A stretch of 64,000 nucleotides of DNA from an uncultured Caulobacterales bacterium. Its GTDB lineage: Bacteria > Pseudomonadota > Alphaproteobacteria > Caulobacterales > Caulobacteraceae. The position numbers and the translations under genes were made by a program. Positions 1 through 64,000 of this stretch are shown piece after piece; the stretch's first letter is position 1, and the number at the start of each line of letters is the position of its first letter. A model generated the notes under the pieces. It was not told the DNA's origin and did not search any database. It was given only the letters and a program-made list of their open reading frames with translations. Location of the stretch: NCBI GenBank assembly GCA_903900155.1, contig CAIUMD010000098.1, positions 1 through 64,000 of the forward strand, given 5' to 3'.

Positions 1-3000
1 CGGTCGACATTGGCGTCATCGAGCGGCGCGTCGACTTCGTCCAGCACGCAGATCGGGGCCGGATTGGCCAGGAACACGCCGAAGATCAGGGCGCTGGCCG
101 TCAGGGCCTGCTCGCCGCCGCTCATCAGGCTCATGCTGGCCATGCGCTTGCCGGGCGGGCAGGCGAAGATCTCGAGACCAGCTTCCAGCGGGTCGTCGCT
201 CTCGATCAGCTTCAGCTCGGCCTGACCGCCGCCGAACAGGGCCTGGAAGAGGGTCTGGAAATTGGCGTTGATCACGTCGAAGGCGGCCAAGAGCCGTTCA
301 CGCCCCTCGGCGTTCAGCTCCTCGATGCCGGCCCGCAGCTTGGTCACCGCGCCCGACAGGTCGGCCCGCTCGACCCGCATGATCTCCAGACGGCCGGCAT
401 ATTCCTGGGCCTCTTCCTCGGCGCGCAGGTTCACCGGGCCGATGGCGTCGCGTTCGCGTTCCAGGGCGAACAGGTGGGCCTCGACGCCGGCGGCGTCCTT
501 GGGCACGGCCACGGCCTCGCCGGCGACGTGGCGGCCCAGCTCCTCGGGCTCCATGCGGGCCTGCTCGCGGATGGCCGAGGCGACCTCGGCGAAGCGCTGG
601 CGGGCGCCGTCCAGGTGGGCGACCAGCGAAGCGCGTTTCTCGCGCGCCTCACCGGCGGCCTGCTCGGCGGCGCGGGCGGCGCGGTCGTTGTTGAGCCTCG
701 TAGTCTCGGCGGCCTCCAGAGCGTCGCTGGCCTTGGCGCGGCGAGCCTCGGCGGCGCCGAACTCGTCCAGCAGGGCGACCAGCTTCTCCTGCAAGGCCGC
801 CGGGGCTTCGCGCGCGCCTTCCAGGGCGGCGGCGGCCTTCACGCGGTCGGCCTCCAGCGACTCGGTGCGCTTGCCGGCGGTGTCGGCGCGCTTGCCCCAG
901 TCGTTGCGGTCGCGCTCGAGGCTCTCCAGGCGGCGCTGGCGGCCGGCGCGTTCGCGGGTCTCGACGTCAAGGGCCGTGCGCGCGGCGCTGGCGGCCTCGC
1001 GGGCCTGGGCCGAGGCCTGTCGGGCGGCGGCCAGCTGCGGTTGCAGATCGCCCGAGGTTTGGGCGGCGGCATGGGCCTCGCGCGCGGCGGTCAGGGCGGC
1101 GTCGGACTCGACCTTCTCGGCCTCGAAGCGGGCGATGGTGTCGTCCAGCGATTGCGCTCGCGCAGCCCTCAGCGCCTGCTCGCGCTCGAACTTGGCGACC
1201 TGTTCGCGGGCGCTGCTTAGCAGGCGTTCGGCGTCGGGCGGGCCCCGGCGCTTGTCGCGCAAGCTGTCCTCGACGGCGCGCATGCGGTCGGCGGCGGTCT
1301 TCAGGGCGGCGGCGGTGGCCTCGGCGCGCGGGGTCAGGATGTCGATCTCGGTCTCGACCTCGGCCAGGCGGGTGCGCTGCTCCAGGCGCACGGCGGCGGG
1401 CTTGGGCGCATCGGCGCGGGCCACGAAGCCGTCCCAGCGCCACAGGTCGCCTTCCTTGGACACCAGGCGCGCGCCGGGCCTCAAGTCCCTCTGGAGACGA
1501 TCCCCGTCGGCGCGGGCTACGACGGCCACGTGCGAGAGGCGGGCGGCCAGGGCGGGCGGGGCCTTGACCAGCCGAGCCAGCGGCTCGACTCCCTCAGGCC
1601 AAATAGGCGCGGGGGCCTCGGCGCCGCCCCAGTACGAGGGGGCCTTGGCGTCCAGCGCCGCGTCCAGGTCGTCGCCCAGCGCCGCCGCCAGGGCCGCGCC
1701 ATAACCCTTGTCGGGCGAGACGCTGTCCAGGGCCGGGGCGTGGCCGCTCTTGCTTCGCGGAGCCGTGAGCTGAGCCAGGCCCCGGGCCTCGGTGCGCAGG
1801 CGGCCCAGCTGGTCCTCGACATTGCGGGCCAGCTGGCGGGCCTGGGCCTCCTGCTCGGCGGCCTTCACGCGCTCGTTTTCGGCCTCTTCCAGCGCCGCGC
1901 GCGCCGCCGCAAGAGCCGCTTCGGCATTGGCGAAACGCTGGCGGGCGTCGGCGGCGGCCGGGTCGATCTCGGGGCCGACGGCGGCCCGCTCGGCCTTGGC
2001 CTGGTCGAGGGCGCGGTTGGTGCGGTTGGCGCGGGCGTCGGCTTCGGCCAGGCGCGTCGCGGCGGCGCGGCCTTGCGCCTCCTCGGCGGCGACGCGGGCG
2101 GCCAACTGCTCGACCTCCATTTCGGCGGCGGCGCGGACGGCCTCGGCGGCCTTGGCGGCGGCTTCCAGCTCGGGACCCCGTTCCGGCGCGGCGGCGACCA
2201 GGGCGCGGACCTCGGCCAGCTCGGCGTCGATGCGGGCCAGGGCGGCGGCGGCGTCGTCCTTGGCCTGGCTCTCGCGGGCGCGGTCGTCGTCGATGCGGGC
2301 CAGGTCGGTCTTCAGGCGCTCGAACTCGGCGGCGGCGGCCTCGGCCTCGCGTTCGGCGCGGTCCTTCTGGATGGCCAGCTGGCCCAGGATCGCCTGGGCG
2401 ATGGTCGCCTCTTCCCGCAGCGGCGGCATGGCGGCCTCGGCCTCGGTGATGGCCACCTGGGCGGCGGCGCTGGCGCGGGCGGTCTCCTCGACAGTGCGCG
2501 CGGCCTCGGTGGCCTCGCGCTGGGTACGCTCCAGGGTGTCGCGAGCCTCGGTCCAGCGGGCATAGAGCACCGCGCCCTGCACGGCGCGAATCTCGGACGA
2601 CAGGCGCTTGTACTTCTCGGCCTGGCGGGCCTCGCGCTTGAGGCGGTTCAGCGCCGTCTCCAGCTCGCGGGCCACGTCCTCCAGGCGCGAGAGGTTGCTC
2701 TCGGCGGCCCGCAGGCGCAGCTCGGCCTCGTGGCGGCGGGTATGGAGTCCTGAGACCCCGGCGGCCTCTTCCAGGATGCGGCGGCGGTTCTGGGGCTTGG
2801 CGCCGATCAGCTCGCTGATCTGGCCCTGGCGCACCAGCGCCGGCGAGTTGGCGCCTGTCGAGGCGTCGGCGAACAACAGCTGGACGTCGCGGGCCCGCAC
2901 CTCGCGGCCATTGATCTTGTAGGTCGAGCCGGCCCCGCGATCGATGCGGCGCACGACCTCCAGCACCGGGTCGTCGTTGAACTGGGCGGGCGCGGTGCGG

Positions 3001-3263
3001 TCGGCATTGTCGATGGTCAGGGCCACGTCGGCGTGGTTGCGCGGCGGGCGCGCGCCGCTGCCGGCGAAGATCACGTCGTCCATGCCGCCGGCCCGCATGG
3101 CCTTGGCCGAGTTGGCGCCCATCACCCAGCGCAGGGCTTCCAGGAGGTTGGACTTGCCGCAGCCGTTCGGGCCGACGACGCCCGTCAGCCCCGGCTCGAT
3201 CCGGAACTCGGTGGGCTCGACGAAGGACTTGAAGCCCGAGAGGCGGAGGCGCTGGAACTGCAC
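1..3263 (-). CDS. smc: Chromosome segregation ATPase SMC (3' end cut by window)
   Basis: SMC dimers bring chromosome arms together and organise the nucleoid after loading by ParB. The reverse strand encodes an N-terminal ATPase head with Walker [10 protein letters not shown] near residues 31-39, a long Ala/Glu/Arg-rich coiled coil, a central hinge (around [15 protein letters not shown]), a second coiled coil and a C-terminal head with the signature MSGGEQ and Walker [12 protein letters not shown]. The frame is still open at base 1, so roughly the last 50 residues lie outside. I chose the GTG start at 3263 because it gives [14 protein letters not shown], the classic SMC N-terminus; the stop of the upstream thiol oxidoreductase is only 19 bases away, so the two are probably co-transcribed. 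Confidence 0.97.
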
Positions 3264-3282
3264 GGAGGCGGTCCCTGTTGGC

Positions 3283-3888
3283 TCAGCCCTTCGCCGCCGA
3301 GGCGAAGGCCTTGGAGAGCACGCCGAAGTCGGCGCTGTGGTCGTAGGGCGCGCCGTTGACGAAGAAGGTCGGCGTGCCCTCGATGCCGTCGTCGACGCCC
3401 TTGGCCATGCGGGCGTTGACCGCCTTCAGCGCCGCCTCGTCGTTCAGGGCCGCCTTGAACTGCTCTTCGGTCAGGCCGTACTGCTTGCCGATCGCCTGCA
3501 GGCCCTCGAACAGCTTGTCGCTGCGATAGATCTCTTCCTGCTTCTGGAAGATGGTGGTCAGGACCTCGAAGTACTTGCCGGGAATCCGCCTGGCCAGGAT
3601 GAAGCCCGCCGCCGCGAATTCGACCGGCGGGGTCAGGAACTCGCGGAACACCAGGCGCACCTTGCCGGTGTCGATGAAGCTCTTGCGCACTTGCGGCTGG
3701 ACCGTCGTCCACCAGTTGGCGCAGTGCGGGCAGCTGGCCGAGGCGTAGACCACCAGTTGCACCGGCGCCTTGGCCGAGCCCAGCACCATGTCGCCGGGCG
3801 CGGGCGGCAGCGGCGCGGCGCGCGCGGCCGAGGCGCTGACCGTCACGGCCAGGCCAGAAACGAGCAGGGCGCGCCGGTCCAGAGCCAT
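3283..3888 (-). CDS. DsbA-family thiol:disulfide oxidoreductase, periplasmic
   Basis: A 201-residue exported thioredoxin-fold protein that probably introduces or handles disulfide bonds in periplasmic proteins. It has a Sec/Tat-like signal peptide (two Arg near residue 5, hydrophobic stretch, AARAA cleavage region), the catalytic CPHC motif at residues 53-56, and the cis-proline loop in [10 protein letters not shown]. The start was set at 3888: its ATG overlaps the stop of the upstream paralogue (TAATG), which implies translational coupling. A longer in-frame reading upstream is only the shadow of that paralogue. It is the second of two tandem DsbA-like genes directly upstream of smc. Whether it oxidises or isomerises substrates cannot be told from sequence. 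Confidence 0.93.
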
Positions 3889-4502
3889 TATTTCGAAGCT
3901 TCCGCGATGGCGGCGTCCAGCTGGGCCAGGGTGGCTTCGCCACCCTCTTCGCCGCCGATCTTCTTGCCGTTGACGACGAAGGTCGGGGTGCCTTGGATCT
4001 TGTTGTCCTTCATCAGCTTTTCGAGGCGCTGGGCCGACTTGGCGGCGTTCTCGTCGCTGAGGCAGCTGTTGAACTGGTCTTCGCTCATGCCGGCGGCGCG
4101 GGCGATGGTCAGCAACTCGCCGCGGATGTCGCCGGTTTGGAAGATGCTGGCCTGGGCCTGGTACAGGGCGTCGGTGACCTGGAAGTATTTGTCCTTGCCG
4201 GCGCAGCGGGCCAGCATGGCGCCGGCGTTGGCCAGGGTCGGCTCGCCGGTCAGGGCTTCGCGGGCCACATAGTTGACCTTGCCGGTGTCGATGTACTTGG
4301 CCTTGAAGGCCGGGAAGACCTCCTCGTTCCACTTGGCGCAGTGCGGGCAGGCCACCGAGGCGTACTCGACGACCGTGACCTTGGCGTTCGGATTACCCAG
4401 GGTCATGTCGTCTGCGGTGACCTGGGCGCCCTTGGGGCCGCAGGCGGCGAGGCTGGCCGCGAGAGCGGCGACGAGGGTGACGCGGGTGATCAGCGAACGC
4501 AT
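3888..4502 (-). CDS. DsbA-family thiol oxidoreductase, lipoprotein
   Basis: A 204-residue DsbA-like protein with a lipoprotein signal peptide: the lipobox LAAC places the lipidated Cys at residue 21. The active site is CPHC (residues 52-55), and the cis-proline loop is in QGTPTFVVNG. It is clearly homologous to the gene that follows it, with which its stop overlaps by one base, so the pair arose by tandem duplication and is translated together. Membrane anchoring separates it from its soluble partner; the two could act on different substrates or at different sites. The acidic residue after the lipidated Cys position that would keep it in the inner membrane is absent (CGPK), so outer-membrane sorting is possible. 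Confidence 0.92.
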   Translation of the reverse strand: MRSLITRVTLVAALAASLAACGPKGAQVTADDMTLGNPNAKVTVVEYASVACPHCAKWNEEVFPAFKAKYIDTGKVNYVAREALTGEPTLANAGAMLARCAGKDKYFQVTDALYQAQASIFQTGDIRGELLTIARAAGMSEDQFNSCLSDENAAKSAQRLEKLMKDNKIQGTPTFVVNGKKIGGEEGGEATLAQLDAAIAEASK

Positions 4503-4544
4503 GAAAAGGCCCTTCGGCGGTCGATTGGGAAGTTAAACGCGATT

Positions 4545-4556
4545 CTCGCTAGCGAG
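4545..4556. promoter_or_regulatory. 12-bp perfect palindrome upstream of the dsbA-like pair
   Basis: CTCGCTAGCGAG is a perfect palindrome in the 114-base gap between dciA and the lipoprotein dsbA-like gene, about 45 bases upstream of the start codon. On the minus strand it lies where a promoter would be expected (TTGCGC is found upstream of it). It could be an operator or chance; no regulator is known to me. Confidence 0.25.
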
Positions 4557-4616
4557 CGAAAAAGGCGCAACCGTGACTGGCTCAAGAGCTTGAGCGCGCG
4601 GCGCTTGTCAACCGGC

Positions 4617-5156
4617 TCAGCGCTGTGATTGCAGGACCCCGCGACCCAGCTTCAGCAGGGCCTGTTTCAGCTCTCCGTCCGGCTGGTCGGCCAGGCTGTC
4701 GTTCAGCTGCTTTTCCTGGGCCGCGTCCAGGGGCGGCTTGCGGCGGCGGACCTGGGAGGACGGCGCGGCTTGCGCCTTGACCGGGCCCTGGACGATGCGC
4801 AGGCGGGTGACCACGCCTTTGCCCAGCAGCATGTCCAGCCGGGCGGTGATCTGCGGGGCCTGGTGCTGGATCAGCGAGGCCACGGGGCCGTCGACCCGCA
4901 GTTCCAGCGCGCCGCCGTCGCCGTTGCGGCCCTTGATGATGCGGACAGGCTCCGTGCGCCGGGCCAGGGTGTCGCCGACGATCTCGCGCCAGCGGGCCTG
5001 CAGCACGGCCGGGCCCTGGCCGAAACGGGCCTCGAGTTCCTTCAGCAGCGGCGCCAGGTTCTTGCCGGCCGGCGGCGGGGTGCGGAACTGCGGCCTGGTG
5101 CGCTTGGCGCGCAGGATCGCGAGGGCTTCTTCCGGCGAGGGCAGGGGGCGGCGCAT
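4617..5156 (-). CDS. dciA: DciA-like (DUF721) protein, putative replicative helicase loader/operator
   Basis: A 179-residue protein with a DUF721 core. The core (about residues 35-120) shows the typical RWREIVGDTLARRTEP segment followed by LELRVDGPVASLIQHQAPQITARL. DUF721 members in most bacteria lacking DnaC are now called DciA and help load DnaB at the origin. The basic N-terminus (RAKRTRPQFR) and Ala/Lys-rich C-terminal tail are disordered-looking, as in other alphaproteobacterial members. It reads away from mutY (46-base gap) and toward the dsbA-like genes and smc. Function is inferred from the family; I see no helicase or nuclease motif in it. Confidence 0.85.
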   Translation of the reverse strand: MRRPLPSPEEALAILRAKRTRPQFRTPPPAGKNLAPLLKELEARFGQGPAVLQARWREIVGDTLARRTEPVRIIKGRNGDGGALELRVDGPVASLIQHQAPQITARLDMLLGKGVVTRLRIVQGPVKAQAAPSSQVRRRKPPLDAAQEKQLNDSLADQPDGELKQALLKLGRGVLQSQR

Positions 5157-5202
5157 GCGGGAAGGCTAGCACGGGGGGCGGCCTTCGCGGTAGGCGAGGG
5201 GC

Positions 5203-6252
5203 ATGAAAGACCGTGATGGCATCCGTTCGGCCCTGTTGGCCTGGTACGACGCCCAGGCCCGCGACCTGGCCTGGCGAACCTCGCCCGGCGCTCGCCGCGC
5301 GGGCGTGCGCAGCGATCCTTATCGTGTCTGGCTGTCGGAGGTGATGCTGCAGCAGACCACCGTGCCGCACGCCACGCCGTATTTCCTGAGCTTCACCCGG
5401 CGCTGGCCGACGGTCTCGGACCTGGCCGCTGTGGAAGATGGCGACCTGATGGCCGCCTGGGCGGGGCTGGGCTACTACGCCCGCGCCCGTAACCTTCTGG
5501 CCTGCGCCCGCGCGGTGGCCGGCCGGCGCGGCGGGGTCTTTCCGGATACCGAGGAGGGCCTGCGCGCCCTGCCCGGCGTGGGCGCCTACACCGCCGCCGC
5601 CGTGGCCGCGATCGCCTTCGACCGCGCCGCCAATGTCGTCGACGGCAATGTCGAGCGGGTGATGTCGCGCCTGTTCGCGGTCGAGACGCCGCTGCCGGAC
5701 GCCAAGCCGGAGTTGAAGGACCTGGCCGGGGCGCTGGTCACCGACGACCGCCCGGGCGACTGGGCCCAGGCGCTGATGGACCTGGGCGCGACGGTCTGCA
5801 AGCCCAAGGCTCCGCTGTGCGACCGCTGCCCGATCTCGGCCTGGTGCGCGGCCTATGCGGCCGGCGCGCCCCAGACCTATCCGCGCAAGACCAAGAAGGC
5901 CGACCGCCCCCGCCGCCACGGCGTCGCCTATGTCCTGACGCGGGGCGACCGGATGGCCCTGGTCCGCCGCCCGCCGAAAGGCCTGCTGGGCGGCATGCTG
6001 GGCCTGCCCACCAGTGACTGGCGGGCCGCGCCCTACACCGACGCCGAGGCGCTTGCCGCCGCGCCGGAGGCAGCGGATTGGCGCGACCTGGGCGCGGTGG
6101 AGCACGTCTTCACCCACTTCGCCCTGACCTTGCGGGTGTTCGCGGCCGACGGCGTGAACGACGGCGATTTTGTCTGGACTACCCGCGAAGGTCTCGGCGC
6201 CTTGCCCAGCGTGTTCCTGAAGGCGGCGACGGCGGCCGAGCGGCTGATCTGA
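5203..6252 (+). CDS. mutY: A/G-specific adenine DNA glycosylase MutY
   Basis: MutY removes adenine mispaired with 8-oxoguanine. This 349-residue protein has the HhH-GPD fold: catalytic Glu46 in SEVMLQQTT, the helix-hairpin-helix LPGVGAYTAAAVAAIAF (about 123-139), catalytic Asp147 in VVDGNVERV, and a C-X6-C-X2-C-X5-C cluster (C199, C206, C209, C215) for the 4Fe-4S centre. The C-terminal half is a NUDIX-like domain that recognises 8-oxoG. Length matches the family. It starts with ATG at 5203, diverging from dciA. Only 11 bases separate its stop from the start of a decayed VOC gene, so an intact VOC gene may once have been co-transcribed. Confidence 0.97.
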   Translation: MKDRDGIRSALLAWYDAQARDLAWRTSPGARRAGVRSDPYRVWLSEVMLQQTTVPHATPYFLSFTRRWPTVSDLAAVEDGDLMAAWAGLGYYARARNLLACARAVAGRRGGVFPDTEEGLRALPGVGAYTAAAVAAIAFDRAANVVDGNVERVMSRLFAVETPLPDAKPELKDLAGALVTDDRPGDWAQALMDLGATVCKPKAPLCDRCPISAWCAAYAAGAPQTYPRKTKKADRPRRHGVAYVLTRGDRMALVRRPPKGLLGGMLGLPTSDWRAAPYTDAEALAAAPEAADWRDLGAVEHVFTHFALTLRVFAADGVNDGDFVWTTREGLGALPSVFLKAATAAERLI

Positions 6253-6263
6253 AGACCGTTCCC

Positions 6264-6455
6264 ATGCCCCGCATTCACCACGTCGCCGCCACCCCGGTCC
6301 AGCTACCTGAGGCGCGCGGCCTGCGCCACCTGGCTTTCGCCACGCCGGATCTGGACGCGGAAGGCGCGCGGCTGACTGCCCTGGGCGTCGTGTGCGAGCC
6401 GAGACGAATACACCGACCGCAACTGCACCTTCGCCGACCCGGACCGAACACCTAG
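6264..6455 (+). pseudogene. Decayed VOC-fold (glyoxalase-like) gene fragment
   Basis: The reading frame opens with MPRIHHVA, the usual first strand of a vicinal-oxygen-chelate protein, then jumps to GLRHLAFATPDLDAEGARL, which belongs to the second half of the fold. After VCEP the expected continuation DEYTDRNCTFADPD is present but in another frame. So the fragment carries an internal deletion of about half the gene plus a frameshift. The open frame ends at the TAG overlapping the stop of modE. What is seen is the sequence order; the family assignment is by motif recognition. It should not encode a working enzyme. Confidence 0.7.
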
Positions 6456-7228
6456 TCGACCGCCAGGATGATGTCGGCGGCGGCGATTCGGGCCTCGACC
6501 TTCGCCCCGACCTGAAGCGTCCAAGCCGCCTCGTCCGGCTTCAAGGTCGCCGTCAAGGTCTTGCCGGCCGACAGGGCGATGGTGACTTCGGCGGAGGTCT
6601 CGCCAGCCTCGCGATCGATGATCTCACCGGCCAGGCGGTTTTCGCCTTCGCTTTCGTCGATCCGCACGAAGCTGGACTTGATGAGGGCGATAGCCGCGCG
6701 GCCAGGCGCGAGGTCCAGGTCCTCGACGCTGCGGCGGGTGATGGACGAGCGGATCGACAGGCCCTCGCCCGGCGACAGGGTCACGGTCGCGGTGACGCCG
6801 TCGCCCTCGACGCCGGTGACCACGCCGCGCAGGGCGTTGCGGGCGCTGGTGCGCAAGCCCAGGCTCCAGAGCATCTCGCCATCGCCTTCGAGCCTGGCGA
6901 ACACCGCCCCGACCTCGCGCTCGGCGGCGCGGAAGGCGCGGATCACCGCCTGGCCACGCGGCGTGACCTCGGCCATGCCGCCGCTCTTGCCGCCCGGCGC
7001 GGCGCTGACCAGGGGCGTGTCGAACAGGTTGTTCAGCGCCTGCACCCCGTCCCAGGCGCCCTTGTACGAGAGACCAGCCGCCTTGGCGGCGGCGCTGATC
7101 GAGCCCAGGCGGGCGACGGCTTCCAGCAGGGCGATGCGCTCCAGGCCCACGCGGGCGAGGCCGCCGCGCTTGAGGATCAGGGAGGCGCTGAAATCGTCTT
7201 CGCGAGCCACTGTTTCACCGTTATGCAT
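6452..7228 (-). CDS. modE: ModE-family molybdate-responsive transcription regulator
   Basis: ModE senses molybdate and represses the molybdate uptake genes. The 258-residue protein has an N-terminal LysR-like winged helix (ALLEAVARLGSISAAAKAAGLSYKGAW, about residues 32-58) with the characteristic GGKSGG wing region, and two C-terminal Mop domains that bind molybdate (TSARNALRGVVTGVE and GENRLAGEIIDREAGE mark their starts). Length and order match E. coli ModE. It diverges from modA, with a candidate operator overlapping its own start codon, so it probably represses itself as well as modAB. Confidence 0.92.
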   Translation of the reverse strand: MHNGETVAREDDFSASLILKRGGLARVGLERIALLEAVARLGSISAAAKAAGLSYKGAWDGVQALNNLFDTPLVSAAPGGKSGGMAEVTPRGQAVIRAFRAAEREVGAVFARLEGDGEMLWSLGLRTSARNALRGVVTGVEGDGVTATVTLSPGEGLSIRSSITRRSVEDLDLAPGRAAIALIKSSFVRIDESEGENRLAGEIIDREAGETSAEVTIALSAGKTLTATLKPDEAAWTLQVGAKVEARIAAADIILAVD

Positions 7229-7244
7229 GGGAGCTACATAACCG
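7219..7244. promoter_or_regulatory. Candidate ModE operator between modE and modA
   Basis: The arms GTTATG (7220-7225) and CATAAC (7237-7242) form a perfect inverted repeat separated by 11 bases, and the right side reads TACATAACCG. This resembles the ModE box known upstream of E. coli modA (CGTTAT...TACATAACG). It covers the modE start codon and lies about 40 bases upstream of modA, so binding could control both directions. Confidence 0.65.
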
Positions 7245-7283
7245 CAGCGCCCCCAATACCTTAGCCAGACTCAGGATTACCAG

Positions 7284-8033
7284 ATGATCGCCCGCCGTCC
7301 GATGCTGATCGCCGCGCTTCTGTCCCTGACGCTCGGCGGAACCGCCTTCGCGGGCGAGACCAAGGTGGCCGTGGCCGCCAACTTCACCGAGGCCGCCAAG
7401 GAGATCGCCGCCAGATTCAAGGCCAAGACCGGCCATGACGCGAGCTTAAGCTTCGGTTCTTCAGGCCAGTTCTATACCCAGATCGCCAACGGCGCGCCGT
7501 TCGAGGTCTTCCTGTCGGCCGATGTCGAGCGGCCGCAGAAGGCCGAGCAGGAGGGCCTGTCGGTCCCCGGCTCGCGCTTCACCTACGCGACGGGTCGCCT
7601 GGTGCTCTACAGCAAGACCCCCGGCCTGGTGGACGGCAAGGGCAAGGTGCTCACGATCGGCAAGTTCGAGAAGCTGTCGATCGCCGACCCCAAGGCCGCG
7701 CCTTACGGCCAGGCCGCTGTCGAGACCCTGACCAAGCTGAAGCTGTACGACGCGCTCAAGCCGAAGATCGTCCAGGGGACCTCGATCACCCAGGCCTTCC
7801 AGTACGTCCAGACCGGCGCGGCCGAGCTGGGCTTCGTGGCCCTGTCGCAGGTGATCACCGAGCAAGGCGGCTCGCGCTGGGTCGTGCCGGCCTCCAACCA
7901 CACCCCGATCGAGCAGCAGGCCGTGCTGCTGAAGACCGGCGCCAACAGCGAGGCCGCCAAGGCCTTCGTGGCGTTCCTGAAGAGCGGCGAGGCCAAGGCG
8001 ATCATCAAGCGCTACGGCTACGAGGTCCGCTAA
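7284..8033 (+). CDS. modA: Molybdate ABC transporter, periplasmic binding protein ModA
   Basis: ModA captures molybdate (and tungstate) in the periplasm and delivers it to ModBC. The 249-residue protein has a signal peptide ([14 protein letters not shown]), then the family hallmarks [39 protein letters not shown] with the Ser residues that hold the oxyanion, and the C-terminal [22 protein letters not shown]. Start ATG at 7284 fits the signal peptide. It is followed by modB after two bases and shares its upstream region with modE, so molybdate-dependent repression is expected. Confidence 0.96.
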
Positions 8034-8035
8034 TC

Positions 8036-8710
8036 GTGACTGAGGTTTTGTGGCTGACGGGCAAGCTGGCGGGGATCACCACCATCCTGCTGCTGCTCGC
8101 GGCCACGCCGCTGTCCTGGTGGCTGGCGCGGGGGCGCTCAAGCCTGCGCACGCCAGTGACGGCCCTGGTCGCCCTGCCGATCGTGCTGCCGCCGACGGTG
8201 CTGGGCTTCTACCTGTTGATCGCCCTGGGGCCAAAGAGCCCGCTGATGGTGCTGCTGCAGCCGTTCGGCGTGCGGACCCTGGCCTTCACCTTCGAGGGGC
8301 TGGTGATCGGCTCGCTGATCTATTCGCTGCCGTTCGCGGTGCAGCCGCTGCGGAATGCGTTCATCGCCATCGGCGACGAGCCGCTGGAGGCCGCCGCCTG
8401 CCTGGGCGCCTCGCCATGGCAGCGTTTCTGGCGGGTGGCCCTGCCGCTGTCGATCCCGGGCTATGTCGCCGCCGCCATCCTGGTCTTCGCCCACACGGTG
8501 GGTGAGTTCGGGGTGGTGATGATGCTGGGCGGCAATATCCCCGGCGAGACCACCGTGCTGTCGACCGAGATCTATCGCCTGGTCGAGGCCCTGGAGTGGG
8601 GCGACGCCCATCGCCTGTCGCTGATCCTGCTGGCCTTCGCCTTCGTGGTGCTGTTCACCCTGCTGGCGCTGGAGGCCCGCTCCAAGATCCTGCTGCGCAC
8701 CCGGACGTAA
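8036..8710 (+). CDS. modB: Molybdate ABC transporter permease ModB
   Basis: The 224-residue integral membrane permease of the molybdate importer. It has about five hydrophobic segments and the EAA loop [20 protein letters not shown] (about residues 120-140), which docks onto the ATPase. The GTG start at 8036 lies two bases after the modA stop, so translation is coupled. Length is normal for ModB. The expected next gene, the ATPase modC, is absent: 58 bases later the sequence is the 3' end of an opposing TonB receptor pseudogene. The ATPase may be encoded elsewhere, or the system may be degenerating. Confidence 0.95.
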
Positions 8711-8743
8711 AAGAAAGAGCGCGACGTGGGGAACGCCGCGCTC
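8709..8743 (-). terminator. Rho-independent terminator of the TonB receptor pseudogene
   Basis: On the minus strand GAGCGCG (8743-8737) pairs with CGCGCTC (8723-8717) around a short loop and is followed by TTTCTTTT. It lies just downstream of the receptor pseudogene stop and overlaps the end of modB by two bases. Confidence 0.6.
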
Positions 8744-8767
8744 CAGTGACCGAGATCGGGAAGGTGC

Positions 8768-10503
8768 TCAGAACTTCCAGGTGAGCGACGCGCCATAGGT
8801 CGTGGGCTTGCCCGGGAAGCGGACCACCACGTTGGCGTTGCTGCTGACGGCGCTCCAATAATATGCGTTGGTGATGTTGCGGCCCCAGATGGACAGGTCC
8901 CAACCCTTGTCCGGCGCGCCGATGCCGACGCTGGCGTTCAGCATGCCGTAGCCGTCGATGACGAACAGCGGATTGCCTTCCAGATCGGCATAGGACTTGT
9001 CCTGCCAGCGGCCGTTCAGGGCCGCGTTCAGCTCCAGGCCGTCGCCGACCGGCTGCTTGAACAGGGCCGTCAGGCCGCCCTGGAACTTGGGGCTGTAGAG
9101 GAACGGCCGGCCGTCGAAGCTTTGGCTCTGCCCGGCGGCGTTGATGCGGTGTAGCCCTTCACTTCCGTATGCAGCAGGGTGGCCGAGGCGATGAAGGTCA
9201 GGGCCCGGCTGGCGCGCCAGGCTCCAGGTCTTGGTCTCGATATTGCCGACGTCCTCATAGGTGCGGAACGCCTGGCTCATCTGCAGGGCGGTGTAGCCGA
9301 AGCTGTTGAACGGCGTGGCCAAGAGGGTCGAGCCGACATAGCGGATCGTGCCGACATTGGCGTTCTGGCCCAGCAGGGTGCGGTTGCTGTCATAGATCTT
9401 GTCGCGGGCGATGTAGCCGCCGACCAGCCACGAGCCCTTGTCGGTGACGCCCTCCAGGTGCAACTCCTCGGCGAACGACTTGATGTCGCCGTGGGCCTTC
9501 TGGATCAGCACCTCGTAGGGCGCGCCGCTCCAGTCGAAGACGGCCTTGCGCTCCAAGCGGTTGAAGCTGGTCAGCGACACCAGGCGCACCTTGTCGGCGA
9601 CGTCCCAAGAGATCTTCAGCTTGCCGGCGTGGAACTGGTCGTCCTCGCGCAGCGGGTCCTTGATGCCCAGGCCGACTCCGATGTCGGCGCCGCGCGTGCT
9701 GAGTGGCGCCCAGTCGGCCTGGCCGGCCTTGGTCGGCTTGTTGGCGGCGATGTAGCTGACGATGCCCGGCGCGTTGAACGGGCTGGCGGCGGTGGCCGGC
9801 GTGAAGCCGATGCCCTGGGCCGCCACCGTGTCGGACTTGTTCAGCCAGCCGGAATAGCTGGCCTCGACCTCGACGGTGTCGGTGGGCTGCATGGCCAGGG
9901 ACAGGCGCCAGCCGTCGCGGCGCACCTTGCCCAGACGCTCGCCGCGGCTGTTGCTGACCTGCCAGCCCTTGTCGCTGGTCTCGCTGCGGAACGCCGCCCG
10001 GCCCTGGACGCGGTCGCCCAGGCCGCCGCTGACATAGCCCTCGAGGTTGTAGGTCTTGTAGTTGCCGGCCTCGGCGGTCAGCGAACCTTCGAACTGTTCC
10101 GTCGGCTTGGCGGTCACGAAGTCGATCAGGCCGGCGGTGGTGTTGCGGCCGTAGAGCGTGCCCTGCGGACCTCGACCCGCTCCAGGTCGAAGATCGGGCC
10201 GGTGTTCATGAACGGATAGGCGTAGGCGACCTCGTCCCAGTAGGCGCCGACGGTCGAGAGGTCCTTGGGGTCGGTGACCCGGAGCTGCTGCAGGGCCTCG
10301 CCGCTGAACGCCTGGATCGGCATGCCGACGCTGTTGGCGGTCTCCTCGCGGCGCTGGGCGGTGACGACCAGGGTGTCGATCGTCAGGCTCTCTTCCGGCT
10401 TGGGTGCCGCGGTTTGCGCCCCATGTGTTTGTCCTAGGGCGAGCGCCGACACGCTCATGGTCAGGCGCGTGGCTCCTGGCATCCGTCTTACCTCCCTGGC
10501 CAT
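8768..10503 (-). pseudogene. TonB-dependent receptor pseudogene with several lesions
   Basis: An outer-membrane TonB receptor gene whose remains read in pieces. The N-terminal part (10503-10126) has a signal peptide and the plug start TLVVTAQRREE, but about 40 residues of the plug are missing between DLSTV and AYWDEVAYAYP. At about 10160, RVEV runs out of frame: the expected LRGPQGTLYGRNTT is shortened by a deletion of about 10 bases, and the next part resumes in another frame at GTLYGRNTTAG. Around 9230 and 9130 two compensating frameshifts displace the stretch TFIASATLLHTEVKG. The C-terminus (SLTWKF) with its terminal Phe is intact. The remaining length, about 570 residues, is short for this family. 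Substrate unknown. A wrong assembly would need several independent errors in one gene, so decay is more likely. Confidence 0.85.
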
Positions 10504-10585
10504 GCCTGCATTGGGCTTGGCTCTATCGGGGAGCGTGCGGGTCGATCACTCGCGTAACAAGCTATCGAAAATGATAGGGGGCCGT

Positions 10586-10614
10586 CCTCGCCCTTCGACA
10601 GGCTCAGGGTGAGG
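10586..10614 (+). repeat. REP-like palindromic repeat, copy A
   Basis: A 29-base unit beginning CCTCGCCCTTCGACA and ending CTCAGGGTGAGG. It is imperfectly self-complementary, and three more copies occur in the window (10639-10667, 60567-60595, 60960-60988). With copy B it forms an inverted pair 24 bases apart, downstream of the tetR stop. Confidence 0.8.
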
Positions 10615-10638
10615 ACTACTGATGCGGACTAGTAGAAA

Positions 10639-10667
10639 CCTCATCCTGAGCTTGTCGAAGGACGAGG
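10639..10667 (-). repeat. REP-like palindromic repeat, copy B
   Basis: The same 29-base unit in the opposite orientation (CCTCATCCTGAG...GACGAGG on the plus strand), eight bases before the tetR stop codon. The inverted pair A/B could fold into one large hairpin at the end of the tetR transcript. Confidence 0.8.
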
Positions 10668-10674
10668 TTTTCGC

Positions 10675-11319
10675 TCAGCACCCGTCCAGATGCATCCTGA
10701 TCAGCGCCCGGGCCGAGCGTGACACCGCTCGCACCGGACCGCCCTTGCCCAGGGTGACGCGCGAGATATAGGCGCCCTCCATCAGCAGCATCAGCGCGTC
10801 GGCCAGGTCGTCGTCGGTCGCACCGGCGCCGCGGGCCAGTTCGACCAGGCGGCGGTGCAGCTCTTTCTTGTAGTTGACCGAGACCACCTGGGCGGGGTGG
10901 TTCTCCTCGTGCAGCTCGATGGCGGCGTTCGACAGCGGGCAGCCGTGGATGTCGGCGTCGCAGGCCTTGGTCTCGAAGGCGTCGAAGATCGCTTCCAGCT
11001 GGGCGCGCGGATCGGTGCAGCAGCAGGCCGTCACCTCTTCCCACCAGGCCCAATACTCGCGCTCCTGCTCGCGCAGGACCTCGGCGACCAGTTCGTCCTT
11101 GGACGGGAAGTTCCGATACAGCGTCATCTTTGTGGCTTCGGCCTCGGACGCGATGGTCTCGACGCCGACGGCGCGGATGCCGTGCTGATAGAACAGTTCG
11201 CGGGCGGTTTCGAAGATCCGGTCGCGCGCAGGTCGCTTGGACACGGCCCCGCCGGGACTGGTCCCAGCAGTCGTTTCCGTGTCGCCCCCGACAACGTCCC
11301 CAGAATTTCTCGTCGCCAT
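10675..11319 (-). CDS. TetR-family repressor of the divergent RND efflux operon (TipR-like)
   Basis: A 214-residue TetR/AcrR protein. The helix-turn-helix spans about residues 48-75 (IFETARELFYQHGIRAVGVETIASEAEATKMTL split by the recognition helix, with YRNFPSKDELV following). The C-terminal ligand domain holds a Cys cluster (ACCCTD) and a second Cys in DIHGCPLSN, a layout shared with TetR proteins that respond to organic compounds. Start ATG at 11319 was chosen over longer frames because it has AAGGAGAG upstream and gives the normal length. It diverges from acrA-acrB-nodT, the same arrangement as tipR and acrAB2-nodT in Caulobacter crescentus, so it most likely represses the pump and itself. 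Orthology to TipR is inference. Confidence 0.88.
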   Translation of the reverse strand: MATRNSGDVVGGDTETTAGTSPGGAVSKRPARDRIFETARELFYQHGIRAVGVETIASEAEATKMTLYRNFPSKDELVAEVLREQEREYWAWWEEVTACCCTDPRAQLEAIFDAFETKACDADIHGCPLSNAAIELHEENHPAQVVSVNYKKELHRRLVELARGAGATDDDLADALMLLMEGAYISRVTLGKGGPVRAVSRSARALIRMHLDGC

Positions 11320-11335
11320 TTTGGCAGTGCTCTCC

Positions 11336-11364
11336 TTGACGTGGGAGTTACCGGTCAGTATCTC
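11336..11364 (+). promoter_or_regulatory. Candidate promoter of the acrAB-nodT operon
   Basis: TTGACG (11336-11341) and TATCTC (11359-11364) are separated by 17 bases, a good match to the Caulobacter housekeeping -35 and a fair -10. The -10 overlaps the left half of the candidate operator, which suits repression by the divergent TetR. A transcript starting near 11371 would have a leader of about 117 bases before the small ORF at 11488. Confidence 0.6.
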
Positions 11365-11391
11365 TCCGCCGTGGCGATGATACCGAACGGT
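11350..11391. promoter_or_regulatory. Candidate TetR operator between tetR and the efflux operon
   Basis: ACCGGTCAGTATC (11350-11362) and GATACCGAACGGT (11379-11391) are inverted copies with 11 of 13 positions matching and 16 bases between them. Each half also contains its own ACCG/CGGT symmetry. The site sits over the candidate pump promoter and some 30-70 bases upstream of the tetR start codon, where one bound repressor could block both directions. Confidence 0.6.
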
Positions 11392-11487
11392 CTCGTCGCA
11401 TCCTAAATCGTCCTTCCAGTCGCCCGGGTCAAGTAACAGCCGCTGCGACATTTCACCCTTTAAACCCCAAAAAAGGAGCGCGCGCCA

Positions 11488-11652
11488 ATGCCACCGCAAA
11501 CAAACGTTTACGGCGACGCTCCTCAGGCCAAGCAGGCCAAGGGTTTGCTGAGTTTTTTCAGATCCCAGGTCGAGCCCGCCAAGGGCTGGTCCACTGTCCG
11601 GACCCTGGGCCACAGCACCCGGCGCGCCGCCCGGCGGCCCGTCTGGGAATGA
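11488..11652 (+). CDS. Small basic 54-residue leader ORF of the efflux operon
   Basis: An ORF begins at ATG 11488 behind a near-ideal Shine-Dalgarno (AAGGAG at 11473-11478, nine bases away) and ends at 11652. The product is basic, about 54 residues, starting MPPQTNVYGDAPQAKQ and with Arg-rich C-terminal part (STRRAARRPVWE). I do not recognise it. No signal peptide or membrane segment is visible. Its stop overlaps an in-frame ATG of the acrA frame (ATGA at 11649-11652), so a ribosome ending here could feed into acrA translation. It could be a real small protein, a translational leader, or a fortuitous frame; the strong ribosome site is the main argument for translation. Confidence 0.45.
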   Translation: MPPQTNVYGDAPQAKQAKGLLSFFRSQVEPAKGWSTVRTLGHSTRRAARRPVWE

Positions 11653-11705
11653 CAGAAAACACCGTCCCAACCTCCCCGCTTCACCGTCCGACAGGGCTTT
11701 TCCCC

Positions 11706-12887
11706 ATGCGTATTCAACCCGTCATCACGTCCTTCGCCGGCCTGGCCGCCGTGGCCGTGCTGGCCGCTTGCTCGGCCCAGGCCAAGCAGGAGGCCGCCGC
11801 CCCGCCGCCGGTGCAGGTCACCGTCGCCGACGTCGCCTTCAAGTCCCTGCGCCAATGGGACGACTTCACCGGCCGCCTCCAGCCGGTCGACACCGTCGAG
11901 ATCCGTCCGCGCGTCTCGGGCTATATCGACGGCGCCCAGTTCGCCGAGGGCGCGCGCGTCAGCAAGGGCCAGGTGCTCTTCCAGATCGACCCGCGCCCGT
12001 ACCAGGCCGAAGCCAACCGCGCCCAGGCCGAGGTGGCCCGCGCCAAGGCCCAGCTGGATCTCGCCGTCGTCAACCGCGAGCGCGGCCGTCGCCTGATCGA
12101 GCAGAACGCCCTGGCCCAGAGCGAATTCGACCGTCTCTCGGCCGAGGAAAAGGCGGCGCAAGCCAATCTGTCGGCCGCGCAAGCCGCCTACCAGACCGCC
12201 CGCCTGAACCTGGAATGGACCCGCGTGACCTCGCCGATCGACGGCCGGGTCTCCAAGACCATCATCACGCGCGGCAACCTGGTCACCCAGGCGTCCCTGC
12301 TCACCACCGTCGTCTCGGACACCCCGATCTATGCCGAGTTCAATGCCGACGAGCAGACCTTCCTGAAGTACGCCGCCGCCGAGCGCGGCAAGAACGGTCC
12401 CGTGTACATGGGCCTGATGACCGAGGACGGTTATCCGCACGTCGGCAAGCTGTCCTTCATCGACAACGCTCTGGACGCCAAGAGCGGCACGATCAACGGC
12501 CGGGCGATCTTCGCCAATGCCGACGGTCGTTTCACGCCGGGCCTGTTCGCCCGCATCCGCCTGGTCAGCGCCGAGACGCAAGAGGTGGCCCTGGCCCCGG
12601 ACCGCGCCATCGCGACGGACCTCGGCAAGCGCTACGTCGTGGTCATCAACAGCGCCAACAAGGCCGAGTATCGCCCGGTCGAGACCGGTCCGCTGGCCGG
12701 CAACCTGCGCATCATCCGCGCCGGCCTGAAGCCGGGCGACCGGGTGGTCGTCGGCGGCCTGCAGAAGGTCAAGCCGGGCGACACCGTCGCGCCGGTCAAG
12801 GTCAAGACCGACCTGGCCGACCTGTCGCAGCTGGAGGTCGGCGGTCGCCCGGTCGTCCAGCCGGTCCGGTCTTCGGGCCAGAACTAA
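11706..12887 (+). CDS. acrA: RND efflux periplasmic adaptor (AcrA/MexA family lipoprotein)
   Basis: The adaptor links the inner-membrane pump to the outer-membrane channel. The 393-residue protein starts MRIQPVITSF and has a lipobox (VLAAC, Cys at residue 22). The first lipoyl half follows (DTVEIRPRVSGYI), then the alpha-hairpin coiled coil (ANRAQAEVARAKAQLDLAVVN, split by a turn), the second lipoyl half (TSPIDGRVSKT) and the beta-barrel and membrane-proximal domains. I chose ATG 11706 rather than 11649 because it puts the signal peptide at the very N-terminus; the upstream ATG overlapping the leader ORF would add 19 residues. It is followed by a terminator-like hairpin before acrB. Confidence 0.94.
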   Translation: MRIQPVITSFAGLAAVAVLAACSAQAKQEAAAPPPVQVTVADVAFKSLRQWDDFTGRLQPVDTVEIRPRVSGYIDGAQFAEGARVSKGQVLFQIDPRPYQAEANRAQAEVARAKAQLDLAVVNRERGRRLIEQNALAQSEFDRLSAEEKAAQANLSAAQAAYQTARLNLEWTRVTSPIDGRVSKTIITRGNLVTQASLLTTVVSDTPIYAEFNADEQTFLKYAAAERGKNGPVYMGLMTEDGYPHVGKLSFIDNALDAKSGTINGRAIFANADGRFTPGLFARIRLVSAETQEVALAPDRAIATDLGKRYVVVINSANKAEYRPVETGPLAGNLRIIRAGLKPGDRVVVGGLQKVKPGDTVAPVKVKTDLADLSQLEVGGRPVVQPVRSSGQN

Positions 12888-12897
12888 CTGAAGCGTG

Positions 12898-12932
12898 CGC
12901 CCGGCTCGCGTGTCTGAGCCGGGCGTCTTTTT
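12898..12932 (+). terminator. Intrinsic terminator between acrA and acrB
   Basis: CGCCCGGCTC (12898-12907) pairs perfectly with GAGCCGGGCG (12916-12925) around an 8-base loop and is followed by TCTTTTTC. It lies 10 bases after the acrA stop and 113 bases before acrB, inside what should be one operon. It may partially terminate to lower pump-subunit levels relative to the adaptor. Confidence 0.8.
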
Positions 12933-13045
12933 CGGGTTTCGAGAGGGTCTCTGTCGCCCGCCGTTTGGCGGGGGAGGGGCCGCTTGCACCCGAAGCGTAC
13001 GCGTATCCGCTCCTCCCCAAGTTCGCCCGCTGAAGGCGCTCCGCC

Positions 13046-16000
13046 ATGAATTTCTCGAAGTTCTTCGTGAACCGACCGCGCTTTGCGGCCGTGCTCTCCA
13101 TCATCATCTTCATCGCCGGCCTGGTCTCGTTGCCGAACCTGCCGATCAGCGAATATCCCGAGGTCGTGCCGCCCACCGTGGTGGTGCGCGCGGCCTATCC
13201 CGGCGCCAACCCGAACGTCATCGGCGAGACGGTGGCCGCCCCCCTGGAACAGGCCATCAACGGCGTCGAGGGGATGATCTACCAGTCGTCCCAGTCGGCC
13301 TCCGACGGGGCGATGATCCTGACCGTCACCTTCGCGCTCGGCACCGACCTGGATAAGGCCCAGGTGCAGGTGCAGAACCGGGTGGCCCAGGCCCTGCCCA
13401 AGTTGCCGCAGGAGGTCCAGCGCATCGGCGTGACGACCAACAAGGCCTCGCCCGACCTGACCTTGGTCGTGCACATGATCTCGCCGAACAACCGCTACGA
13501 CATGCTGTATCTCAGCAACTACGCGCAGCTGAACGTTCGCGACCGCCTCAAGCGGATCGACGGCGTGGGCGACGTGCAGATCTTCGGCGCGGGCGCCTAT
13601 TCGATGCGCGTGTGGCTGGATCCCGAAAAGCTGGCCGCCCTGCAGATGACCGCCGGCGATGTCGTGCGGGCCCTGCGCGAGCAGAACGTCCAGGTCGCCG
13701 CCGGCCAGCTGGGCGCGCCACCCAACGCCGGTTCGGGCGCCGAATTCCAGCTGTCGGTCAACGCCCCCGGGCGACTGACGGACGAAGAGCAGTTCCGCCA
13801 GGTCATCGTCCGCTCGGGCGAGGACGGCCAGATCACCCGCCTGGGCGACGTGGCCCGCGTGGAGCTGGGCGCCGACAACTACGCCCTGCGCTCGCTCCTG
13901 GATAACAAGTCCGCCGTCGCCATGCCGGTGTTCCAGCGCCCGGGCTCCAACGCCCTGGAGATGGCCGCCGAGGTCAAGAAGACCATGAAGGAACTCAAGA
14001 AGGAGTTCCCCGAGGGCGTCGACTACGAGATCATCTACGACACCACGGCCTTCGTGCAGGAAAGCATCGACTCGGTGGTCCACACCCTGATCGAAGCCAT
14101 CATCCTGGTCGTGCTGGTGGTGGTGCTGTTCCTGCAGGGCTGGCGCGCCTCGATCATTCCGCTGATCGCCGTGCCCGTCTCGCTGGTGGGCACGTTCGCG
14201 CTGCTGCTGATGCTGGGCTTTGGCCTCAACGCCCTGACGCTGTTTGGCCTGGTGCTGGCCATCGGCATCGTCGTCGACGACGCCATCGTCGTGGTCGAGA
14301 ACGTCGAGCGCAACATCACCGATGGCCTCGAGCCCGCCGCGGCGACGCGCAAGGCCATGACCGAGGTGACCGGACCGATCATCTCCACGGCCCTGGTGCT
14401 GTGCGCGGTGTTCATCCCCACCGCCTTCATCAGCGGCCTGTCGGGCCAGTTCTACCGTCAGTTCGCCCTGACCATCGCCATCTCGACGGTGATCTCGGCC
14501 ATCAACTCTCTGACCCTGTCGCCGGCCCTGGCCGCGGTGCTCCTGAAGTCGCATGACGCGCCCAAGGACCGCTTCCAGAAGCTGATCGACGCCTCGCTGA
14601 GCTGGCTGTTCAACCCGTTCAACCGCTTCTTCGCCAAGGCCTCGAACGGCTATGTCGTCGGCGTCGCCAAGACCCTGGGCCGCTCCTCGGCCGCCCTGGC
14701 CCTGTACGGCGGTCTCTTGATCCTGACGGTGTTCGCCTTCTCGCGCACGCCAGGCGGCTTCGTGCCCCAGCAGGACAAGGCCTATGTCGTGGCCGTGGTC
14801 CAGCTGCCCGACGCGGCCTCGCTGGATCGCACCGAGGCGGTCATCCGCCAGATGGGCGACATCGCCATGAAGACGCCGGGCATCAAGCACTCGGTGGCCT
14901 TCCCCGGCCTGTCGGCCAACGGCTTCATCAACAGCCCCAACTCCGGCGCGGTGTTCTTCCCGCTGGACGACTTCAAGAACCGCAAGGGCCACGCGCTGTC
15001 GGCGCCCGCCATCGTGGGTGAGCTGAACCAGAAGTTCGCCGCCATTCCCGACGCCCAGATCGCGGTCTTCCCGCCGCCGTCCGTGCAGGGTCTGGGCACC
15101 ATCGGCGGCTTCCGGATGCAGATCGTCGACAAGGCGGGCATGGGTTCGCAGGAGCTGTACAACGCCACCCAGAACATCATCGCCAAGGCCCAGAAGGACC
15201 CGGCGCTGGCGGGGGTGTTCTCCAGCTACCAAGTGAGCGTGCCGAAGATCCAGGCCGACATCGACCGCGAAAAGGCCCGGGCCCAGGGCGTGTCCCTGAC
15301 CGACCTGTTCGAGACGATGCAGGTCTATCTGGGCTCGCTGTACGTCAACGACTTCAACCGCTTCGGCCACACCTACCAGGTCAACGTCCAGGCCGATCAG
15401 AACTTCCGCCTGCAACCCGAGCAGATGCTGCGCCTGCAGACCCGCAACGGCCAGGGCCAGATGATCCCGCTGGGCGCCTTCGTCTCCTTCAAGGAAGCGA
15501 CCGGCCCCGACCGCGAGAGCCACTACAACGGCTACCTGACCGCCGAGATCAACGGCGGCCCGGCGCCGGGCTACTCCACCGGCCAGGCCCAGAAGGCGCT
15601 TGAGGACATCATCAAGTCCGAGCTGCCCAATGGCATGGGCTCGGAGTGGACCGAGCTGACCTACCAGCAGATCCTGGCGGGCAACACGGCGATCTTCATC
15701 TTCCCGCTGTGCGTGCTGCTGGCCTTCCTGGTGCTGGTCGCCCAGTACGAAAGCTGGAGCTTGCCGCTGGTGGTGATCCTGATCGTTCCGATGACCCTGT
15801 TGTCGGCCCTGGCCGGCGTGTGGATCAGCAAGGGCGACAACAACATCTTCACCCAGATCGGCCTGATCGTGCTGGTGGGGCTGGCGTGTAAGAACGCCAT
15901 CCTGATCGTGGAGTTCGCCAAGGAACGCGAGGAGCACGGCGACAGCGCGCTCCAGGCGGTTCTCGAAGCCTGCCGCCTGCGCCTGCGTCCGATCCTGATG

Positions 16001-16222
16001 ACCTCGATCGCCTTCATCATGGGGGTCTATCCCCTGGTGGTGTCGCAGGGGGCCGGGGCCGAGATGCGCAAGGCCATGGGCGTTGCGGTGTTCTCGGGGA
16101 TGCTGGGCGTGACCCTGTTCGGCCTGATCCTGACGCCTGTCTTCTACTACGTCATCCGCCGCAACACGGCCCGCAAGGCTGCGAAGACGGCGGCGCTGAC
16201 CTCGCCCGTGGAGGCGCACTGA
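13046..16222 (+). CDS. acrB: RND multidrug efflux pump, inner-membrane transporter (AcrB/MexB family)
   Basis: A 1058-residue proton-driven exporter. It has the HAE1 topology: one N-terminal membrane helix (VLSIIIFIAGLVSL), a large periplasmic porter loop (PGANPNVIGETVAAPLEQAI), helices 2-6 with the proton-relay aspartates D411 and D412 in GIVVDDAIVVVENVERN, a second porter loop and helices 8-12 ending GVTLFGLILTPVFYYVI. Length is normal. It pairs with acrA upstream and overlaps nodT by one base (TGATG). Substrates cannot be read from sequence; the C. crescentus counterpart exports quinolones, beta-lactams and flavonoids, if the orthology holds. Confidence 0.96.
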   Translation: MNFSKFFVNRPRFAAVLSIIIFIAGLVSLPNLPISEYPEVVPPTVVVRAAYPGANPNVIGETVAAPLEQAINGVEGMIYQSSQSASDGAMILTVTFALGTDLDKAQVQVQNRVAQALPKLPQEVQRIGVTTNKASPDLTLVVHMISPNNRYDMLYLSNYAQLNVRDRLKRIDGVGDVQIFGAGAYSMRVWLDPEKLAALQMTAGDVVRALREQNVQVAAGQLGAPPNAGSGAEFQLSVNAPGRLTDEEQFRQVIVRSGEDGQITRLGDVARVELGADNYALRSLLDNKSAVAMPVFQRPGSNALEMAAEVKKTMKELKKEFPEGVDYEIIYDTTAFVQESIDSVVHTLIEAIILVVLVVVLFLQGWRASIIPLIAVPVSLVGTFALLLMLGFGLNALTLFGLVLAIGIVVDDAIVVVENVERNITDGLEPAAATRKAMTEVTGPIISTALVLCAVFIPTAFISGLSGQFYRQFALTIAISTVISAINSLTLSPALAAVLLKSHDAPKDRFQKLIDASLSWLFNPFNRFFAKASNGYVVGVAKTLGRSSAALALYGGLLILTVFAFSRTPGGFVPQQDKAYVVAVVQLPDAASLDRTEAVIRQMGDIAMKTPGIKHSVAFPGLSANGFINSPNSGAVFFPLDDFKNRKGHALSAPAIVGELNQKFAAIPDAQIAVFPPPSVQGLGTIGGFRMQIVDKAGMGSQELYNATQNIIAKAQKDPALAGVFSSYQVSVPKIQADIDREKARAQGVSLTDLFETMQVYLGSLYVNDFNRFGHTYQVNVQADQNFRLQPEQMLRLQTRNGQGQMIPLGAFVSFKEATGPDRESHYNGYLTAEINGGPAPGYSTGQAQKALEDIIKSELPNGMGSEWTELTYQQILAGNTAIFIFPLCVLLAFLVLVAQYESWSLPLVVILIVPMTLLSALAGVWISKGDNNIFTQIGLIVLVGLACKNAILIVEFAKEREEHGDSALQAVLEACRLRLRPILMTSIAFIMGVYPLVVSQGAGAEMRKAMGVAVFSGMLGVTLFGLILTPVFYYVIRRNTARKAAKTAALTSPVEAH

Positions 16223-17742
16223 TGTTCCGTAAAAACCTGTCATCCCGGCCAAGCGCGTCAGCGCGCCGAGCCGGGACCCCCGCAAGCGCCGACGTCTTCG
16301 GCGGTCCCGGCTCTACGCTTCGCTCCGGCCGGGATGACAATTGGGGTAAGGCGCTCCGTGGTCTCTTGATCGCCGGCGTCTCCCTGACGGCGACCGCCTG
16401 CGCGGTGGGCCCGAACTACAAGGCGCCGGCGACCCCGCCGGCGGCCTTCCAGAACGCCGACCCGGCCGTGTTCACCGCCGCCACCCCGGAAGCCGACTGG
16501 TGGAAGGCCTTCGGCGACCCGGTGCTGGACCAACTGGTCGGCCAGGCCCTGGGCGGCAATCTCGACCTGAAGATCGCCGTCGCCCGCGTCGGCGAGGCCC
16601 GCGCCCTGTTCACCGAACAGAAGCTGGACCTCTTGCCGCACGTCACGGCCAACGGAACCTATACCAAGAGCGACCAGCAGCAGCCTGGTTTCACGACCGG
16701 CCGGGTCGAGAACCAGAGCTACCGGGCCGGCTTCGACGCCGGCTGGGAGATCGACCTGTTCGGCCGCGTCCGTCGCGGCGTCGAGGCGGCGGGGGCGGAA
16801 GCCGGCGCGGCCCAGGCGCAGCTGCGCGACGCCCAGGTCACGGTCGCGGCGGAAGTTGCTCGGAACTACCTCGAGCTGCGCGGCGCCCAGGCCCGCCTGA
16901 AGGTCGCCAACCGCAACCTCGAGACCCAGCGCGAGACCGTGCGCCTGACCAAGGTGCGGTTCGACGCCGGGGCGGGCAGCCCGATCGACGTGGCCTCGGC
17001 CCAGGCGCGCCTCAACGCCACCGAGGCGGCGATCCCGGGCCTGATCACGGCCGAGAAGCGCGCCAACCATCGCCTGGCGGTGCTGACCGGCCAGCGCCCC
17101 GGCGCGCTGGACGCGCTTCTTGTTTCGCGTGATGAGGACGTCCGACCGCTGGTCGCGGCCCTGCCGATCGGCCAGGCCGGCGACCTGCTGCGCCGCCGTC
17201 CGGACGTGCAGGCGGCGGAACGTCGCCTGGCGGCCTCGACGGCTCGGGTGGGGGTGGCCACGGCCGACCTCTTCCCGCGCGTGTCGGTGACCGGCTTCGT
17301 CGGTTTCCTGTCGGGGACCTCGGCGGGCTTTGGCAACAGCGCCAGCCAGGCCTGGTCGGTGGCCCCCAGCGTCAGCTGGCCGGCCCTGGACCTGGGCAGC
17401 GCCCATGCTCGCCTGCGGGCGGCCAAGGCGCGCGACGAGGCGGCCCTGGCCAACTACGACCAGACGGTGCTGCGGGCGCTGGAGGACCTGGAGAACGCCC
17501 TGGTCTCCTACAGCCAGCAGCAGGCCCAGCTGAAGAGCCTGACCGACCAGGCGGCGGCCTCGCGCCGCGCGGCCGAGCTGGCCCGCGTGCAGTACAAGGA
17601 AGGCGGCATCGACTTCCTGGTCCTGCTCGACGCCGAGCGCACCCTGCTGGCGGCCGAGGACGCCCTCACGGTCGCCGAGACCGGCGTCAACACCGACGTG
17701 GTGGCCATCTACAAGGCCTTGGGCGGCGGCTGGAAAGCCTAG
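16222..17742 (+). CDS. nodT: NodT-family outer-membrane efflux lipoprotein with an unusual long N-terminus
   Basis: The outer-membrane channel of the tripartite pump, 506 residues, OprM/NodT family: lipoprotein region LTATACAVGPNYKAP, two outer-membrane-factor repeats (start marked by LDLKIAVARVGEARALF and NLETQRETVRLTKVRF), and the GAGSPIDVASAQARL turn. The ATG at 16222 overlaps the acrB stop and has GGAGG seven bases upstream, so this start is convincing. The first 46 residues before the hydrophobic signal core are unusually long because a 102-base palindromic repeat lies in frame after codon 5. The signal core GLLIAGVSLTATAC still looks functional. A terminator follows the gene. Confidence 0.93.
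   Translation: MFRKNLSSRPSASARRAGTPASADVFGGPGSTLRSGRDDNWGKALRGLLIAGVSLTATACAVGPNYKAPATPPAAFQNADPAVFTAATPEADWWKAFGDPVLDQLVGQALGGNLDLKIAVARVGEARALFTEQKLDLLPHVTANGTYTKSDQQQPGFTTGRVENQSYRAGFDAGWEIDLFGRVRRGVEAAGAEAGAAQAQLRDAQVTVAAEVARNYLELRGAQARLKVANRNLETQRETVRLTKVRFDAGAGSPIDVASAQARLNATEAAIPGLITAEKRANHRLAVLTGQRPGALDALLVSRDEDVRPLVAALPIGQAGDLLRRRPDVQAAERRLAASTARVGVATADLFPRVSVTGFVGFLSGTSAGFGNSASQAWSVAPSVSWPALDLGSAHARLRAAKARDEAALANYDQTVLRALEDLENALVSYSQQQAQLKSLTDQAAASRRAAELARVQYKEGGIDFLVLLDAERTLLAAEDALTVAETGVNTDVVAIYKALGGGWKA
16238..16339 (+). repeat. 102-bp palindromic repeat inserted in frame within nodT
   Basis: Outer arms TGTCATCCCGGCC (16238-16250) and GGCCGGGATGACA (16327-16339) are perfect inverted copies, and inner arms GAGCCGGGACC (16268-16278) and GGTCCCGGCTC (16303-16313) are too. 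The element is 102 bases, exactly 34 codons, and keeps the nodT frame open. It resembles the intergenic palindromes common in alphaproteobacteria but here lies inside a coding region. Confidence 0.85.
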
Positions 17743-17763
17743 GCCCTCTTTCAGGCGTTGATG

Positions 17764-17797
17764 AAACCCGGCCGTTCTCGCGGCCGGGTTTTGTTTT
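17764..17797 (+). terminator. Intrinsic terminator of the acrAB-nodT operon
   Basis: AAACCCGGCCG (17764-17774) and CGGCCGGGTTT (17781-17791) form a perfect 11-bp stem with a 6-base loop, followed by TGTTTTT. It ends 24 bases before the stop of the convergent LytTR gene. Confidence 0.9.
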
Positions 17798-17820
17798 TCG
17801 CCGCCGGACGCGCGAGCCGC

Positions 17821-18690
17821 CTAGTACCAGCCGGCTTCCCGCAGGGCTTTCGAATAGGCGCGGCTGACGGGCGCTTCGACGCCGCCCTTCAGCTGCAGGG
17901 TCGCCCGGCCGTCGCCGCGCTTGGCGCCGTCGACGGCCGCCTTGGCCACCCACCACGAGCGGTGGGTCTGGGCGCCTTCGATGCCTTCCAGCTCGGTCAC
18001 GGCGTCGGACAAGCGCATCAGGATGAGGTCCTGGCCGCGCGAGGTGTGCAGGCGCAGATAATGGTCCTGCGCCTCGACCGCCCACAGCTCGCCGCCGCGC
18101 AGCTTGAGCGGCAGGCGGTCCAGGAACCGGGCCGGCGGCGCGCCGGCGGGCGCGGCGTGGCTCTCCGGCGGGGTGCGCTGGACCAGGAAGTTCAGGCCCG
18201 TCATCGCCACCGTGACGATGAAGACGGGCGGCAGGTAGCCCAGGAACCCGCCCGTCTTCAGCTGACCATGGAAGGTCAGGTCGCTGACCACCCAGACGAC
18301 CAGGGTGAAGGGCAGGGTGACGCCGATGATGGTGAGCGTGGCATAGAGCCAGGGCTTCTCGTCCGCCCGGCCGTCGCCGCCGATCAGATGGCTGACCGTG
18401 GTGCCGACGATCGCGCCGGAAAAGCATAGGCCCGCCCAGTAGGCGGCCCGGATCCCGAACGGCGCGGCGTCGGTGCCGAACGCACCCAGCAGCGCCAGGA
18501 ACACGCCGGCCGCCGCCGACACCGCAAAGCCTCGCAGGCTCTCCCTGGCGGTCACCGCCGTTCGCGAAGCGTGAACGGCGCCGGCCAGCCATTGACGAAA
18601 CGAGGCCGGCGACTGGCGCAACGTCGATTGAGGCACAGGCCCGCCCACTCCACTCAGGTTTTCGACGGCGAGGCGCTTCCGGCCCGCCAC
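17821..18690 (-). CDS. Membrane-bound LytTR-domain transcription regulator
   Basis: A 289-residue protein with about four membrane helices (residues 55-165, e.g. AAAGVFLALLGAFG and IIGVTLPFTLVVWVV) joined to a C-terminal LytTR DNA-binding domain (about 190-285: GELWAVEAQDHYLRLHTSRG, TELEGIEGAQTHRSWWVAK). Such proteins bind DNA while held in the membrane and often pair with a second membrane protein that controls them. The divergent DUF2306 gene is a candidate partner or target. The start is uncertain: the GTG at 18690 leaves 18 bases to the divergent gene; internal GTG codons near 18640 would give a shorter cytoplasmic N-terminus. Signal sensed is unknown. Confidence 0.85.
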   Translation of the reverse strand: MAGRKRLAVENLSGVGGPVPQSTLRQSPASFRQWLAGAVHASRTAVTARESLRGFAVSAAAGVFLALLGAFGTDAAPFGIRAAYWAGLCFSGAIVGTTVSHLIGGDGRADEKPWLYATLTIIGVTLPFTLVVWVVSDLTFHGQLKTGGFLGYLPPVFIVTVAMTGLNFLVQRTPPESHAAPAGAPPARFLDRLPLKLRGGELWAVEAQDHYLRLHTSRGQDLILMRLSDAVTELEGIEGAQTHRSWWVAKAAVDGAKRGDGRATLQLKGGVEAPVSRAYSKALREAGWY

Positions 18691-18708
18691 GAACGGGAGT
18701 GAAGGCAG

Positions 18709-19194
18709 ATGGCGGCGTACGGCAAGTCAATTTCGCAAGCAGCGCTGGGCGCGGGGGCCGCTATCGCCATCGCCGCCGTAGTCTCGCTGAAGCCGCACGC
18801 GCCGAACATTGCCCTCATCGCCGCAGCCCCGACCGTTATCCAGGTGCATCTGGCCGCTGCCCTCACGGCGCTCGTCATCGGCATCGTGCTGATGATGCGG
18901 GTCAAGGGCACGAACCTGCACAGGGCGCTGGGCTGGACCTGGGTGATCGCCATGGGGACCACGGCCGTCAGCTCGCTGTTCATCCGCGGCATGAACCCCG
19001 GCCACTTCAGCTTCATTCATCTGCTGTCGGGCTGGACGATCGTGGCCCTGCCCGGCGCGGTCTACGCCATCCGGCGCGGCAAGGTCGCCGCCCATCGCCG
19101 CGCCATGACGGGCATGTTCGTCGGCGGACTGCTGCTGGCGGGCCTGTTCACCTTCATCCCGGGCCGCCTGATGTGGTCGGTGTTTCTGGGCTGA
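18709..19194 (+). CDS. DUF2306 integral membrane protein
   Basis: A 161-residue membrane protein with four to five hydrophobic segments (AAIAIAAVVSL, AALTALVIGIVLMM, VIAMGTTAVSSLF, LLLAGLFTFIPG) and the conserved HRALGWTWV and HLLSGWTIVALPGAVYAIRRGKV stretches with His residues that mark DUF2306. The biochemical role of the family is not known. It starts 18 bases from the divergent LytTR gene, so the two must share a promoter region, and regulation of this gene by that regulator is likely. Confidence 0.85.
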   Translation: MAAYGKSISQAALGAGAAIAIAAVVSLKPHAPNIALIAAAPTVIQVHLAAALTALVIGIVLMMRVKGTNLHRALGWTWVIAMGTTAVSSLFIRGMNPGHFSFIHLLSGWTIVALPGAVYAIRRGKVAAHRRAMTGMFVGGLLLAGLFTFIPGRLMWSVFLG

Positions 19195-19284
19195 CTTCTG
19201 GGGTTGGGAAAACGCCGGTCTTGCCAGCCACGCCAGGTTGCGCCTATCCGAGGACGGAGCGCAATCACGGCGGACCTTGCTTCC

Positions 19285-20004
19285 ATGACCGCAGCCAAGC
19301 CCGCACCCAAGCCTCAGGCCAAGTCGGTCGCCCGCGCCGGCGGGCGGGGCCGACCGTCCAAGGCCAAGGGCCTGGACCTGAAGGAGACCATCCTCGACGC
19401 GGCCGAGGGCCTGTTCGCGCGGCATGGCTTCCATGGCGTGACCACCCGCCAGGTGGCGGCCGAGGCCGGTGTCGATACGGCGCTGATCCACTACTATTTC
19501 GGAGCCAAGCGCGAGCTGTTCGACGCGGTGTTCCTGCGCCGCGCCGAGATCCTGAACCAGGCCCGCGAGGCGTCGATGAACGCCTATGTCGCGGCGCATG
19601 ATCCGGCCACCATGACCGTCGAAGGCGTGATCGAGGCCTTCATCGAGCCCTTGCTGCGCATCAGTCAGGACGGCGGCGCGGGCTGGAAAAGCTACTTCGC
19701 CCTGGTCGCCCAGGTGAACAACACGCCGGCCTGGGGCGGCGAGACCATGGCCCGGTTCTTCGATCCCGTGGTCCACCAGCTGGTCGAGACCCTGAAGACG
19801 CTGCGTCCCCAGGCCGAGTACCGCGACCTCTACTGGTGCTATCAGTTTCTGACCGGATCGATGATGCTGTCCTTGTCCGAGACCGGACGGATCGACAGCC
19901 TGTCGGAGGGCGAGTGCCACTCCAGCGACCTGGAAGCGGTCCGCCAGCGCCTGTTCTCGTACTGCGCAGCCGGCTTTGAAGCCGTCATCGCCAAGGCGAA
20001 GTGA
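19285..20004 (+). CDS. TetR-family regulator of the adjacent TonB receptor/MFS module
   Basis: A 239-residue TetR protein. After a basic, Ala/Pro-rich N-terminus comes the helix-turn-helix (ILDAAEGLFARHGFHGVTTR followed by QVAAEAGVDTALIHYYFGAK), then a helical ligand domain of the DUF1956-like type (MTVEGVIEAFIEPLLRIS, YWCYQFLTGSMMLSLSETG). Start ATG 19285 gives the usual spacing to the helix-turn-helix; a longer frame from 19204 is possible but less likely. It precedes a TonB receptor and MFS transporter in the same direction, with an intergenic repeat and a perfect palindrome between. Local regulation of the uptake genes is inferred. Confidence 0.85.
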   Translation: MTAAKPAPKPQAKSVARAGGRGRPSKAKGLDLKETILDAAEGLFARHGFHGVTTRQVAAEAGVDTALIHYYFGAKRELFDAVFLRRAEILNQAREASMNAYVAAHDPATMTVEGVIEAFIEPLLRISQDGGAGWKSYFALVAQVNNTPAWGGETMARFFDPVVHQLVETLKTLRPQAEYRDLYWCYQFLTGSMMLSLSETGRIDSLSEGECHSSDLEAVRQRLFSYCAAGFEAVIAKAK

Positions 20005-20007
20005 TCT

Positions 20008-20120
20008 CTCCTCCCCCGTTGGGGGAGGTGGCCCAGAGGGCCGGAGGGGGCAGCTCGGCCTAAGCCGGCGACGCCCCCTCAGTCGCTCCGCGACAGCTCC
20101 CCCGGAAGGGGAGCAGATTC
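20008..20120. repeat. Intergenic palindromic repeat rich in CTCCCC/GGGGAG
   Basis: The element begins with CCTCCCCC GTT GGGGGAGG (20010-20028), continues through GGCCCAGAGGGCC and ends with the inverted pair CTCCCCC GGAA GGGGAG. This is the type of mosaic intergenic repeat that is frequent in Caulobacterales. It lies right after the tetR stop and may end that transcript. Confidence 0.75.
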
Positions 20121-20134
20121 CGTCTACGGTTCAA

Positions 20135-20154
20135 TTTTCATCACTTGATGAAAA
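20135..20154. promoter_or_regulatory. Perfect 20-bp palindrome, candidate TetR operator
   Basis: TTTTCATCA-CT-TGATGAAAA is a perfect 9+9 inverted repeat. It lies between the tetR gene and the TonB receptor, 137 bases upstream of the receptor start, in an AT-rich patch within GC-rich surroundings. That is how an operator of a local TetR would look. It is too AT-rich and lacks the stem strength to be a terminator. Confidence 0.65.
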
Positions 20155-20290
20155 ATAGCTGGCGCTCATCGCCGGTTCGGGTGATGGTGCTGGCAATTCG
20201 CTGTTCGATGAATTGGCGAGGGTCCCGCGCACGCCTCCGCACAAGACGGATCCGGCTCGGGAAGGGCGGAACGCAAGGGAGGGGAAACCC

Positions 20291-22531
20291 ATGACTTCGA
20301 TGTGGAAGGCTGCGCTGCTGGCTGGCGCGGCATGGAGCACGATCGCGGGCGTCGCGGCGGCTCAGGAAGCTCCGGTTGCCGACAATTCGGCCTCGGTCGA
20401 GGAGGTGGTCGTCACCGCCCGTCGTCGCGAGGAAAGCCTCAAGGACGTCCCGGTGGCCGTCTCGGCCTTCTCGGCCGAGAAGCTGGAGCGCACGGGCGGC
20501 ACGGACATCACCGTCCTGTCCCAGACCACCCCGAACATCACGGTGCAGACGGCCCGCGGTTCGAACTCGACCCTGATCAGCTACATCCGCGGCGTGGGCC
20601 AGCAGGATCCGCTGTGGGGCTACGAGCCCGGCGTCGGCCTGTATGTCGACGACGTCTACATCTATCGCCCGCAAGGCGCTGTGCTGGACATTTTCGACGT
20701 CGAGCGCATCGAGGTGTTGCGCGGACCGCAGGGCACCCTCTACGGCCGCAACACCATCGGCGGCGCCATCAAGTACGTGACCAAGAAGCTGGGCGACGAG
20801 GCCGGCGCCAAGATCCGCGGCGCCTATGGCAGCTACAACCAGACCGACCTCTTGGTCTCGGGCCAGACGCCGATCGGCGGCGGCCTGTCCGTGGGCGGCT
20901 CGTACGCCCTCTACAAGCGTGGCGGCTACGGCAAGAACCTGACCACCGGCGCCGAGCACTACAACAAGGACGTCCAGGCCTATCGCCTGAGCGCCGAGTG
21001 GAAGCCGACACAGGACCTGTTCTTCCGCCTGGCCTATGACCACGTCACCGACGCCTCGAACCCGCGTCACGGCCACCGGGAGACCCTGCCGACCGCCGGG
21101 ACCTATCCGATCCTCGGCATCTACGACACCCAGGCCGGCTTGGGCGACAAGAACCGGGTAACGACCAAGGGCGTGTCGCTGACCGGCGAGTACAACGTCA
21201 CCGACGCGCTGACGCTGAAGTCGATCACCGCCAGCCGCAAGGGTCACACTCAGACCCTGATCGACTTCGACGGCACGCCTCTGCCGACGCTGGACGTGCC
21301 GGCCACCTATGACGACAGCTCGTTCTCGCAGGAACTGCAGGCGGTGTATTCGGACGACAATGTCCAGGGCGTCTTTGGCCTTTACTATATGAACAGCCAG
21401 GCCTCGGGCGAGTTCGACACCATCGCCGGCAACCTCGGCGTCTCGATCGCCGACGGCGGCAAGGTCAATACCCAGAGCTTCGCGGCGTTCTTCGACTTCA
21501 GCGCCAACCTGACCGACCGCTTCAAGGTCTCACTGGGCGCTCGCGCCACGCGCGACGCCAAGCGCGCCAACGTGTTCCGCTTCTTTTATCTGGGCGCCAC
21601 GCCGTCGCCGTATCAGGGCGGGACCAACCGTCCGATCCTGCAGGTGCGCACCAACTACAACGCCGAGAAGACCTTCTCGCAGTTCACCCCGCGTATCTCG
21701 GCCTCGTACGAGCTCTCCGACGATCTGACGACCTACGCCTCGTTCTCGAAGGGCTACAAGTCGGGCGGCTGGGATATGCGCGGCGACGCCTTCATCACCC
21801 CGCAGACGGTCAATGGCTACAAGCCGGAAGTCGTGAAGACCTTCGAGGCGGGCCTGAAGGGCTTCGCGCTTGACCGCAAGGTCTCGTTCTCGTCGGCGAT
21901 CTTCCTGTCGAAGTATACGGACCAGCAGGTCACGACCCAGGTCGTGGTGCCCTCGGGCATCGCCAGTTCGGTCGACAACGCCGGCTCTTCGACCCTGTAC
22001 GGCGCGGAGTTCGAGGCCAATGCGCGCTTGAGCCAAAGCCTGTCGGCCAATGTCGCCCTGGGCTACATCCACGCCAAGTACGACACCTTCAGCCGCTTCG
22101 TGCCGGCCGGCGCGCCCAACCCGCTGAACCCGTCGACGACCCTGGCCACCGGCCAGGTGATCAACGTCGCCGACTTGTACGGCTTCCAGAACACGCCGGA
22201 ATGGACGGGCAATGTCAGCCTGACCTGGCGCGGCGACCTGGCCGGCGGTGACCTGGCGATCACCCCGATGGTCAGCTATCGCGACGCCTACCAGCAGTTC
22301 GAGCAGCCGCTGCCGGCCCTGGACCAGAAGGCCTTCACCCTGGTTGACATGACGGCGATCTGGACCGCCCCGGGCGGCCAGTACAAGCTGGCCCTCACCG
22401 GCAAGAACCTGACGAACGAGAAGTACCGCACCGGCGGCTACAACTTCGCCGGGGCCACCTACAACAACTCGGTGATCGGCTTCTACGGCCCGCCGCGCAC
22501 CGTGGCCGCCAGTGTCGAGGTGGCGTTCTAA
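20291..22531 (+). CDS. TonB-dependent outer-membrane receptor
   Basis: A 746-residue receptor for energised uptake across the outer membrane. It has a signal peptide (ALLAGAAWSTIAGVAAAQE), a TonB box-like start of the mature part (SVEEVVVTARRREESL), the plug (IEVLRGPQGTLYGRNTIGGAI, about residues 135-155) and a 22-strand barrel ending AASVEVAF with the terminal Phe. The start at 20291 has AGGGAGGGG upstream. The sequence type (RREESLKDVPVAVSAF) is the large sphingomonad/caulobacter receptor class that often takes up aromatic or terpenoid compounds rather than iron, but the substrate cannot be inferred here. It sits with a TetR and an MFS permease that could carry the same substrate across the inner membrane. 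Confidence 0.95.
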   Translation: MTSMWKAALLAGAAWSTIAGVAAAQEAPVADNSASVEEVVVTARRREESLKDVPVAVSAFSAEKLERTGGTDITVLSQTTPNITVQTARGSNSTLISYIRGVGQQDPLWGYEPGVGLYVDDVYIYRPQGAVLDIFDVERIEVLRGPQGTLYGRNTIGGAIKYVTKKLGDEAGAKIRGAYGSYNQTDLLVSGQTPIGGGLSVGGSYALYKRGGYGKNLTTGAEHYNKDVQAYRLSAEWKPTQDLFFRLAYDHVTDASNPRHGHRETLPTAGTYPILGIYDTQAGLGDKNRVTTKGVSLTGEYNVTDALTLKSITASRKGHTQTLIDFDGTPLPTLDVPATYDDSSFSQELQAVYSDDNVQGVFGLYYMNSQASGEFDTIAGNLGVSIADGGKVNTQSFAAFFDFSANLTDRFKVSLGARATRDAKRANVFRFFYLGATPSPYQGGTNRPILQVRTNYNAEKTFSQFTPRISASYELSDDLTTYASFSKGYKSGGWDMRGDAFITPQTVNGYKPEVVKTFEAGLKGFALDRKVSFSSAIFLSKYTDQQVTTQVVVPSGIASSVDNAGSSTLYGAEFEANARLSQSLSANVALGYIHAKYDTFSRFVPAGAPNPLNPSTTLATGQVINVADLYGFQNTPEWTGNVSLTWRGDLAGGDLAITPMVSYRDAYQQFEQPLPALDQKAFTLVDMTAIWTAPGGQYKLALTGKNLTNEKYRTGGYNFAGATYNNSVIGFYGPPRTVAASVEVAF

Positions 22532-22551
22532 ATAATCTAGGCGAACGTCTA

Positions 22552-22588
22552 GGGCGGGGCTTGCTGCAACAGGCCTCGCCCTTTCTTT
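22552..22588 (+). terminator. Intrinsic terminator after the TonB receptor gene
   Basis: GGGCGGGGC (22552-22560) pairs with GGCCTCGCCC (22572-22581) with one mismatch and is followed by TTTCTTT. It lies between the receptor and MFS genes, so the MFS gene would need read-through or its own promoter. Confidence 0.7.
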
Positions 22589-22617
22589 ATGTAGGCAGTC
22601 GCGTAACGGGGGCAGGC

Positions 22618-23895
22618 ATGAGCGAACAACGGACTGAAGCGCCGAAGGCGGCGGGCTACCGCTACGTGGTCCTGGCCATGCTGATCCTGGCCTACACCTT
22701 CAATTTCCTGGACCGGCAGATCCTCGGCATCCTCAAGGAGCCGATCAAGAACGAGCTGCGCCTGACAGACACCCAGCTGGGCCTGATGGGCGGGCTGGCG
22801 TTCGCGGCGCTGTACACGACCCTGGGCGTGCCGATCGCCTGGCTGGCCGACCGCTTCAGCCGCACCTGGATCATGACCGCCGCCCTGACCGTGTGGAGCG
22901 GCTTCACCGTCGCCTGCGGTTTCGCCGGCGGGTTCTGGTCGCTGTTCCTGTTCCGCATGGGCGTGGGCGTCGGCGAGGCCGGCGGCGTGCCGCCCGCCTA
23001 TTCACTGATCTCGGACTATTTCCCTAAGAGCCACCGGGCCCGCGCCCTGGCGGCCTATTCGTTCGGCATCCCCCTGGGCTCGGCCTTGGGCGTGCTGTTC
23101 GGCGGTCTGATCGCGGCCTATATCGACTGGCGCATGGCCTTCATCGCCGTCGGCGCGGCCGGCGTGCTGCTGGCGCCGCTGTTCAAGCTGGTCGTGAAGG
23201 ATCCGCCGCGCGGCGCTTTCGACGGCGTCGCCGCCGGTGCTGTAAAGCCGCCGGCTTTCGGCGCCGTGCTGAAGACCGTGCTGCCCAAGCCGTCGTTCTG
23301 GCTGCTGGCCTTCGGCGCGGCCTGCTCATCGGTCTGCGGCTATGGCGTGGCCTTCTGGCTGCCGTCGTTCTTCATCCGCAGCCTGCACCTGACCCTGGTC
23401 GAGACCTCGATCTACTACAGCGCCATCGCCTTCTTCGGCGGGGTGGCCGGCATCTGGCTGGGCGGCTGGCTGGGCGACCGGTTCGGCGGCAAGTCGAAGG
23501 GCGCCTACGCCCTGGCCCCGGCCATCTGTTTCCTGATCGCCCTGCCGTGCTTCTTCGCGGCCATGAACGCCAAGGCCCTGCCGGTGGCCTTCGTGCTGTT
23601 CCTGATCCCGACGGGGCTGAACCTGGCCTGGCTGGGCCCGGTGGTCACCGCCGTCCAGCACCTGGCCCCGGCCGCCATGCGCAGCACCACCTCGGCCCTG
23701 TTCCTGCTGATCAACAACCTGCTGGGCATCGCGGTCGGCTACTGGTTCTTCGGCTTCGTCTCCGACCTCTTGGCGCCCACCCACGGCGCGGAGTCGATGC
23801 GCTACGCCATCTATTGGGGCCTGTGCTTCTACATCGGCGCGGCGGCGCTGCTGATCCTGGCTTCGCGCCGTCTCAACCGGGATTGGGTCGACTGA
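22618..23895 (+). CDS. MFS transporter (Spns/ACS-like)
   Basis: A 425-residue major facilitator with 12 predicted helices. The motif A loop is LADRFSRTWI (about residues 77-86), and the N-terminal helix reads YTFNFLDRQILGILKEPI, typical of the spinster-like and anion:cation symporter groups common in Caulobacter. The central loop is VVKDPPRGAF. Start ATG 22618 was preferred over an upstream frame running through the terminator. It follows the TonB receptor and probably moves the same compound or a product of it over the inner membrane. Substrate unknown. Confidence 0.9.
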   Translation: MSEQRTEAPKAAGYRYVVLAMLILAYTFNFLDRQILGILKEPIKNELRLTDTQLGLMGGLAFAALYTTLGVPIAWLADRFSRTWIMTAALTVWSGFTVACGFAGGFWSLFLFRMGVGVGEAGGVPPAYSLISDYFPKSHRARALAAYSFGIPLGSALGVLFGGLIAAYIDWRMAFIAVGAAGVLLAPLFKLVVKDPPRGAFDGVAAGAVKPPAFGAVLKTVLPKPSFWLLAFGAACSSVCGYGVAFWLPSFFIRSLHLTLVETSIYYSAIAFFGGVAGIWLGGWLGDRFGGKSKGAYALAPAICFLIALPCFFAAMNAKALPVAFVLFLIPTGLNLAWLGPVVTAVQHLAPAAMRSTTSALFLLINNLLGIAVGYWFFGFVSDLLAPTHGAESMRYAIYWGLCFYIGAAALLILASRRLNRDWVD

Positions 23896-23904
23896 GCGTG
23901 GCAG

Positions 23905-23948
23905 CCGAAAGTGTGAGCGGTTTCGGCGCCCGCCACGCGATCAACTAG
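23905..23948 (+). repeat. Small palindromic repeat (GAAAGTGTRAGCGGTTTC type), copy 1
   Basis: The core CCGAAA...TTTCGG (23905-23910 and 23921-23926) closes a loop GTGTGAGCGG, followed after a gap by ACGCG and CTAG. A second copy at 48943-48985 has the same loop but the closing base pair changed from C-G to G-C, so pairing is kept. Confidence 0.75.
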
Positions 23949-24040
23949 AAAGACGGGCGACGGAAGGTCGCAGGGTTTCAACGGCCACGGTTCGGTCAAT
24001 TTCGGGTATCAAAGGGCGCGCAGAACGCGAGCGCCGACAC

Positions 24041-27000
24041 ATGACTCCAGACGACCGCCATATCTTTCACGATCCCACGGGCAAACGTGAGCGGCGGGCC
24101 AAGCTGATCCTGGGCGTCGTCGCCTCGGCCATCGCGGCGGTGGTGGCCGGCTTCGTCGCCACCCTGGCCTTCGCGCCGCGCCTGCCCGACGCGCCGCTGA
24201 AGGATCCACACATCCTGACGTCCCTGCACCAGGAGGCGGCGCCCAAACTCAAGCCCTCCGCCAAGACCTGGCGCCGCGTGCCCAGGCCCAAGGCTGGCGC
24301 GGCCAATGACGTCGCGGCCCGGCCGCTATCGGTCGGCTTCTACGTCTCGTGGGACGAGGACAGCCGCGAGTCCCTGCGCCGCAACATCGACAAGCTGGAC
24401 GTGGTCTCGCCGCAGTGGGTGGCGATCAACGGTTCGCGGGGCGACATCGACGTCACCGACGATCCGGAAGGCAGCGCCCGCATCGCCGCCGCCCCGAACA
24501 AGCCGGCCGTGCTGCCGCTGGTCCACAACTCGGCCAACGCCGCCTTCGACGGGCCGCTGGCCGACGCCCTGCTGGCCAATCCGCTGGCCCGCGCCAAACT
24601 GATCAGCAACCTCGTCACCCTGGCCGCCCAGCGCGGCTATGGCGGCTATGTCTTCGACTTCGAGGCCCTGTCGGCCAAGGGCCTCAACGCCTATCCCAAG
24701 TTCCTGGACGAAGCCCGCGCGGCCCTGAAGGAGGCCGGTCGCGAGGTCTGGGTCACCGCCCCGTTCGACGAGGAAGGCTGGCCGCTCAAGCGCCTGCAGG
24801 CCTCGTCCGACACCCTGCTGCTGATGGCCTACGACCAGCACTACGCCCTGGGCGATCCGGGGCCCAACGCCGGCCAGGACTGGTACGAGAGCGAACTGGA
24901 AAAGCGCTTCGCCCATCTGGATCCCGGCCGCACGGTGCTGGCCTTGGGCGCCTATGGCTACGACTGGACGCTGAACAAGGACGGCAGTCGCGCCTCGGGC
25001 GCTCCGGCCACCTTCCACGAGGCCATGCGCAACGCCCAGGATTCCGGCGCGACCATCCGCATGGACGATGACGCGCTGAACCCGACCTACACCTATGCCG
25101 ACGACAACGGCGATGACCACGTCGTCTGGTTCATGGACGCGGTGACCCTGTTCAACGAGGTCAAGGTCTCCGACCCCTGGAAGCCGCGCGGCTATGGCCT
25201 GTGGCGGATGGGCATGGAGGACCCGGGCGTCTGGTCGGTGCTGGGAAAGCCCTATGGCCAGGCCTCGGCGGCGGGGCTGACCACGCTGGCCAACGGGCAG
25301 GGCGTCGACTTCGACGGCGGCGGGGAGGTGCTGCGCATCGCGGCCCTGCCCACGCCCGGCAAGCGCTCACTGGAGTTCGATCCCGACACGGGCCTGGTCT
25401 CGGGCCAGACCTACGACGTCATTCCGTCCAGCTACGTCATCGAGCGCTATGGCCAGAAGAAGGGGCTGGTGGCCCTGACCTTCGACGACGGCCCCGACGG
25501 CCGTTGGACGCCCAAGATCCTGGACATCCTCAAGCAGAAGAATGCGCCGGCCACCTTCTTCGCCATCGGCCAGAACATGCAGCGCCGCCCCGACCTGGTG
25601 CAGCGCGAGGTGGACGAGGGCCACGACGTGGGCGGCCACAGCTGGACCCACCCCAACATCGCCGAGACGCCCCTGGCCCAGGTGCAGGTCGAACTGAACG
25701 CCACCCAGCGTCTGTTCGAGGTGATCACCGGCCGCTCGATGCGCCTGTTCCGTCCGCCATTCTTCGGCGACGCCGAGCCGTCGACCCCGCACGAGGTGGC
25801 GCCGCTGGTGATCGCCCAGACCCTGGGCTACATGACCGTGGGTCTGCGCATCGATCCCGACGACTGGCAGAAGCCGACCAAGCAGCAGATCATCGACCGC
25901 GTCCTGGATCGCCTGGATAACCCTGGGAACAACCCCGGCCAGGTGGTGCTGCTGCACGACGCCGGCGGCGACCGCAGCCGCACCGTGGCGGCCCTGCCCG
26001 AGCTGGTCGACCAGATCCGGGCGCGCGGCTATCGCCTGGTCACGGTCGGCGAACTGGCCGGCATGACCCCGCAGCAGGCGATGCCGCCGACCTCGCGCAC
26101 CGCCGTCGACCTGGCCATCGACCGGCTGGGCTTCGACTTCTTCCGCTGGACCCAGGCGGTCATGACCTTCCTGTTCGTGGCGGCGATCTTCCTCGGCGTG
26201 GCGCGGCTGGTGTTCCTGGCCAGCCTGGCCCTGGTCCACCGCTTCTGGACCCACGAGGAGCCGGCCGACCTGGACAGCGAGAACGGCCCGCTGGTCTCGG
26301 TGCTGATCCCCTGCTTCAACGAGGAGAAGGTGATCGCCGCCTCGGTGGCGCGGATCTTGGAGAGCGACTGGAAGAACCTGGAGGTCCTGGTTCTGGACGA
26401 CGGCTCCAAGGACCGCACGGCGCAGGAGGTGCGTGACCACTTCGCCGATGACCCGCGCGTGACGCTGCTGAGCTTCGAGAACGGCGGCAAGGCGCGGGCG
26501 GTGAACCGCGGCCTCGCCGTGGCCAAGGGCGAGTTCGTGGTCGCGCTGGACGCCGACACCCTGTTTCCGCCTTCGACCATCGGCCGCCTGGCGCGCTGGT
26601 TCCAGGATCCCGACATCGGGGCCGTGGCCGGCAACGCCATCGTCGGCAACCGCCTGAACATCGTCACGCGCTGGCAGGCGCTGGAATATGTCACCGCCCA
26701 GAACCTGGAGCGCCGGGCGCTCTCGGCCCTGGGCGCGGTGACCGTCGTGCCGGGAGCCGTGGGGGCGTGGCGCAAGAGCGTGCTGGACGCCTTGGGCGGC
26801 TATCCGGCCGACACCCTGGCCGAGGACCAGGACCTGACCATCGCCTGCCAGCGCGCCGGCTGGAAGGTCGCCTTCGACCCCGAGGCCCGCGCCTATACCG
26901 AGGCTCCGGACACCGTGGGCGGCCTGCTCAAGCAGCGCTTCCGCTGGTCGTTCGGCACGCTGCAATGCGTCTGGAAGCATCGCAAGGCGATGTTCAATAC

Positions 27001-27409
27001 CAAGACCCCGGTGCTGGGCTTCGTGGCCCTGCCGCAGATCTGGCTGTTCCAGATCATCCTGGCCGTGGCCGCGCCGCTGGTCGACCTGGCGGTGGTCTGG
27101 AGCCTGATCAGCGGCTTCTACGCCGCCGTCGCCCACCCGGTGGAGTGGCGTCCGGACGACATGCTGCTGGGCCTGGCCTATTGGGCGATCTTCATCGCCG
27201 TCGACCTGTCGGCCGGCGCCCTGGGCATGGTTTTGGAGAAGCGCGCGCCGTGGGCCGACCTGCCGTTGCTGCCGGTCCAGCGGTTCGGCTACCGACAGCT
27301 GATGTACTATGTCGTGGTCAAGTCGGTGGTCATGGCCATCCGTGGCGGCCGGGTCGGGTGGGGCAAGCTGGAGCGCCGGGCGACGGCGTCGGTTTCTCCG
27401 AAAGGTTGA
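24041..27409 (+). CDS. Three-module membrane protein: GH18-like domain, NodB polysaccharide deacetylase, family 2 glycosyltransferase
   Basis: A 1122-residue protein. A membrane helix (about 23-46) is followed by a periplasmic GH18-like glycosidase module (about 95-405) with catalytic motif YVFDFEAL (D206-F-E208). Next is a NodB deacetylase module (about 478-690) with TFDDGPD and the metal ligands in HSWTHPN. A membrane helix pair (about 705-740) leads to a cytoplasmic GT2 domain with LIPCFNEEK, DDGS, DAD and QRFRW (about 745-970), and C-terminal membrane helices. The layout is that of a processive beta-glycan synthase fused to enzymes that trim and deacetylate the product outside the membrane. 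The likely product is an N-acetylglucosamine-type exopolysaccharide; that is inference. It stands alone with no polysaccharide operon around it. Confidence 0.9.
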   Translation: MTPDDRHIFHDPTGKRERRAKLILGVVASAIAAVVAGFVATLAFAPRLPDAPLKDPHILTSLHQEAAPKLKPSAKTWRRVPRPKAGAANDVAARPLSVGFYVSWDEDSRESLRRNIDKLDVVSPQWVAINGSRGDIDVTDDPEGSARIAAAPNKPAVLPLVHNSANAAFDGPLADALLANPLARAKLISNLVTLAAQRGYGGYVFDFEALSAKGLNAYPKFLDEARAALKEAGREVWVTAPFDEEGWPLKRLQASSDTLLLMAYDQHYALGDPGPNAGQDWYESELEKRFAHLDPGRTVLALGAYGYDWTLNKDGSRASGAPATFHEAMRNAQDSGATIRMDDDALNPTYTYADDNGDDHVVWFMDAVTLFNEVKVSDPWKPRGYGLWRMGMEDPGVWSVLGKPYGQASAAGLTTLANGQGVDFDGGGEVLRIAALPTPGKRSLEFDPDTGLVSGQTYDVIPSSYVIERYGQKKGLVALTFDDGPDGRWTPKILDILKQKNAPATFFAIGQNMQRRPDLVQREVDEGHDVGGHSWTHPNIAETPLAQVQVELNATQRLFEVITGRSMRLFRPPFFGDAEPSTPHEVAPLVIAQTLGYMTVGLRIDPDDWQKPTKQQIIDRVLDRLDNPGNNPGQVVLLHDAGGDRSRTVAALPELVDQIRARGYRLVTVGELAGMTPQQAMPPTSRTAVDLAIDRLGFDFFRWTQAVMTFLFVAAIFLGVARLVFLASLALVHRFWTHEEPADLDSENGPLVSVLIPCFNEEKVIAASVARILESDWKNLEVLVLDDGSKDRTAQEVRDHFADDPRVTLLSFENGGKARAVNRGLAVAKGEFVVALDADTLFPPSTIGRLARWFQDPDIGAVAGNAIVGNRLNIVTRWQALEYVTAQNLERRALSALGAVTVVPGAVGAWRKSVLDALGGYPADTLAEDQDLTIACQRAGWKVAFDPEARAYTEAPDTVGGLLKQRFRWSFGTLQCVWKHRKAMFNTKTPVLGFVALPQIWLFQIILAVAAPLVDLAVVWSLISGFYAAVAHPVEWRPDDMLLGLAYWAIFIAVDLSAGALGMVLEKRAPWADLPLLPVQRFGYRQLMYYVVVKSVVMAIRGGRVGWGKLERRATASVSPKG

Positions 27410-27805
27410 AATAGCGCCGATCTGCGTCAAGCTCCGGCGCGGCGTCTGGCCGACGCTCGGGGGAGCTTGTCACGAAGACCGTCGCCATCGCGCTTTCGCT
27501 CGTTGTCGCTCTGGCGCCGTCATGCAGCCTACCGCCCAGGGGGCGCCAAGGATCGGGACGCCGCTGCGGTGCTGTCGCTGATCCTGATCGTCTTCAAGGA
27601 CCCCGGCCGCCAGCGCTGACCTGGACCTCAACGGCAGTCCCGATTTTTGACACCGGTGGACAGCTACACATGTCCGAGAAATTTGGGACCGGTAACAGTC
27701 GCGCGCGGTCAAGGGTTTCCTTACAGCAAGCTTTCAAAAACCCGCGCCGAAGCGCCGAACCGACAAGATAAGCACGCAAGCCTTCACCTTATCGTCGTCA
27801 CGCGG
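27410..27805. other. Gene-free stretch with a possible decayed small lipoprotein
   Basis: No convincing gene here. At about 27471-27532 one frame reads TKTVAIALSLVVALAPSCS, a good lipoprotein signal, but its first codon is ACG where ATG would be expected. The sequel DRDAAAVLSLILIVFKDPG (to TGA near 27619) is in another frame. It may be the remains of a short lipoprotein gene or chance. The rest (27620-27805) is less GC-rich leader DNA upstream of the sucC promoter and includes two ACCGGT hexamers. Confidence 0.35.
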
Positions 27806-27834
27806 TTGCGCCTGCGAAATAGCGCTCCTATAAC
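27806..27834 (+). promoter_or_regulatory. Candidate sucCD promoter
   Basis: TTGCGC (27806-27811) and TATAAC (27829-27834) are separated by 17 bases. This is a good housekeeping-type promoter for a Caulobacter, and transcription would start about 35 bases before the sucC ATG. Confidence 0.6.
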
Positions 27835-27875
27835 CCGGCCACATTTCAGAAAGCCGTCGTCGAGACCGGGCCCTC

Positions 27876-29075
27876 ATGAACATCCACGAACATCAAGCCA
27901 AAGCCGTACTCGCCGAGTTCGGTGCCCCCGTGCCGCGCGGCTTTGCCGCCTTCACGCCGGACGAAGCCGCCGCCGCCGCTGAAAAGCTGGGCACGCCGGT
28001 CTTCGTCGTGAAGAGCCAGATCCACGCCGGTGGCCGTGGCAAGGGCAAGTTCGAGGGCCTGGGCCCCGACGCCAAGGGCGGCGTCCGCGTCGTCAAGTCG
28101 GTCGAAGAGGTCCGCACCAACGCCGAGGAAATGCTCGGCCGCGTGCTGGTGACCCACCAGACGGGCCCCAAGGGCAAGCAGGTCAACCGCCTCTACATCG
28201 AAGAAGGCGCGGCGATCGCCAAGGAATTCTACCTGTCGCTGCTGGTTGACCGCGCCTCGAGCAAGGTCTCGGTGGTCGCTTCGACCGAAGGCGGCATGGA
28301 CATCGAAGAGGTCGCCCATGCGACCCCGGAAAAGATCCACACCTTCACCATCGATCCGGCGACCGGCGTGTGGCCGACCCACACCCGCGCCCTGGCCAAG
28401 GCCCTGGGCCTGACCGGCGGTCTGGCCAAGGAAGCCGCCTCGCTGCTGAACCAGCTCTATACGGCGTTCATGGCCAAGGACATGGCCATGCTGGAGATCA
28501 ACCCGCTGATCGTGACGGCGGATGATCATCTGCGCGTCCTCGACGCCAAGCTGTCGTTCGACGGCAACAGCCTGTTCCGTCACCCGGACATCAAGGCGCT
28601 GCGCGACGAGAGCGAAGAAGACCCCAAGGAAATCGAAGCCTCGAAGTACGACCTGGCCTATATCGCCCTGGACGGCGAGATCGGCTGCATGGTCAACGGC
28701 GCGGGCCTGGCCATGGCCACCATGGACATCATCAAGCTGTACGGCGCCGAGCCGGCCAACTTCCTGGATGTCGGCGGCGGCGCCAGCAAGGAGAAGGTCA
28801 CCGCGGCCTTCAAGATCATCACCGCCGATCCGGCCGTGAAGGGCATCCTGGTCAACATCTTCGGCGGCATCATGCGCTGCGACATCATCGCGGAAGGCGT
28901 CATCGCCGCCGTGAAGGAAGTCGGTCTCCAGGTTCCGCTGGTCGTCCGTCTGGAAGGCACCAACGTCGAACTCGGCAAGAAAATCATCTCGGAAAGCGGC
29001 CTGAACGTCATCGCCGCCAACGATCTGTCTGACGGCGCCGAGAAGATCGTCGCCGCTGTGAAGGGCGCCCGTTAA
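27876..29075 (+). CDS. sucC: Succinyl-CoA synthetase beta subunit (ADP/GDP-forming)
   Basis: SucC with SucD converts succinyl-CoA to succinate while making ATP or GTP in the TCA cycle. The 399-residue protein opens [16 protein letters not shown] and has the ATP-grasp domain ([17 protein letters not shown], about 45-60; LEINPLIV near 206) and the C-terminal CoA-ligase domain ([15 protein letters not shown]). Length is as in other proteobacteria. It overlaps sucD by one base (TAATG), so the two subunits are made in a 1:1 coupled way. It is first in the 2-oxoglutarate dehydrogenase cluster. Confidence 0.98.
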
Positions 29076-29959
29076 TGTCGGTTCTGATCGGTTCGCACAC
29101 CAAGGTCATCTGCCAGGGCATCACCGGCGCTCAAGGCACCTTCCACACCGAGCAAGCCATCGCGTACGGCACGCAGATGGTCGGCGGCGTCACCCCGGGC
29201 AAGGGCGGTCAGACCCACATCGGCCTGCCGGTGTTCGACACCGTCGCCGAAGCCAAGGACCGCACCGGCGCCGACGCCTCGGTGATCTACGTCCCGCCGC
29301 CCTTCGCGGCCGACTCGATCCTGGAAGCCATCGAAGCCGAGATCCCGCTGATCATCTGCATCACCGAAGGCATCCCTGTCCTGGACATGGTCAAGGTCAA
29401 GAAGGCCCTGGCCGGTAGCAAGTCGCGCCTGATCGGCCCGAACTGCCCGGGCGTCCTGACGCCCAACCAGTGCAAGATCGGCATCATGCCGGGCTCGATC
29501 TTCTCGGAAGGCTCGGTCGGCGTCGTGTCGCGTTCGGGCACCCTGACGTACGAAGCCGTGTTCCAGACCACCAACGCGGGCCTCGGCCAGACGACGGCCG
29601 TCGGCATCGGCGGCGACCCGGTCAAGGGCACCGAGTTCATCGACGTCCTGGAACTGTTCCTGGCCGACGAAGCCACCAAGTCGATCGTCATGATCGGTGA
29701 AATCGGCGGCTCGGCCGAAGAAGAAGCCGCTCAGTTCCTGAAGGACGAAGCCAAGCGTGGTCGCAAGAAGCCCATGGTCGGCTTCATCGCCGGCCGCACG
29801 GCGCCTCCCGGCCGTCACATGGGCCATGCCGGCGCCATTGTTTCGGGCGGCAAGGGCGGCGCCGAGGACAAGATCGCGGCGATGGAAGAGGCGGGCATCC
29901 GCGTCTCGCCGTCGCCCGCCAAGCTGGGTGAAACCCTGCTTGAAGTCCTGAAGGGCTAA
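29075..29959 (+). CDS. sucD: Succinyl-CoA synthetase alpha subunit
   Basis: The 294-residue CoA-binding and phosphohistidine subunit. It shows the Rossmann-type N-terminus ([17 protein letters not shown]), the [12 protein letters not shown] loop, GPNCPGVL, and the active-site histidine at about residue 251 in HMGHAGAI. The ATG overlaps the sucC stop. An attenuator-like structure lies in the 179 bases between its stop and sucA. Confidence 0.98.
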
Positions 29960-29974
29960 AAGAAGATACCGAAA

Positions 29975-30046
29975 CCCCGCCTCGCGCGGGGCCCAGGTTT
30001 TTTGCGACCGCCAGTCGACGATCCGAAAAAATCACCTGGGCCCCGC
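29975..30046 (+). promoter_or_regulatory. Attenuator-like overlapping stems between sucD and sucA
   Basis: Two stems share one segment. Stem A: CCCCGC (29975-29980) with GCGGGG (29986-29991), followed after six bases by TTTTTT (29998-30003). Stem B: GCGGGGCCCAGGT (29986-29998) with ACCTGGGCCCCGC (30034-30046), perfect over 13 bp and extendable by pairing of the T run with AAAAAA (30025-30030). A and B cannot form together. The layout is that of a terminator/antiterminator pair, or simply a strong processing hairpin between cistrons. Confidence 0.6.
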
Positions 30047-30138
30047 CAACGCGACGGGCGCTCGGGTGATTGAGAGACTATATTTACGGGCTGTGCGGTA
30101 GCGCTCCCGTGAAGCAGCGCGGATCTAAGGCGAAAACG

Positions 30139-33102
30139 ATGGCGGACGACGCAGGCATCATCAACCAGGTCTTGACCGAGACCAGCTTCCTCTACGGCGC
30201 CAACGCGGCGTTCGTGGAAGACCTCTACGCCCAGTGGGCGGAGAACCCCGGATCGGTCGAGCCCTCGTGGAACGCCTTCTTCGCCAGCCTGCAGGAGCAG
30301 GCCGACCAGGTTAAGCGCGCCGCGCAGGACCCGGCCTGGACGCCCAAGAAGGTCGCCGGCGCGCGTCCCGACTGGCTGTCGGCCTTGGACGGCCAGTGGG
30401 CCAGCGTCGCCCCCGCCGTCGAAGCCAAGATCGCCAAGGCCGTCGAGGGCAAGGCCCCCGGCGCTTCGGCCGAAGCCGTCCGCGCCGCCACGCTGGACAG
30501 CCTGCGCGCCATCATGATGATCCGGGCGTACCGCATGCGCGGTCACCTCGCCGCCAATCTCGACCCGCTGGGCCTGGATCCGCCGAAGGACGCCAGCGAG
30601 TTGGACCCGGCGACCTACGGCTTCGCCGAGGCCGACTACGACCGCCCGATCTTCCTCGACTACGTCATGGGCATGGAGACCTCGACCATCCGCGAGATGC
30701 TCGAGATCCTGCGCCGCACCTACTGCGGCAATGTCGGCGTGCAGTACATGCACATCTCGGATCCGACCGAGAAGGCCTGGCTGCAGGAGCGCATCGAGGG
30801 CCGCGACAAGGAGATCGTGTTCTCCAAGGAGGGCAAGGTCGCCATCCTGAAGAAGCTGATCGAGACCGAGGGCTTCGAGAAGTTTCTGCACAAGCGCTTC
30901 CCCGGCACCAAGCGCTTCGGCTTGGACGGCGGCGAATCCATGGTCCCGGCCATGGAGCAGATCATCAAGCGCGGCGGCGCGCTGGGCGTGAAGGACATCG
31001 TCCTGGGCATGCCGCACCGCGGTCGCCTGAACGTGCTGGCCGCCGTCATGGGCAAGCCCTATCACGTCATCTTCCACGAGTTCCAAGGCGGCTCGTCGGT
31101 GCCCTCGGACATCGAGGGCTCGGGCGACGTGAAGTATCACATGGGCGCCTCGTCGGACCGTGAGTTCGACGACAACAAGGTCCACCTGTCGCTGACCGCC
31201 AACCCGTCGCACCTGGAAATCGTCAACCCGGTGGTGATTGGCAAGGCCCGCGCCAAGCAGGCCTTCACCCTGCGCGAACAGCCGGACGCCGGCCGCGGCC
31301 ACGTGCTGCCGCTGCTGCTGCACGGCGACGCGGCCTTCGCCGGCCAGGGCGTGGTGGCCGAGTGCTTCACCCTGTCGGGCCTGAAGGGCTACCGCACGGG
31401 CGGCACCATCCACTTCATCGTCAACAACCAGATCGGCTTCACCACCAGCCCGCGCTATTCGCGCAGCTCGCCGTACCCGAGCGACATGGCGCTGATGGTC
31501 GAGGCCCCGATCTTCCACGTGAACGGCGACGACCCGGAAGCCGTCGTCTTCGCCGCCAAGGTCGCGACCGAGTACCGCCAGAAGTTCGGCAAGGACGTGG
31601 TCATCGACATGGTCTGCTATCGCCGCTTCGGTCACAACGAAGGCGATGATCCGACCATGACGTCGCCGATCATGTACGCCAAGATCAAGGGCCACCCGCC
31701 GACCCGCGAGATCTACGCCAACCGCCTGATCGGCGAAGGCGTGATCAGCCAGGCCGAGGGCGACGCCTGGGTCGGCGAGTTCGAGAAGTTCCTCGACGCC
31801 GAGTTCGACGCCGGCAAGAGCTACAAGGCCAACAAGGCCGACTGGCTGGACGGCAAGTGGAAGGGCCTGGCCCTGCCGGGCGACGAAGAGCGTCGCGGCA
31901 AGACCGCTTTCCCCAAGACCCGCCTGCTGGAAATCGGCCGTCAGATCACCACCGTTCCGGACCGCATCAACGCCCACAAGACCGTCAAGCGCGCCATCGA
32001 CAATCGTCGCGAGGCGATCGAGAAGGGCGAGGGCATCGACTGGGGCCTGGGTGAACACCTGGCCTTCGCCACCCTGCTCGACGAGGGCTACCCGGTCCGC
32101 CTGTCGGGCCAGGACTCGGTGCGCGGCACCTTCACCCAGCGCCACTCGGACGTCATCGACCAGACGACCGAAGAGCACTACACGCCGCTGAACAACATCC
32201 GCGCCGGCCAGGCCAACTACGAGGTCATCGACTCGGCCCTGTCGGAAGAAGCGGTGCTGGGCTTCGAATACGGCTTCTCGCTGGCCGACCCGAACACCCT
32301 GACCCTGTGGGAAGGCCAGTTCGGCGACTTCGTGAACGGCGCCCAGGTGGTCATCGACCAGTTCATCAGCTCGGGCGAGCGCAAGTGGCTGCGGATGAGC
32401 GGCCTCGTGATGCTGCTGCCGCACGGCTACGAAGGCCAGGGCCCCGAGCACAGCTCGGCCCGCCTGGAGCGATTCCTGCAGTCGTGCGCGGAAGACAACA
32501 TGCAGGTCGTCAACTGCACGACGCCGGCCAACTACTTCCACGCCCTGCGTCGCCAGATGAACCGCGAGTTCCGCAAGCCGCTGATCGTGATGGCCCCCAA
32601 GAGCCTGCTGCGCCACAAGCGCGCCGTCTCGAACATCGCCGACTTCGCCGAAGGCTCGACCTTCCACCGCGTGATGGTGGACGGCGCCGAGGCCGGTTGC
32701 GACGTCGGCGGCATCACGTTGAAGAGCGACGATCAGATCAAGCGCGTCATCGTCTGCTCGGGCAAGGTCTATTTCGACCTCGTGGACCAGCGCGCCAAGA
32801 CCGGCCGCGACGACGTCTACCTGCTGCGCCTGGAACAGTTCTATCCGTGGCCGATGAAGTCGCTGATGCAGGTGCTGGGCCGCTTCAAGAACGCCGACCT
32901 GGTCTGGTGCCAGGAAGAGCCCAAGAACATGGGCGGCTGGACGTTCGTGGATCCGTGGCTCGAGCTGACGCTCGACAAGCTGGACATCAAGGCCAAGCGC
33001 GCCCGCTATGTGGGTCGTCCGGCCTCGGCGTCCACCGCCGCGGGCCTGATGAGCCGCCACCTGAAAGAGCTCGAAACCTTCCTCAACGAGGCGTTCGCGT
33101 AA
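30139..33102 (+). CDS. sucA: 2-oxoglutarate dehydrogenase E1 component
   Basis: The thiamine-diphosphate E1 enzyme that decarboxylates 2-oxoglutarate and succinylates the E2 lipoyl arm. 987 residues: N-terminal E2-binding segment (SFLYGANAAFVEDLYAQWAE, residues 16-35), DPLGLDPP, the thiamine region GMPHRGRLNVLA, GDAAFAGQGVVAE, and RRFGHNEGDDP, then the transketolase-like domain (GQDSVRGTFTQRH). The start at 30139 has TAAGG eight bases upstream and gives the usual N-terminus; a further 23 codons upstream are open but are leader. It follows the sucD-sucA hairpins and precedes sucB by 57 bases. Confidence 0.97.
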   Translation: MADDAGIINQVLTETSFLYGANAAFVEDLYAQWAENPGSVEPSWNAFFASLQEQADQVKRAAQDPAWTPKKVAGARPDWLSALDGQWASVAPAVEAKIAKAVEGKAPGASAEAVRAATLDSLRAIMMIRAYRMRGHLAANLDPLGLDPPKDASELDPATYGFAEADYDRPIFLDYVMGMETSTIREMLEILRRTYCGNVGVQYMHISDPTEKAWLQERIEGRDKEIVFSKEGKVAILKKLIETEGFEKFLHKRFPGTKRFGLDGGESMVPAMEQIIKRGGALGVKDIVLGMPHRGRLNVLAAVMGKPYHVIFHEFQGGSSVPSDIEGSGDVKYHMGASSDREFDDNKVHLSLTANPSHLEIVNPVVIGKARAKQAFTLREQPDAGRGHVLPLLLHGDAAFAGQGVVAECFTLSGLKGYRTGGTIHFIVNNQIGFTTSPRYSRSSPYPSDMALMVEAPIFHVNGDDPEAVVFAAKVATEYRQKFGKDVVIDMVCYRRFGHNEGDDPTMTSPIMYAKIKGHPPTREIYANRLIGEGVISQAEGDAWVGEFEKFLDAEFDAGKSYKANKADWLDGKWKGLALPGDEERRGKTAFPKTRLLEIGRQITTVPDRINAHKTVKRAIDNRREAIEKGEGIDWGLGEHLAFATLLDEGYPVRLSGQDSVRGTFTQRHSDVIDQTTEEHYTPLNNIRAGQANYEVIDSALSEEAVLGFEYGFSLADPNTLTLWEGQFGDFVNGAQVVIDQFISSGERKWLRMSGLVMLLPHGYEGQGPEHSSARLERFLQSCAEDNMQVVNCTTPANYFHALRRQMNREFRKPLIVMAPKSLLRHKRAVSNIADFAEGSTFHRVMVDGAEAGCDVGGITLKSDDQIKRVIVCSGKVYFDLVDQRAKTGRDDVYLLRLEQFYPWPMKSLMQVLGRFKNADLVWCQEEPKNMGGWTFVDPWLELTLDKLDIKAKRARYVGRPASASTAAGLMSRHLKELETFLNEAFA

Positions 33103-33159
33103 GCGTCGCCTTGCCAAACTAAACCCGCCGGACCGAACAAGAGAGACCTGGAAAGCCCC

Positions 33160-34395
33160 ATGGCCGACATCATGACCCCCGCCCTCGGCGAATCCGTCAC
33201 GGAAGCGACGGTCGCCCGCTGGACCAAGAAGGTTGGCGAGGCGGTGAAGAAGGACGAGATCCTCATCGAGCTGGAAACCGACAAGGTTTCGCTGGAAGTG
33301 GCCTCGCCCGCCGACGGCGTGCTGTCGGCCATCGGCGCCGAGGAAGGCGCGACGGTCGTCCCGGGCACGGTCCTGGGCGTGGTGACCGAAGGCGCGACCG
33401 CTTCGGCCGCTCCGGCCGCCGCCAAGGCTGCTGAAGCCCCGAAGACCGCCGCGCCGGCTCCGGCCCCCGCGCCGACCCCGGCTCCCGCGCCCGCTCCGGT
33501 CGCCGCCGCTCCGACCGCCGCGCCGGTCAGCCCGGCTCCGGCCCGCATCGCCGCCGAGAACAATCTCGACCTGTCGAAGATCGCCGGCACCGGCAAGGAC
33601 GGTCGCGTGACCAAGGGCGACGCTCTCGCCGCCCTGGAAGCCCGCGCCGCCGCTCCGACCCCGGCCCCGACGGCTTCGGCGCCGCGCGCCCTGCACGAGC
33701 GCGAAGAGCGCGTGAAGATGACGCGCCTGCGTCAGACGATCGCCCGTCGCCTGAAGGAAGCCCAGAACACGGCCGCCATGCTGACGACCTTCAACGAGGT
33801 CGACATGACGGCGGTCATGGCCCTGCGCGCCCAGTACAAGGACGTGTTCGAAAAGCGCCACGGCGTGAAACTCGGTTTCATGTCGTTCTTCACCAAGGCC
33901 GTCGTGGCCGCGCTGAAGGCGATCCCGGACGTCAACGCCGAGATCGACGGCACGGACGTCATCTACAAGAACCACTACGACATCGGCGTCGCCGTCGGCA
34001 CCGACAAGGGTCTGGTGGTTCCGGTCGTCCGTGACGCCGACGCGCTGAACCTGGCCGAGATCGAAAAGACCATCGGCGACCTCGGCAAGAAGGCCCGCAC
34101 CGGCGGCCTGGCCATCGAGGACATGCAGGGCGGCACCTTCACGATCACCAACGGCGGCATCTACGGCTCGCTGATGTCGACCCCGATCCTGAACGCGCCG
34201 CAGTCGGGCATCCTGGGCATGCACGCCATCAAGGAACGTCCGATGGTGGTCAACGGCAAGATCGAGATCCGCCCGATGATGTACCTGGCTCTGTCCTACG
34301 ACCACCGCGTCGTCGACGGCGCCGGCGCCGTGACCTTCCTGGTCAAGGTCAAGGAAGCCCTGGAAGACCCGCAGCGCCTGCTGCTGGACCTCTAA
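33160..34395 (+). CDS. sucB: Dihydrolipoyllysine succinyltransferase (E2 of 2-oxoglutarate dehydrogenase)
   Basis: The 411-residue E2 core. It has a single N-terminal lipoyl domain with Lys42 in [11 protein letters not shown], an Ala/Pro-rich swinging linker (about 85-125), the peripheral subunit-binding domain ([18 protein letters not shown], then GRVTKGD), and the catalytic acyltransferase domain with His382 and Asp386 in YDHRVVDG. Start ATG 33160 is preceded by GAGAGACC-type purines. A strong terminator follows, so the E3 gene lpdA further on has its own transcription. Confidence 0.97.
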
Positions 34396-34421
34396 GAGCG
34401 CCAGAGGCTCAAGCTTCTCGC

Positions 34422-34455
34422 GGCCCCGGCTTCATCGCCGGGGCCGTTTGCTTTT
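34422..34455 (+). terminator. Intrinsic terminator of the suc operon
   Basis: GGCCCCGGC (34422-34430) and GCCGGGGCC (34437-34445) form a perfect 9-bp stem with loop TTCATC, followed by GTTTGCTTTT. Confidence 0.88.
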
Positions 34456-34468
34456 ACGGAAGGTCACC

Positions 34469-34813
34469 ATGGCCAAGGACACGCTCTACCTGCTGCCGAT
34501 GGGCTTCGACAAAGAAGGCCAGCAGCGCTTCTGCCCCGACTGCGCGATGATGGAGGGCTACCTGGCCGCCTTCCCGCAGCTGCGCGACGTGCTCGACATC
34601 GTCCGCGTCGACTACGCCCGCCCGCGCGCCGCGCTGGTCGAGCGCCTGGGCGAAGACCACCAGAACGCCCCGACCCTGATCCTCGCCGAGCCCGCGCCCG
34701 ACGCCGGCCCGCACGGCGAGATCCTGTCCGCCAACGGCCAGAGCTTCCTCAGCGACGCCCGCCCGATCACCCGCTGGCTGGCGGGGCGGTACGGACTGCC
34801 CGCGCCGCTCTGA
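34469..34813 (+). CDS. DUF3088 family protein, thioredoxin-like
   Basis: A 114-residue soluble protein with KEGQQRFCPDCAMMEGYLAAFP near its start. The CPDC motif and the following GEDHQNAPTLIL and FLSDARPITRWLAGRYGLP segments match DUF3088, a family with a thioredoxin-like fold of unknown function. Start ATG 34469 has GGAAGG just upstream. It lies directly after the suc terminator, within 15 bases, and ahead of vapBC. No substrate or partner can be suggested from context. Confidence 0.8.
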   Translation: MAKDTLYLLPMGFDKEGQQRFCPDCAMMEGYLAAFPQLRDVLDIVRVDYARPRAALVERLGEDHQNAPTLILAEPAPDAGPHGEILSANGQSFLSDARPITRWLAGRYGLPAPL

Positions 34814-34822
34814 ACGCGGCGT

Positions 34823-34864
34823 TTGAGGTCGACGCTGAAATCTTGTATCTATGAGCTGTAGATA
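34823..34864 (+). promoter_or_regulatory. vapBC promoter with overlapping operator palindrome
   Basis: TTGAGG (34823-34828) and TATCTA (34846-34851) are spaced by 17 bases. The -10 hexamer is also the left arm of the inverted repeat TATCTA-N7-TAGATA (34846-34864). Antitoxin or toxin-antitoxin complex bound there would block RNA polymerase, the usual autoregulation of such modules. Confidence 0.65.
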
Positions 34865-34877
34865 TGGAGGCCTCTCC

Positions 34878-35153
34878 ATGGGAAAGCTCGACATCGTCCC
34901 AGCCCGCGCCAAGCTTTTCATGCACGGCGGCAGCCAGGCTGTCCGTCTGCCCAAGGCGTTCAGGCTGGAGGGATCTGAAGTCATCGTGCGGCGCGAGGGC
35001 GACAAGGTCATCCTGGAGCCGATCCCGAGGCGCCCTCAAACGCCCGAGCAATGGCAGGCGTTCTGGGCGGCTATCGACAACGCCTGCGATGAGCCATTCC
35101 CCGAGCGCCAACCCGAGCCGCCGTTTGAGCGCGATATCGTCGACCTCGACTGA
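34878..35153 (+). CDS. vapB: Antitoxin VapB, AbrB/SpoVT fold
   Basis: A 91-residue antitoxin. The N-terminal swapped-hairpin AbrB domain reads AKLFMHGGSQAVRLPKAFRL and EVIVRREGDKVILEPI (about residues 8-50). The acidic C-terminal tail (PFERDIVDLD) is the part that wraps and inhibits the toxin. Start ATG 34878 was chosen because GGAGG lies seven bases upstream; an earlier frame would run through the operator. The stop overlaps the start of vapC (TGATG), giving coupled translation. Confidence 0.93.
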   Translation: MGKLDIVPARAKLFMHGGSQAVRLPKAFRLEGSEVIVRREGDKVILEPIPRRPQTPEQWQAFWAAIDNACDEPFPERQPEPPFERDIVDLD

Positions 35154-35560
35154 TGGCCCTGGCTTTCGACACCTGTATTCTGGTCGATATCCTCAGGGAT
35201 CGCAGGCCGGAATTCCGCGCGCGGATCCAGGGTCTGGTCGACGGTGGCGCGACGCTTCACCTGGGCGCGGTCGTGTTCCACGAACTGATGCTCGGCGCGG
35301 AGGTCAGCACCCGACCGGATCACCAGCGCGAAAGGGTGCTCGCGCTCACGGCGCTTTTCCAACTGGAGGACTGGACGCCCGATGACGCCACGGGCGCCGC
35401 CGAACTGCGGGCGGCCCTTCAGCGACAAGGAGAGACCATCGGCCTGGCTGACTCCTTCATAGCGGGACAGGCCCTGACGCGGGGATGGACCCTGGTGACC
35501 TCGAACGTCCGGGAGTTCTCCCGCGTCCCCGGTCTCACCTTCGAAGACTGGTCCGCTTAG
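35153..35560 (+). CDS. vapC: Toxin VapC, PIN-domain ribonuclease
   Basis: A 135-residue PIN nuclease that would cleave RNA (in known cases often tRNA or rRNA) when released from VapB. The metal-binding acidic set is visible: D6 in AFDTCILVDIL, E44 in VFHELMLG, D100 in IGLADSFIAG, with N118 in TSNVREF. All key residues are present, so the toxin looks active. Length is normal. It sits between the suc genes and lpdA; the pair may have been inserted into an older suc-lpd cluster. Confidence 0.94.
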   Translation: MALAFDTCILVDILRDRRPEFRARIQGLVDGGATLHLGAVVFHELMLGAEVSTRPDHQRERVLALTALFQLEDWTPDDATGAAELRAALQRQGETIGLADSFIAGQALTRGWTLVTSNVREFSRVPGLTFEDWSA

Positions 35561-36252
35561 CGGCTGGCCCGCAGCACCGCCGCGCCCAGGGCCACGTAGT
35601 CGCGGTTGAAGTGGTGATCGCCCGGCAGGCGGACCTTGGCGACCTTGCTGTCGGGCAGGGAGGGGCAGATGTCGGCCTTCTCGGTGTCGCCATAGACGCA
35701 GGTGATCTTCAGGCCGTTCAGCGCCGCGATGGCCGGGGCGACCGGGAAGGAGTCCGGCGTGGTGATGTTGAGCCAGCTGGTCGGGTGGAATTGCAGGTCG
35801 CCGTGCGCGCCGGTCCCGATCAGCACCAGATGGCCGATCTGGCCGCGCAGGTCGGCGGGCAGCTGCGGGATGATGGCGGGCAAGGCGTCGGCCCCGAACG
35901 AATAGCCGACCAGCGTCACCTTCGAGCGGCCCCACAGGCGCTCGTATTGGCGCAGGGCCTGGGCCAAGTCGGCGGCCGCCCCGGCGGGCGAGCGCTTGGT
36001 CCCGAAGTAGGTCAGCGAGTTGAAGCCCACGGTCGGCACGCCGTTGTCGGCCAGATACCGGGTCACGCCCTGGTCTAGGGCCGCCCAGCCGCCGTCGCCG
36101 GAATAGAACACCGCCAGGGTGTCGCCGGCCTTGCTGCTGGCGACCGGGATCTGGTCGCCGATGGAACCAGAGGCGGCGGACGCGGCCATGGGAATACCGA
36201 CGGCCAGCGAGGCGGCGGCGAAGGCGGCGAGGAGGCGAGCGCGCGGGGTCAT
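35557..36252 (-). CDS. VirJ/AcvB-like periplasmic alpha/beta hydrolase
   Basis: A 231-residue exported protein with a signal peptide (LLAAFAAASLAVGIPMAASAA) and a VirJ-type alpha/beta hydrolase fold: FYSGDGGWAALDQGV, then the nucleophile elbow GYSFGADALP and a C-terminal GDHHFN with the likely catalytic His. It corresponds to the single-domain VirJ form rather than the two-domain AcvB. Family members in Agrobacterium and Rhizobium act on lysyl-phosphatidylglycerol and affect membrane lipid homeostasis and, indirectly, type IV secretion; no type IV secretion genes are nearby. Start ATG 36252 fits the signal peptide; a longer upstream frame is unlikely. It ends overlapping vapC by four bases, convergently. 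Confidence 0.82.
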   Translation of the reverse strand: MTPRARLLAAFAAASLAVGIPMAASAASGSIGDQIPVASSKAGDTLAVFYSGDGGWAALDQGVTRYLADNGVPTVGFNSLTYFGTKRSPAGAAADLAQALRQYERLWGRSKVTLVGYSFGADALPAIIPQLPADLRGQIGHLVLIGTGAHGDLQFHPTSWLNITTPDSFPVAPAIAALNGLKITCVYGDTEKADICPSLPDSKVAKVRLPGDHHFNRDYVALGAAVLRASR

Positions 36253-36448
36253 GCCGGTAAGACGCCACCGAGGCGTGACGCTCTCCAGGCAGCCTGATGT
36301 CAAGCTTGTGGCGCCGCCTGCGGCAGGGCGTCGCGGCTGGTTTGAACGAACCGCCCATTCTCCTTGATTTTCAAGGCCGGAGACGTCGAAAGCGGGTTCC
36401 GTTTTGAGCCGCATGCCTCTAAGGAACTCCGGCCTCCAGAGGTCTGAC

Positions 36449-36473
36449 AATATGGCCGGCGAGGCCCCATATT
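36449..36473. promoter_or_regulatory. Inverted repeat upstream of lpdA
   Basis: AATATGG (36449-36455) and CCATATT (36467-36473) are perfect inverted copies separated by 11 GC-rich bases, 43 bases before the lpdA start. It may be an operator or a hairpin in the leader. The rest of the 263-base gap between virJ and lpdA shows no gene. Confidence 0.4.
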
Positions 36474-36515
36474 TGTCCGGCGCCGCTTCCGGCGCGTCCT
36501 GAAGGCGAAAGACCC

Positions 36516-37931
36516 ATGGCTCAGTACGACGTCGTCATCATCGGTGGTGGTCCCGGTGGCTACAACGCGGCGATCCGCGCCGGTCAGCTGGGTCTGAAGA
36601 CCGCGATCGTCGAAGGCCGCGGCAAGCTGGGCGGCACCTGCCTGAACGTCGGCTGCATGCCCTCGAAGGCCCTGCTGCACGCCTCGGAATATTACGAAGC
36701 GGCCGCCGGCGGCGAATTCGCCAAGCTGGGCATCGAAGTGAAGCCCAAGCTGAACCTCGTCCAGATGATGGCCCAGAAGGCCGAGAGCGTCGACGCCCTG
36801 ACCAAGGGCGTCGAGTTCCTGATGAAGAAGAACAAGGTCGACTACGTGAAGGGCTGGGGCCGCATCGACGGCCCATTCTCTCAAGGTGTCGGTAAGGTCG
36901 TGGTCAAGGCCGAGGACGGTTCGGAAACCGTGCTCGAGACCAAGAACATCGTCATCGCCACCGGCTCGGAGCCGACCCCGCTGCCGGGCGTGACGATCGA
37001 CAACAAGCGCATCGTCGACTCGACCGGCGCCCTGTCGCTGCCGGAAGTGCCGAAGTCGCTGATCGTCGTCGGCGCCGGCGTCATCGGCCTGGAGCTGGGT
37101 TCGGTGTGGAAGCGCCTGGGCGCGGAAGTGACCGTCGTGGAATATCTGGACCGCATCCTGCCGGGCACCGACGGCGAAGTGGCCACCGCCTTCCAGAAGA
37201 TTCTGACCAAGCAGGGCTTCAAGTTCGCGCTGGGCGCCAAGGTCACCGGCGCGGAAGCCGGCGCCAAGGGCGTGAAGCTGACGCACGAGCCGGTCGCCGG
37301 CGGCGACGCCGTGACGATCGAAGCCGATTACGTGCTGGTCGCCATCGGCCGCCGTCCGTACACCCTAGGCCTGGGCCTCGAGACGGTCGGCATCACGCCG
37401 GACAAGCGCGGCGTCATCGCCAACGACCACTACAAGACCGGCGTGGACGGCGTCTGGGTGATCGGCGACGTGACCTCGGGGCCGATGCTGGCCCACAAGG
37501 CCGAGGACGAGGCCGTGGCCTGCATCGAGCTGATCGCGGGCAAGGCCGGCCACATGAACTACGACATCATTCCGGGCGTCATCTACACCAAGCCGGAAGT
37601 CGCCACGGTCGGCAAGACCGAGGAGGACCTGAAGGCCGCGGGCGTCGCCTACAAGGTCGGCAAGTTCCCGTTCCTGGCCAACAGCCGCGCCAAGATCAAC
37701 CACGAGACCGACGGCTTCGTGAAGGTGCTGGCCGACGCCAAGACCGACCGCATCCTGGGCGCTCACGCCGTGGGTCCCAACGTCGGCGACATGATCGCCG
37801 AGATCTGCGTGGCCATGGAATTTGGCGGTTCGTCGGAAGACGTCGCCCGCACCTGCCACCCGCACCCGACCCGTTCGGAAGCCATCCGCCAGGCGGCCAT
37901 GGGCGTCGAAGGCTGGACGATGCAGGCTTAA
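36516..37931 (+). CDS. lpdA: Dihydrolipoamide dehydrogenase (E3)
   Basis: The FAD enzyme that re-oxidises the lipoyl arms of E2 and passes electrons to NAD+. 471 residues: FAD-binding [15 protein letters not shown] at the start, redox disulfide C42/C47 in [19 protein letters not shown]-binding [15 protein letters not shown] (about 187-201), the second FAD contact GVWVIGDV, and the C-terminal dimer domain with the catalytic pair HPHPTRSE near residue 448. Start ATG 36516. It belongs functionally with sucA and sucB but is separated from them by a terminator, DUF3088, vapBC and virJ. Confidence 0.97.
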
Positions 37932-38021
37932 GCCTGCCGGGCAGTTTTCTGTCCGATCGTTAATGTTGGCGTCCGCGCAATCGGGCGTAGAGTGGCGGGG
38001 TTTCGGAAACGGAGTCCCGCC

Positions 38022-38300
38022 ATGTTTCTGTCTGCTCTCGCCTTGGCTGCCGCGCTTCAGGCGGCCCCGGCCCCGGCCGCGCCCACGGCGCCGCCAGCCG
38101 CGCTCAAGCCTTCGTTCAATCGCGCGGCCCGCTCGCCGCTAGAGTGCCGACAGCGGGCGATCAAGGCGCGCGAGGACGCCATCGCGCGTGGCGAGCCGCT
38201 GAACCGCATGCCCGGCGCGCTGCTGCACCACACGGTCATCCGGATGGTCGACGTCTGCCCCGTCAGCACCCAGGTCCGCCGGAGCGGTCCGGCGCACTAA
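38022..38300 (+). CDS. Small exported protein of unknown function
   Basis: A 92-residue protein that I do not recognise. It has a clear signal peptide (LSALALAAALQAAPAPAA), a Pro/Ala-rich stretch, then CRQRAIKAREDAIARGEPLN and a second Cys near the end (VDVCPVSTQV). The two cysteines could form a disulfide. Start ATG 38022 has ACGGAG upstream. It lies alone between lpdA and the convergent chemoreceptor gene. Confidence 0.65.
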   Translation: MFLSALALAAALQAAPAPAAPTAPPAALKPSFNRAARSPLECRQRAIKAREDAIARGEPLNRMPGALLHHTVIRMVDVCPVSTQVRRSGPAH

Positions 38301-38309
38301 ACGCCCACG

Positions 38310-38340
38310 AAAAAGGCCCCGCCTTAGAGGAGACGGGGCC
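38310..38340 (-). terminator. Intrinsic terminator of the chemoreceptor gene
   Basis: GGCCCCG (38315-38321) and CGGGGCC (38334-38340) pair; read on the minus strand the stem is followed directly by TTTTT. It could also act on the opposing small gene, whose stop lies 10 bases away. Confidence 0.75.
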
Positions 38341-38397
38341 AGACGCTTTTCGAGGGGAGAAACGCCCCCAAACGCGGGGCGGTACGCGCACTAAAAC

Positions 38398-40392
38398 TTA
38401 GAATTCTTCCCAGTCGTCGCTGCTGGCGCCGACGGCCTTGGCCAGCTTAGCCTGGGCGGCGGCGACCGGATTGGCGCCCGGACGATGAGCCTGAGTGGCC
38501 AGAGACGGGGCCTTTGCCGGCGCGGGAGCCGGACGAGACGGGGTCGGAGCGGCTGGGCGCGGCGCCGAGCTGCGGGTCGAGCGCGAGGCGCCGGCCGAAG
38601 CGTTCGAGGCGCCGACGCGGAACTTCGAGATCATCTGCATCAGGTTGCCGGCCTCGCCCTTCAGGGCGTGCGAGGCGGCGGTCGACTGCTCGACCATGGC
38701 GGCGTTCTGCTGGACGGTCTGGTCCATCTGGTTGACGGCGGCGTTGACCTGGTTGAGGCCGGTGGCCTGCTCCTGGCCCGAGGCGGCGATTTCCGAGACC
38801 AGGGCGTCGATCTCGCTGACCTTGCCGACGATGGCCTGCAGCGCGTCGCCGGTCTGGCCGACCATGCTGACGCCTTGGTTGACCTGCTGCGACGAGGTCG
38901 AGATCAGGGTCTTGATCTCCTTGGCGGCGTCGGCCGAGCGCTGAGCCAGAGCGCGAACTTCCTGGGCGACGACGGCGAAGCCGCGGCCCGCTTCGCCCGC
39001 CCGCGCGGCCTCGACGCCCGCGTTCAGGGCCAGGAGGTTGGTCTGGAAGGCGATCTCGTCGATGACGCCGATGATCTGGCTGATCGACTGCGACGACTTC
39101 TCGATCTGGTTCATCGCGTCGACGGCGTTGCGGACCACGATGCTGGAGCGTTCGGCGTCCGAACGGGTCGAGCCGACCACGCGCGAGGCTTCCTGGGCGC
39201 CCGACGACGAGCGACGGACCGTGGCGGTGATCTCGTCCAGGGCGGCGGCGGTTTCTTCCAGGCTGGCGGCCTGCTGCTCGCTGCGGCGCGACAGGTCGTC
39301 GGCGGCCGAGGCGATCTCGTCCGAGCCCGCGCCGATGCTGCTGGCGGCGTGGACGATCGTGCCCATGGCCTCTTCCAACTGGGCGATGGCGCCGTTGAAG
39401 TCGTTCTGGACGCGCTGGTAGGCGGCCGGGAACTGCTGATCGAGACGATAGGTCAGGTCGCCGTCCGACAGGCGGGTCAGGCCCGTAGCGATGGCTTCCA
39501 TGACGAAGGCCTGTTCCTTCGCCGCGGCTTCGGCCAGCTCCTGATTGCGGCGGCGCTCGGCTTCCGTCTCGGCGCTGGCGCGCTGCTGGGCGGCCTCGGC
39601 GGTGCGCAGGGCCAGGGCGTTGTCCTTGAACACCTGGACCGACCGGGCCATGGCGCCGACCTCGTCCTTGCGTTCCGCGCCCTTGACGTCGACGTCGACG
39701 CTGCCTTGAGCCAGGACTTCCATGGTCTTGGACAGGTTGATCAGCGGCTTGGCGATCTTCGACGAGCCCACCCACATGGCATAGAGCATGGCCGCGCCGG
39801 CCGACAGCGCGCCGAACAGCAGCAGGACGACGGCGCCGGCGGCGGCGTCCTTCTTGGCCGTGGCGACCATGCCTTGGGTTTCTTCGCTGTGGTGGTCGAT
39901 CCAGGCCGCCACGTCCTTGGTCAGCTTGGCGATGTCGGTATCGATGCCGCCCATCATCATGACGGCGGCTTCGTTCAGGTTCTGCAGGCCCATGTCGGCG
40001 CCGGCGCGGGCGTTGTCGTGCACGGCCTTGAAGCGCTTGCGGAAGGCCTCGATGTCCTTGACTGCGGCGGGGTCGGCCTTGGCGGCCTTGTCCAGGAAGG
40101 CGTTGCCGGCCGTGAAGGCCTTTTCGATATCTTCCGAGCCCGACTTGGCGGCTTCCGACGCGCCGTCATTGGCCACGGTGCGATAGGCGGCGTAGCCGAC
40201 GGTGGCGACCTGGCGGTTGAAGCGGGCGGCGTTCAGTTCGGTGGGCGCGCGCTGGTCGACCAGGACCTGCGCGGCCTTCTCGACCGTCTTGACTTGCCAG
40301 ACGCCCGCGCCAACGCAGGCCAGGGCCACGATGGCGAGCACGATCGCCGGCATCATCACCTTGGTCGAAATCTTCAGGTCGTCGAACTTCAT
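38398..40392 (-). CDS. Methyl-accepting chemotaxis protein with C-terminal CheR-tether pentapeptide
   Basis: A 664-residue transmembrane chemoreceptor. Helix 1 ([20 protein letters not shown]) is followed by a periplasmic helical sensor domain of about 150 residues, helix 2 ([21 protein letters not shown]), a HAMP domain ([20 protein letters not shown]), and a second HAMP-like unit ([18 protein letters not shown]). The cytoplasmic signalling hairpin follows, with the highly conserved tip [20 protein letters not shown]. The tail is Pro/Ala-rich and ends DDWEEF, a form of the NWETF-type pentapeptide that tethers CheR or CheB. Start ATG 40392 puts the first helix at residue 12; a longer upstream frame overlaps xerC antisense. 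The ligand is unknown. Confidence 0.94.
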
Positions 40393-40540
40393 CGGAGCCT
40401 CATGCGGCGCGGACGAGGGGAGAGGTCGTCCGGCAAAAACACTCGTTTCGGAGCTAGTAGACGCGCATGCGGTGAAATCGCGGTTAATGCTCAGGCTTGC
40501 GTTAAGCATCGCGACAGTCTGACGCACTCGAAACGGAGGT

Positions 40541-41470
40541 TCAGGCCTTTGGATGGGCGGCCTGGTAGGCGGCGAGAAGCCCAGCCGCGTCCACCTGGGT
40601 GTAGCGCTGGGTCGTGGACAGCGAGGCGTGGCCCAGGAGGTCCTGGATGGCCCGCAGGTCGGCGCCGGCCCCCAGCAGGTGGGTGGCGAAGGCATGGCGG
40701 AAGGCGTGCGGCGTCACCCGGTCCGACAGCCCCAGCCGCCCGCGCAGCAGCTGCACCAGGCCCTGGACGTGGCGCGGCGACAGCGGCCCGCCGCGCTTGG
40801 CGCGGAACAGCGGCTCGTCGGGACCGAGGGCGAAGGGCAGTTCATCGACATAGACGGAGACAGCGTCGCGCACGGCGTCCAGCACCGGCACGATCCGGGT
40901 CTTGCCGCCCTTGCCGGTGATCCGCATCGACTGGCCCAGCGGCGCGTCCGACCAGGTCAGGGACAAAGCTTCGGAGATTCGCAGGCCGCAGCCCCACAGC
41001 AGGGTCAGCACGGCTTCGTCGCGGGCGGTCTCCCAGGGATCGCGCTCGGTGTCGTCGGCGGCTTCGGTGATCAGGTCGCGGGCCTGGTCCTCGGAGACGG
41101 GGCGCGGCAGGCCGATCTTCAGGCGCGGGCCGCGCACCAGTTCGACGGCGGCGTTGGCCACGCCATGGCGCTGGTCCAGATACTTGTGGAAGGCGCGGAT
41201 CGACGACAGCGCCTGGCTGATCGAACGCGGGGACAGGGCGTTATCCCCCTGCCGGCGGAAGGCCAGGTAACCGCGCAGTTCGGCGGCCGAGACCTCGCCC
41301 ATGGCCGAGAGGCTGACGGCTTCGCCCCGGTGACGTTCCAGGAAGTTCAGATAGGCCAGGACGTTGTCGCCATAGGCCCGCACCGTGCGCGGCGAGGCCC
41401 GGCGCTCCAGCGTCAGGTAGTCCAGCCAGGCGGCATAGGCCTGGCGGGCGCTCCCAACGCCTTGGGTCAC
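40541..41470 (-). CDS. xerC: Tyrosine recombinase XerC
   Basis: XerC with XerD resolves chromosome dimers at dif. 309 residues: SAM-like N-terminal domain ([20 protein letters not shown]) and catalytic domain with the first Arg in [10 protein letters not shown], Lys in [24 protein letters not shown], the second His in [13 protein letters not shown] and the nucleophile Tyr in QRYTQVD. The GTG start at 41470 overlaps the stop of the upstream DUF484 gene (GTGA), the arrangement known for DUF484-xerC pairs in other proteobacteria. A longer frame reaching to 42163 is only the DUF484 gene read in another frame. Confidence 0.95.
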
Positions 41471-42144
41471 AACACCGGCCAGCGTTCGGCCGTGCGCTCG
41501 ACGACGCGGGCCAGGAAGTTGACCAGCTCGGTGCCCATGTCGGCGGTGAAGCCTTCCGGGTCCGTCGAGCCGAAGGCGATCAGGGCCTCGCGGCGGGGCT
41601 CCCAGAGGGCCATGCGGACCAGGGCCATGCTGCGGATGGTCTCGGCCTGGTCGCCGAACAGCGGCAGGGCGGGGGCGAAGAAGCCCATGCGGGCGATCGG
41701 CGCCTCGCCCAGGATCATGTCGACCTGGCCCTCGGCGAGAATGTACCAGCCGGCCGGGACGCGGGTCGGGCCTTCCAGGGCCACGACGCCGGCGGCCAAG
41801 CCGAAGCGGCCGCGCGCCATCTCGTCGACGCGGCGGGCCAGATCGGAGTGGTTGCGGGCGTCCAGCAGGTCGATGACCGCGGCGTGGGTCTGGGCCTGGG
41901 CCGAATAGTTGGCGCGGGCGTTGGCCTCGATCGTCTGGCGGACGCTGGCCTCGCGCTTGTGGGCGGCGGCGGCGCGAGCGAGCGCCCGGGGGCCGAAGTC
42001 GACGACATTGGCCGCATCGACGCGTAGGCCGAGCTCCCCCAGCAGGTGCTCGTCCTGGCGCAGGAACTCGGGCTGGACGCGCAGGAAGTCGCGCACGCTC
42101 TCGGCGTCGACGGATTTCCTGTTCGCGTTCGTCGCGTCGCTCAT
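41467..42144 (-). CDS. DUF484 family GAF-like protein
   Basis: A 225-residue protein with the DUF484 pattern: VRDFLRVQPEFLRQDEHLLGEL near the start (residues 16-37), a short coiled coil (ALARAAAAHKREASVRQTIE), and a GAF-like C-terminal domain (RMGFFAPALPLFGDQAETIR, ALIAFGSTDPEGF). The role of the family is unsettled; its constant pairing with xerC suggests a link to recombination or cell division. I chose the ATG at 42144, which has GGTGGGG six bases upstream; an ATG two codons earlier (42150) is the alternative. Its stop overlaps the xerC start. priA diverges from it. Confidence 0.85.
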   Translation of the reverse strand: MSDATNANRKSVDAESVRDFLRVQPEFLRQDEHLLGELGLRVDAANVVDFGPRALARAAAAHKREASVRQTIEANARANYSAQAQTHAAVIDLLDARNHSDLARRVDEMARGRFGLAAGVVALEGPTRVPAGWYILAEGQVDMILGEAPIARMGFFAPALPLFGDQAETIRSMALVRMALWEPRREALIAFGSTDPEGFTADMGTELVNFLARVVERTAERWPVL

Positions 42145-42270
42145 CGTCATCCCCACCCGGCAAAAGACTCTACCTGCCGATGAAGGGGGCAAGACGGTTA
42201 ATGTCCGCTTGATGATGATCGCGATGGTCCTCTCGACCTGGGGACGGTTTGGCGGCAAAAGCATCCCGCC

Positions 42271-44430
<2,160 letters not shown>

Positions 44431-44433
44431 GGA

Positions 44434-46032
44434 TCAGTTCGTCGGCTCGGCCTTGTCCAGCACCGGCGCGCCCGCCGCCGGCTGGTGCGAGCGCAGGGGC
44501 AGGGCGGGAATCATCAGGATCGCCACCAGGCCCGCGGCGATCACGAACAGGGCCGCGACCATCACGCCGCTGACGGCGTTGATCAGCGCGCCTTGCAGCA
44601 CCGGATCGGCCCGGGCGGCCTTGCCTTGCGCGGCGGCCTGGACGGCCATGCCTTCCAGCTTGCCGAGATCCAGGCCGCCGCCCGGCAGGCTGGCCAGGCG
44701 GGCGGTCAGCATGGCGCCGGCCAGGGCCGCGCCGACGGTCGAGCCGATCTGGCGGAAAAACTGGTTGGAGCTGGTCGCCACCCCGATGTCGCGGGGATCG
44801 ACGGCGTTCTGGGTGGCGATGTTGAAGAGGCTCTGGCCCGGGCCCAGGCCCAGGCCGACAAAGGCCAACAGGGCGCACAGCAGGGGCAGGCTTTGGATCT
44901 TGGACAGGTCGTGCAGCAGGAACACCGCGACGAGCAGGATCACCGCGCCGCCGACCATGAACGGCTTGTACTTCCCGGTCTTGCTGACCATCTGGCCGGC
45001 GATCGTGCTGGAGATGATCAGGCCGGCCATCAGGGGCAGCATGGTCATGCCGCTGATCGTGGCCGGCACGCCCCGGCCCAGCTGCAGGAACAGCGGCAAG
45101 AACATCACCACGCCCATGAAAGCCATCGAGATCAGGAAGCCCGCCGTATTGGCGGTGGTGAACACCTTGTTCTGGAACAGGTGCATGGGGAGGATTGGGT
45201 TCGACACCTTGGTCTCGACATAGACGAAGGCGGCCAGCGACACGGCGGCCAGGGCGAACAGGCCCAGGCTCTGCGGCGAGCGCCAGGCGAAGTTGTGGCC
45301 GCCCAAGCTGAGCGCCAGCAGCAGCGGCACGAAGGCGGCGATCAAGAGGGCCGCGCCCAGGAAGTCGATCTTGCCCGAGCGGCGGTGCTCCAGCGGCGGC
45401 ATCTTTACGATGACCATGAACAGCGAGAGCAGGCTGAGCGGCAGGTTGACGTAGAACACCCAGCGCCAGCCGGCGACCGTGTGGGTTCCGATCTGCACCG
45501 TGCCGTGGTCGGTGAAATAGCCGCCGATGATCGGGCCCAGCACGCTGGCCAGGCCGAACACCGAGCCGAAGACGCCGGCGAACTTGCCCCGCTCGCGCGG
45601 CGGATAGAGGTCGGCGATGATGGCGAAGGCGGTGGTGAACAGGGCCCCGCCGCCGATGCCCTGCAGGGCGCGGAACACGATCAGCTGGACCATGCCGGGC
45701 ATGCCCACCACCGTGCCGAACTCGCCCGCCAGGCCCGACAGCCACGAGCCGGCCAGGAAGATGGTGATGCCGGTGATCAGCACGGGCTTGCGCCCGAAGA
45801 TGTCGCCCAGCTTGCCCCAGATCGGCACCATGACCGTCGAGGTCAGCAGATAGGCCGTGGTCACCCACGAATAGAGATTAAGGCCGTTCAGCTCGGAGAT
45901 GATGCGCGGCATCGCCGTCGAGACGATGGTCTGGTCCAGCGCGCTGAGCAGGAACACGATCATCAGCGCGGCCAGGGTCAGGCGGCGCTCGGCGTCAGAG
46001 AATGCCTGGGGGATAGAGGTCTGGGAGGTCAT
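44434..46032 (-). CDS. DHA2-family multidrug MFS exporter (EmrB/QacA type, 14 helices)
   Basis: A 532-residue proton-linked drug exporter. Motif D1 is in helix 1 (FLLSALDQTIVSTAMPRI), motif A in GKLGDIFGRKPVLI, and the antiporter motif C region in FGLASVLGPIIGGYF. Fourteen hydrophobic segments fit DHA2. The C-terminal tail is Ala/Pro-rich and soluble. It is convergent with priA with only three bases between the stops, and it follows terC by 66 bases in the same direction. No dedicated membrane-fusion partner (EmrA) lies beside it, so it may work alone or with another adaptor. Confidence 0.92.
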   Translation of the reverse strand: MTSQTSIPQAFSDAERRLTLAALMIVFLLSALDQTIVSTAMPRIISELNGLNLYSWVTTAYLLTSTVMVPIWGKLGDIFGRKPVLITGITIFLAGSWLSGLAGEFGTVVGMPGMVQLIVFRALQGIGGGALFTTAFAIIADLYPPRERGKFAGVFGSVFGLASVLGPIIGGYFTDHGTVQIGTHTVAGWRWVFYVNLPLSLLSLFMVIVKMPPLEHRRSGKIDFLGAALLIAAFVPLLLALSLGGHNFAWRSPQSLGLFALAAVSLAAFVYVETKVSNPILPMHLFQNKVFTTANTAGFLISMAFMGVVMFLPLFLQLGRGVPATISGMTMLPLMAGLIISSTIAGQMVSKTGKYKPFMVGGAVILLVAVFLLHDLSKIQSLPLLCALLAFVGLGLGPGQSLFNIATQNAVDPRDIGVATSSNQFFRQIGSTVGAALAGAMLTARLASLPGGGLDLGKLEGMAVQAAAQGKAARADPVLQGALINAVSGVMVAALFVIAAGLVAILMIPALPLRSHQPAAGAPVLDKAEPTN

Positions 46033-46098
46033 CAGGGCCTTGGGAGCATGATAGCCGGGGTCGCCGACCTATCACGCCCCCAAGACGGGATGTAGGGG

Positions 46099-46887
46099 TC
46101 AGTGGTCTTTCTTCGTCCCGCGCTTGCGGGCCATCATGTTCAGGCCCTCGACGCCGGCCGAGAAGGCCATGGCGGTATAGATGTAGCCCTTGGGCACGTG
46201 GGCGCCGAAGCCCTCGGCGATCAGCACGGTGCCGATCATCAGCAGGAAGCCCAGGGCCAGCATCACCACGGTCGGGTTGTTGTTGATGAAGTTGGCCAGC
46301 GGGTCGGCGGCCAGCAGCATCACGGTCACGGCGATGATCACGGCGGCCACCATGATCGGCAGGTGCTCGGTCATGCCCACGGCGGTCAGGATCGAGTCGA
46401 TCGAGAACACCAGGTCCAGCAGGATGATCTGGAAGATCGCCGAGCCGACGTTCGAGATCACGACCGTGGCCTTGTCCTTCTCCAGCACGTCGTCGCTCTT
46501 GCCTGGGTCGACCGTGTGGTGGATCTCCTTGGTCGCCTTCCAGATCAGGAAGACGCCGCCGGCGATCAGGATCAGGTCGCGCCACGAGAAGGCGGTCTCG
46601 AAGCCCGGCTCGCCGTACGAACCGACGGGGCCGGTGACGCCGAGGTCAAAGACCGGCGCGGTCAGGCCGACGATGAAGGCGATGGTCGACAGCAAGACAA
46701 GGCGCATGATCAGCGCCAGCGAGATGCCGATGCGACGCACCTTCTGCCGGTGCTCTTCCGGCAGCTTGTTCGACAGGATCGAAATGAAGACCAGGTTGTC
46801 GATCCCCAGGACCACTTCCATCACCACCAGGGTCACCAGGGCGGCCCAGGCGGCGGGGTCCGCGGCCAGGCTAAGGAGTTCGTTCAT
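46099..46887 (-). CDS. TerC-family integral membrane protein
   Basis: A 262-residue membrane protein of the TerC/YoaE/YgdQ group, seven to nine helices. The hallmark acidic membrane motifs are present: [16 protein letters not shown] near residue 25 and [16 protein letters not shown] near 155. Members export manganese, helping metalloenzyme loading of exported proteins, or are linked to tellurite resistance. No CBS or CorC domain is attached. Its upstream region (46888-47017) has alternating CGCGTACGCGTACATGTA sequence but no manganese riboswitch that I can recognise. Confidence 0.9.
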
Positions 46888-47017
46888 CGGTCCTCTCTAT
46901 GGTTGTCAGACAAGCCATCGTTTCGCGTACGCGTACATGTAACACAGCGAGATAGGTGGGTAACGCTGATCTTTCCACCGTGGGGATGGAGGGACGGACC
47001 CTCAAGGAACGACGTCA

Positions 47018-48115
47018 ATGCAAGACGGCGCGCATATCAAGCCCCTGACCGCTCTCCGGTTCTTCGCCGCCTTCTGGGTGGTGCTGTTCCACTATTGGCC
47101 CAAGCTGGACGTCGGTTTCACGCCGGCGATCGCCACCAAGGGCTATCTGGGCGTCGAGGCCTTCTTCGTGCTGTCGGGCTTCATCCTGTGCCACGTCTAT
47201 CTGAGCGGCTTCGGGGAGGGTCGGTTCCGCTACGGTGATTTCCTGTGGAATCGGCTGGCGCGGGTCTATCCGCTGCACCTGGCCACCCTGGTCGGCGTCG
47301 GGGCCATGGCGTTCGCCGGCGCGATCGCGGGTTTGAACGTCGATCCCAACATCCTGTCGTGGAAGGCCCTGCCGGCCAATCTGCTGCTGGTCCATGCCTG
47401 GGGCTTCGCGCCCGTAGCGGGCTGGAACCACGCCTCATGGTCGATCTCGGCCGAGTGGTTCGCCTACCTGACCTTCCCCGCCTTCGCCTTCGCCGCCTGG
47501 AAGCTGCGGGCGCGTCCCGTGGCCGCCGTGCTGGGCGCCCTGGCCTTCATCGCCGTGCTCTATCCGGCCTTCCAGGCGCTGGCCGGCTTCCCGCTGACCG
47601 ACGCCACCATCCAATGGGGCGCGCTGCGGATCGTGCCGTGCTTCGCCTTCGGCTGCGCCCTGCACGCCCTGTGGCGTTCGGACCGATTCCCTACTCGACT
47701 CAGCGGCTACGGCGCCGCTCTATTGGGCATGGCCACGCTTGGCGCCGTGCAATTTGGCGCCCCCGATCTGGTCATCGTGATGCTTTTGGGAGGCCTGATT
47801 TTTAACCTGGCGAGCCTCGCCAAGGGCGGTTTCGAGTTTGCTGGACAGTCAGTCTTCGTCTATCTCGGCGAGATCAGCTACTCGACCTACATGATCTGTA
47901 TCCCGTGGAAGATCTTGGCCATAAATGCCGCGATCAAGATGCTCAATATCGACGGAGACAAGTTGCCGCTTCTGGTCTGGGTCGCTATTGTCGCCGCGCT
48001 GGTCCCGCTGTCGGCGATCTCGTATCATGTCATTGAAAGTCCGTGCCGCGAACGCATGAAGACCTGGGCGTCCGGCTGGAAACGGCGCCGCTTGGCGCTC
48101 GCAGGTGCGGCATAA
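47018..48115 (+). CDS. Acyltransferase 3 family membrane protein (OafA/YrhL type)
   Basis: A 365-residue membrane O-acyltransferase with about ten helices. The family start IKPLTALRFFAAFWVVLFHY contains the conserved RF and His of the active site, followed by GYLGVEAFFVLSGFIL and WNRLARVYPLHL. The C-terminal SGNT hydrolase domain found in some members is absent. It would transfer acetyl or similar groups to a surface glycan or lipid. The last 400 bases use noticeably fewer GC-rich codons than the first part. It precedes a CHAP-domain gene by 67 bases. Confidence 0.92.
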   Translation: MQDGAHIKPLTALRFFAAFWVVLFHYWPKLDVGFTPAIATKGYLGVEAFFVLSGFILCHVYLSGFGEGRFRYGDFLWNRLARVYPLHLATLVGVGAMAFAGAIAGLNVDPNILSWKALPANLLLVHAWGFAPVAGWNHASWSISAEWFAYLTFPAFAFAAWKLRARPVAAVLGALAFIAVLYPAFQALAGFPLTDATIQWGALRIVPCFAFGCALHALWRSDRFPTRLSGYGAALLGMATLGAVQFGAPDLVIVMLLGGLIFNLASLAKGGFEFAGQSVFVYLGEISYSTYMICIPWKILAINAAIKMLNIDGDKLPLLVWVAIVAALVPLSAISYHVIESPCRERMKTWASGWKRRRLALAGAA

Positions 48116-48182
48116 ACACTCTTTTCACCAGTCGCTGGCAGGGTTATCCCTTAACCCAGTGACGCGGGGGAGTACCCACAGC

Positions 48183-48887
48183 ATGACGAAACGGACGAGG
48201 GCCCTTCTGGGTTCCCTGGCCGCTGCCGCCATGATCAGCTTTGCGCCGGTGACGGCCAATGCTGACGGCTATTGGCAGTGCGTGCCGTTCGCGCGTCTGA
48301 TGTCGGGCATCCAGATCTTCGGCGACGCCCGCACGTGGTGGTCGCAGGCCGCGGGCAAGTACGATACCGGCTCGGTTCCCAAGATCGGCTCGGTCCTCTC
48401 GTTCAAGCCGACCGCCCGCATGAACCTCGGCCACGTGGCCTTCGTCAGCCAGGTGCTCACCGACCGGGTCATCCAGGTCACCCACGCCAACTGGTCGATC
48501 ATCGAAGGCGATCGCGGCCAGATCGAAAAGGACGTCACCGTCGTCGACGTCTCGCCCAACGGCGACTGGACGCAGGTCAAGGTCTGGTACGACCCGATCC
48601 GCGACCTCGGCACCAGCGTCTATCCGACCAACGGCTTCATCTACCAGGACGCCCAGGCGACCAAGATCGCCGTCGCGACCAGCAAGATCGCCATGGCCCA
48701 GAACGCCGTGGTCTCGGCCGCCAAGCAGGCCGCCAACCAGGTCGCCAACTCGGTCCGTTCCTCGCCGCTGGACATCATCGGCCAGGCCGCCGACTCGACC
48801 GATCGTATCGCCGCCCTGCTGGACGCCGCCGCCAATGGTGGTTCGTCGTCGAGCGACAGCAGCAACAAGCAGAACGCCCCTCGCTAA
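48183..48887 (+). CDS. Exported CHAP-domain protein (putative peptidoglycan amidase/endopeptidase)
   Basis: A 234-residue secreted protein with signal peptide (LLGSLAAAAMISFAPVTANA) and a CHAP domain: the catalytic Cys in YWQCVPFARLMSGIQI and the His in NLGHVAFVSQVL, then HANWS. After the domain there is a helical Ala/Gln-rich tail and a Ser-rich end. CHAP enzymes cleave peptidoglycan peptides or stem amide bonds. Start ATG 48183 was chosen because it places the signal peptide first and has GGGGGAG upstream. It follows the acyltransferase in the same direction, which fits a cell-envelope theme. Confidence 0.88.
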   Translation: MTKRTRALLGSLAAAAMISFAPVTANADGYWQCVPFARLMSGIQIFGDARTWWSQAAGKYDTGSVPKIGSVLSFKPTARMNLGHVAFVSQVLTDRVIQVTHANWSIIEGDRGQIEKDVTVVDVSPNGDWTQVKVWYDPIRDLGTSVYPTNGFIYQDAQATKIAVATSKIAMAQNAVVSAAKQAANQVANSVRSSPLDIIGQAADSTDRIAALLDAAANGGSSSSDSSNKQNAPR

Positions 48888-48942
48888 GTCGAGCGCGTTG
48901 ACCTTGAGCACGGGCCGGGGCACACCCGGCCATGCGCGTCAG

Positions 48943-48985
48943 GCGAAAGTGTAAGCGGTTTCGCCGATTGGACGCGCTCCTCTAG
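48943..48985 (+). repeat. Small palindromic repeat (GAAAGTGTRAGCGGTTTC type), copy 2
   Basis: GCGAAA (48943-48948) and TTTCGC close the loop GTGTAAGCGG; ACGCG and CTAG follow as in copy 1 (23905-23948). The G-C closing pair replaces C-G in copy 1. Confidence 0.75.
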
Positions 48986-48989
48986 GGGA

Positions 48990-49013
48990 AGAGCCTGTCT
49001 CAGGACAGGCTCT
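48990..49013 (+). terminator. Strong 10-bp hairpin before corA
   Basis: AGAGCCTGTC (48990-48999) and GACAGGCTCT (49004-49013) form a perfect stem with loop TCAG. There is no T run, so termination is doubtful; it lies 15 bases before the corA start and could affect its translation or end the upstream transcript. Confidence 0.4.
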
Positions 49014-49028
49014 AGCGAGGGCGCGAGC

Positions 49029-49988
49029 ATGCTCAGAATTCTCCGTCACGGCGCGCCGGGCTTCGAAGCCGGCGGCTTGTCGCCTGACTGGCGCGTGCCC
49101 GGCGACGCGGTCTGGATCGAGCTGGTCGACCCCACCCGCGCCGAGGAAGTCGCCGTCGAGCAGTCGATCGGCCTGCTGCTGCCCACCCGCGAAGAGATGG
49201 CCGAGATCGAGGCTTCCTCGCGCCTGTACCAGGAGGACGGCGGCACGTTCATGACCGCCACGGTGCTGGTCAATGCCGACGGCGACCTGCCGACCGCCGC
49301 CCCCGTGACCTTCGTCCTGGCCGGCCAGCGCCTGGTCACCATCCGTTATGTCGAGCCGCGCGCCTTCTCGGTGTTCGCCGCCCAGGCCGAGCGCCAGCCC
49401 AGCCTGTGCCCCAACGGCCTGCAGACCTTCCTCGGTTTGCTGGACGCCATCGTCGACCGCACCGCCGACATCCTCGAGCGCACTGCCGCCGAGGTCGAGG
49501 TGCAGTCTCGCGCCATCTTCGGCCGCCCGCGCGGCGCGGCCTTCGAGCAGATCCTCAACCGCCTGGGCAAGGCCCAGAACATCAACGCCAAGGCCCGCGA
49601 CAGCCTGGTCAGCCTGGCCCGCCTGCTCAGCTTCGCGGCCCTGGCCGAGCAGTTCGGCGGCTCCAAGGACCTGCGCGATCACCTGAAATCGCTGCAGCGC
49701 GACGTCCAGTCGATCACCGACCACTCCAGCTACCTGGCGGGTAACATCACCTTCCTGCTCGACGCGGCCCTGGGGCTGATCAACATCGAGCAGAACTCGA
49801 TCTTCAAGGTGTTCTCGGTGTTCTCGGTGATCTTCCTGCCGCCGACCCTGGTCGCGGGGATCTACGGGATGAACTTCGTCCATATGCCCGAGCTGCGCTG
49901 GCTGGAGGGCTATCCCATGGCGCTGGGCATCATGATCCTGGCCGCCTTGGCCCCGCTGCTGTGGTTCCGCCGCAAGGGGTGGCTCTAA
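49029..49988 (+). CDS. corA: CorA-family magnesium/divalent cation transporter
   Basis: A 319-residue 2-TM-GxN channel. The N-terminal cytoplasmic alpha/beta domain (residues 1-200) leads to the long stalk helix (LARLLSFAALAEQFGGSKDL), two C-terminal membrane helices and the selectivity motif G280-M281-N282 in YGMNFVHMPEL. The basic tail WFRRKGWL closes the gate ring. Start ATG 49029. It stands alone between repeats on one side and the pentapeptide gene on the other. It could carry Mg2+, Ni2+ or Co2+; the motif does not discriminate. Confidence 0.94.
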   Translation: MLRILRHGAPGFEAGGLSPDWRVPGDAVWIELVDPTRAEEVAVEQSIGLLLPTREEMAEIEASSRLYQEDGGTFMTATVLVNADGDLPTAAPVTFVLAGQRLVTIRYVEPRAFSVFAAQAERQPSLCPNGLQTFLGLLDAIVDRTADILERTAAEVEVQSRAIFGRPRGAAFEQILNRLGKAQNINAKARDSLVSLARLLSFAALAEQFGGSKDLRDHLKSLQRDVQSITDHSSYLAGNITFLLDAALGLINIEQNSIFKVFSVFSVIFLPPTLVAGIYGMNFVHMPELRWLEGYPMALGIMILAALAPLLWFRRKGWL

Positions 49989-50117
49989 GAAATCGAGATT
50001 TCAGATTCCACGACTTTCCGCCGTGCTCTGAACCATTGCTTAAAGACGATGTGACACGGTGGACGACGTTTCCCGCGTATCCCGTCCACCCTGTCCGAGC
50101 GTTCCCAAGACCGCACG

Positions 50118-51347
50118 ATGCCGCCCGCGTCTTCACGCCCCAGCCTGATCCGCAACCTCCACGCTTCGGTGGTGCGTGAGGTGCTGGACGCGCATGCGCG
50201 GTATATCAAGGGTTTGCCGAAGGGCCGTCGGGCCGTCCTGCAATATGTGAACCTCAACAATTACGAGCTGGACGGCGCCGATCTTTCCGAGGCCGACCTG
50301 ACCGGCGCCCTGCTGGGCGGGGCCTCGCTGCGCGGGACCAAGCTGACGCGGGCCACGCTGTACGGCACGGATCTTCGTGACTCCGACCTTCGCGACGCCG
50401 ACCTGTCTCGCTGCGACATGCGCGGCGCCTGCCTGCGCGGCGCGAACCTGGGCGGGGCGAATCTGGCCAATTGCGACCTGCGTGAAGGCGTCACCGCCGT
50501 GCAGGACGACGAGAAGGGCCTGCGGATCCTGCAACACTCCAAGCGTCCGGGCGAGCTGGACTACGCCATGCTGCAAGGCGCCAACCTGAACGGCGCTCAG
50601 ATGTCGGGGGCGTTCGCGCGCCAGGCCGATTTCACCGACGCTGATCTCTCCAACGTCACGCTGCAAGGCGCCAAGCTGACCAAGGCCTGCATGGACGGAG
50701 CGAACCTGTCGGGAGCCAACCTGCACAATGCCGAGATGTCCCAGGTGTCGCTGCGCCGCGCGGTGATGGTGGGCGTCGACGTCAGCGGCGCGGATCTGCG
50801 CGACGCCGACCTGACCGAGGTGCTGCGCGCCCCGCCGCCGATCATCTATGTCGACGACCAACCCCTGCACGAGGTGCTGGAGGCCCATGAGCTATTCTGC
50901 GAGACCGATGGCCGCGATGGCAAGGTCGGGGTGCTGTCCGACGTCGACTTCCGCCCGCTCAAGCGCCTGAAGGATCGCAAGCTGTCGGGCCTGTTCGCGC
51001 CCAAGGCGGTGCTCTTCGGCATGGACCTGGAAGGCGTCCAGTTGCAGGGCGCGAACCTGGCCGGGGCCGACCTGCGCGGGGCCAAGCTTAAGGGAGCGGA
51101 CCTGCGCGGCGCGCGCCTGATGGATGCGCAGATGTCGCGCGCCGACCTGACCAACGCCAAGCTGGGCCCGCTGAAGATCGCCGAGAACCGGGTGATCCGC
51201 ACCGACCTGACCCGCGCCGTGCTGCGCGGCGCTAATCTGCGGGGCGCCAGCGCTCCGCGCGCCCGCTTCATCGAGGCTGACCTCTCCAGCGCCAAGCTGG
51301 ACGGCGCCGACCTGACCGGCGCCGAGATGCCGGCGCGCGGCGCCTAG
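50118..51347 (+). CDS. Pentapeptide-repeat protein
   Basis: A 409-residue protein with two blocks of A(D/N)LxX repeats: residues 54-125 (ADLSEADLTGALLGGASL and on) and about 150-235, then a third block around 305-405 (ANLAGADLRGAKLKGADL). They are separated by a non-repeat insert of about 65 residues (LHEVLEAHELFCETDGRDG). Such right-handed quadrilateral beta-helices mimic DNA in gyrase-protecting Qnr proteins, but many have unknown roles. No membrane segment or enzyme domain is visible. Its TAG stop lies inside a palindromic repeat. Start ATG 50118 has no strong ribosome site. Confidence 0.9.
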   Translation: MPPASSRPSLIRNLHASVVREVLDAHARYIKGLPKGRRAVLQYVNLNNYELDGADLSEADLTGALLGGASLRGTKLTRATLYGTDLRDSDLRDADLSRCDMRGACLRGANLGGANLANCDLREGVTAVQDDEKGLRILQHSKRPGELDYAMLQGANLNGAQMSGAFARQADFTDADLSNVTLQGAKLTKACMDGANLSGANLHNAEMSQVSLRRAVMVGVDVSGADLRDADLTEVLRAPPPIIYVDDQPLHEVLEAHELFCETDGRDGKVGVLSDVDFRPLKRLKDRKLSGLFAPKAVLFGMDLEGVQLQGANLAGADLRGAKLKGADLRGARLMDAQMSRADLTNAKLGPLKIAENRVIRTDLTRAVLRGANLRGASAPRARFIEADLSSAKLDGADLTGAEMPARGA

Positions 51348-51449
51348 AGCCCTTTCCGATCTGATCGAAACGATCAGTCGGATAAAAAGGGCGCTAAATC
51401 AAAGACCTGGAGCATTTCACCGATCCGTTCGGATCGGAAAATGCTCTAG
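51344..51449. repeat. 106-bp mosaic palindromic repeat overlapping a stop codon
   Basis: Ends are CTAGAGC (51344-51350) and GCTCTAG (51443-51449), perfect inverted copies. Inside are CTGATCG AAA CGATCAG and GATCCG TT CGGATC, each a small palindrome. The stop codon of the pentapeptide gene is part of the left end. A further imperfect palindrome (TGTCATCCCGC...GCGGAGTGACA) lies just beyond at about 51456-51482. Confidence 0.75.
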
Positions 51450-51561
51450 CCTGCTGTCATCCCGCCGTGTGCGGAGTGACATGTTCCCGACAACTGACGT
51501 CGCCACGCTGCCCGATGGGGGATGACGACCGTCACGGCGTCAATGGTCGTGGAGGCAAGAT

Positions 51562-52302
51562 ATGGTCCTTATGCTCGCGGCAGGCGGGGCGCTGGAGACG
51601 CCGGCGTTCACCGCTCCGACGATGACGCAGGACCGGACGGTGCTGGGCGTCGCCGTGCTCAGCGTCCCCCGCTATCAGGGATCGAATCGCTATCGCCTGG
51701 TCGCCGTGCCGGTGATCGAGCTGCGCTATGGCCGGTTCTTCGCCAATCCGCGCAAGGGGATCGGCTATCAGCTGATCAAGGCCCACGGGCTGACGGTGTC
51801 GGCGGCGGCGACCTATGTTCGCGGCTATCGCCAGGCGGACGCACCGGTAGGGATCGGACGCCTGGCCAGCGGCGTAGGCGCGCGGGCCGCGATCGACTAC
51901 AAGCGACAGGGCGTCCGCCTGACCCTGGGGGCGACCAAGGTCCTGTCCGGCGGCGTCGACGGCGTCCTGGTCGACGGCGGCGTCGGGGTCTCCATCCCGC
52001 TCTCCCAGCGCCTGATGCTGATGCCCGCCGTTTCGGCGACCTGGGCCGACCGCAGCTACAACGATCGTTATTTCGGCGTGACCGCGGTTCAGTCCGCCGC
52101 CTCGGGCCTGCCCGTCTTCCATCCGGGCGGCGGGATCAAGGACGTTACGGCGACGCTGGCGGCCGTCTATCGCCTGGACGAGCGGATCAGCCTCATGGCG
52201 ACCGGCGCGTTCGGCAACATCGTCGGCGACGTCGAGGATAGTCCGATCGTCAGGGATCGGGCGCAAACCTCGGCTGTCGTCTCGGTGACCTACCGCTTCT
52301 GA
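51562..52302 (+). CDS. MipA/OmpV family outer-membrane protein
   Basis: A 246-residue beta-barrel protein. It shows MipA/OmpV traits: VLGVAVLSVPRYQGSNRYR near the start, PVIELRYGRFFANPRKGIGY, VSIPLSQRLMLMPAVSATWA and NDRYFGVTAVQSAASGLPVF, ending AVVSVTYRF with the terminal Phe. MipA in E. coli scaffolds murein synthase and hydrolase; other OmpV proteins affect antibiotic sensitivity. GGAGG six bases before ATG 51562 supports this start, yet the signal peptide is short and lacks positive charge (MVLMLAAGGALETPAFTA), so export should be treated with some caution. Confidence 0.85.
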   Translation: MVLMLAAGGALETPAFTAPTMTQDRTVLGVAVLSVPRYQGSNRYRLVAVPVIELRYGRFFANPRKGIGYQLIKAHGLTVSAAATYVRGYRQADAPVGIGRLASGVGARAAIDYKRQGVRLTLGATKVLSGGVDGVLVDGGVGVSIPLSQRLMLMPAVSATWADRSYNDRYFGVTAVQSAASGLPVFHPGGGIKDVTATLAAVYRLDERISLMATGAFGNIVGDVEDSPIVRDRAQTSAVVSVTYRF

Positions 52303-52376
52303 CACGGCTTTGGGCGAGAAGCCTTGCGGTGAACATTAACCTTGGTGTTGATGCACGCGAGCTTCTGGAGTGTTCG

Positions 52377-53804
52377 ATGTCGCGTCTGTCCTGGATCACC
52401 GCCGCCGCCGGCGCGTTGGCCCTTACCGCCTTGGCCGGGTGCGCCCAGGCGGGCGCGCCGCGCTTCGAGAGGACGGCCTGCGCCGGCGACTACAAGGACG
52501 TCGATCTCAAGGTCGACTGCGGCGCCCTGATCGTCGACGAGACGCGCGGCGATCCCAAGACCCGCCGCATCAAGGTGGCCGTGGCCATCGTCCGCGCCGC
52601 CCAGCCCAAGGCCGGCCTGCCGCCGGTGGTCTATCTGCACGGCGGTCCCGGCGGTTCGGCCCTGAAGGGCCTGCCGCGTTTGCTCAAGAGCAAGACCTCG
52701 CGCGAGTTCGTGGCGGCCGACCAGGACTGGATCTTCATCGACCAGCGCGGCGGGGGCCTGTCGGATCCGAACCTGGACTGCCCGGGCGCGACCCTGACCG
52801 ACGCCGGCCCGCCCTCGCAAAAGGACGCCGGCGGCATCGTCGCCTGCCTGAAGGCCTTCCAGGCCAAGGGCGTGAACCTGTCGCGCTACAACGCCGTCGA
52901 GGTGGCCCAGGACGTCCAGGACCTGCGCCAGGTGCTGAAGCTGCCGCTGATCGACCTCTATGGCGGCTCGTACGGCACCCGCATTGAGGCGGCGATCCAG
53001 ACCCATGCGCCGCAGGGCGTGCGGGCTGTGGTCCAGGACTCGCCCTGGCCGCCCGAGGCCGACTGGACCGTCGGCGGTCCGGCCATGGTCTCCAGCTCGA
53101 TCGACATCGTTATGGCCAAGTGCGCGGTCGTGGCCGAGTGCGCCAAGCGCTATCCCGACCTGAAGGCCAAGCTGGCCGTGGTCGCCGAGCGCTGGCTGGC
53201 GGGGCCTCAGACCATTGGCGGCAAGACCTACACGGCCGACGACCTGGGCGGCTACCTGATGGACGCCAGCTACTTCACCGCCGGCGTGCTGCCGCGCGAC
53301 CTTTGGAAGATCATCCAGGGCGACGTCTCGCCGGTCGAGGGTTTCGTCGAGAGCCGCGACTACTACAGCGAGGGCCAGTTCATGACCCATCTGTGCAAGG
53401 AAGAGATCCCGTTCGAAAATCGGGCCGACGTCGCCAAGGGCACGGAGAACGATCCGGTCGCCCGCCTGATGGTGGTCTCGATGCAGCGCATCCACGACGT
53501 CTGCAAGGCCATCGATGTCGGCGCCATCTCGCCGGTCGAGCAGCAGCCGGTGAAGACCGCCATCCCGACCCTGTTCCTGGCCGCCGAGATCGATCCGGGC
53601 TGCCCGCCCGAGCTGACCAAGGCCGCGTCGAAGGGCTATCAGGGCTCGCAGGTGGTGATCGTCACCAACGCCACCCATGGCGTTTCCCGCAACAGTCCCT
53701 GCGCCCGCCAGGCGATCCGCAACTTCTTCCAGGACCCGACCAAGCCGGTCGATCGCAGCTGCCTGCCAGCGGCCGATACGCCGATGACCTTTACGTACGA
53801 GTAG
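52377..53804 (+). CDS. TAP-type alpha/beta hydrolase lipoprotein
   Basis: A 475-residue serine hydrolase of the tripeptidyl aminopeptidase-like group. It has a lipobox (LTALAGC, Cys near residue 21), the oxyanion loop VVYLHGGPGGSALKG (about 83-97), FIDQRGGGLSDPN, the nucleophile elbow YGGSYGTR (about 200-207), and the C-terminal TAP domain with Asp in AAEIDPGCPP and His in NATHGVSR. The catalytic triad looks complete. Start ATG 52377 has GGAG upstream; an earlier in-frame ATG at 52329 would bury the signal peptide. It precedes opgG by 84 bases and may act in the same envelope compartment; the substrate is unknown. Confidence 0.9.
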   Translation: MSRLSWITAAAGALALTALAGCAQAGAPRFERTACAGDYKDVDLKVDCGALIVDETRGDPKTRRIKVAVAIVRAAQPKAGLPPVVYLHGGPGGSALKGLPRLLKSKTSREFVAADQDWIFIDQRGGGLSDPNLDCPGATLTDAGPPSQKDAGGIVACLKAFQAKGVNLSRYNAVEVAQDVQDLRQVLKLPLIDLYGGSYGTRIEAAIQTHAPQGVRAVVQDSPWPPEADWTVGGPAMVSSSIDIVMAKCAVVAECAKRYPDLKAKLAVVAERWLAGPQTIGGKTYTADDLGGYLMDASYFTAGVLPRDLWKIIQGDVSPVEGFVESRDYYSEGQFMTHLCKEEIPFENRADVAKGTENDPVARLMVVSMQRIHDVCKAIDVGAISPVEQQPVKTAIPTLFLAAEIDPGCPPELTKAASKGYQGSQVVIVTNATHGVSRNSPCARQAIRNFFQDPTKPVDRSCLPAADTPMTFTYE

Positions 53805-53888
53805 GCATCCAGCAACAAACCTGAACCATTTTCGCCTTGAATCCCTTTTAGCAGCGCCGCGCTCCGCCGACGCCGCTGTGAGGACTTC

Positions 53889-55418
53889 TTGACGACGACG
53901 CTCGATCGCCGCGCCGCCCTGGTGTTGCTGGCCAGCGGCGCCCTGGCGCCGGGGCTGGCGTCCGCCGCCGCGCCCTTCTCGTTCGACCAGGTCAAGGCGC
54001 GCGCCCGCGCCCTGGCGGCCAAGCCGTACGCAGCGCCGCCGGCGCCGCCGCCCGAGGTCCAGGCGATGGACTATGACGCCGCCCAAGGCGTCGGCTTCTA
54101 TCGCGAGAAGATCCCGCTGTGGGGCGGCGACTGGGGCATCGAGCTGTTCCCCCTGAGCCGCGGCGTCTCCAAGACCGTGGCCATTAACCTGGTCGAGAAC
54201 GGCCGCGCCCGGCCGCTGGCCTATGACCCGGCCATGTTCTCGTCGCGCGAGGACAGTCCGTTCCGCAAGCTGCCGGCCAATGCGGGTTTCGCCGGCTTCC
54301 GGGCCATGAGCCGCGACGACCGGGGCGAGTGGCTGGTGTTCCACGGCGCGTCCTATTTCCGCTCGCCGGCGCCGTTCGGTCAGTACGGCCTGTCGGCCCG
54401 CGCCGTCGCCGCCGACACCTATGCCGTCAAACCCGAGGAATTCCCCGACTGGCGCGAGGTCTGGCTGGAGAAGGATGCGCAGGGGCGCTTGGTGATCCAC
54501 GCCCTGATGGAGAGCCTCGGCATCGTCGGGGCCTATCGCTTCGTCAACGAGCGCAACGGCCTGGCCCTGACCCAGACCGTCGAGGCCAGCCTGCATTTCC
54601 GCCGCGCCTTCGACCAGATGGGCCTGGCGCCGCTGACCAGCATGTTCTGGTTCGGCGAGGATCGTGGCGGCCCCGACTGGCGGCCCGAGATCCACGACAG
54701 CGACGGCCTGGCGATCTGGACCGGCGCGGGCGAGCGGATCTGGCGGCCGCTGTCCAATCCGACACGCGTGGTGACCAGCACCTTCAGCGACGAGAACCCC
54801 AAGGGCTTTGGCCTGATCCAGCGCGACCGCGACGTCGAGCACTATCACGACGACCAGGCCCGCTCCGAGCGCCGGCCCAGCGCCTGGGTCGAGCCGATCG
54901 GCAAGTGGGGGCGCGGTACGGTCCGCCTGGTCGAGATCCCGACCGACAACGAGACCAACGACAACATCGTCGCCTTCTGGACGCCCGAGACGCCGGTCAA
55001 GGCCAGGAGCCGGATCAACCTGGCCTACCGCCTGCACTGGACCGGCGACGTCCCCGCCCCGACCGATCTGGCCCGCGTCGTCGCCACCCGCACGGGCCGG
55101 CCGGGCGAGCCGGGCAAGGACGGGGAAGCCCAGGGCCGCAAGATCGCCGTCGAGTTCCGGGGCGAGAACCTCTTGGCCCTGCGCGCGGCGATCGACATCC
55201 AGGCCGATGTCACCGCCCGAGGCGGCCAGATCCGCCTGTTGTCGCACTATCCGGCAGACCGCCGCGAGGCCGAGACCGACGCCCTGTGGCGGGTCGTGTT
55301 CGACGTCGCGCCCGATGGCGCGGAACCGGCCGATGTCCGCGTGGTGCTGCGGCAGAATGGTCGCGCCTTGAGCGAAACCTGGACGGCGTTGGTTTTTCCG
55401 GCTCCGGCCGGGAACTAA
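53889..55418 (+). CDS. opgG: Periplasmic glucan biosynthesis protein OpgG/OpgD
   Basis: OpgG works with OpgH to make and modify osmoregulated periplasmic glucans; recent work assigns beta-glucan hydrolase activity to the family. 509 residues: a signal peptide with adjacent Arg (DRRAALVLLASGALAPGLASA), FSFDQVKARARALA, YDAAQGVGFYREKIPLW, the beta-sandwich core (FGQYGLSARAVAADT), SMFWFGED and the Ig-like C-terminal domain (RVVLRQNGRALSETW). The start codon is TTG at 53889 with GAGGA just upstream; no ATG fits the signal peptide. It precedes opgH by 93 bases. Confidence 0.93.
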   Translation: MTTTLDRRAALVLLASGALAPGLASAAAPFSFDQVKARARALAAKPYAAPPAPPPEVQAMDYDAAQGVGFYREKIPLWGGDWGIELFPLSRGVSKTVAINLVENGRARPLAYDPAMFSSREDSPFRKLPANAGFAGFRAMSRDDRGEWLVFHGASYFRSPAPFGQYGLSARAVAADTYAVKPEEFPDWREVWLEKDAQGRLVIHALMESLGIVGAYRFVNERNGLALTQTVEASLHFRRAFDQMGLAPLTSMFWFGEDRGGPDWRPEIHDSDGLAIWTGAGERIWRPLSNPTRVVTSTFSDENPKGFGLIQRDRDVEHYHDDQARSERRPSAWVEPIGKWGRGTVRLVEIPTDNETNDNIVAFWTPETPVKARSRINLAYRLHWTGDVPAPTDLARVVATRTGRPGEPGKDGEAQGRKIAVEFRGENLLALRAAIDIQADVTARGGQIRLLSHYPADRREAETDALWRVVFDVAPDGAEPADVRVVLRQNGRALSETWTALVFPAPAGN

Positions 55419-55511
55419 ACGCCGCCTGAAACCTTTCGGCCTCGCTTCCGCCGCGTTGATTGCGGGGAAGCCGGGGGCCGGGGGGCCAACGAGTGAACGG
55501 GCTTTCTGTTG

Positions 55512-57395
55512 ATGCGAAGCGTAATTTGGCCGGCCGACGCGGTTCCGACGGAAGCGCCCTTGGCCATGCCGACCCAGTGCCTGAGCGCGGCCCCCGAGCC
55601 GCGTCCGATCCAGGCGCTGGACCTGCGGCGTCGTCGGGCGGCGCTGCTGGTCTTCACCATCGTGCTGAGCCTGGCCGCCAGCGTGGTCATGGCCCTGGCC
55701 TTCGCGGCCGACCGCTTCACGCTGCTGGAGCTGGTGGCCCTGCCGCTGTTTGGCAGCCTGTTCGCCTGGAGCGCCTTCTCGTGCGCCTCGGCGGTCGCCG
55801 GCTTCGCGGCGATGTGGCGAGAGGGCGCCGTGCGCGACGGCCCCGCGCCGAAGCTGGCCAGCCGCAACGCGGTGCTGCTGCCGGTCTATAACGAGGCCCC
55901 CGGGCCGGTCTTCGCCCGCCTGGCCGCCATTTTGGAATCGCTGCGTACGGCCGGCGCGCTGGAAAACTTCGACGTCTTCGTGCTCAGCGACACGCGCCAG
56001 CACGAGGTCGCGGTCGAGGAGCGCGAGGCCTATGACCAGCTCTGCGCCCGCTTCGAGGGGCAGGCCCGCATCCACTATCGCCGCCGCGTCGAAAACACCG
56101 ACCGCAAGGCCGGCAATATCGCCGAGTGGGTCCGCCGCTGGGGCGGGGCCTATGACCACATGGTGGTGCTGGACGCCGACAGCCTGATGACCGGCGACAC
56201 CCTGGTGCGCCTGGCCGGAGCGATGGAGGCCGAGCCGAACCTGGGCCTGCTGCAGACCGTGCCGATGATCATCAACGCCCGCACCCTGTTCGCGCGGCTG
56301 GAGCAGTTCGCCAGCCGCCTGTACGGTCCGATGTTCGCGCGCGGCCTGGAATGGTGGAGCGGGGCGGAGTCCAGTTACTGGGGCCACAACGCCATCATCC
56401 GGGTGAAGGCCTTCGCCGAGCAGGCCGGCCTGCCGCATCTGCGCGGTCCCAAGCCGTTCGGCGGCGCGATCATGAGCCACGACTTCGTCGAGGCCGCCTT
56501 GCTGCGCCGCGCCGGCTGGGAAGTGCGCCTGGCCTCGCGCCTGGGCGGCAGCTACGAGGAGAGCCCGCCCAGCCTGATCGACCAGATCGTCCGCGACCGC
56601 CGCTGGTGCCAGGGCAACCTGCAGCACATCGCCGTCATCGCCGCGCGCGGCCTGCACCCCTTGAGCCGCTTCCACCTGCTGCGGGGCTTCTCGACCTACC
56701 TGACCGCGCCGCTGTGGCTGGGCCTGCTGACCGTGGGCCTCTTGCTGTCGGCCTTCCCGTCGCTGGCGGGGGCGGAGGAGGCGGCCGTCTCGGCCTTCGA
56801 GCGGACGCCGACGGGGCTGGTGCTGACCGTGTCCCTGGCCCTGCTGCTGGCCCCCAAGCTGATGGCCTGGGCGCTCTTGCTGCGCACCGGCCAGGCGTCG
56901 GGTTTCGGCGGCGGGACGCGGGCGTTCTTCAGCGTCTGTTTCGAGACCGCCGTCTCGACGATGATCGCGCCGATCGTCCTCTTCGCCCAGACCCGCTCGG
57001 TGATCGAGATCCTGACCGGCCGCGACTGCGGCTGGGCCACCCAGCGGCGAGACATGGACCGGGTGACCCTGTCGGACACTTTCCGCGCCCACCGGCAGGA
57101 GGCGGCGTTCGGCCTGATCCTGGTGCTGGTCGGCCTGATCTTCGCGCCGGACGCCTTCATCTGGATCGCGATCCCGGCCCTGGCCCTGACCTTCGCCTTC
57201 CTGGTGTCGGCCTGGACGGCCGAGGACGCCGACGACCTGATCCTGCTGGAGACGCCCGAGACCCGCCGGCCGCCGCGCCTGCTGGACCGGGCGCTGAAGC
57301 TGCGCTCGGCCGCCGCCGTCGCCAGCCTGGCCTCGTCGAATCCGCCGGTGATCGCGCTGCCCCTGCCGGCCCGCCTGGGCTACGAGACCGCCTGA
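55512..57395 (+). CDS. opgH: Glucans biosynthesis glucosyltransferase OpgH
   Basis: The inner-membrane GT2 enzyme that polymerises glucose into periplasmic glucan. 627 residues: N-terminal membrane helices (LLVFTIVLSLAASVVMALAFA), the cytoplasmic GT domain with LLPVYNEAP, VLDADSLM (DxD), TFRAHR and RDRRWCQGN (QxxRW-like, about 360-368), then several C-terminal helices. It is shorter than E. coli OpgH because the N-terminal FtsZ-binding region is reduced. OpgH has been reported essential for normal shape in Caulobacter crescentus. ATG 55512 follows an in-frame TTG; the ribosome site is weak. Confidence 0.93.
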   Translation: MRSVIWPADAVPTEAPLAMPTQCLSAAPEPRPIQALDLRRRRAALLVFTIVLSLAASVVMALAFAADRFTLLELVALPLFGSLFAWSAFSCASAVAGFAAMWREGAVRDGPAPKLASRNAVLLPVYNEAPGPVFARLAAILESLRTAGALENFDVFVLSDTRQHEVAVEEREAYDQLCARFEGQARIHYRRRVENTDRKAGNIAEWVRRWGGAYDHMVVLDADSLMTGDTLVRLAGAMEAEPNLGLLQTVPMIINARTLFARLEQFASRLYGPMFARGLEWWSGAESSYWGHNAIIRVKAFAEQAGLPHLRGPKPFGGAIMSHDFVEAALLRRAGWEVRLASRLGGSYEESPPSLIDQIVRDRRWCQGNLQHIAVIAARGLHPLSRFHLLRGFSTYLTAPLWLGLLTVGLLLSAFPSLAGAEEAAVSAFERTPTGLVLTVSLALLLAPKLMAWALLLRTGQASGFGGGTRAFFSVCFETAVSTMIAPIVLFAQTRSVIEILTGRDCGWATQRRDMDRVTLSDTFRAHRQEAAFGLILVLVGLIFAPDAFIWIAIPALALTFAFLVSAWTAEDADDLILLETPETRRPPRLLDRALKLRSAAAVASLASSNPPVIALPLPARLGYETA

Positions 57396-57399
57396 GCGC

Positions 57400-58260
57400 T
57401 CACATCGTCTTCTTGAGCGGCAGCAGGTCCGGATAGACCGCGTCGCGCTTCTGGGCCTTGGCGGCGAACGCCTCGGCCATGTGCGGACCCGAGAACATGC
57501 CGGTCTGCCAGGTGGCGATGTAGTCCAGGGCGTCTGCGATGGTGTGGTCACGGGCGTAGTTGATCATCACCTTGCTGCCGGCCACGGCCAGGGGCGACTT
57601 CCCGGCGATCTCGCGGGCGGTCGCCAGGGCGTGGTCGACCAGGGCCTCGTGGGTGTCGAACACCTCATTCACGAGGCCGATCTCCTTGGCGCGCTGGGCG
57701 GGCAGGCGGCGGCCGGTATAGGCCAGCTCCCGCACCCAGCCCTCGGGGATCAGCTTGCACAGCCGCGGGAAGGTGCCGACATCGGCGGTCATGCCGATGT
57801 TGATCTCCTGGATCTGGAAGAAGGCGTCGGCGCTGGCGTAGCGGATGTCGCAGGCGCTGATGAAGTCCACGGCCCCGCCGATGCAGCCGCCCTGGATGGC
57901 GATGATCACCGGCATGCGCGCCTTGTCCAGGCAGCTGAAGCTGTCCTGCAGCACGTGCACGAACCGGCGGAAGCTCTCGCCGGCCACGTGGCGGTCGCCG
58001 TCACGGTGAGCGGTAACGCCCTCGTCGTCGGTGAAGACCGAAAGATCCATGCCGGCGCTGAAGTGCTTGCCGGTCGAGGAGATCACGATGCAGCGGGCCA
58101 GCGCGTTGTCGTCAATATGTTTTACAATTGCGGGAAGCTCGTTCCAGAACGGTCGTGTCATGGTGTTCATGGCTTCGGGCCGCTTCAACTGGATGTGCGC
58201 GACACCGGCTTCGATCTCGACCTTGAAACAGCTATAGTCCGCTTGATCGTGGCCGCTCAT
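57400..58260 (-). CDS. Crotonase family, probable delta(3,5)-delta(2,4)-dienoyl-CoA isomerase
   Basis: A 286-residue crotonase. The oxyanion hole segments are HFSAGMDLSVF and GGCIGGAVDFISACD. Three acidic residues, D132, E152 and D160, have the same spacing (20 and 8) as the active-site D176, E196 and D204 of mammalian ECH1, and the surrounding EINIGMTADVGTFPRL matches ECH1 rather than hydratase. So it more likely shifts double bonds in dienoyl-CoAs during unsaturated fatty-acid oxidation than hydrates enoyl-CoA. Start ATG 58260. Its ribosome site AAGGGAG lies within a perfect palindrome, and opgH converges on it with four bases between stops. Confidence 0.88.
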   Translation of the reverse strand: MSGHDQADYSCFKVEIEAGVAHIQLKRPEAMNTMTRPFWNELPAIVKHIDDNALARCIVISSTGKHFSAGMDLSVFTDDEGVTAHRDGDRHVAGESFRRFVHVLQDSFSCLDKARMPVIIAIQGGCIGGAVDFISACDIRYASADAFFQIQEINIGMTADVGTFPRLCKLIPEGWVRELAYTGRRLPAQRAKEIGLVNEVFDTHEALVDHALATAREIAGKSPLAVAGSKVMINYARDHTIADALDYIATWQTGMFSGPHMAEAFAAKAQKRDAVYPDLLPLKKTM

Positions 58261-58270
58261 GTCCTGGCGC

Positions 58271-58291
58271 TCCCTTATCTTTGATAAGGGA
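58271..58291 (-). promoter_or_regulatory. 21-bp palindrome covering the crotonase ribosome-binding site
   Basis: TCCCTTATC (58271-58279) and GATAAGGGA (58283-58291) are perfect inverted copies with a 3-base loop. In the crotonase mRNA the 3' arm GATAAGGGA contains the Shine-Dalgarno AAGGGAG, so folding would hide it. As DNA it could equally be an operator. Confidence 0.6.
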
Positions 58292-58348
58292 CTATCGGCC
58301 GGGCCGCGCGCGGCGACAACATTGACCTGACGGAAGAGGAACTCCGCC

Positions 58349-59137
58349 ATGACCACCCGCAAGATCTCGGCCGCTCTGGCCCTCGTCGCCACTGTCGGCA
58401 GCCTGGCCGCCGCGCCCGCGCCGGCGCTGGCCCAATCCCGTGGCCTGGGCGGCCTGTTCGCCTGCGAAGGCTCGGGCGGCAAGCAGGAAGGCGGCGCCCT
58501 GATCGGCGCGGCCGCCGGCGCCCTGCTGGGCAACAAGGTGGGCGGCAAGAACAAGACCCTCGGCACCCTGGTCGGCGCGGCCGCCGGCGCGGCGGCGGGC
58601 GGCTATATCGGCTGCCGCATGCAGACGACCGACGCCAACATGGCCGAGCAGGCCACCAAGAAGGCGCTGGAGACCGGCGTCGCCCAGACCTGGTCCAACA
58701 GCCGCACCGGCAATTCGGGCCGCATCGACGTGGTCTCGTCCAGCTACGGCCCGCCGATCGACGGCCGCAGCCTGCGCTATTCGCAAGGCGTGCAGAGCCT
58801 GCCCAGCTATGAAGCCTCGGGCGGCGCCTATGTCGCCAACACCAACACCAACCTCCGCGCCGGTCCGTCGACCAGCGCCAAGGTGGTCGGCAAGGTCGCC
58901 GCGGGCGAGACCTTCGACGTCCTGGGCGTCGCCCCGACGGGCAAGTGGGTGCTGGTGGGCCGCAGCGGCTATGGCGTCGGCTATGCCGCCTCGTCGCTGG
59001 TCCGTCCGACCGGCCAGATGGTCGCCAGCTGCCGCGTGATCACCGCCTCGGTCGCCGGCGGCGGCCAAAGCACGTCCAGCCAACGCTACAGCGCCTGCAA
59101 GGACAATCGCGGTGAGTGGCAGGTGACCCAGGCCTAA
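58349..59137 (+). CDS. Exported glycine-zipper protein with SH3b domain
   Basis: A 262-residue envelope protein: signal peptide (ALALVATVGSLAAAPAPALA), a two-part glycine zipper (ALIGAAAGALLGNKVGGK and LVGAAAGAAAGGYIG, about residues 50-90) of the 17-kDa surface antigen type, and a bacterial SH3 domain (NTNLRAGPSTSAKVVGKVAA to GYVASSLVR-like end, about 165-225). A Cys pair near the end (SCRVITAS, SACKDNRG) may form a disulfide. Glycine zippers insert in membranes and SH3b domains often bind peptidoglycan, so it may tie the outer membrane to the wall. GGAAGAGGAA precedes ATG 58349. Confidence 0.88.
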   Translation: MTTRKISAALALVATVGSLAAAPAPALAQSRGLGGLFACEGSGGKQEGGALIGAAAGALLGNKVGGKNKTLGTLVGAAAGAAAGGYIGCRMQTTDANMAEQATKKALETGVAQTWSNSRTGNSGRIDVVSSSYGPPIDGRSLRYSQGVQSLPSYEASGGAYVANTNTNLRAGPSTSAKVVGKVAAGETFDVLGVAPTGKWVLVGRSGYGVGYAASSLVRPTGQMVASCRVITASVAGGGQSTSSQRYSACKDNRGEWQVTQA

Positions 59138-59140
59138 GGC

Positions 59141-59575
59141 CTAGAGGTCCACCACCTCGCACTTCAGGGTCTGGCGGATGCGGTCCGCCAAGATCCTGCG
59201 GTGACAGCAATTGGGGTCGTCCTCGTAGCAAAGGAGGGCGACCCTTTTTGTTTGCGCCAGTTCGGTGGCTTGGGCCAGGGCCAGCACCGCCTCGGGCTCT
59301 TCCATGTGGGCGTTGAAGATCGCGTGCATCTCGTCGATCCGCCCGGCCCGCGCCGCCTCGCGGCCCGGCTTGGGCGTGCCCAGGGGCTTGAGGTGCAGGT
59401 AGTCGATGCCCTGGTCTTTCAGGCTGTTTCCCAGCAGCGTCTTGGAGAAGCCGGCCTTGCGCGAGCTGGCCACGGCGCGGACGTCGACCACCAGTTCCAC
59501 GTCGGCCGCCTTCAGCCGCGCGATCATGCCGCCTTGAGTGTCGGTCTCATAGCCGACGGTGGCGAGCTTATTCAT
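59141..59575 (-). CDS. DUF488 family protein
   Basis: A 144-residue cytoplasmic protein with the DUF488 signature: LATVGYET at the start, VELVVDVRAVASSRKAGFSKT (residues 27-47), DYLHLKPLGTPKPGREAAR and ALLCYEDDPNCCHRRILADRI with its Cys-Cys-His cluster. The family is widespread and of unknown biochemical function; the Cys/His set and conserved Arg suggest an enzyme. ATG 59575 is preferred because GGAG lies seven bases upstream; ATG 59587 is the alternative. It is convergent with the SH3b gene (three bases) and divergent from an alpha/beta hydrolase. Confidence 0.88.
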   Translation of the reverse strand: MNKLATVGYETDTQGGMIARLKAADVELVVDVRAVASSRKAGFSKTLLGNSLKDQGIDYLHLKPLGTPKPGREAARAGRIDEMHAIFNAHMEEPEAVLALAQATELAQTKRVALLCYEDDPNCCHRRILADRIRQTLKCEVVDL

Positions 59576-59645
59576 TTCAGGCTCCATGGACGGCGAGCGC
59601 CGGGGAGCCTACCTTAAGCCCGATAACTCCAAGGGAGCCACGCCG

Positions 59646-60536
59646 ATGGACGCGGCCGTCTTTCGCGAACCTCGCAAGCGCGCCGTGGCCGTTCCGGGCG
59701 GTCAGATCGCGGCCCTGGAGTTCGGTCCGCAGGACCGGCCGATCGACGTCGTCTTCGTCCACGCCAACGGCTTCAACGCCCAGACCTACCGCGTGCTGCT
59801 GTCGCCCCTGGCGGCGGGCTTGCGGATTCTGGCCATCGACCAGCGCGGTCACGGCGAGACGACCCTGCCGGCCAATCCCGACGGCCGCCGCTCGTGGCGC
59901 GACCTGAGGGACGACCTCGTCGGCCTGCTGGACACCCTGGACTGTCCGCCTCTGGTGCTGGCCGGCCATTCGATGGGCGGAACGGTCAGCCTGCTGGCCG
60001 CCGCCGAGCGCCCCGACCGCGTGAAGGGCCTCGTCCTGCTGGATCCGGTGATCATGCCGTGGCTGGCCACCCTATACGCCAGGGCGCCGTGGACCTCAGG
60101 CCGGCTATGGAAGCACATGCCGCTGGTCCAGTCGGCTCTGCGCCGCCGGGCGGTGTTCGACACCCGCGAGCAGGTGTTCGCCGGCTACAAGGGCCGCGGC
60201 GCCTTCAAGACCTGGCCCGAGACCATGCTGGCCGACTATGTCGCCGGCGGCTTCCACGAGCGCGACGACGGCAAGGTCGAGCTGGCCTGCGCGCCCGCCT
60301 GGGAAGCCTCCAACTATGCCGCCCAGGCCCACGACCCCTGGCGCGCCGTGCGCCAGGTCAAGGCGCCGGTGCGGATCCTGAAGGCCGAGAAGCACTCCAC
60401 CTGCCGGGCCGGCGACGGCTTCGCCCGGCGCGGCAGGGACGTGGCGATCGAGGTGGTCGACGGCGCCAGCCACTTCCTGCCGATGGAACGGCCGGATGTG
60501 GTGCGGGACGTGCTGTTCGACATGGCGACGGCCTAA
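59646..60536 (+). CDS. Alpha/beta hydrolase fold enzyme
   Basis: A 296-residue cytoplasmic hydrolase. The oxyanion segment is VVFVHANGFNAQTY (about residues 35-48), followed by AIDQRGHGETTLP, the nucleophile elbow LAGHSMGGTVSLLAAA (Ser near 108) and the C-terminal His in DGASHFLPMERP. The triad is complete. No cleavable signal is present. The type is close to esterases and epoxide-hydrolase-like enzymes of lipid or xenobiotic metabolism; the substrate cannot be given. A REP-like repeat follows 30 bases after its stop. Confidence 0.9.
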   Translation: MDAAVFREPRKRAVAVPGGQIAALEFGPQDRPIDVVFVHANGFNAQTYRVLLSPLAAGLRILAIDQRGHGETTLPANPDGRRSWRDLRDDLVGLLDTLDCPPLVLAGHSMGGTVSLLAAAERPDRVKGLVLLDPVIMPWLATLYARAPWTSGRLWKHMPLVQSALRRRAVFDTREQVFAGYKGRGAFKTWPETMLADYVAGGFHERDDGKVELACAPAWEASNYAAQAHDPWRAVRQVKAPVRILKAEKHSTCRAGDGFARRGRDVAIEVVDGASHFLPMERPDVVRDVLFDMATA

Positions 60537-60566
60537 GGGGCGAAACCTCGTCCTGACTCCACAACA

Positions 60567-60595
60567 CCTCATCCTGAGCTTGTCGAAGGACGAGG
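60567..60595 (-). repeat. REP-like palindromic repeat, copy C
   Basis: The 29-base unit in the same orientation as copy B, differing from it at no position I can see. It supplies the stop codon (60569-60571) of the GIY-YIG fragment that reads into it. Confidence 0.8.
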
Positions 60596-60888
60596 TGTTC
60601 GGCACTGCGCGAGCCTCGGAAGCGCCTCCCATTCCCCTCGGATAACCGCTTCTTTCTTTGCGCGGCTCCAGCCCTTCAACTGCCGTTCGAAGGCTATGGC
60701 GTCTGTGATGAACTGGAATTCGCCGGCCCAGACCAGCTCGACCGACCGACGCTTGTAGGTGAAGGCCTTCGGGTCGAGGCCTGCGTTGTGTGCTGCCACT
60801 CGAACGGCTGGATCGGGGCCTCGATGGGAGCCACCGTAGTACATGCCGTCGGTGCAGCGCAGGATGTAGACTCAGGCTGACTGGACAT
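60569..60888 (-). pseudogene. GIY-YIG nuclease-like gene, frameshifted near its start
   Basis: The minus strand encodes most of a small single-domain GIY-YIG protein: VYILRCTDGMYYGGS with the GIY-like VYI and YYG, then KRRSVELVWAGEF, and the family C-terminus ERQLKGWSRAKKEAVIRGEW. The natural ATG (60888, MSSQPE) is out of frame with the rest: one base seems missing between 60870 and 60871, since a G inserted there restores MSSQPEVYILRC. From ATG 60844 an open frame remains, but it lacks the first strand. The last residues (TPRPSTSSG) are encoded by the REP repeat. A sequencing error at one base is the alternative. Confidence 0.7.
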
Positions 60889-60959
60889 CGTGCATCGCGA
60901 GGCTCCGGTTCTCGTGATGGTGCGCTCATCGATTGAGTTGACGCAATCCGTGCCGAACA

Positions 60960-60988
60960 CCTCGTCCTTCGACAGGCTCAGGATGAGG
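60960..60988 (+). repeat. REP-like palindromic repeat, copy D
   Basis: The 29-base unit CCTCGTCCTTCGACA...GGATGAGG, inverted relative to copy C. C and D flank the GIY-YIG fragment at a distance of about 365 bases. Apart from D, the stretch 60889-61034 holds no gene that I can see. Confidence 0.8.
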
Positions 60989-61034
60989 TGTTTTGAATGC
61001 TTCAGAGCTCTCGTCCTACCTTGAAGGTGACCGC

Positions 61035-61979
61035 CTAGAGCGCCAGCCCCTTGACCTCGTGCCTGGCCAGCGCCGTCCGCGCCGCGTCGGTGACCGGCAC
61101 CACCTTCCGCGCATCCAGATCGAAGGTGATGGCCACGGCCTCGGACGCGCCCCAGGGCTGGCCGGTGGCCGGGTCCAGCATCCAGTGGACGACACGCATG
61201 GTGCGGGCGTCCGTGCCCATCAGGCCCGAGCGGATGTCGACGCGGTCGCCGGCGCGGGGCCAGGCCAGATAGGCGATGCGGTACTCCAGGACCGCCCCGC
61301 CCATGCGGGCCGGCTTGTGCTCGGCATGCTCGACCACGACGTCGCGGAAGGGATGGATGAAGGCGCCGATGCCGTCCGAGACCCGGCCGATGAACTGCTC
61401 GGCGCGCATCCGTCCGTACACGTCGCAATCGGATGGCAACAGGCCGCCCAGGCCGATGCGGGCGAGGTTCAGGGCCTCGGCGCGGTCCAGGCTGGCGGTG
61501 GGTTCGAAGGCGCCGAGGTCGATGCTGCGGGCGCGCGCCTTCTCGGGAACCTCGACCTTCAGCGCCTCGCCGCGCTCGCGGGCGACCTTGGGCCAGGGGA
61601 AGGGCTGTCCGTCGCGCGGGGTGGCGTGGACGACGGTGGTCTGGAAGGTCGCCGCCAGTTCGCCAGAGGCGGGGTGGATCAGCAACTGCAGGATCCTGGC
61701 GTCCGTCTCGCCCATCTCGATCACCCCGCCCAGCATGGTCAGCGGCGCGCCGGCATGGGCCTCGCGCAGGAAGCGGATGTGGTGCTCTTTCACCAGCAGT
61801 GTGGCGTTGGCGTGGGGCGAGAAGGCGTGCGGCAGGCCCAGTTCGGCGGCCATGCCGATCAGGCCTTCCATGGCCCGCACGACGTAGTGGCGCACGTTCA
61901 TATGCCCCATCTCGTCGCAGTCCCAGGTATTGACGCCACCGCGCCAGATCTCGACGCCGGGGAGGGGCTCAGCGGTCAT
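61035..61979 (-). CDS. Double hot-dog acyl-CoA thioesterase
   Basis: A 314-residue protein made of two 4HBT-type hot-dog halves. The first half carries WDCDEMGHMNVRHYVVRAME (residues 19-38), whose Asp is the usual catalytic residue, and FLREAHAGAPLTM. The second half has LPSDCDVYGRMRAEQFIGRV (about 189-208) and EYRIAYLAWPRAGDRV. Such proteins hydrolyse fatty acyl-CoA or acyl carrier protein thioesters. Start ATG 61979. It lies 65 bases downstream of a zur-like gene in the same direction, with a strong inverted repeat in the gap, so it probably has its own controlled promoter. Confidence 0.87.
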   Translation of the reverse strand: MTAEPLPGVEIWRGGVNTWDCDEMGHMNVRHYVVRAMEGLIGMAAELGLPHAFSPHANATLLVKEHHIRFLREAHAGAPLTMLGGVIEMGETDARILQLLIHPASGELAATFQTTVVHATPRDGQPFPWPKVARERGEALKVEVPEKARARSIDLGAFEPTASLDRAEALNLARIGLGGLLPSDCDVYGRMRAEQFIGRVSDGIGAFIHPFRDVVVEHAEHKPARMGGAVLEYRIAYLAWPRAGDRVDIRSGLMGTDARTMRVVHWMLDPATGQPWGASEAVAITFDLDARKVVPVTDAARTALARHEVKGLAL

Positions 61980-61986
61980 GCGGCGT

Positions 61987-62014
61987 CTCGAACGAGGTGG
62001 AACGATCGTTCGAG
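61987..62014. promoter_or_regulatory. Inverted repeat upstream of the thioesterase gene, candidate operator
   Basis: CTCGAACGA (61987-61995) and TCGTTCGAG (62006-62014) are perfect inverted copies 10 bases apart, and the inner GAACGATCGTTC (62000-62011) is itself a perfect 12-bp palindrome. The repeats lie 8-35 bases upstream of the thioesterase start. The double symmetry looks like a TetR-type operator; the regulator is not evident here. Confidence 0.6.
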
Positions 62015-62044
62015 TCTAACGGCGTTCTATGAAGCTTGGCTAGC

Positions 62045-62536
62045 TCAGCCGCCTCTGCAATCGGCGCAGAGGCCGTGGGCCTCGATCGTCACGGCGGTCA
62101 GGGCGTAGCCGGCCGCGGCGCCGGCGGCGATGATCTCGGCGCTGGCCCGGGGCTCGATTTCGCGGGTCGCGCCGCAGCAGTCGCAGATCAGGAAGGCGGC
62201 GGCATGGCCGTCGGCCTCCTTGCGGCAGGCGACATAGGCGTTGAGGCTCTCGATCCGGTGGGCGAAGCCCTGCTTCTCCAGGAAATCGAGGGCGCGATAG
62301 ACGGTCGGCGGCTTGGCCGGCGGGCCCTCGCCCCCAAAGGTCGAGATCAGGTCATAGGCCTTCACCGGCTGGCCGGCCTGCAGCAGCAGCTCCAGCACCC
62401 GGCGGCGCGGGGCCGTCAGCCGCTGCTCGGCGGCCGAGCAGCGGGCCTCGGCCGCGTCCAGCTCAGCGGCCAGCGCGGCGCCGCCGACGCCGTGGTTGTG
62501 ATGATCGTGTCCGCAGGAAGTCGCGCCGTGGGCCAT
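62045..62536 (-). CDS. zur: Fur-family regulator, Zur-like (zinc uptake)
   Basis: A 163-residue Fur-family repressor. The N-terminus is His/Cys-rich (CGHDHHNHG). The winged helix includes LTAPRRRVLELLLQAGQPV and PPTVYRALDFLEKQGFAHRI, and the C-terminal dimerisation domain carries the structural zinc site C-x-x-C (CDCCG) and CADC. The order and the short second half fit Zur better than Fur: the HHHDH iron box of Fur is not seen. It would repress zinc import genes when zinc is high; none is adjacent. Zur rather than another subtype is inference. Confidence 0.85.
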   Translation of the reverse strand: MAHGATSCGHDHHNHGVGGAALAAELDAAEARCSAAEQRLTAPRRRVLELLLQAGQPVKAYDLISTFGGEGPPAKPPTVYRALDFLEKQGFAHRIESLNAYVACRKEADGHAAAFLICDCCGATREIEPRASAEIIAAGAAAGYALTAVTIEAHGLCADCRGG

Positions 62537-62571
62537 GGCCTAGAGGTAGAGGCCCGCGAACATGTTCGCAA

Positions 62572-63360
62572 CTACCACGGCGTTTGGGCGGTCAGCGCCT
62601 GCTCGGCCGCGCATTGGGCGGCGGGCGCGGCGACAGCGCTCTTGCGCGCTTCGTCCAGCTCGGCGCGCACCCCGTCCAGGTCGTCGCGGAAGGCCTTGGA
62701 GCCGTGCAGGGCCGCGACCAGGGCCGAGGCGTTGGTGCGGCCGGCCTCGATGGCGCTGGCGTTGTGCACGCCGCAGACCACGCGGCTTTCGCCGAAGGCG
62801 CGGGCGCGGGTCAGGATGGCGGTGGCGTGGGCCGGATCGGCCTCGGCCAGGATCAGGCCGACGGTCCAGCCCCAGGTGGTGTGGCCCGACGGATAGTCCG
62901 GGCTCTTGGCCAGGCCTTCGGTCTTGTCCACGCAGATTGGACCCTCGTCGATCAGGTAGGGGCGTTTGCGCTGATAGAGGTCCTTGGGCTTGTTCACCGC
63001 ATCGCCGACGTCGAAGCGGATCTTCATCAAGAGCGCGGTCAGCTTGGGCAGCTTCTGCGGCTCGGGCGTGAAGCCCATGGCGCAACCGAAGTCGGCGACG
63101 ATCTTGCGCTCGTCGACATCGTTCTGGGCCAGGGCCCAGCGCGGGCTGTCCTTGAGGGCGCGGGTGGCCAGGAAGACCTTGCGGTCGGCCTCATAGCGCG
63201 GCTCGCCTTCCTTGGGCGCGGGCGGCAGGACCTGGGCGGTGTCGATCGCGCCGGCCGGCAGATAGCCCTTCGGGGCCGAAGCATCTTGGCGTGCGAAGGC
63301 CAGGCCCGAGGCCGTCAGGACGATGGCCGCGCCGGCGGCCAGGGCGAGCTTGAGACGCAT
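62572..63360 (-). CDS. Class A acid phosphatase/PAP2 family protein, first paralogue
   Basis: A 262-residue exported PAP2 phosphatase: signal peptide (LALAAGAAIVLTASGLAFA), then the three-part motif K126-X6-R133-P134 (KDLYQRKRP), PSGH at 157-160 and SRVVCGVH with S192, R193 and nucleophile H199. The fourth expected residue, the Asp four positions after that His, is Ala203 (HNASA). A Cys in ICVD and another in VVCG could form a disulfide. Such enzymes remove phosphate from a range of organic esters in the periplasm. The start at 63360 fits the signal peptide. A second copy of the gene lies 65 bases upstream in the same direction. Confidence 0.9.
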   Translation of the reverse strand: MRLKLALAAGAAIVLTASGLAFARQDASAPKGYLPAGAIDTAQVLPPAPKEGEPRYEADRKVFLATRALKDSPRWALAQNDVDERKIVADFGCAMGFTPEPQKLPKLTALLMKIRFDVGDAVNKPKDLYQRKRPYLIDEGPICVDKTEGLAKSPDYPSGHTTWGWTVGLILAEADPAHATAILTRARAFGESRVVCGVHNASAIEAGRTNASALVAALHGSKAFRDDLDGVRAELDEARKSAVAAPAAQCAAEQALTAQTPW

Positions 63361-63425
63361 GACTGGGATCCCCGAAAGTCGAGCGGGCAACCTGCCTCCG
63401 CGATGTGGCGCCCGCAAGACAGGTT

Positions 63426-64000
63426 CTAGAGCAGGGGCGCGCCGATCAGGTTGGCCTGGGCCGTGCAGCGGGCCGGATCGGGCGGGGTGGCCTTGGCGCG
63501 GGCCGTGTCCAGCTCGGCGCGGACGCCGGCCAGGTCGGCCTTGAAGGCGTCCGAGGCCCACAGGGCGGCGAACAGGTTCTCGGCGTTGCGCTTGCCGGCC
63601 TCGACGGAGCTGGCGTTGTGCACGCCGCAGACGACGCGGCTTTCGCCAAAGCCCCGGGCGCGGGCCAGGATCGCCTCGGCGCGGTCGGGGGCGGCCTCGG
63701 CCAGGATCAGGCCGACGGTCCAGCCCCAGGTCGAATGGCCGGACGGATAGTCGGGCGACATCGCCAGGCTCGCGCTGCGCTTAATGCAGATATTGCCCGG
63801 CTCCGAGAAATAGGGGCGCGGCCGGCGGTACTTCATCTTCGGACCCGCCACCGCCGAGCGCACGTCGCCGCTGACCCGCAGCAGCATGGCCGCCAGCTTG
63901 GGGTTGCTGGCCTTGGTTGGCGTGAAGCCCAGCGCGCAAGAGAAGCCGTCCAGGATGTTCTCCTCGGCGTTGTCGGCCTGGGCCAGGGACCAGCGCGGCG
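63426..64000 (-). CDS. Class A acid phosphatase/PAP2 family protein, second paralogue (5' end beyond window)
   Basis: The last 190 or so residues of a paralogue of the preceding phosphatase; the frame runs open off the end of the window. PRWSLAQADNAEENILDGFSC is close to the neighbour. The motif runs K-X6-RP (KMKYRRPRP region), PSGH in SPDYPSGHSTW, and SRVVCGVH, again without the expected Asp (HNASS). The product is a tandem duplicate, with the same direction and a 65-base gap, so both are probably one transcript. The signal peptide is outside the window. Confidence 0.9.
   Translation of the reverse strand, partial: PRWSLAQADNAEENILDGFSCALGFTPTKASNPKLAAMLLRVSGDVRSAVAGPKMKYRRPRPYFSEPGNICIKRSASLAMSPDYPSGHSTWGWTVGLILAEAAPDRAEAILARARGFGESRVVCGVHNASSVEAGKRNAENLFAALWASDAFKADLAGVRAELDTARAKATPPDPARCTAQANLIGAPLL

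Follow-up and report, generated by a model that had tools for sequence, protein, structure and literature searches.

On its forward strand, the window (the whole 64,000-nucleotide stretch analysed) carries a gene for an RND pump (acrB, 13046-16222; Pfam ACR_tran) followed by the gene for a NodT-type outer-membrane efflux protein (nodT, 16222-17742; Pfam OEP). The names acrB, nodT, mfp and DnaE2, and the term lipoprotein, are assumptions, either our own or those of an earlier reading of the DNA (the sequence-only reading); Pfam matches across the loci compared in this work were to OEP, ACR_tran, HlyD-type, DNA polymerase III alpha, M20 and GH10 domains. The acrB stop codon and the nodT start codon share one base (TGATG), and a GGAGG Shine-Dalgarno-like site for the overlapping ATG lies at 16210-16214 on the same strand; the support that the sequence-only reading saw for this start, namely GGAGG and an overlap with the acrB stop, thus stands, the overlap being 1 nt. 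The nodT ORF is intact over 506 codons, as is its OEP domain. Terminator-like hairpins with T-runs were seen by eye at 12888-13045 (behind mfp, inside the operon) and at 17743-17800 (behind nodT).

Within nodT, 15 nt behind the acrB stop, a 102-base nested palindrome equal to 34 codons occupies 16238-16339 on the forward strand. Its outer arms, TGTCATCCCGGCC (16238-16250) and GGCCGGGATGACA (16327-16339), are perfectly complementary (13/13), and its inner arms (16263-16282 and 16299-16318) are 85% complementary. The predicted RNA fold has an energy of -69.2 kcal/mol against a mean of -43.2 for shuffled sequences (z = -7.5), and none of 200 shuffles was as good, which bears out the earlier description of a nested palindrome lying in frame in nodT. 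Read inwards from either end, the halves both follow TGTCATCCCGGCC...GAGCCGGGACC, which makes the element a head-to-head dimer of such units; we refer to it as family A. Both outer ends bear a TGTC tag, and a search of the window for the motif GTCATCCCGGCC with zero mismatches located it at either end of the repeat and nowhere else. Inside one unit, ATCCCGGC stands opposite GCCGGGAC, giving seven pairs with the first A opposite C, and the unit loops measure 20 and 16 nt (both read by eye). Rfam returned four weak matches for 15900-16700, none at its gathering score, and a plasmid collection gave matches to parts of the pump genes but none to the repeat among the 20 of 21 records listed.

The repeat had been placed after codon 5; its first base is the second one of codon 6, while the 46-residue leader ahead of the hydrophobic core, consisting of MFRKN, 34 residues and NWGKALR, is as originally described. 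The sole other in-frame ATG, GTG or TTG ahead of the lipobox is a TTG at 16366-16368 (forward strand), between the repeat and the lipobox and 33 nt before the lipobox Cys codon, which would give a leader of 11 residues.

Copies in the source genome and its relatives

Named relatives assign the source genome to Caulobacter. The repeat proved to be multicopy there, as the sequence-only reading had supposed. A first search of the source genome (40 of 144 candidates scored) gave at least 40 repeat places, and 30 places in the genome have both repeat ends intact. When the searches were joined with a covariance-model search (150 of 12,093 candidates scored), the count rose to at least 48 distinct sites, a lower bound because candidates were scored in part; not all of the 48 are complete copies. 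The modal length among 23 aligned copies was 100 nt, as against 102 for the nodT copy, which has one base unique among the 23. The nodT repeat is adjoined on its left side by an A-rich edge, AAAAACC (16231-16237, forward strand). An AA(A/G)C edge is present on the gene-end side of 25 of the 48 copies; having one further C at its edge, the nodT copy falls outside these 25.

Gene calls around the 48 sites came from a codon model for which 27 long ORFs of the window had served as training set. Three sites have no called 3′ end beside them and 13 have no 5′ end, owing to contig edges or gene orientation. Of the remaining copies, 40/45 lie within 15 nt of a gene 3′ end (median 7), and three of these 40 overlap the called gene end by 6-22 nt, two of them having imprecise copy ends; only 7/35 lie within 15 nt of a gene 5′ end. 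By the same gene calls, no copy (0/48) lies within a gene body. The position of the nodT copy, 15 nt behind the acrB stop, is therefore the usual place for copies in this genome, and only the overlap of acrB with nodT puts the repeat within nodT.

Of the codirectional junctions in the source genome, 10/32 have no stop across the copy in the downstream frame, and three of the ten have a start codon close by in that frame; an open frame is therefore little proof by itself. Two copies are open from a start that overlaps the upstream stop, whereas for a third (locus L016) the only such start is a GTG inside the gene upstream. At locus L014 (C11:48262-48361), a copy behind an ATGA overlap is open in frame from the overlapping ATG into a GH10 gene with a lipobox-like leader; the end of that repeat also yields an in-frame ATG. 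Length is divisible by three in 14/48 copies, some of them partial, and the 34-codon length of the nodT repeat could be chance.

Family A was matched at E 1e-6 or better in 11 of 14 tested relatives. Nine of eleven members of the genus matched, with at least 3 to 149 matches each (both strands counted), while the same search gave zero matches in the basal genomes G047 and G059; the distribution of the family is patchy. Copies within 15 nt of a 3′ end numbered 18/20 in G018, 5/12 in G060 and 2/6 in G020, so that the bias to stops is weaker in the latter two genomes. One of 40 copies from these three genomes, taken down the score list, lies within a gene.

Relationship to known repeats

The element resembles the dimers of CGTC-tagged (often TGTC-tagged) REPs, which are described as common in Alphaproteobacteria, located near gene ends, at times in frame within genes, and lacking a dedicated transposase (Di Nocera et al. 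2013, PMC3733652). The features in common are a TGTC/CGTC tag on the outside, an ATCCCGG stem start, the head-to-head dimer, a position mostly <20 bp behind gene 3′ ends and occasional in-frame location in ORFs. As to a transposase, the search in the source genome covered PF01797 (RAYT). The nodT repeat differs in that its loops are longer than the 4-5 nt of most CGTC families, although other loop lengths are allowed in some, and in that its units have seven pairs with a mismatched first A where the CGTC stem has 8-9 bp and starts with AT paired to AT (PMC3733652). Because of the longer loops, the element is filed among CGTC-type REPs by resemblance and not in a strict sense. Caulobacter is absent from the main text of that survey.

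Three other kinds of repeat were compared. The CcrM-associated intergenic repeats (CIR) of Caulobacter, described as ~100 nt long and carrying GANTC (PMC2229807, PMC10969869), are likewise ~100-nt intergenic Caulobacter repeats; identity with CIR was rejected, since GANTC occurs in 1/48 copies in the source genome. A RAYT-mobilised REPIN was rejected for the source genome, which gave zero PF01797 matches, the control having matched in 5/14 genomes including C. vibrioides. As with stop-proximal REPs of E. coli, a hairpin would lie within 15 nt behind the stop; the sequence differs, and this likeness is one of position. A literature text search with GTCATCCCGG returned only papers on other subjects, as judged by title and abstract opening, and neither this Caulobacter family nor its nodT and LigD cases came up in the literature searched, mostly the main text of freely accessible papers.

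Copies inside genes of relatives

Several relatives carry the repeat inside genes. In G060, G020 and G016, family A lies in frame in the LigD linker that joins the phosphoesterase domain to the ligase domain, and a different palindrome occupies the same linker in G032 and G010; in all, in-frame palindromes of two families were found in 5 of 28 LigD linkers read (loci L295, L296 and L325-L329), these 28 being drawn from 30 loci, out of 51 genomes with a match. In G016 the repeat is also in frame in a DnaE-type polymerase (L360), which we take to be DnaE2, between the finger domain and the helix-hairpin-helix. In G020 and G060 (L357, L361) it makes up the C-terminal tail of an M20-family enzyme, almost to the final residue, and the stop codon of this enzyme's gene overlaps a called aminotransferase gene start. 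Since the polymerase and M20 copies came from a search favouring long open frames, they give no rate; of 20 further copies picked from long open frames, one is in a gene and two are in a gene C-terminal end, the rest being intergenic (own gene calls).

Such cases recall the palindromic elements of Rickettsia (RPE), which are likewise palindromes of ~100-150 nt in frame in protein genes (PMC2229807, PMC10969869, PMC3733652), and of which RPE-4 and RPE-6 belong to the CGTC type (PMC3733652). REPs of GTAG or CGTC kind are reported to lie within DnaE2 genes and one DNA ligase, in text that does not tie the cases to the CGTC kind; the ligase case is that of O. terrae, which the survey mentions as a carrier of intragenic GTAG repeats (PMC3733652). 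The repeat could accordingly be imagined as a gene-invading palindrome similar to RPE-1, inserting in frame at sites that proteins tolerate. Besides the in-frame copies in LigD, the polymerase and the M20 enzyme, a common frame speaks for this: the SSR..RDD frame is used in nodT of the source genome, the three LigD linkers and the two M20 enzymes, with the right half only in the polymerase. We regard this explanation as very unlikely, given that other frames are used in nodT of G060 and in the GH10 leader of the source genome, that copies are associated with gene 3′ ends, and that those in gene bodies amount to none of 48 in the source genome and one of the 40 copies chosen by model score in relatives. 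Many copies inside ORFs, a trait of RPE, are thus not seen in the source genome; in-gene copies are rare, most copies hug gene 3′ ends, and the genus, unlike Rickettsia, is free-living. The sequence-only reading had suggested an alphaproteobacterial analogue of the Rickettsia palindromes; this holds insofar as the CGTC type includes RPE-4 and RPE-6 and relatives have in-gene copies, but not for a general in-frame spread.

History of the acrB-nodT junction

Some match was found in 74 of 75 genomes of the genus. Close orthologues (≥73% identity) are present in 37, including the source genome (G000), and the junction was read in every one of these; whether it is filled or empty, which of three families fills it and to which of two kinds a family C insert belongs were judged by eye. 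The junction is filled by palindromes in 17 genomes and empty in 20. Family A is present at the junction in G000 and G060, family B (GTCATCCCCCGC) in G016 and G020, and family C (CTCCCCC-TCGATGG) in thirteen genomes, one insert being partial. Apart from the source genome, palindromes therefore occupy 16 of 36 junctions, none with the same leader, which agrees with the insertion proposed by the sequence-only reading. Orthologous junctions from other genera of the bacterial family were all empty (17/17, by eye).

In the sister genome G039, NodT is 97% identical downstream of the repeat and the junction is empty, so that the insertion is recent, gained after the split from G039; the junction is also empty in the nearest other relatives. 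On a tree of 54 AcrB-NodT sequences made by a quick method, with 15 of 51 inner branches open, the junction label needs at least 9 changes, family A was gained at least twice and family B forms one clade. Multiple copies of family C are present in G064 and G003, as are multiple copies of family B in G016 and G020; in G019, another genome with a C insert at the junction, the search gave only 7 C matches. The C inserts are of two kinds by central sequence, and about five insertions at the junction are counted on this basis.

The mfp-acrB junction of the same operon served as a control. Gaps of 89-226 nt are present there in 31/35 relatives and hold a palindrome or a terminator-like hairpin (by eye; the motif labels are crude and miss families), and the gap is bare, at 28-30 nt, only in G047, G059, G062 and G014. 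These fillings weaken the notion that acrB-nodT is a special landing place; it is the overlap of the genes, not a landing preference, that sets acrB-nodT apart from mfp-acrB. Behind the mfp stop (L220-L254), several kinds of palindrome form a mosaic across the genus.

Translation through the repeat

The upstream ATG is kept in ten filled junctions, and in nine of the ten the insert is open and in frame to the lipobox; in eight of these nine, this is the only stop-free frame through the insert. GGAG or GGAGG is kept in all nine in-frame junctions, while the out-of-frame junction (L040) has GAGG. The seven filled junctions without the upstream ATG have only AGG at the site; two of them are open in frame when read from the same position and one when read one base later. 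The difference between 9/10 and 2/7 has a Fisher p of 0.035, uncorrected for relatedness, and the ten junctions, representing about five insertions, are not independent. When other copies from the source genome were placed at the nodT site in both orientations, leaving out the resident copy and L027, L210 and L217 (imprecise or cut copies), 15 of 88 placements were in frame and open.

Because the frame is kept open where the upstream start survives, these patterns support translation through the repeat, and ribosomes likely read through it. We consider it quite probable that NodT is translated from the overlapping ATG with an n-region longer by 34 residues, the repeat being a copy of a REP-like family that settles behind stops. 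The opposing reading is that the repeat is untranslated, NodT starting at TTG 16366 (or poorly elsewhere) and the overlap having been turned into an intergenic spacer. The codon model, which found the 34 repeat codons unsupported as coding and placed the nodT start after the repeat, favours it, as do the relatives: an ATG is present behind the insert in all 16 other filled junctions, at least 54 nt before the lipobox, and seven of these junctions lack the upstream ATG, which suggests that the start has shifted to the far side of the insert. Where the upstream ATG is present in those 16 junctions it may accordingly be little used. The survey by Di Nocera et al. leaves open whether N-terminal repeats are translated, with the caution that many N-terminal REPs may be extragenic and translation may start downstream (PMC3733652). 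The source genome has only the TTG behind its insert, the leader of which lacks positive charge and has no close Shine-Dalgarno site that we could see; together with the joint retention of frame, start and Shine-Dalgarno-like site in nine junctions, this makes an untranslated repeat unlikely.

A hairpin of -69 kcal/mol lying 16 nt past the start could hinder initiation, which raises the further alternative that the insertion breaks NodT expression and that nodT is heading for a pseudogene. In the MAG G039, a TAG lies in frame in acrB ~96 codons short of the gene's end (L032, L122), where the window has a Glu codon (15932-15934), so that the operon may be dispensable, or the G039 assembly wrong. 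The intact ORF and OEP domain and the close identity to G039 downstream of the repeat render decay of nodT highly improbable. The junction holds a record of frame-preserving insertion that is unusually clear, left by a known kind of repeat; several independent insertions at one junction make translation of N-terminal repeats testable, with start, Shine-Dalgarno-like site and frame kept jointly in nine genomes and gone in others.

Proposed mechanism

In the scheme that we propose, a Caulobacter repeat resembling head-to-head CGTC/TGTC-type REP dimers would settle just behind stop codons, and the copy behind acrB would fall inside nodT, as the nodT start uses the last base of the stop. Ribosomes would start, or probably re-start in a coupled manner, at the overlapping ATG and read the repeat in frame, lengthening the NodT n-region and leaving the signal core and lipobox nearly unchanged, as the conservation of frame suggests. 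Insertions that break the frame would presumably be removed unless a new start arose behind the repeat. The relatives look as if such a start had formed, the old one then having decayed in one clade. Repeats that hug stop codons may in this way lengthen proteins or separate overlapping genes.

The RNA hairpin behind acrB may act as REPs do elsewhere, either stabilising acrB mRNA or slowing ribosomes at the stop, and could thereby lower NodT relative to AcrB. A broader version of this idea, which strikes us as quite unlikely, is that unrelated REP dimers have landed repeatedly at acrB/nodT and been kept since the hairpin tunes the pump:channel ratio, translation being part of the control; if true, overlapping genes would have a general way of coming apart, in which an in-frame insertion is followed by a new start behind the repeat and the old start then decays. 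E. coli REPs less than 16 nt from a stop are reported to down-regulate translation in some cases (PMC12306157, PMC5082802), only ~11% of E. coli REPs being that near a stop (PMC12306157). The distance between the acrB stop and the nodT repeat is at this limit.
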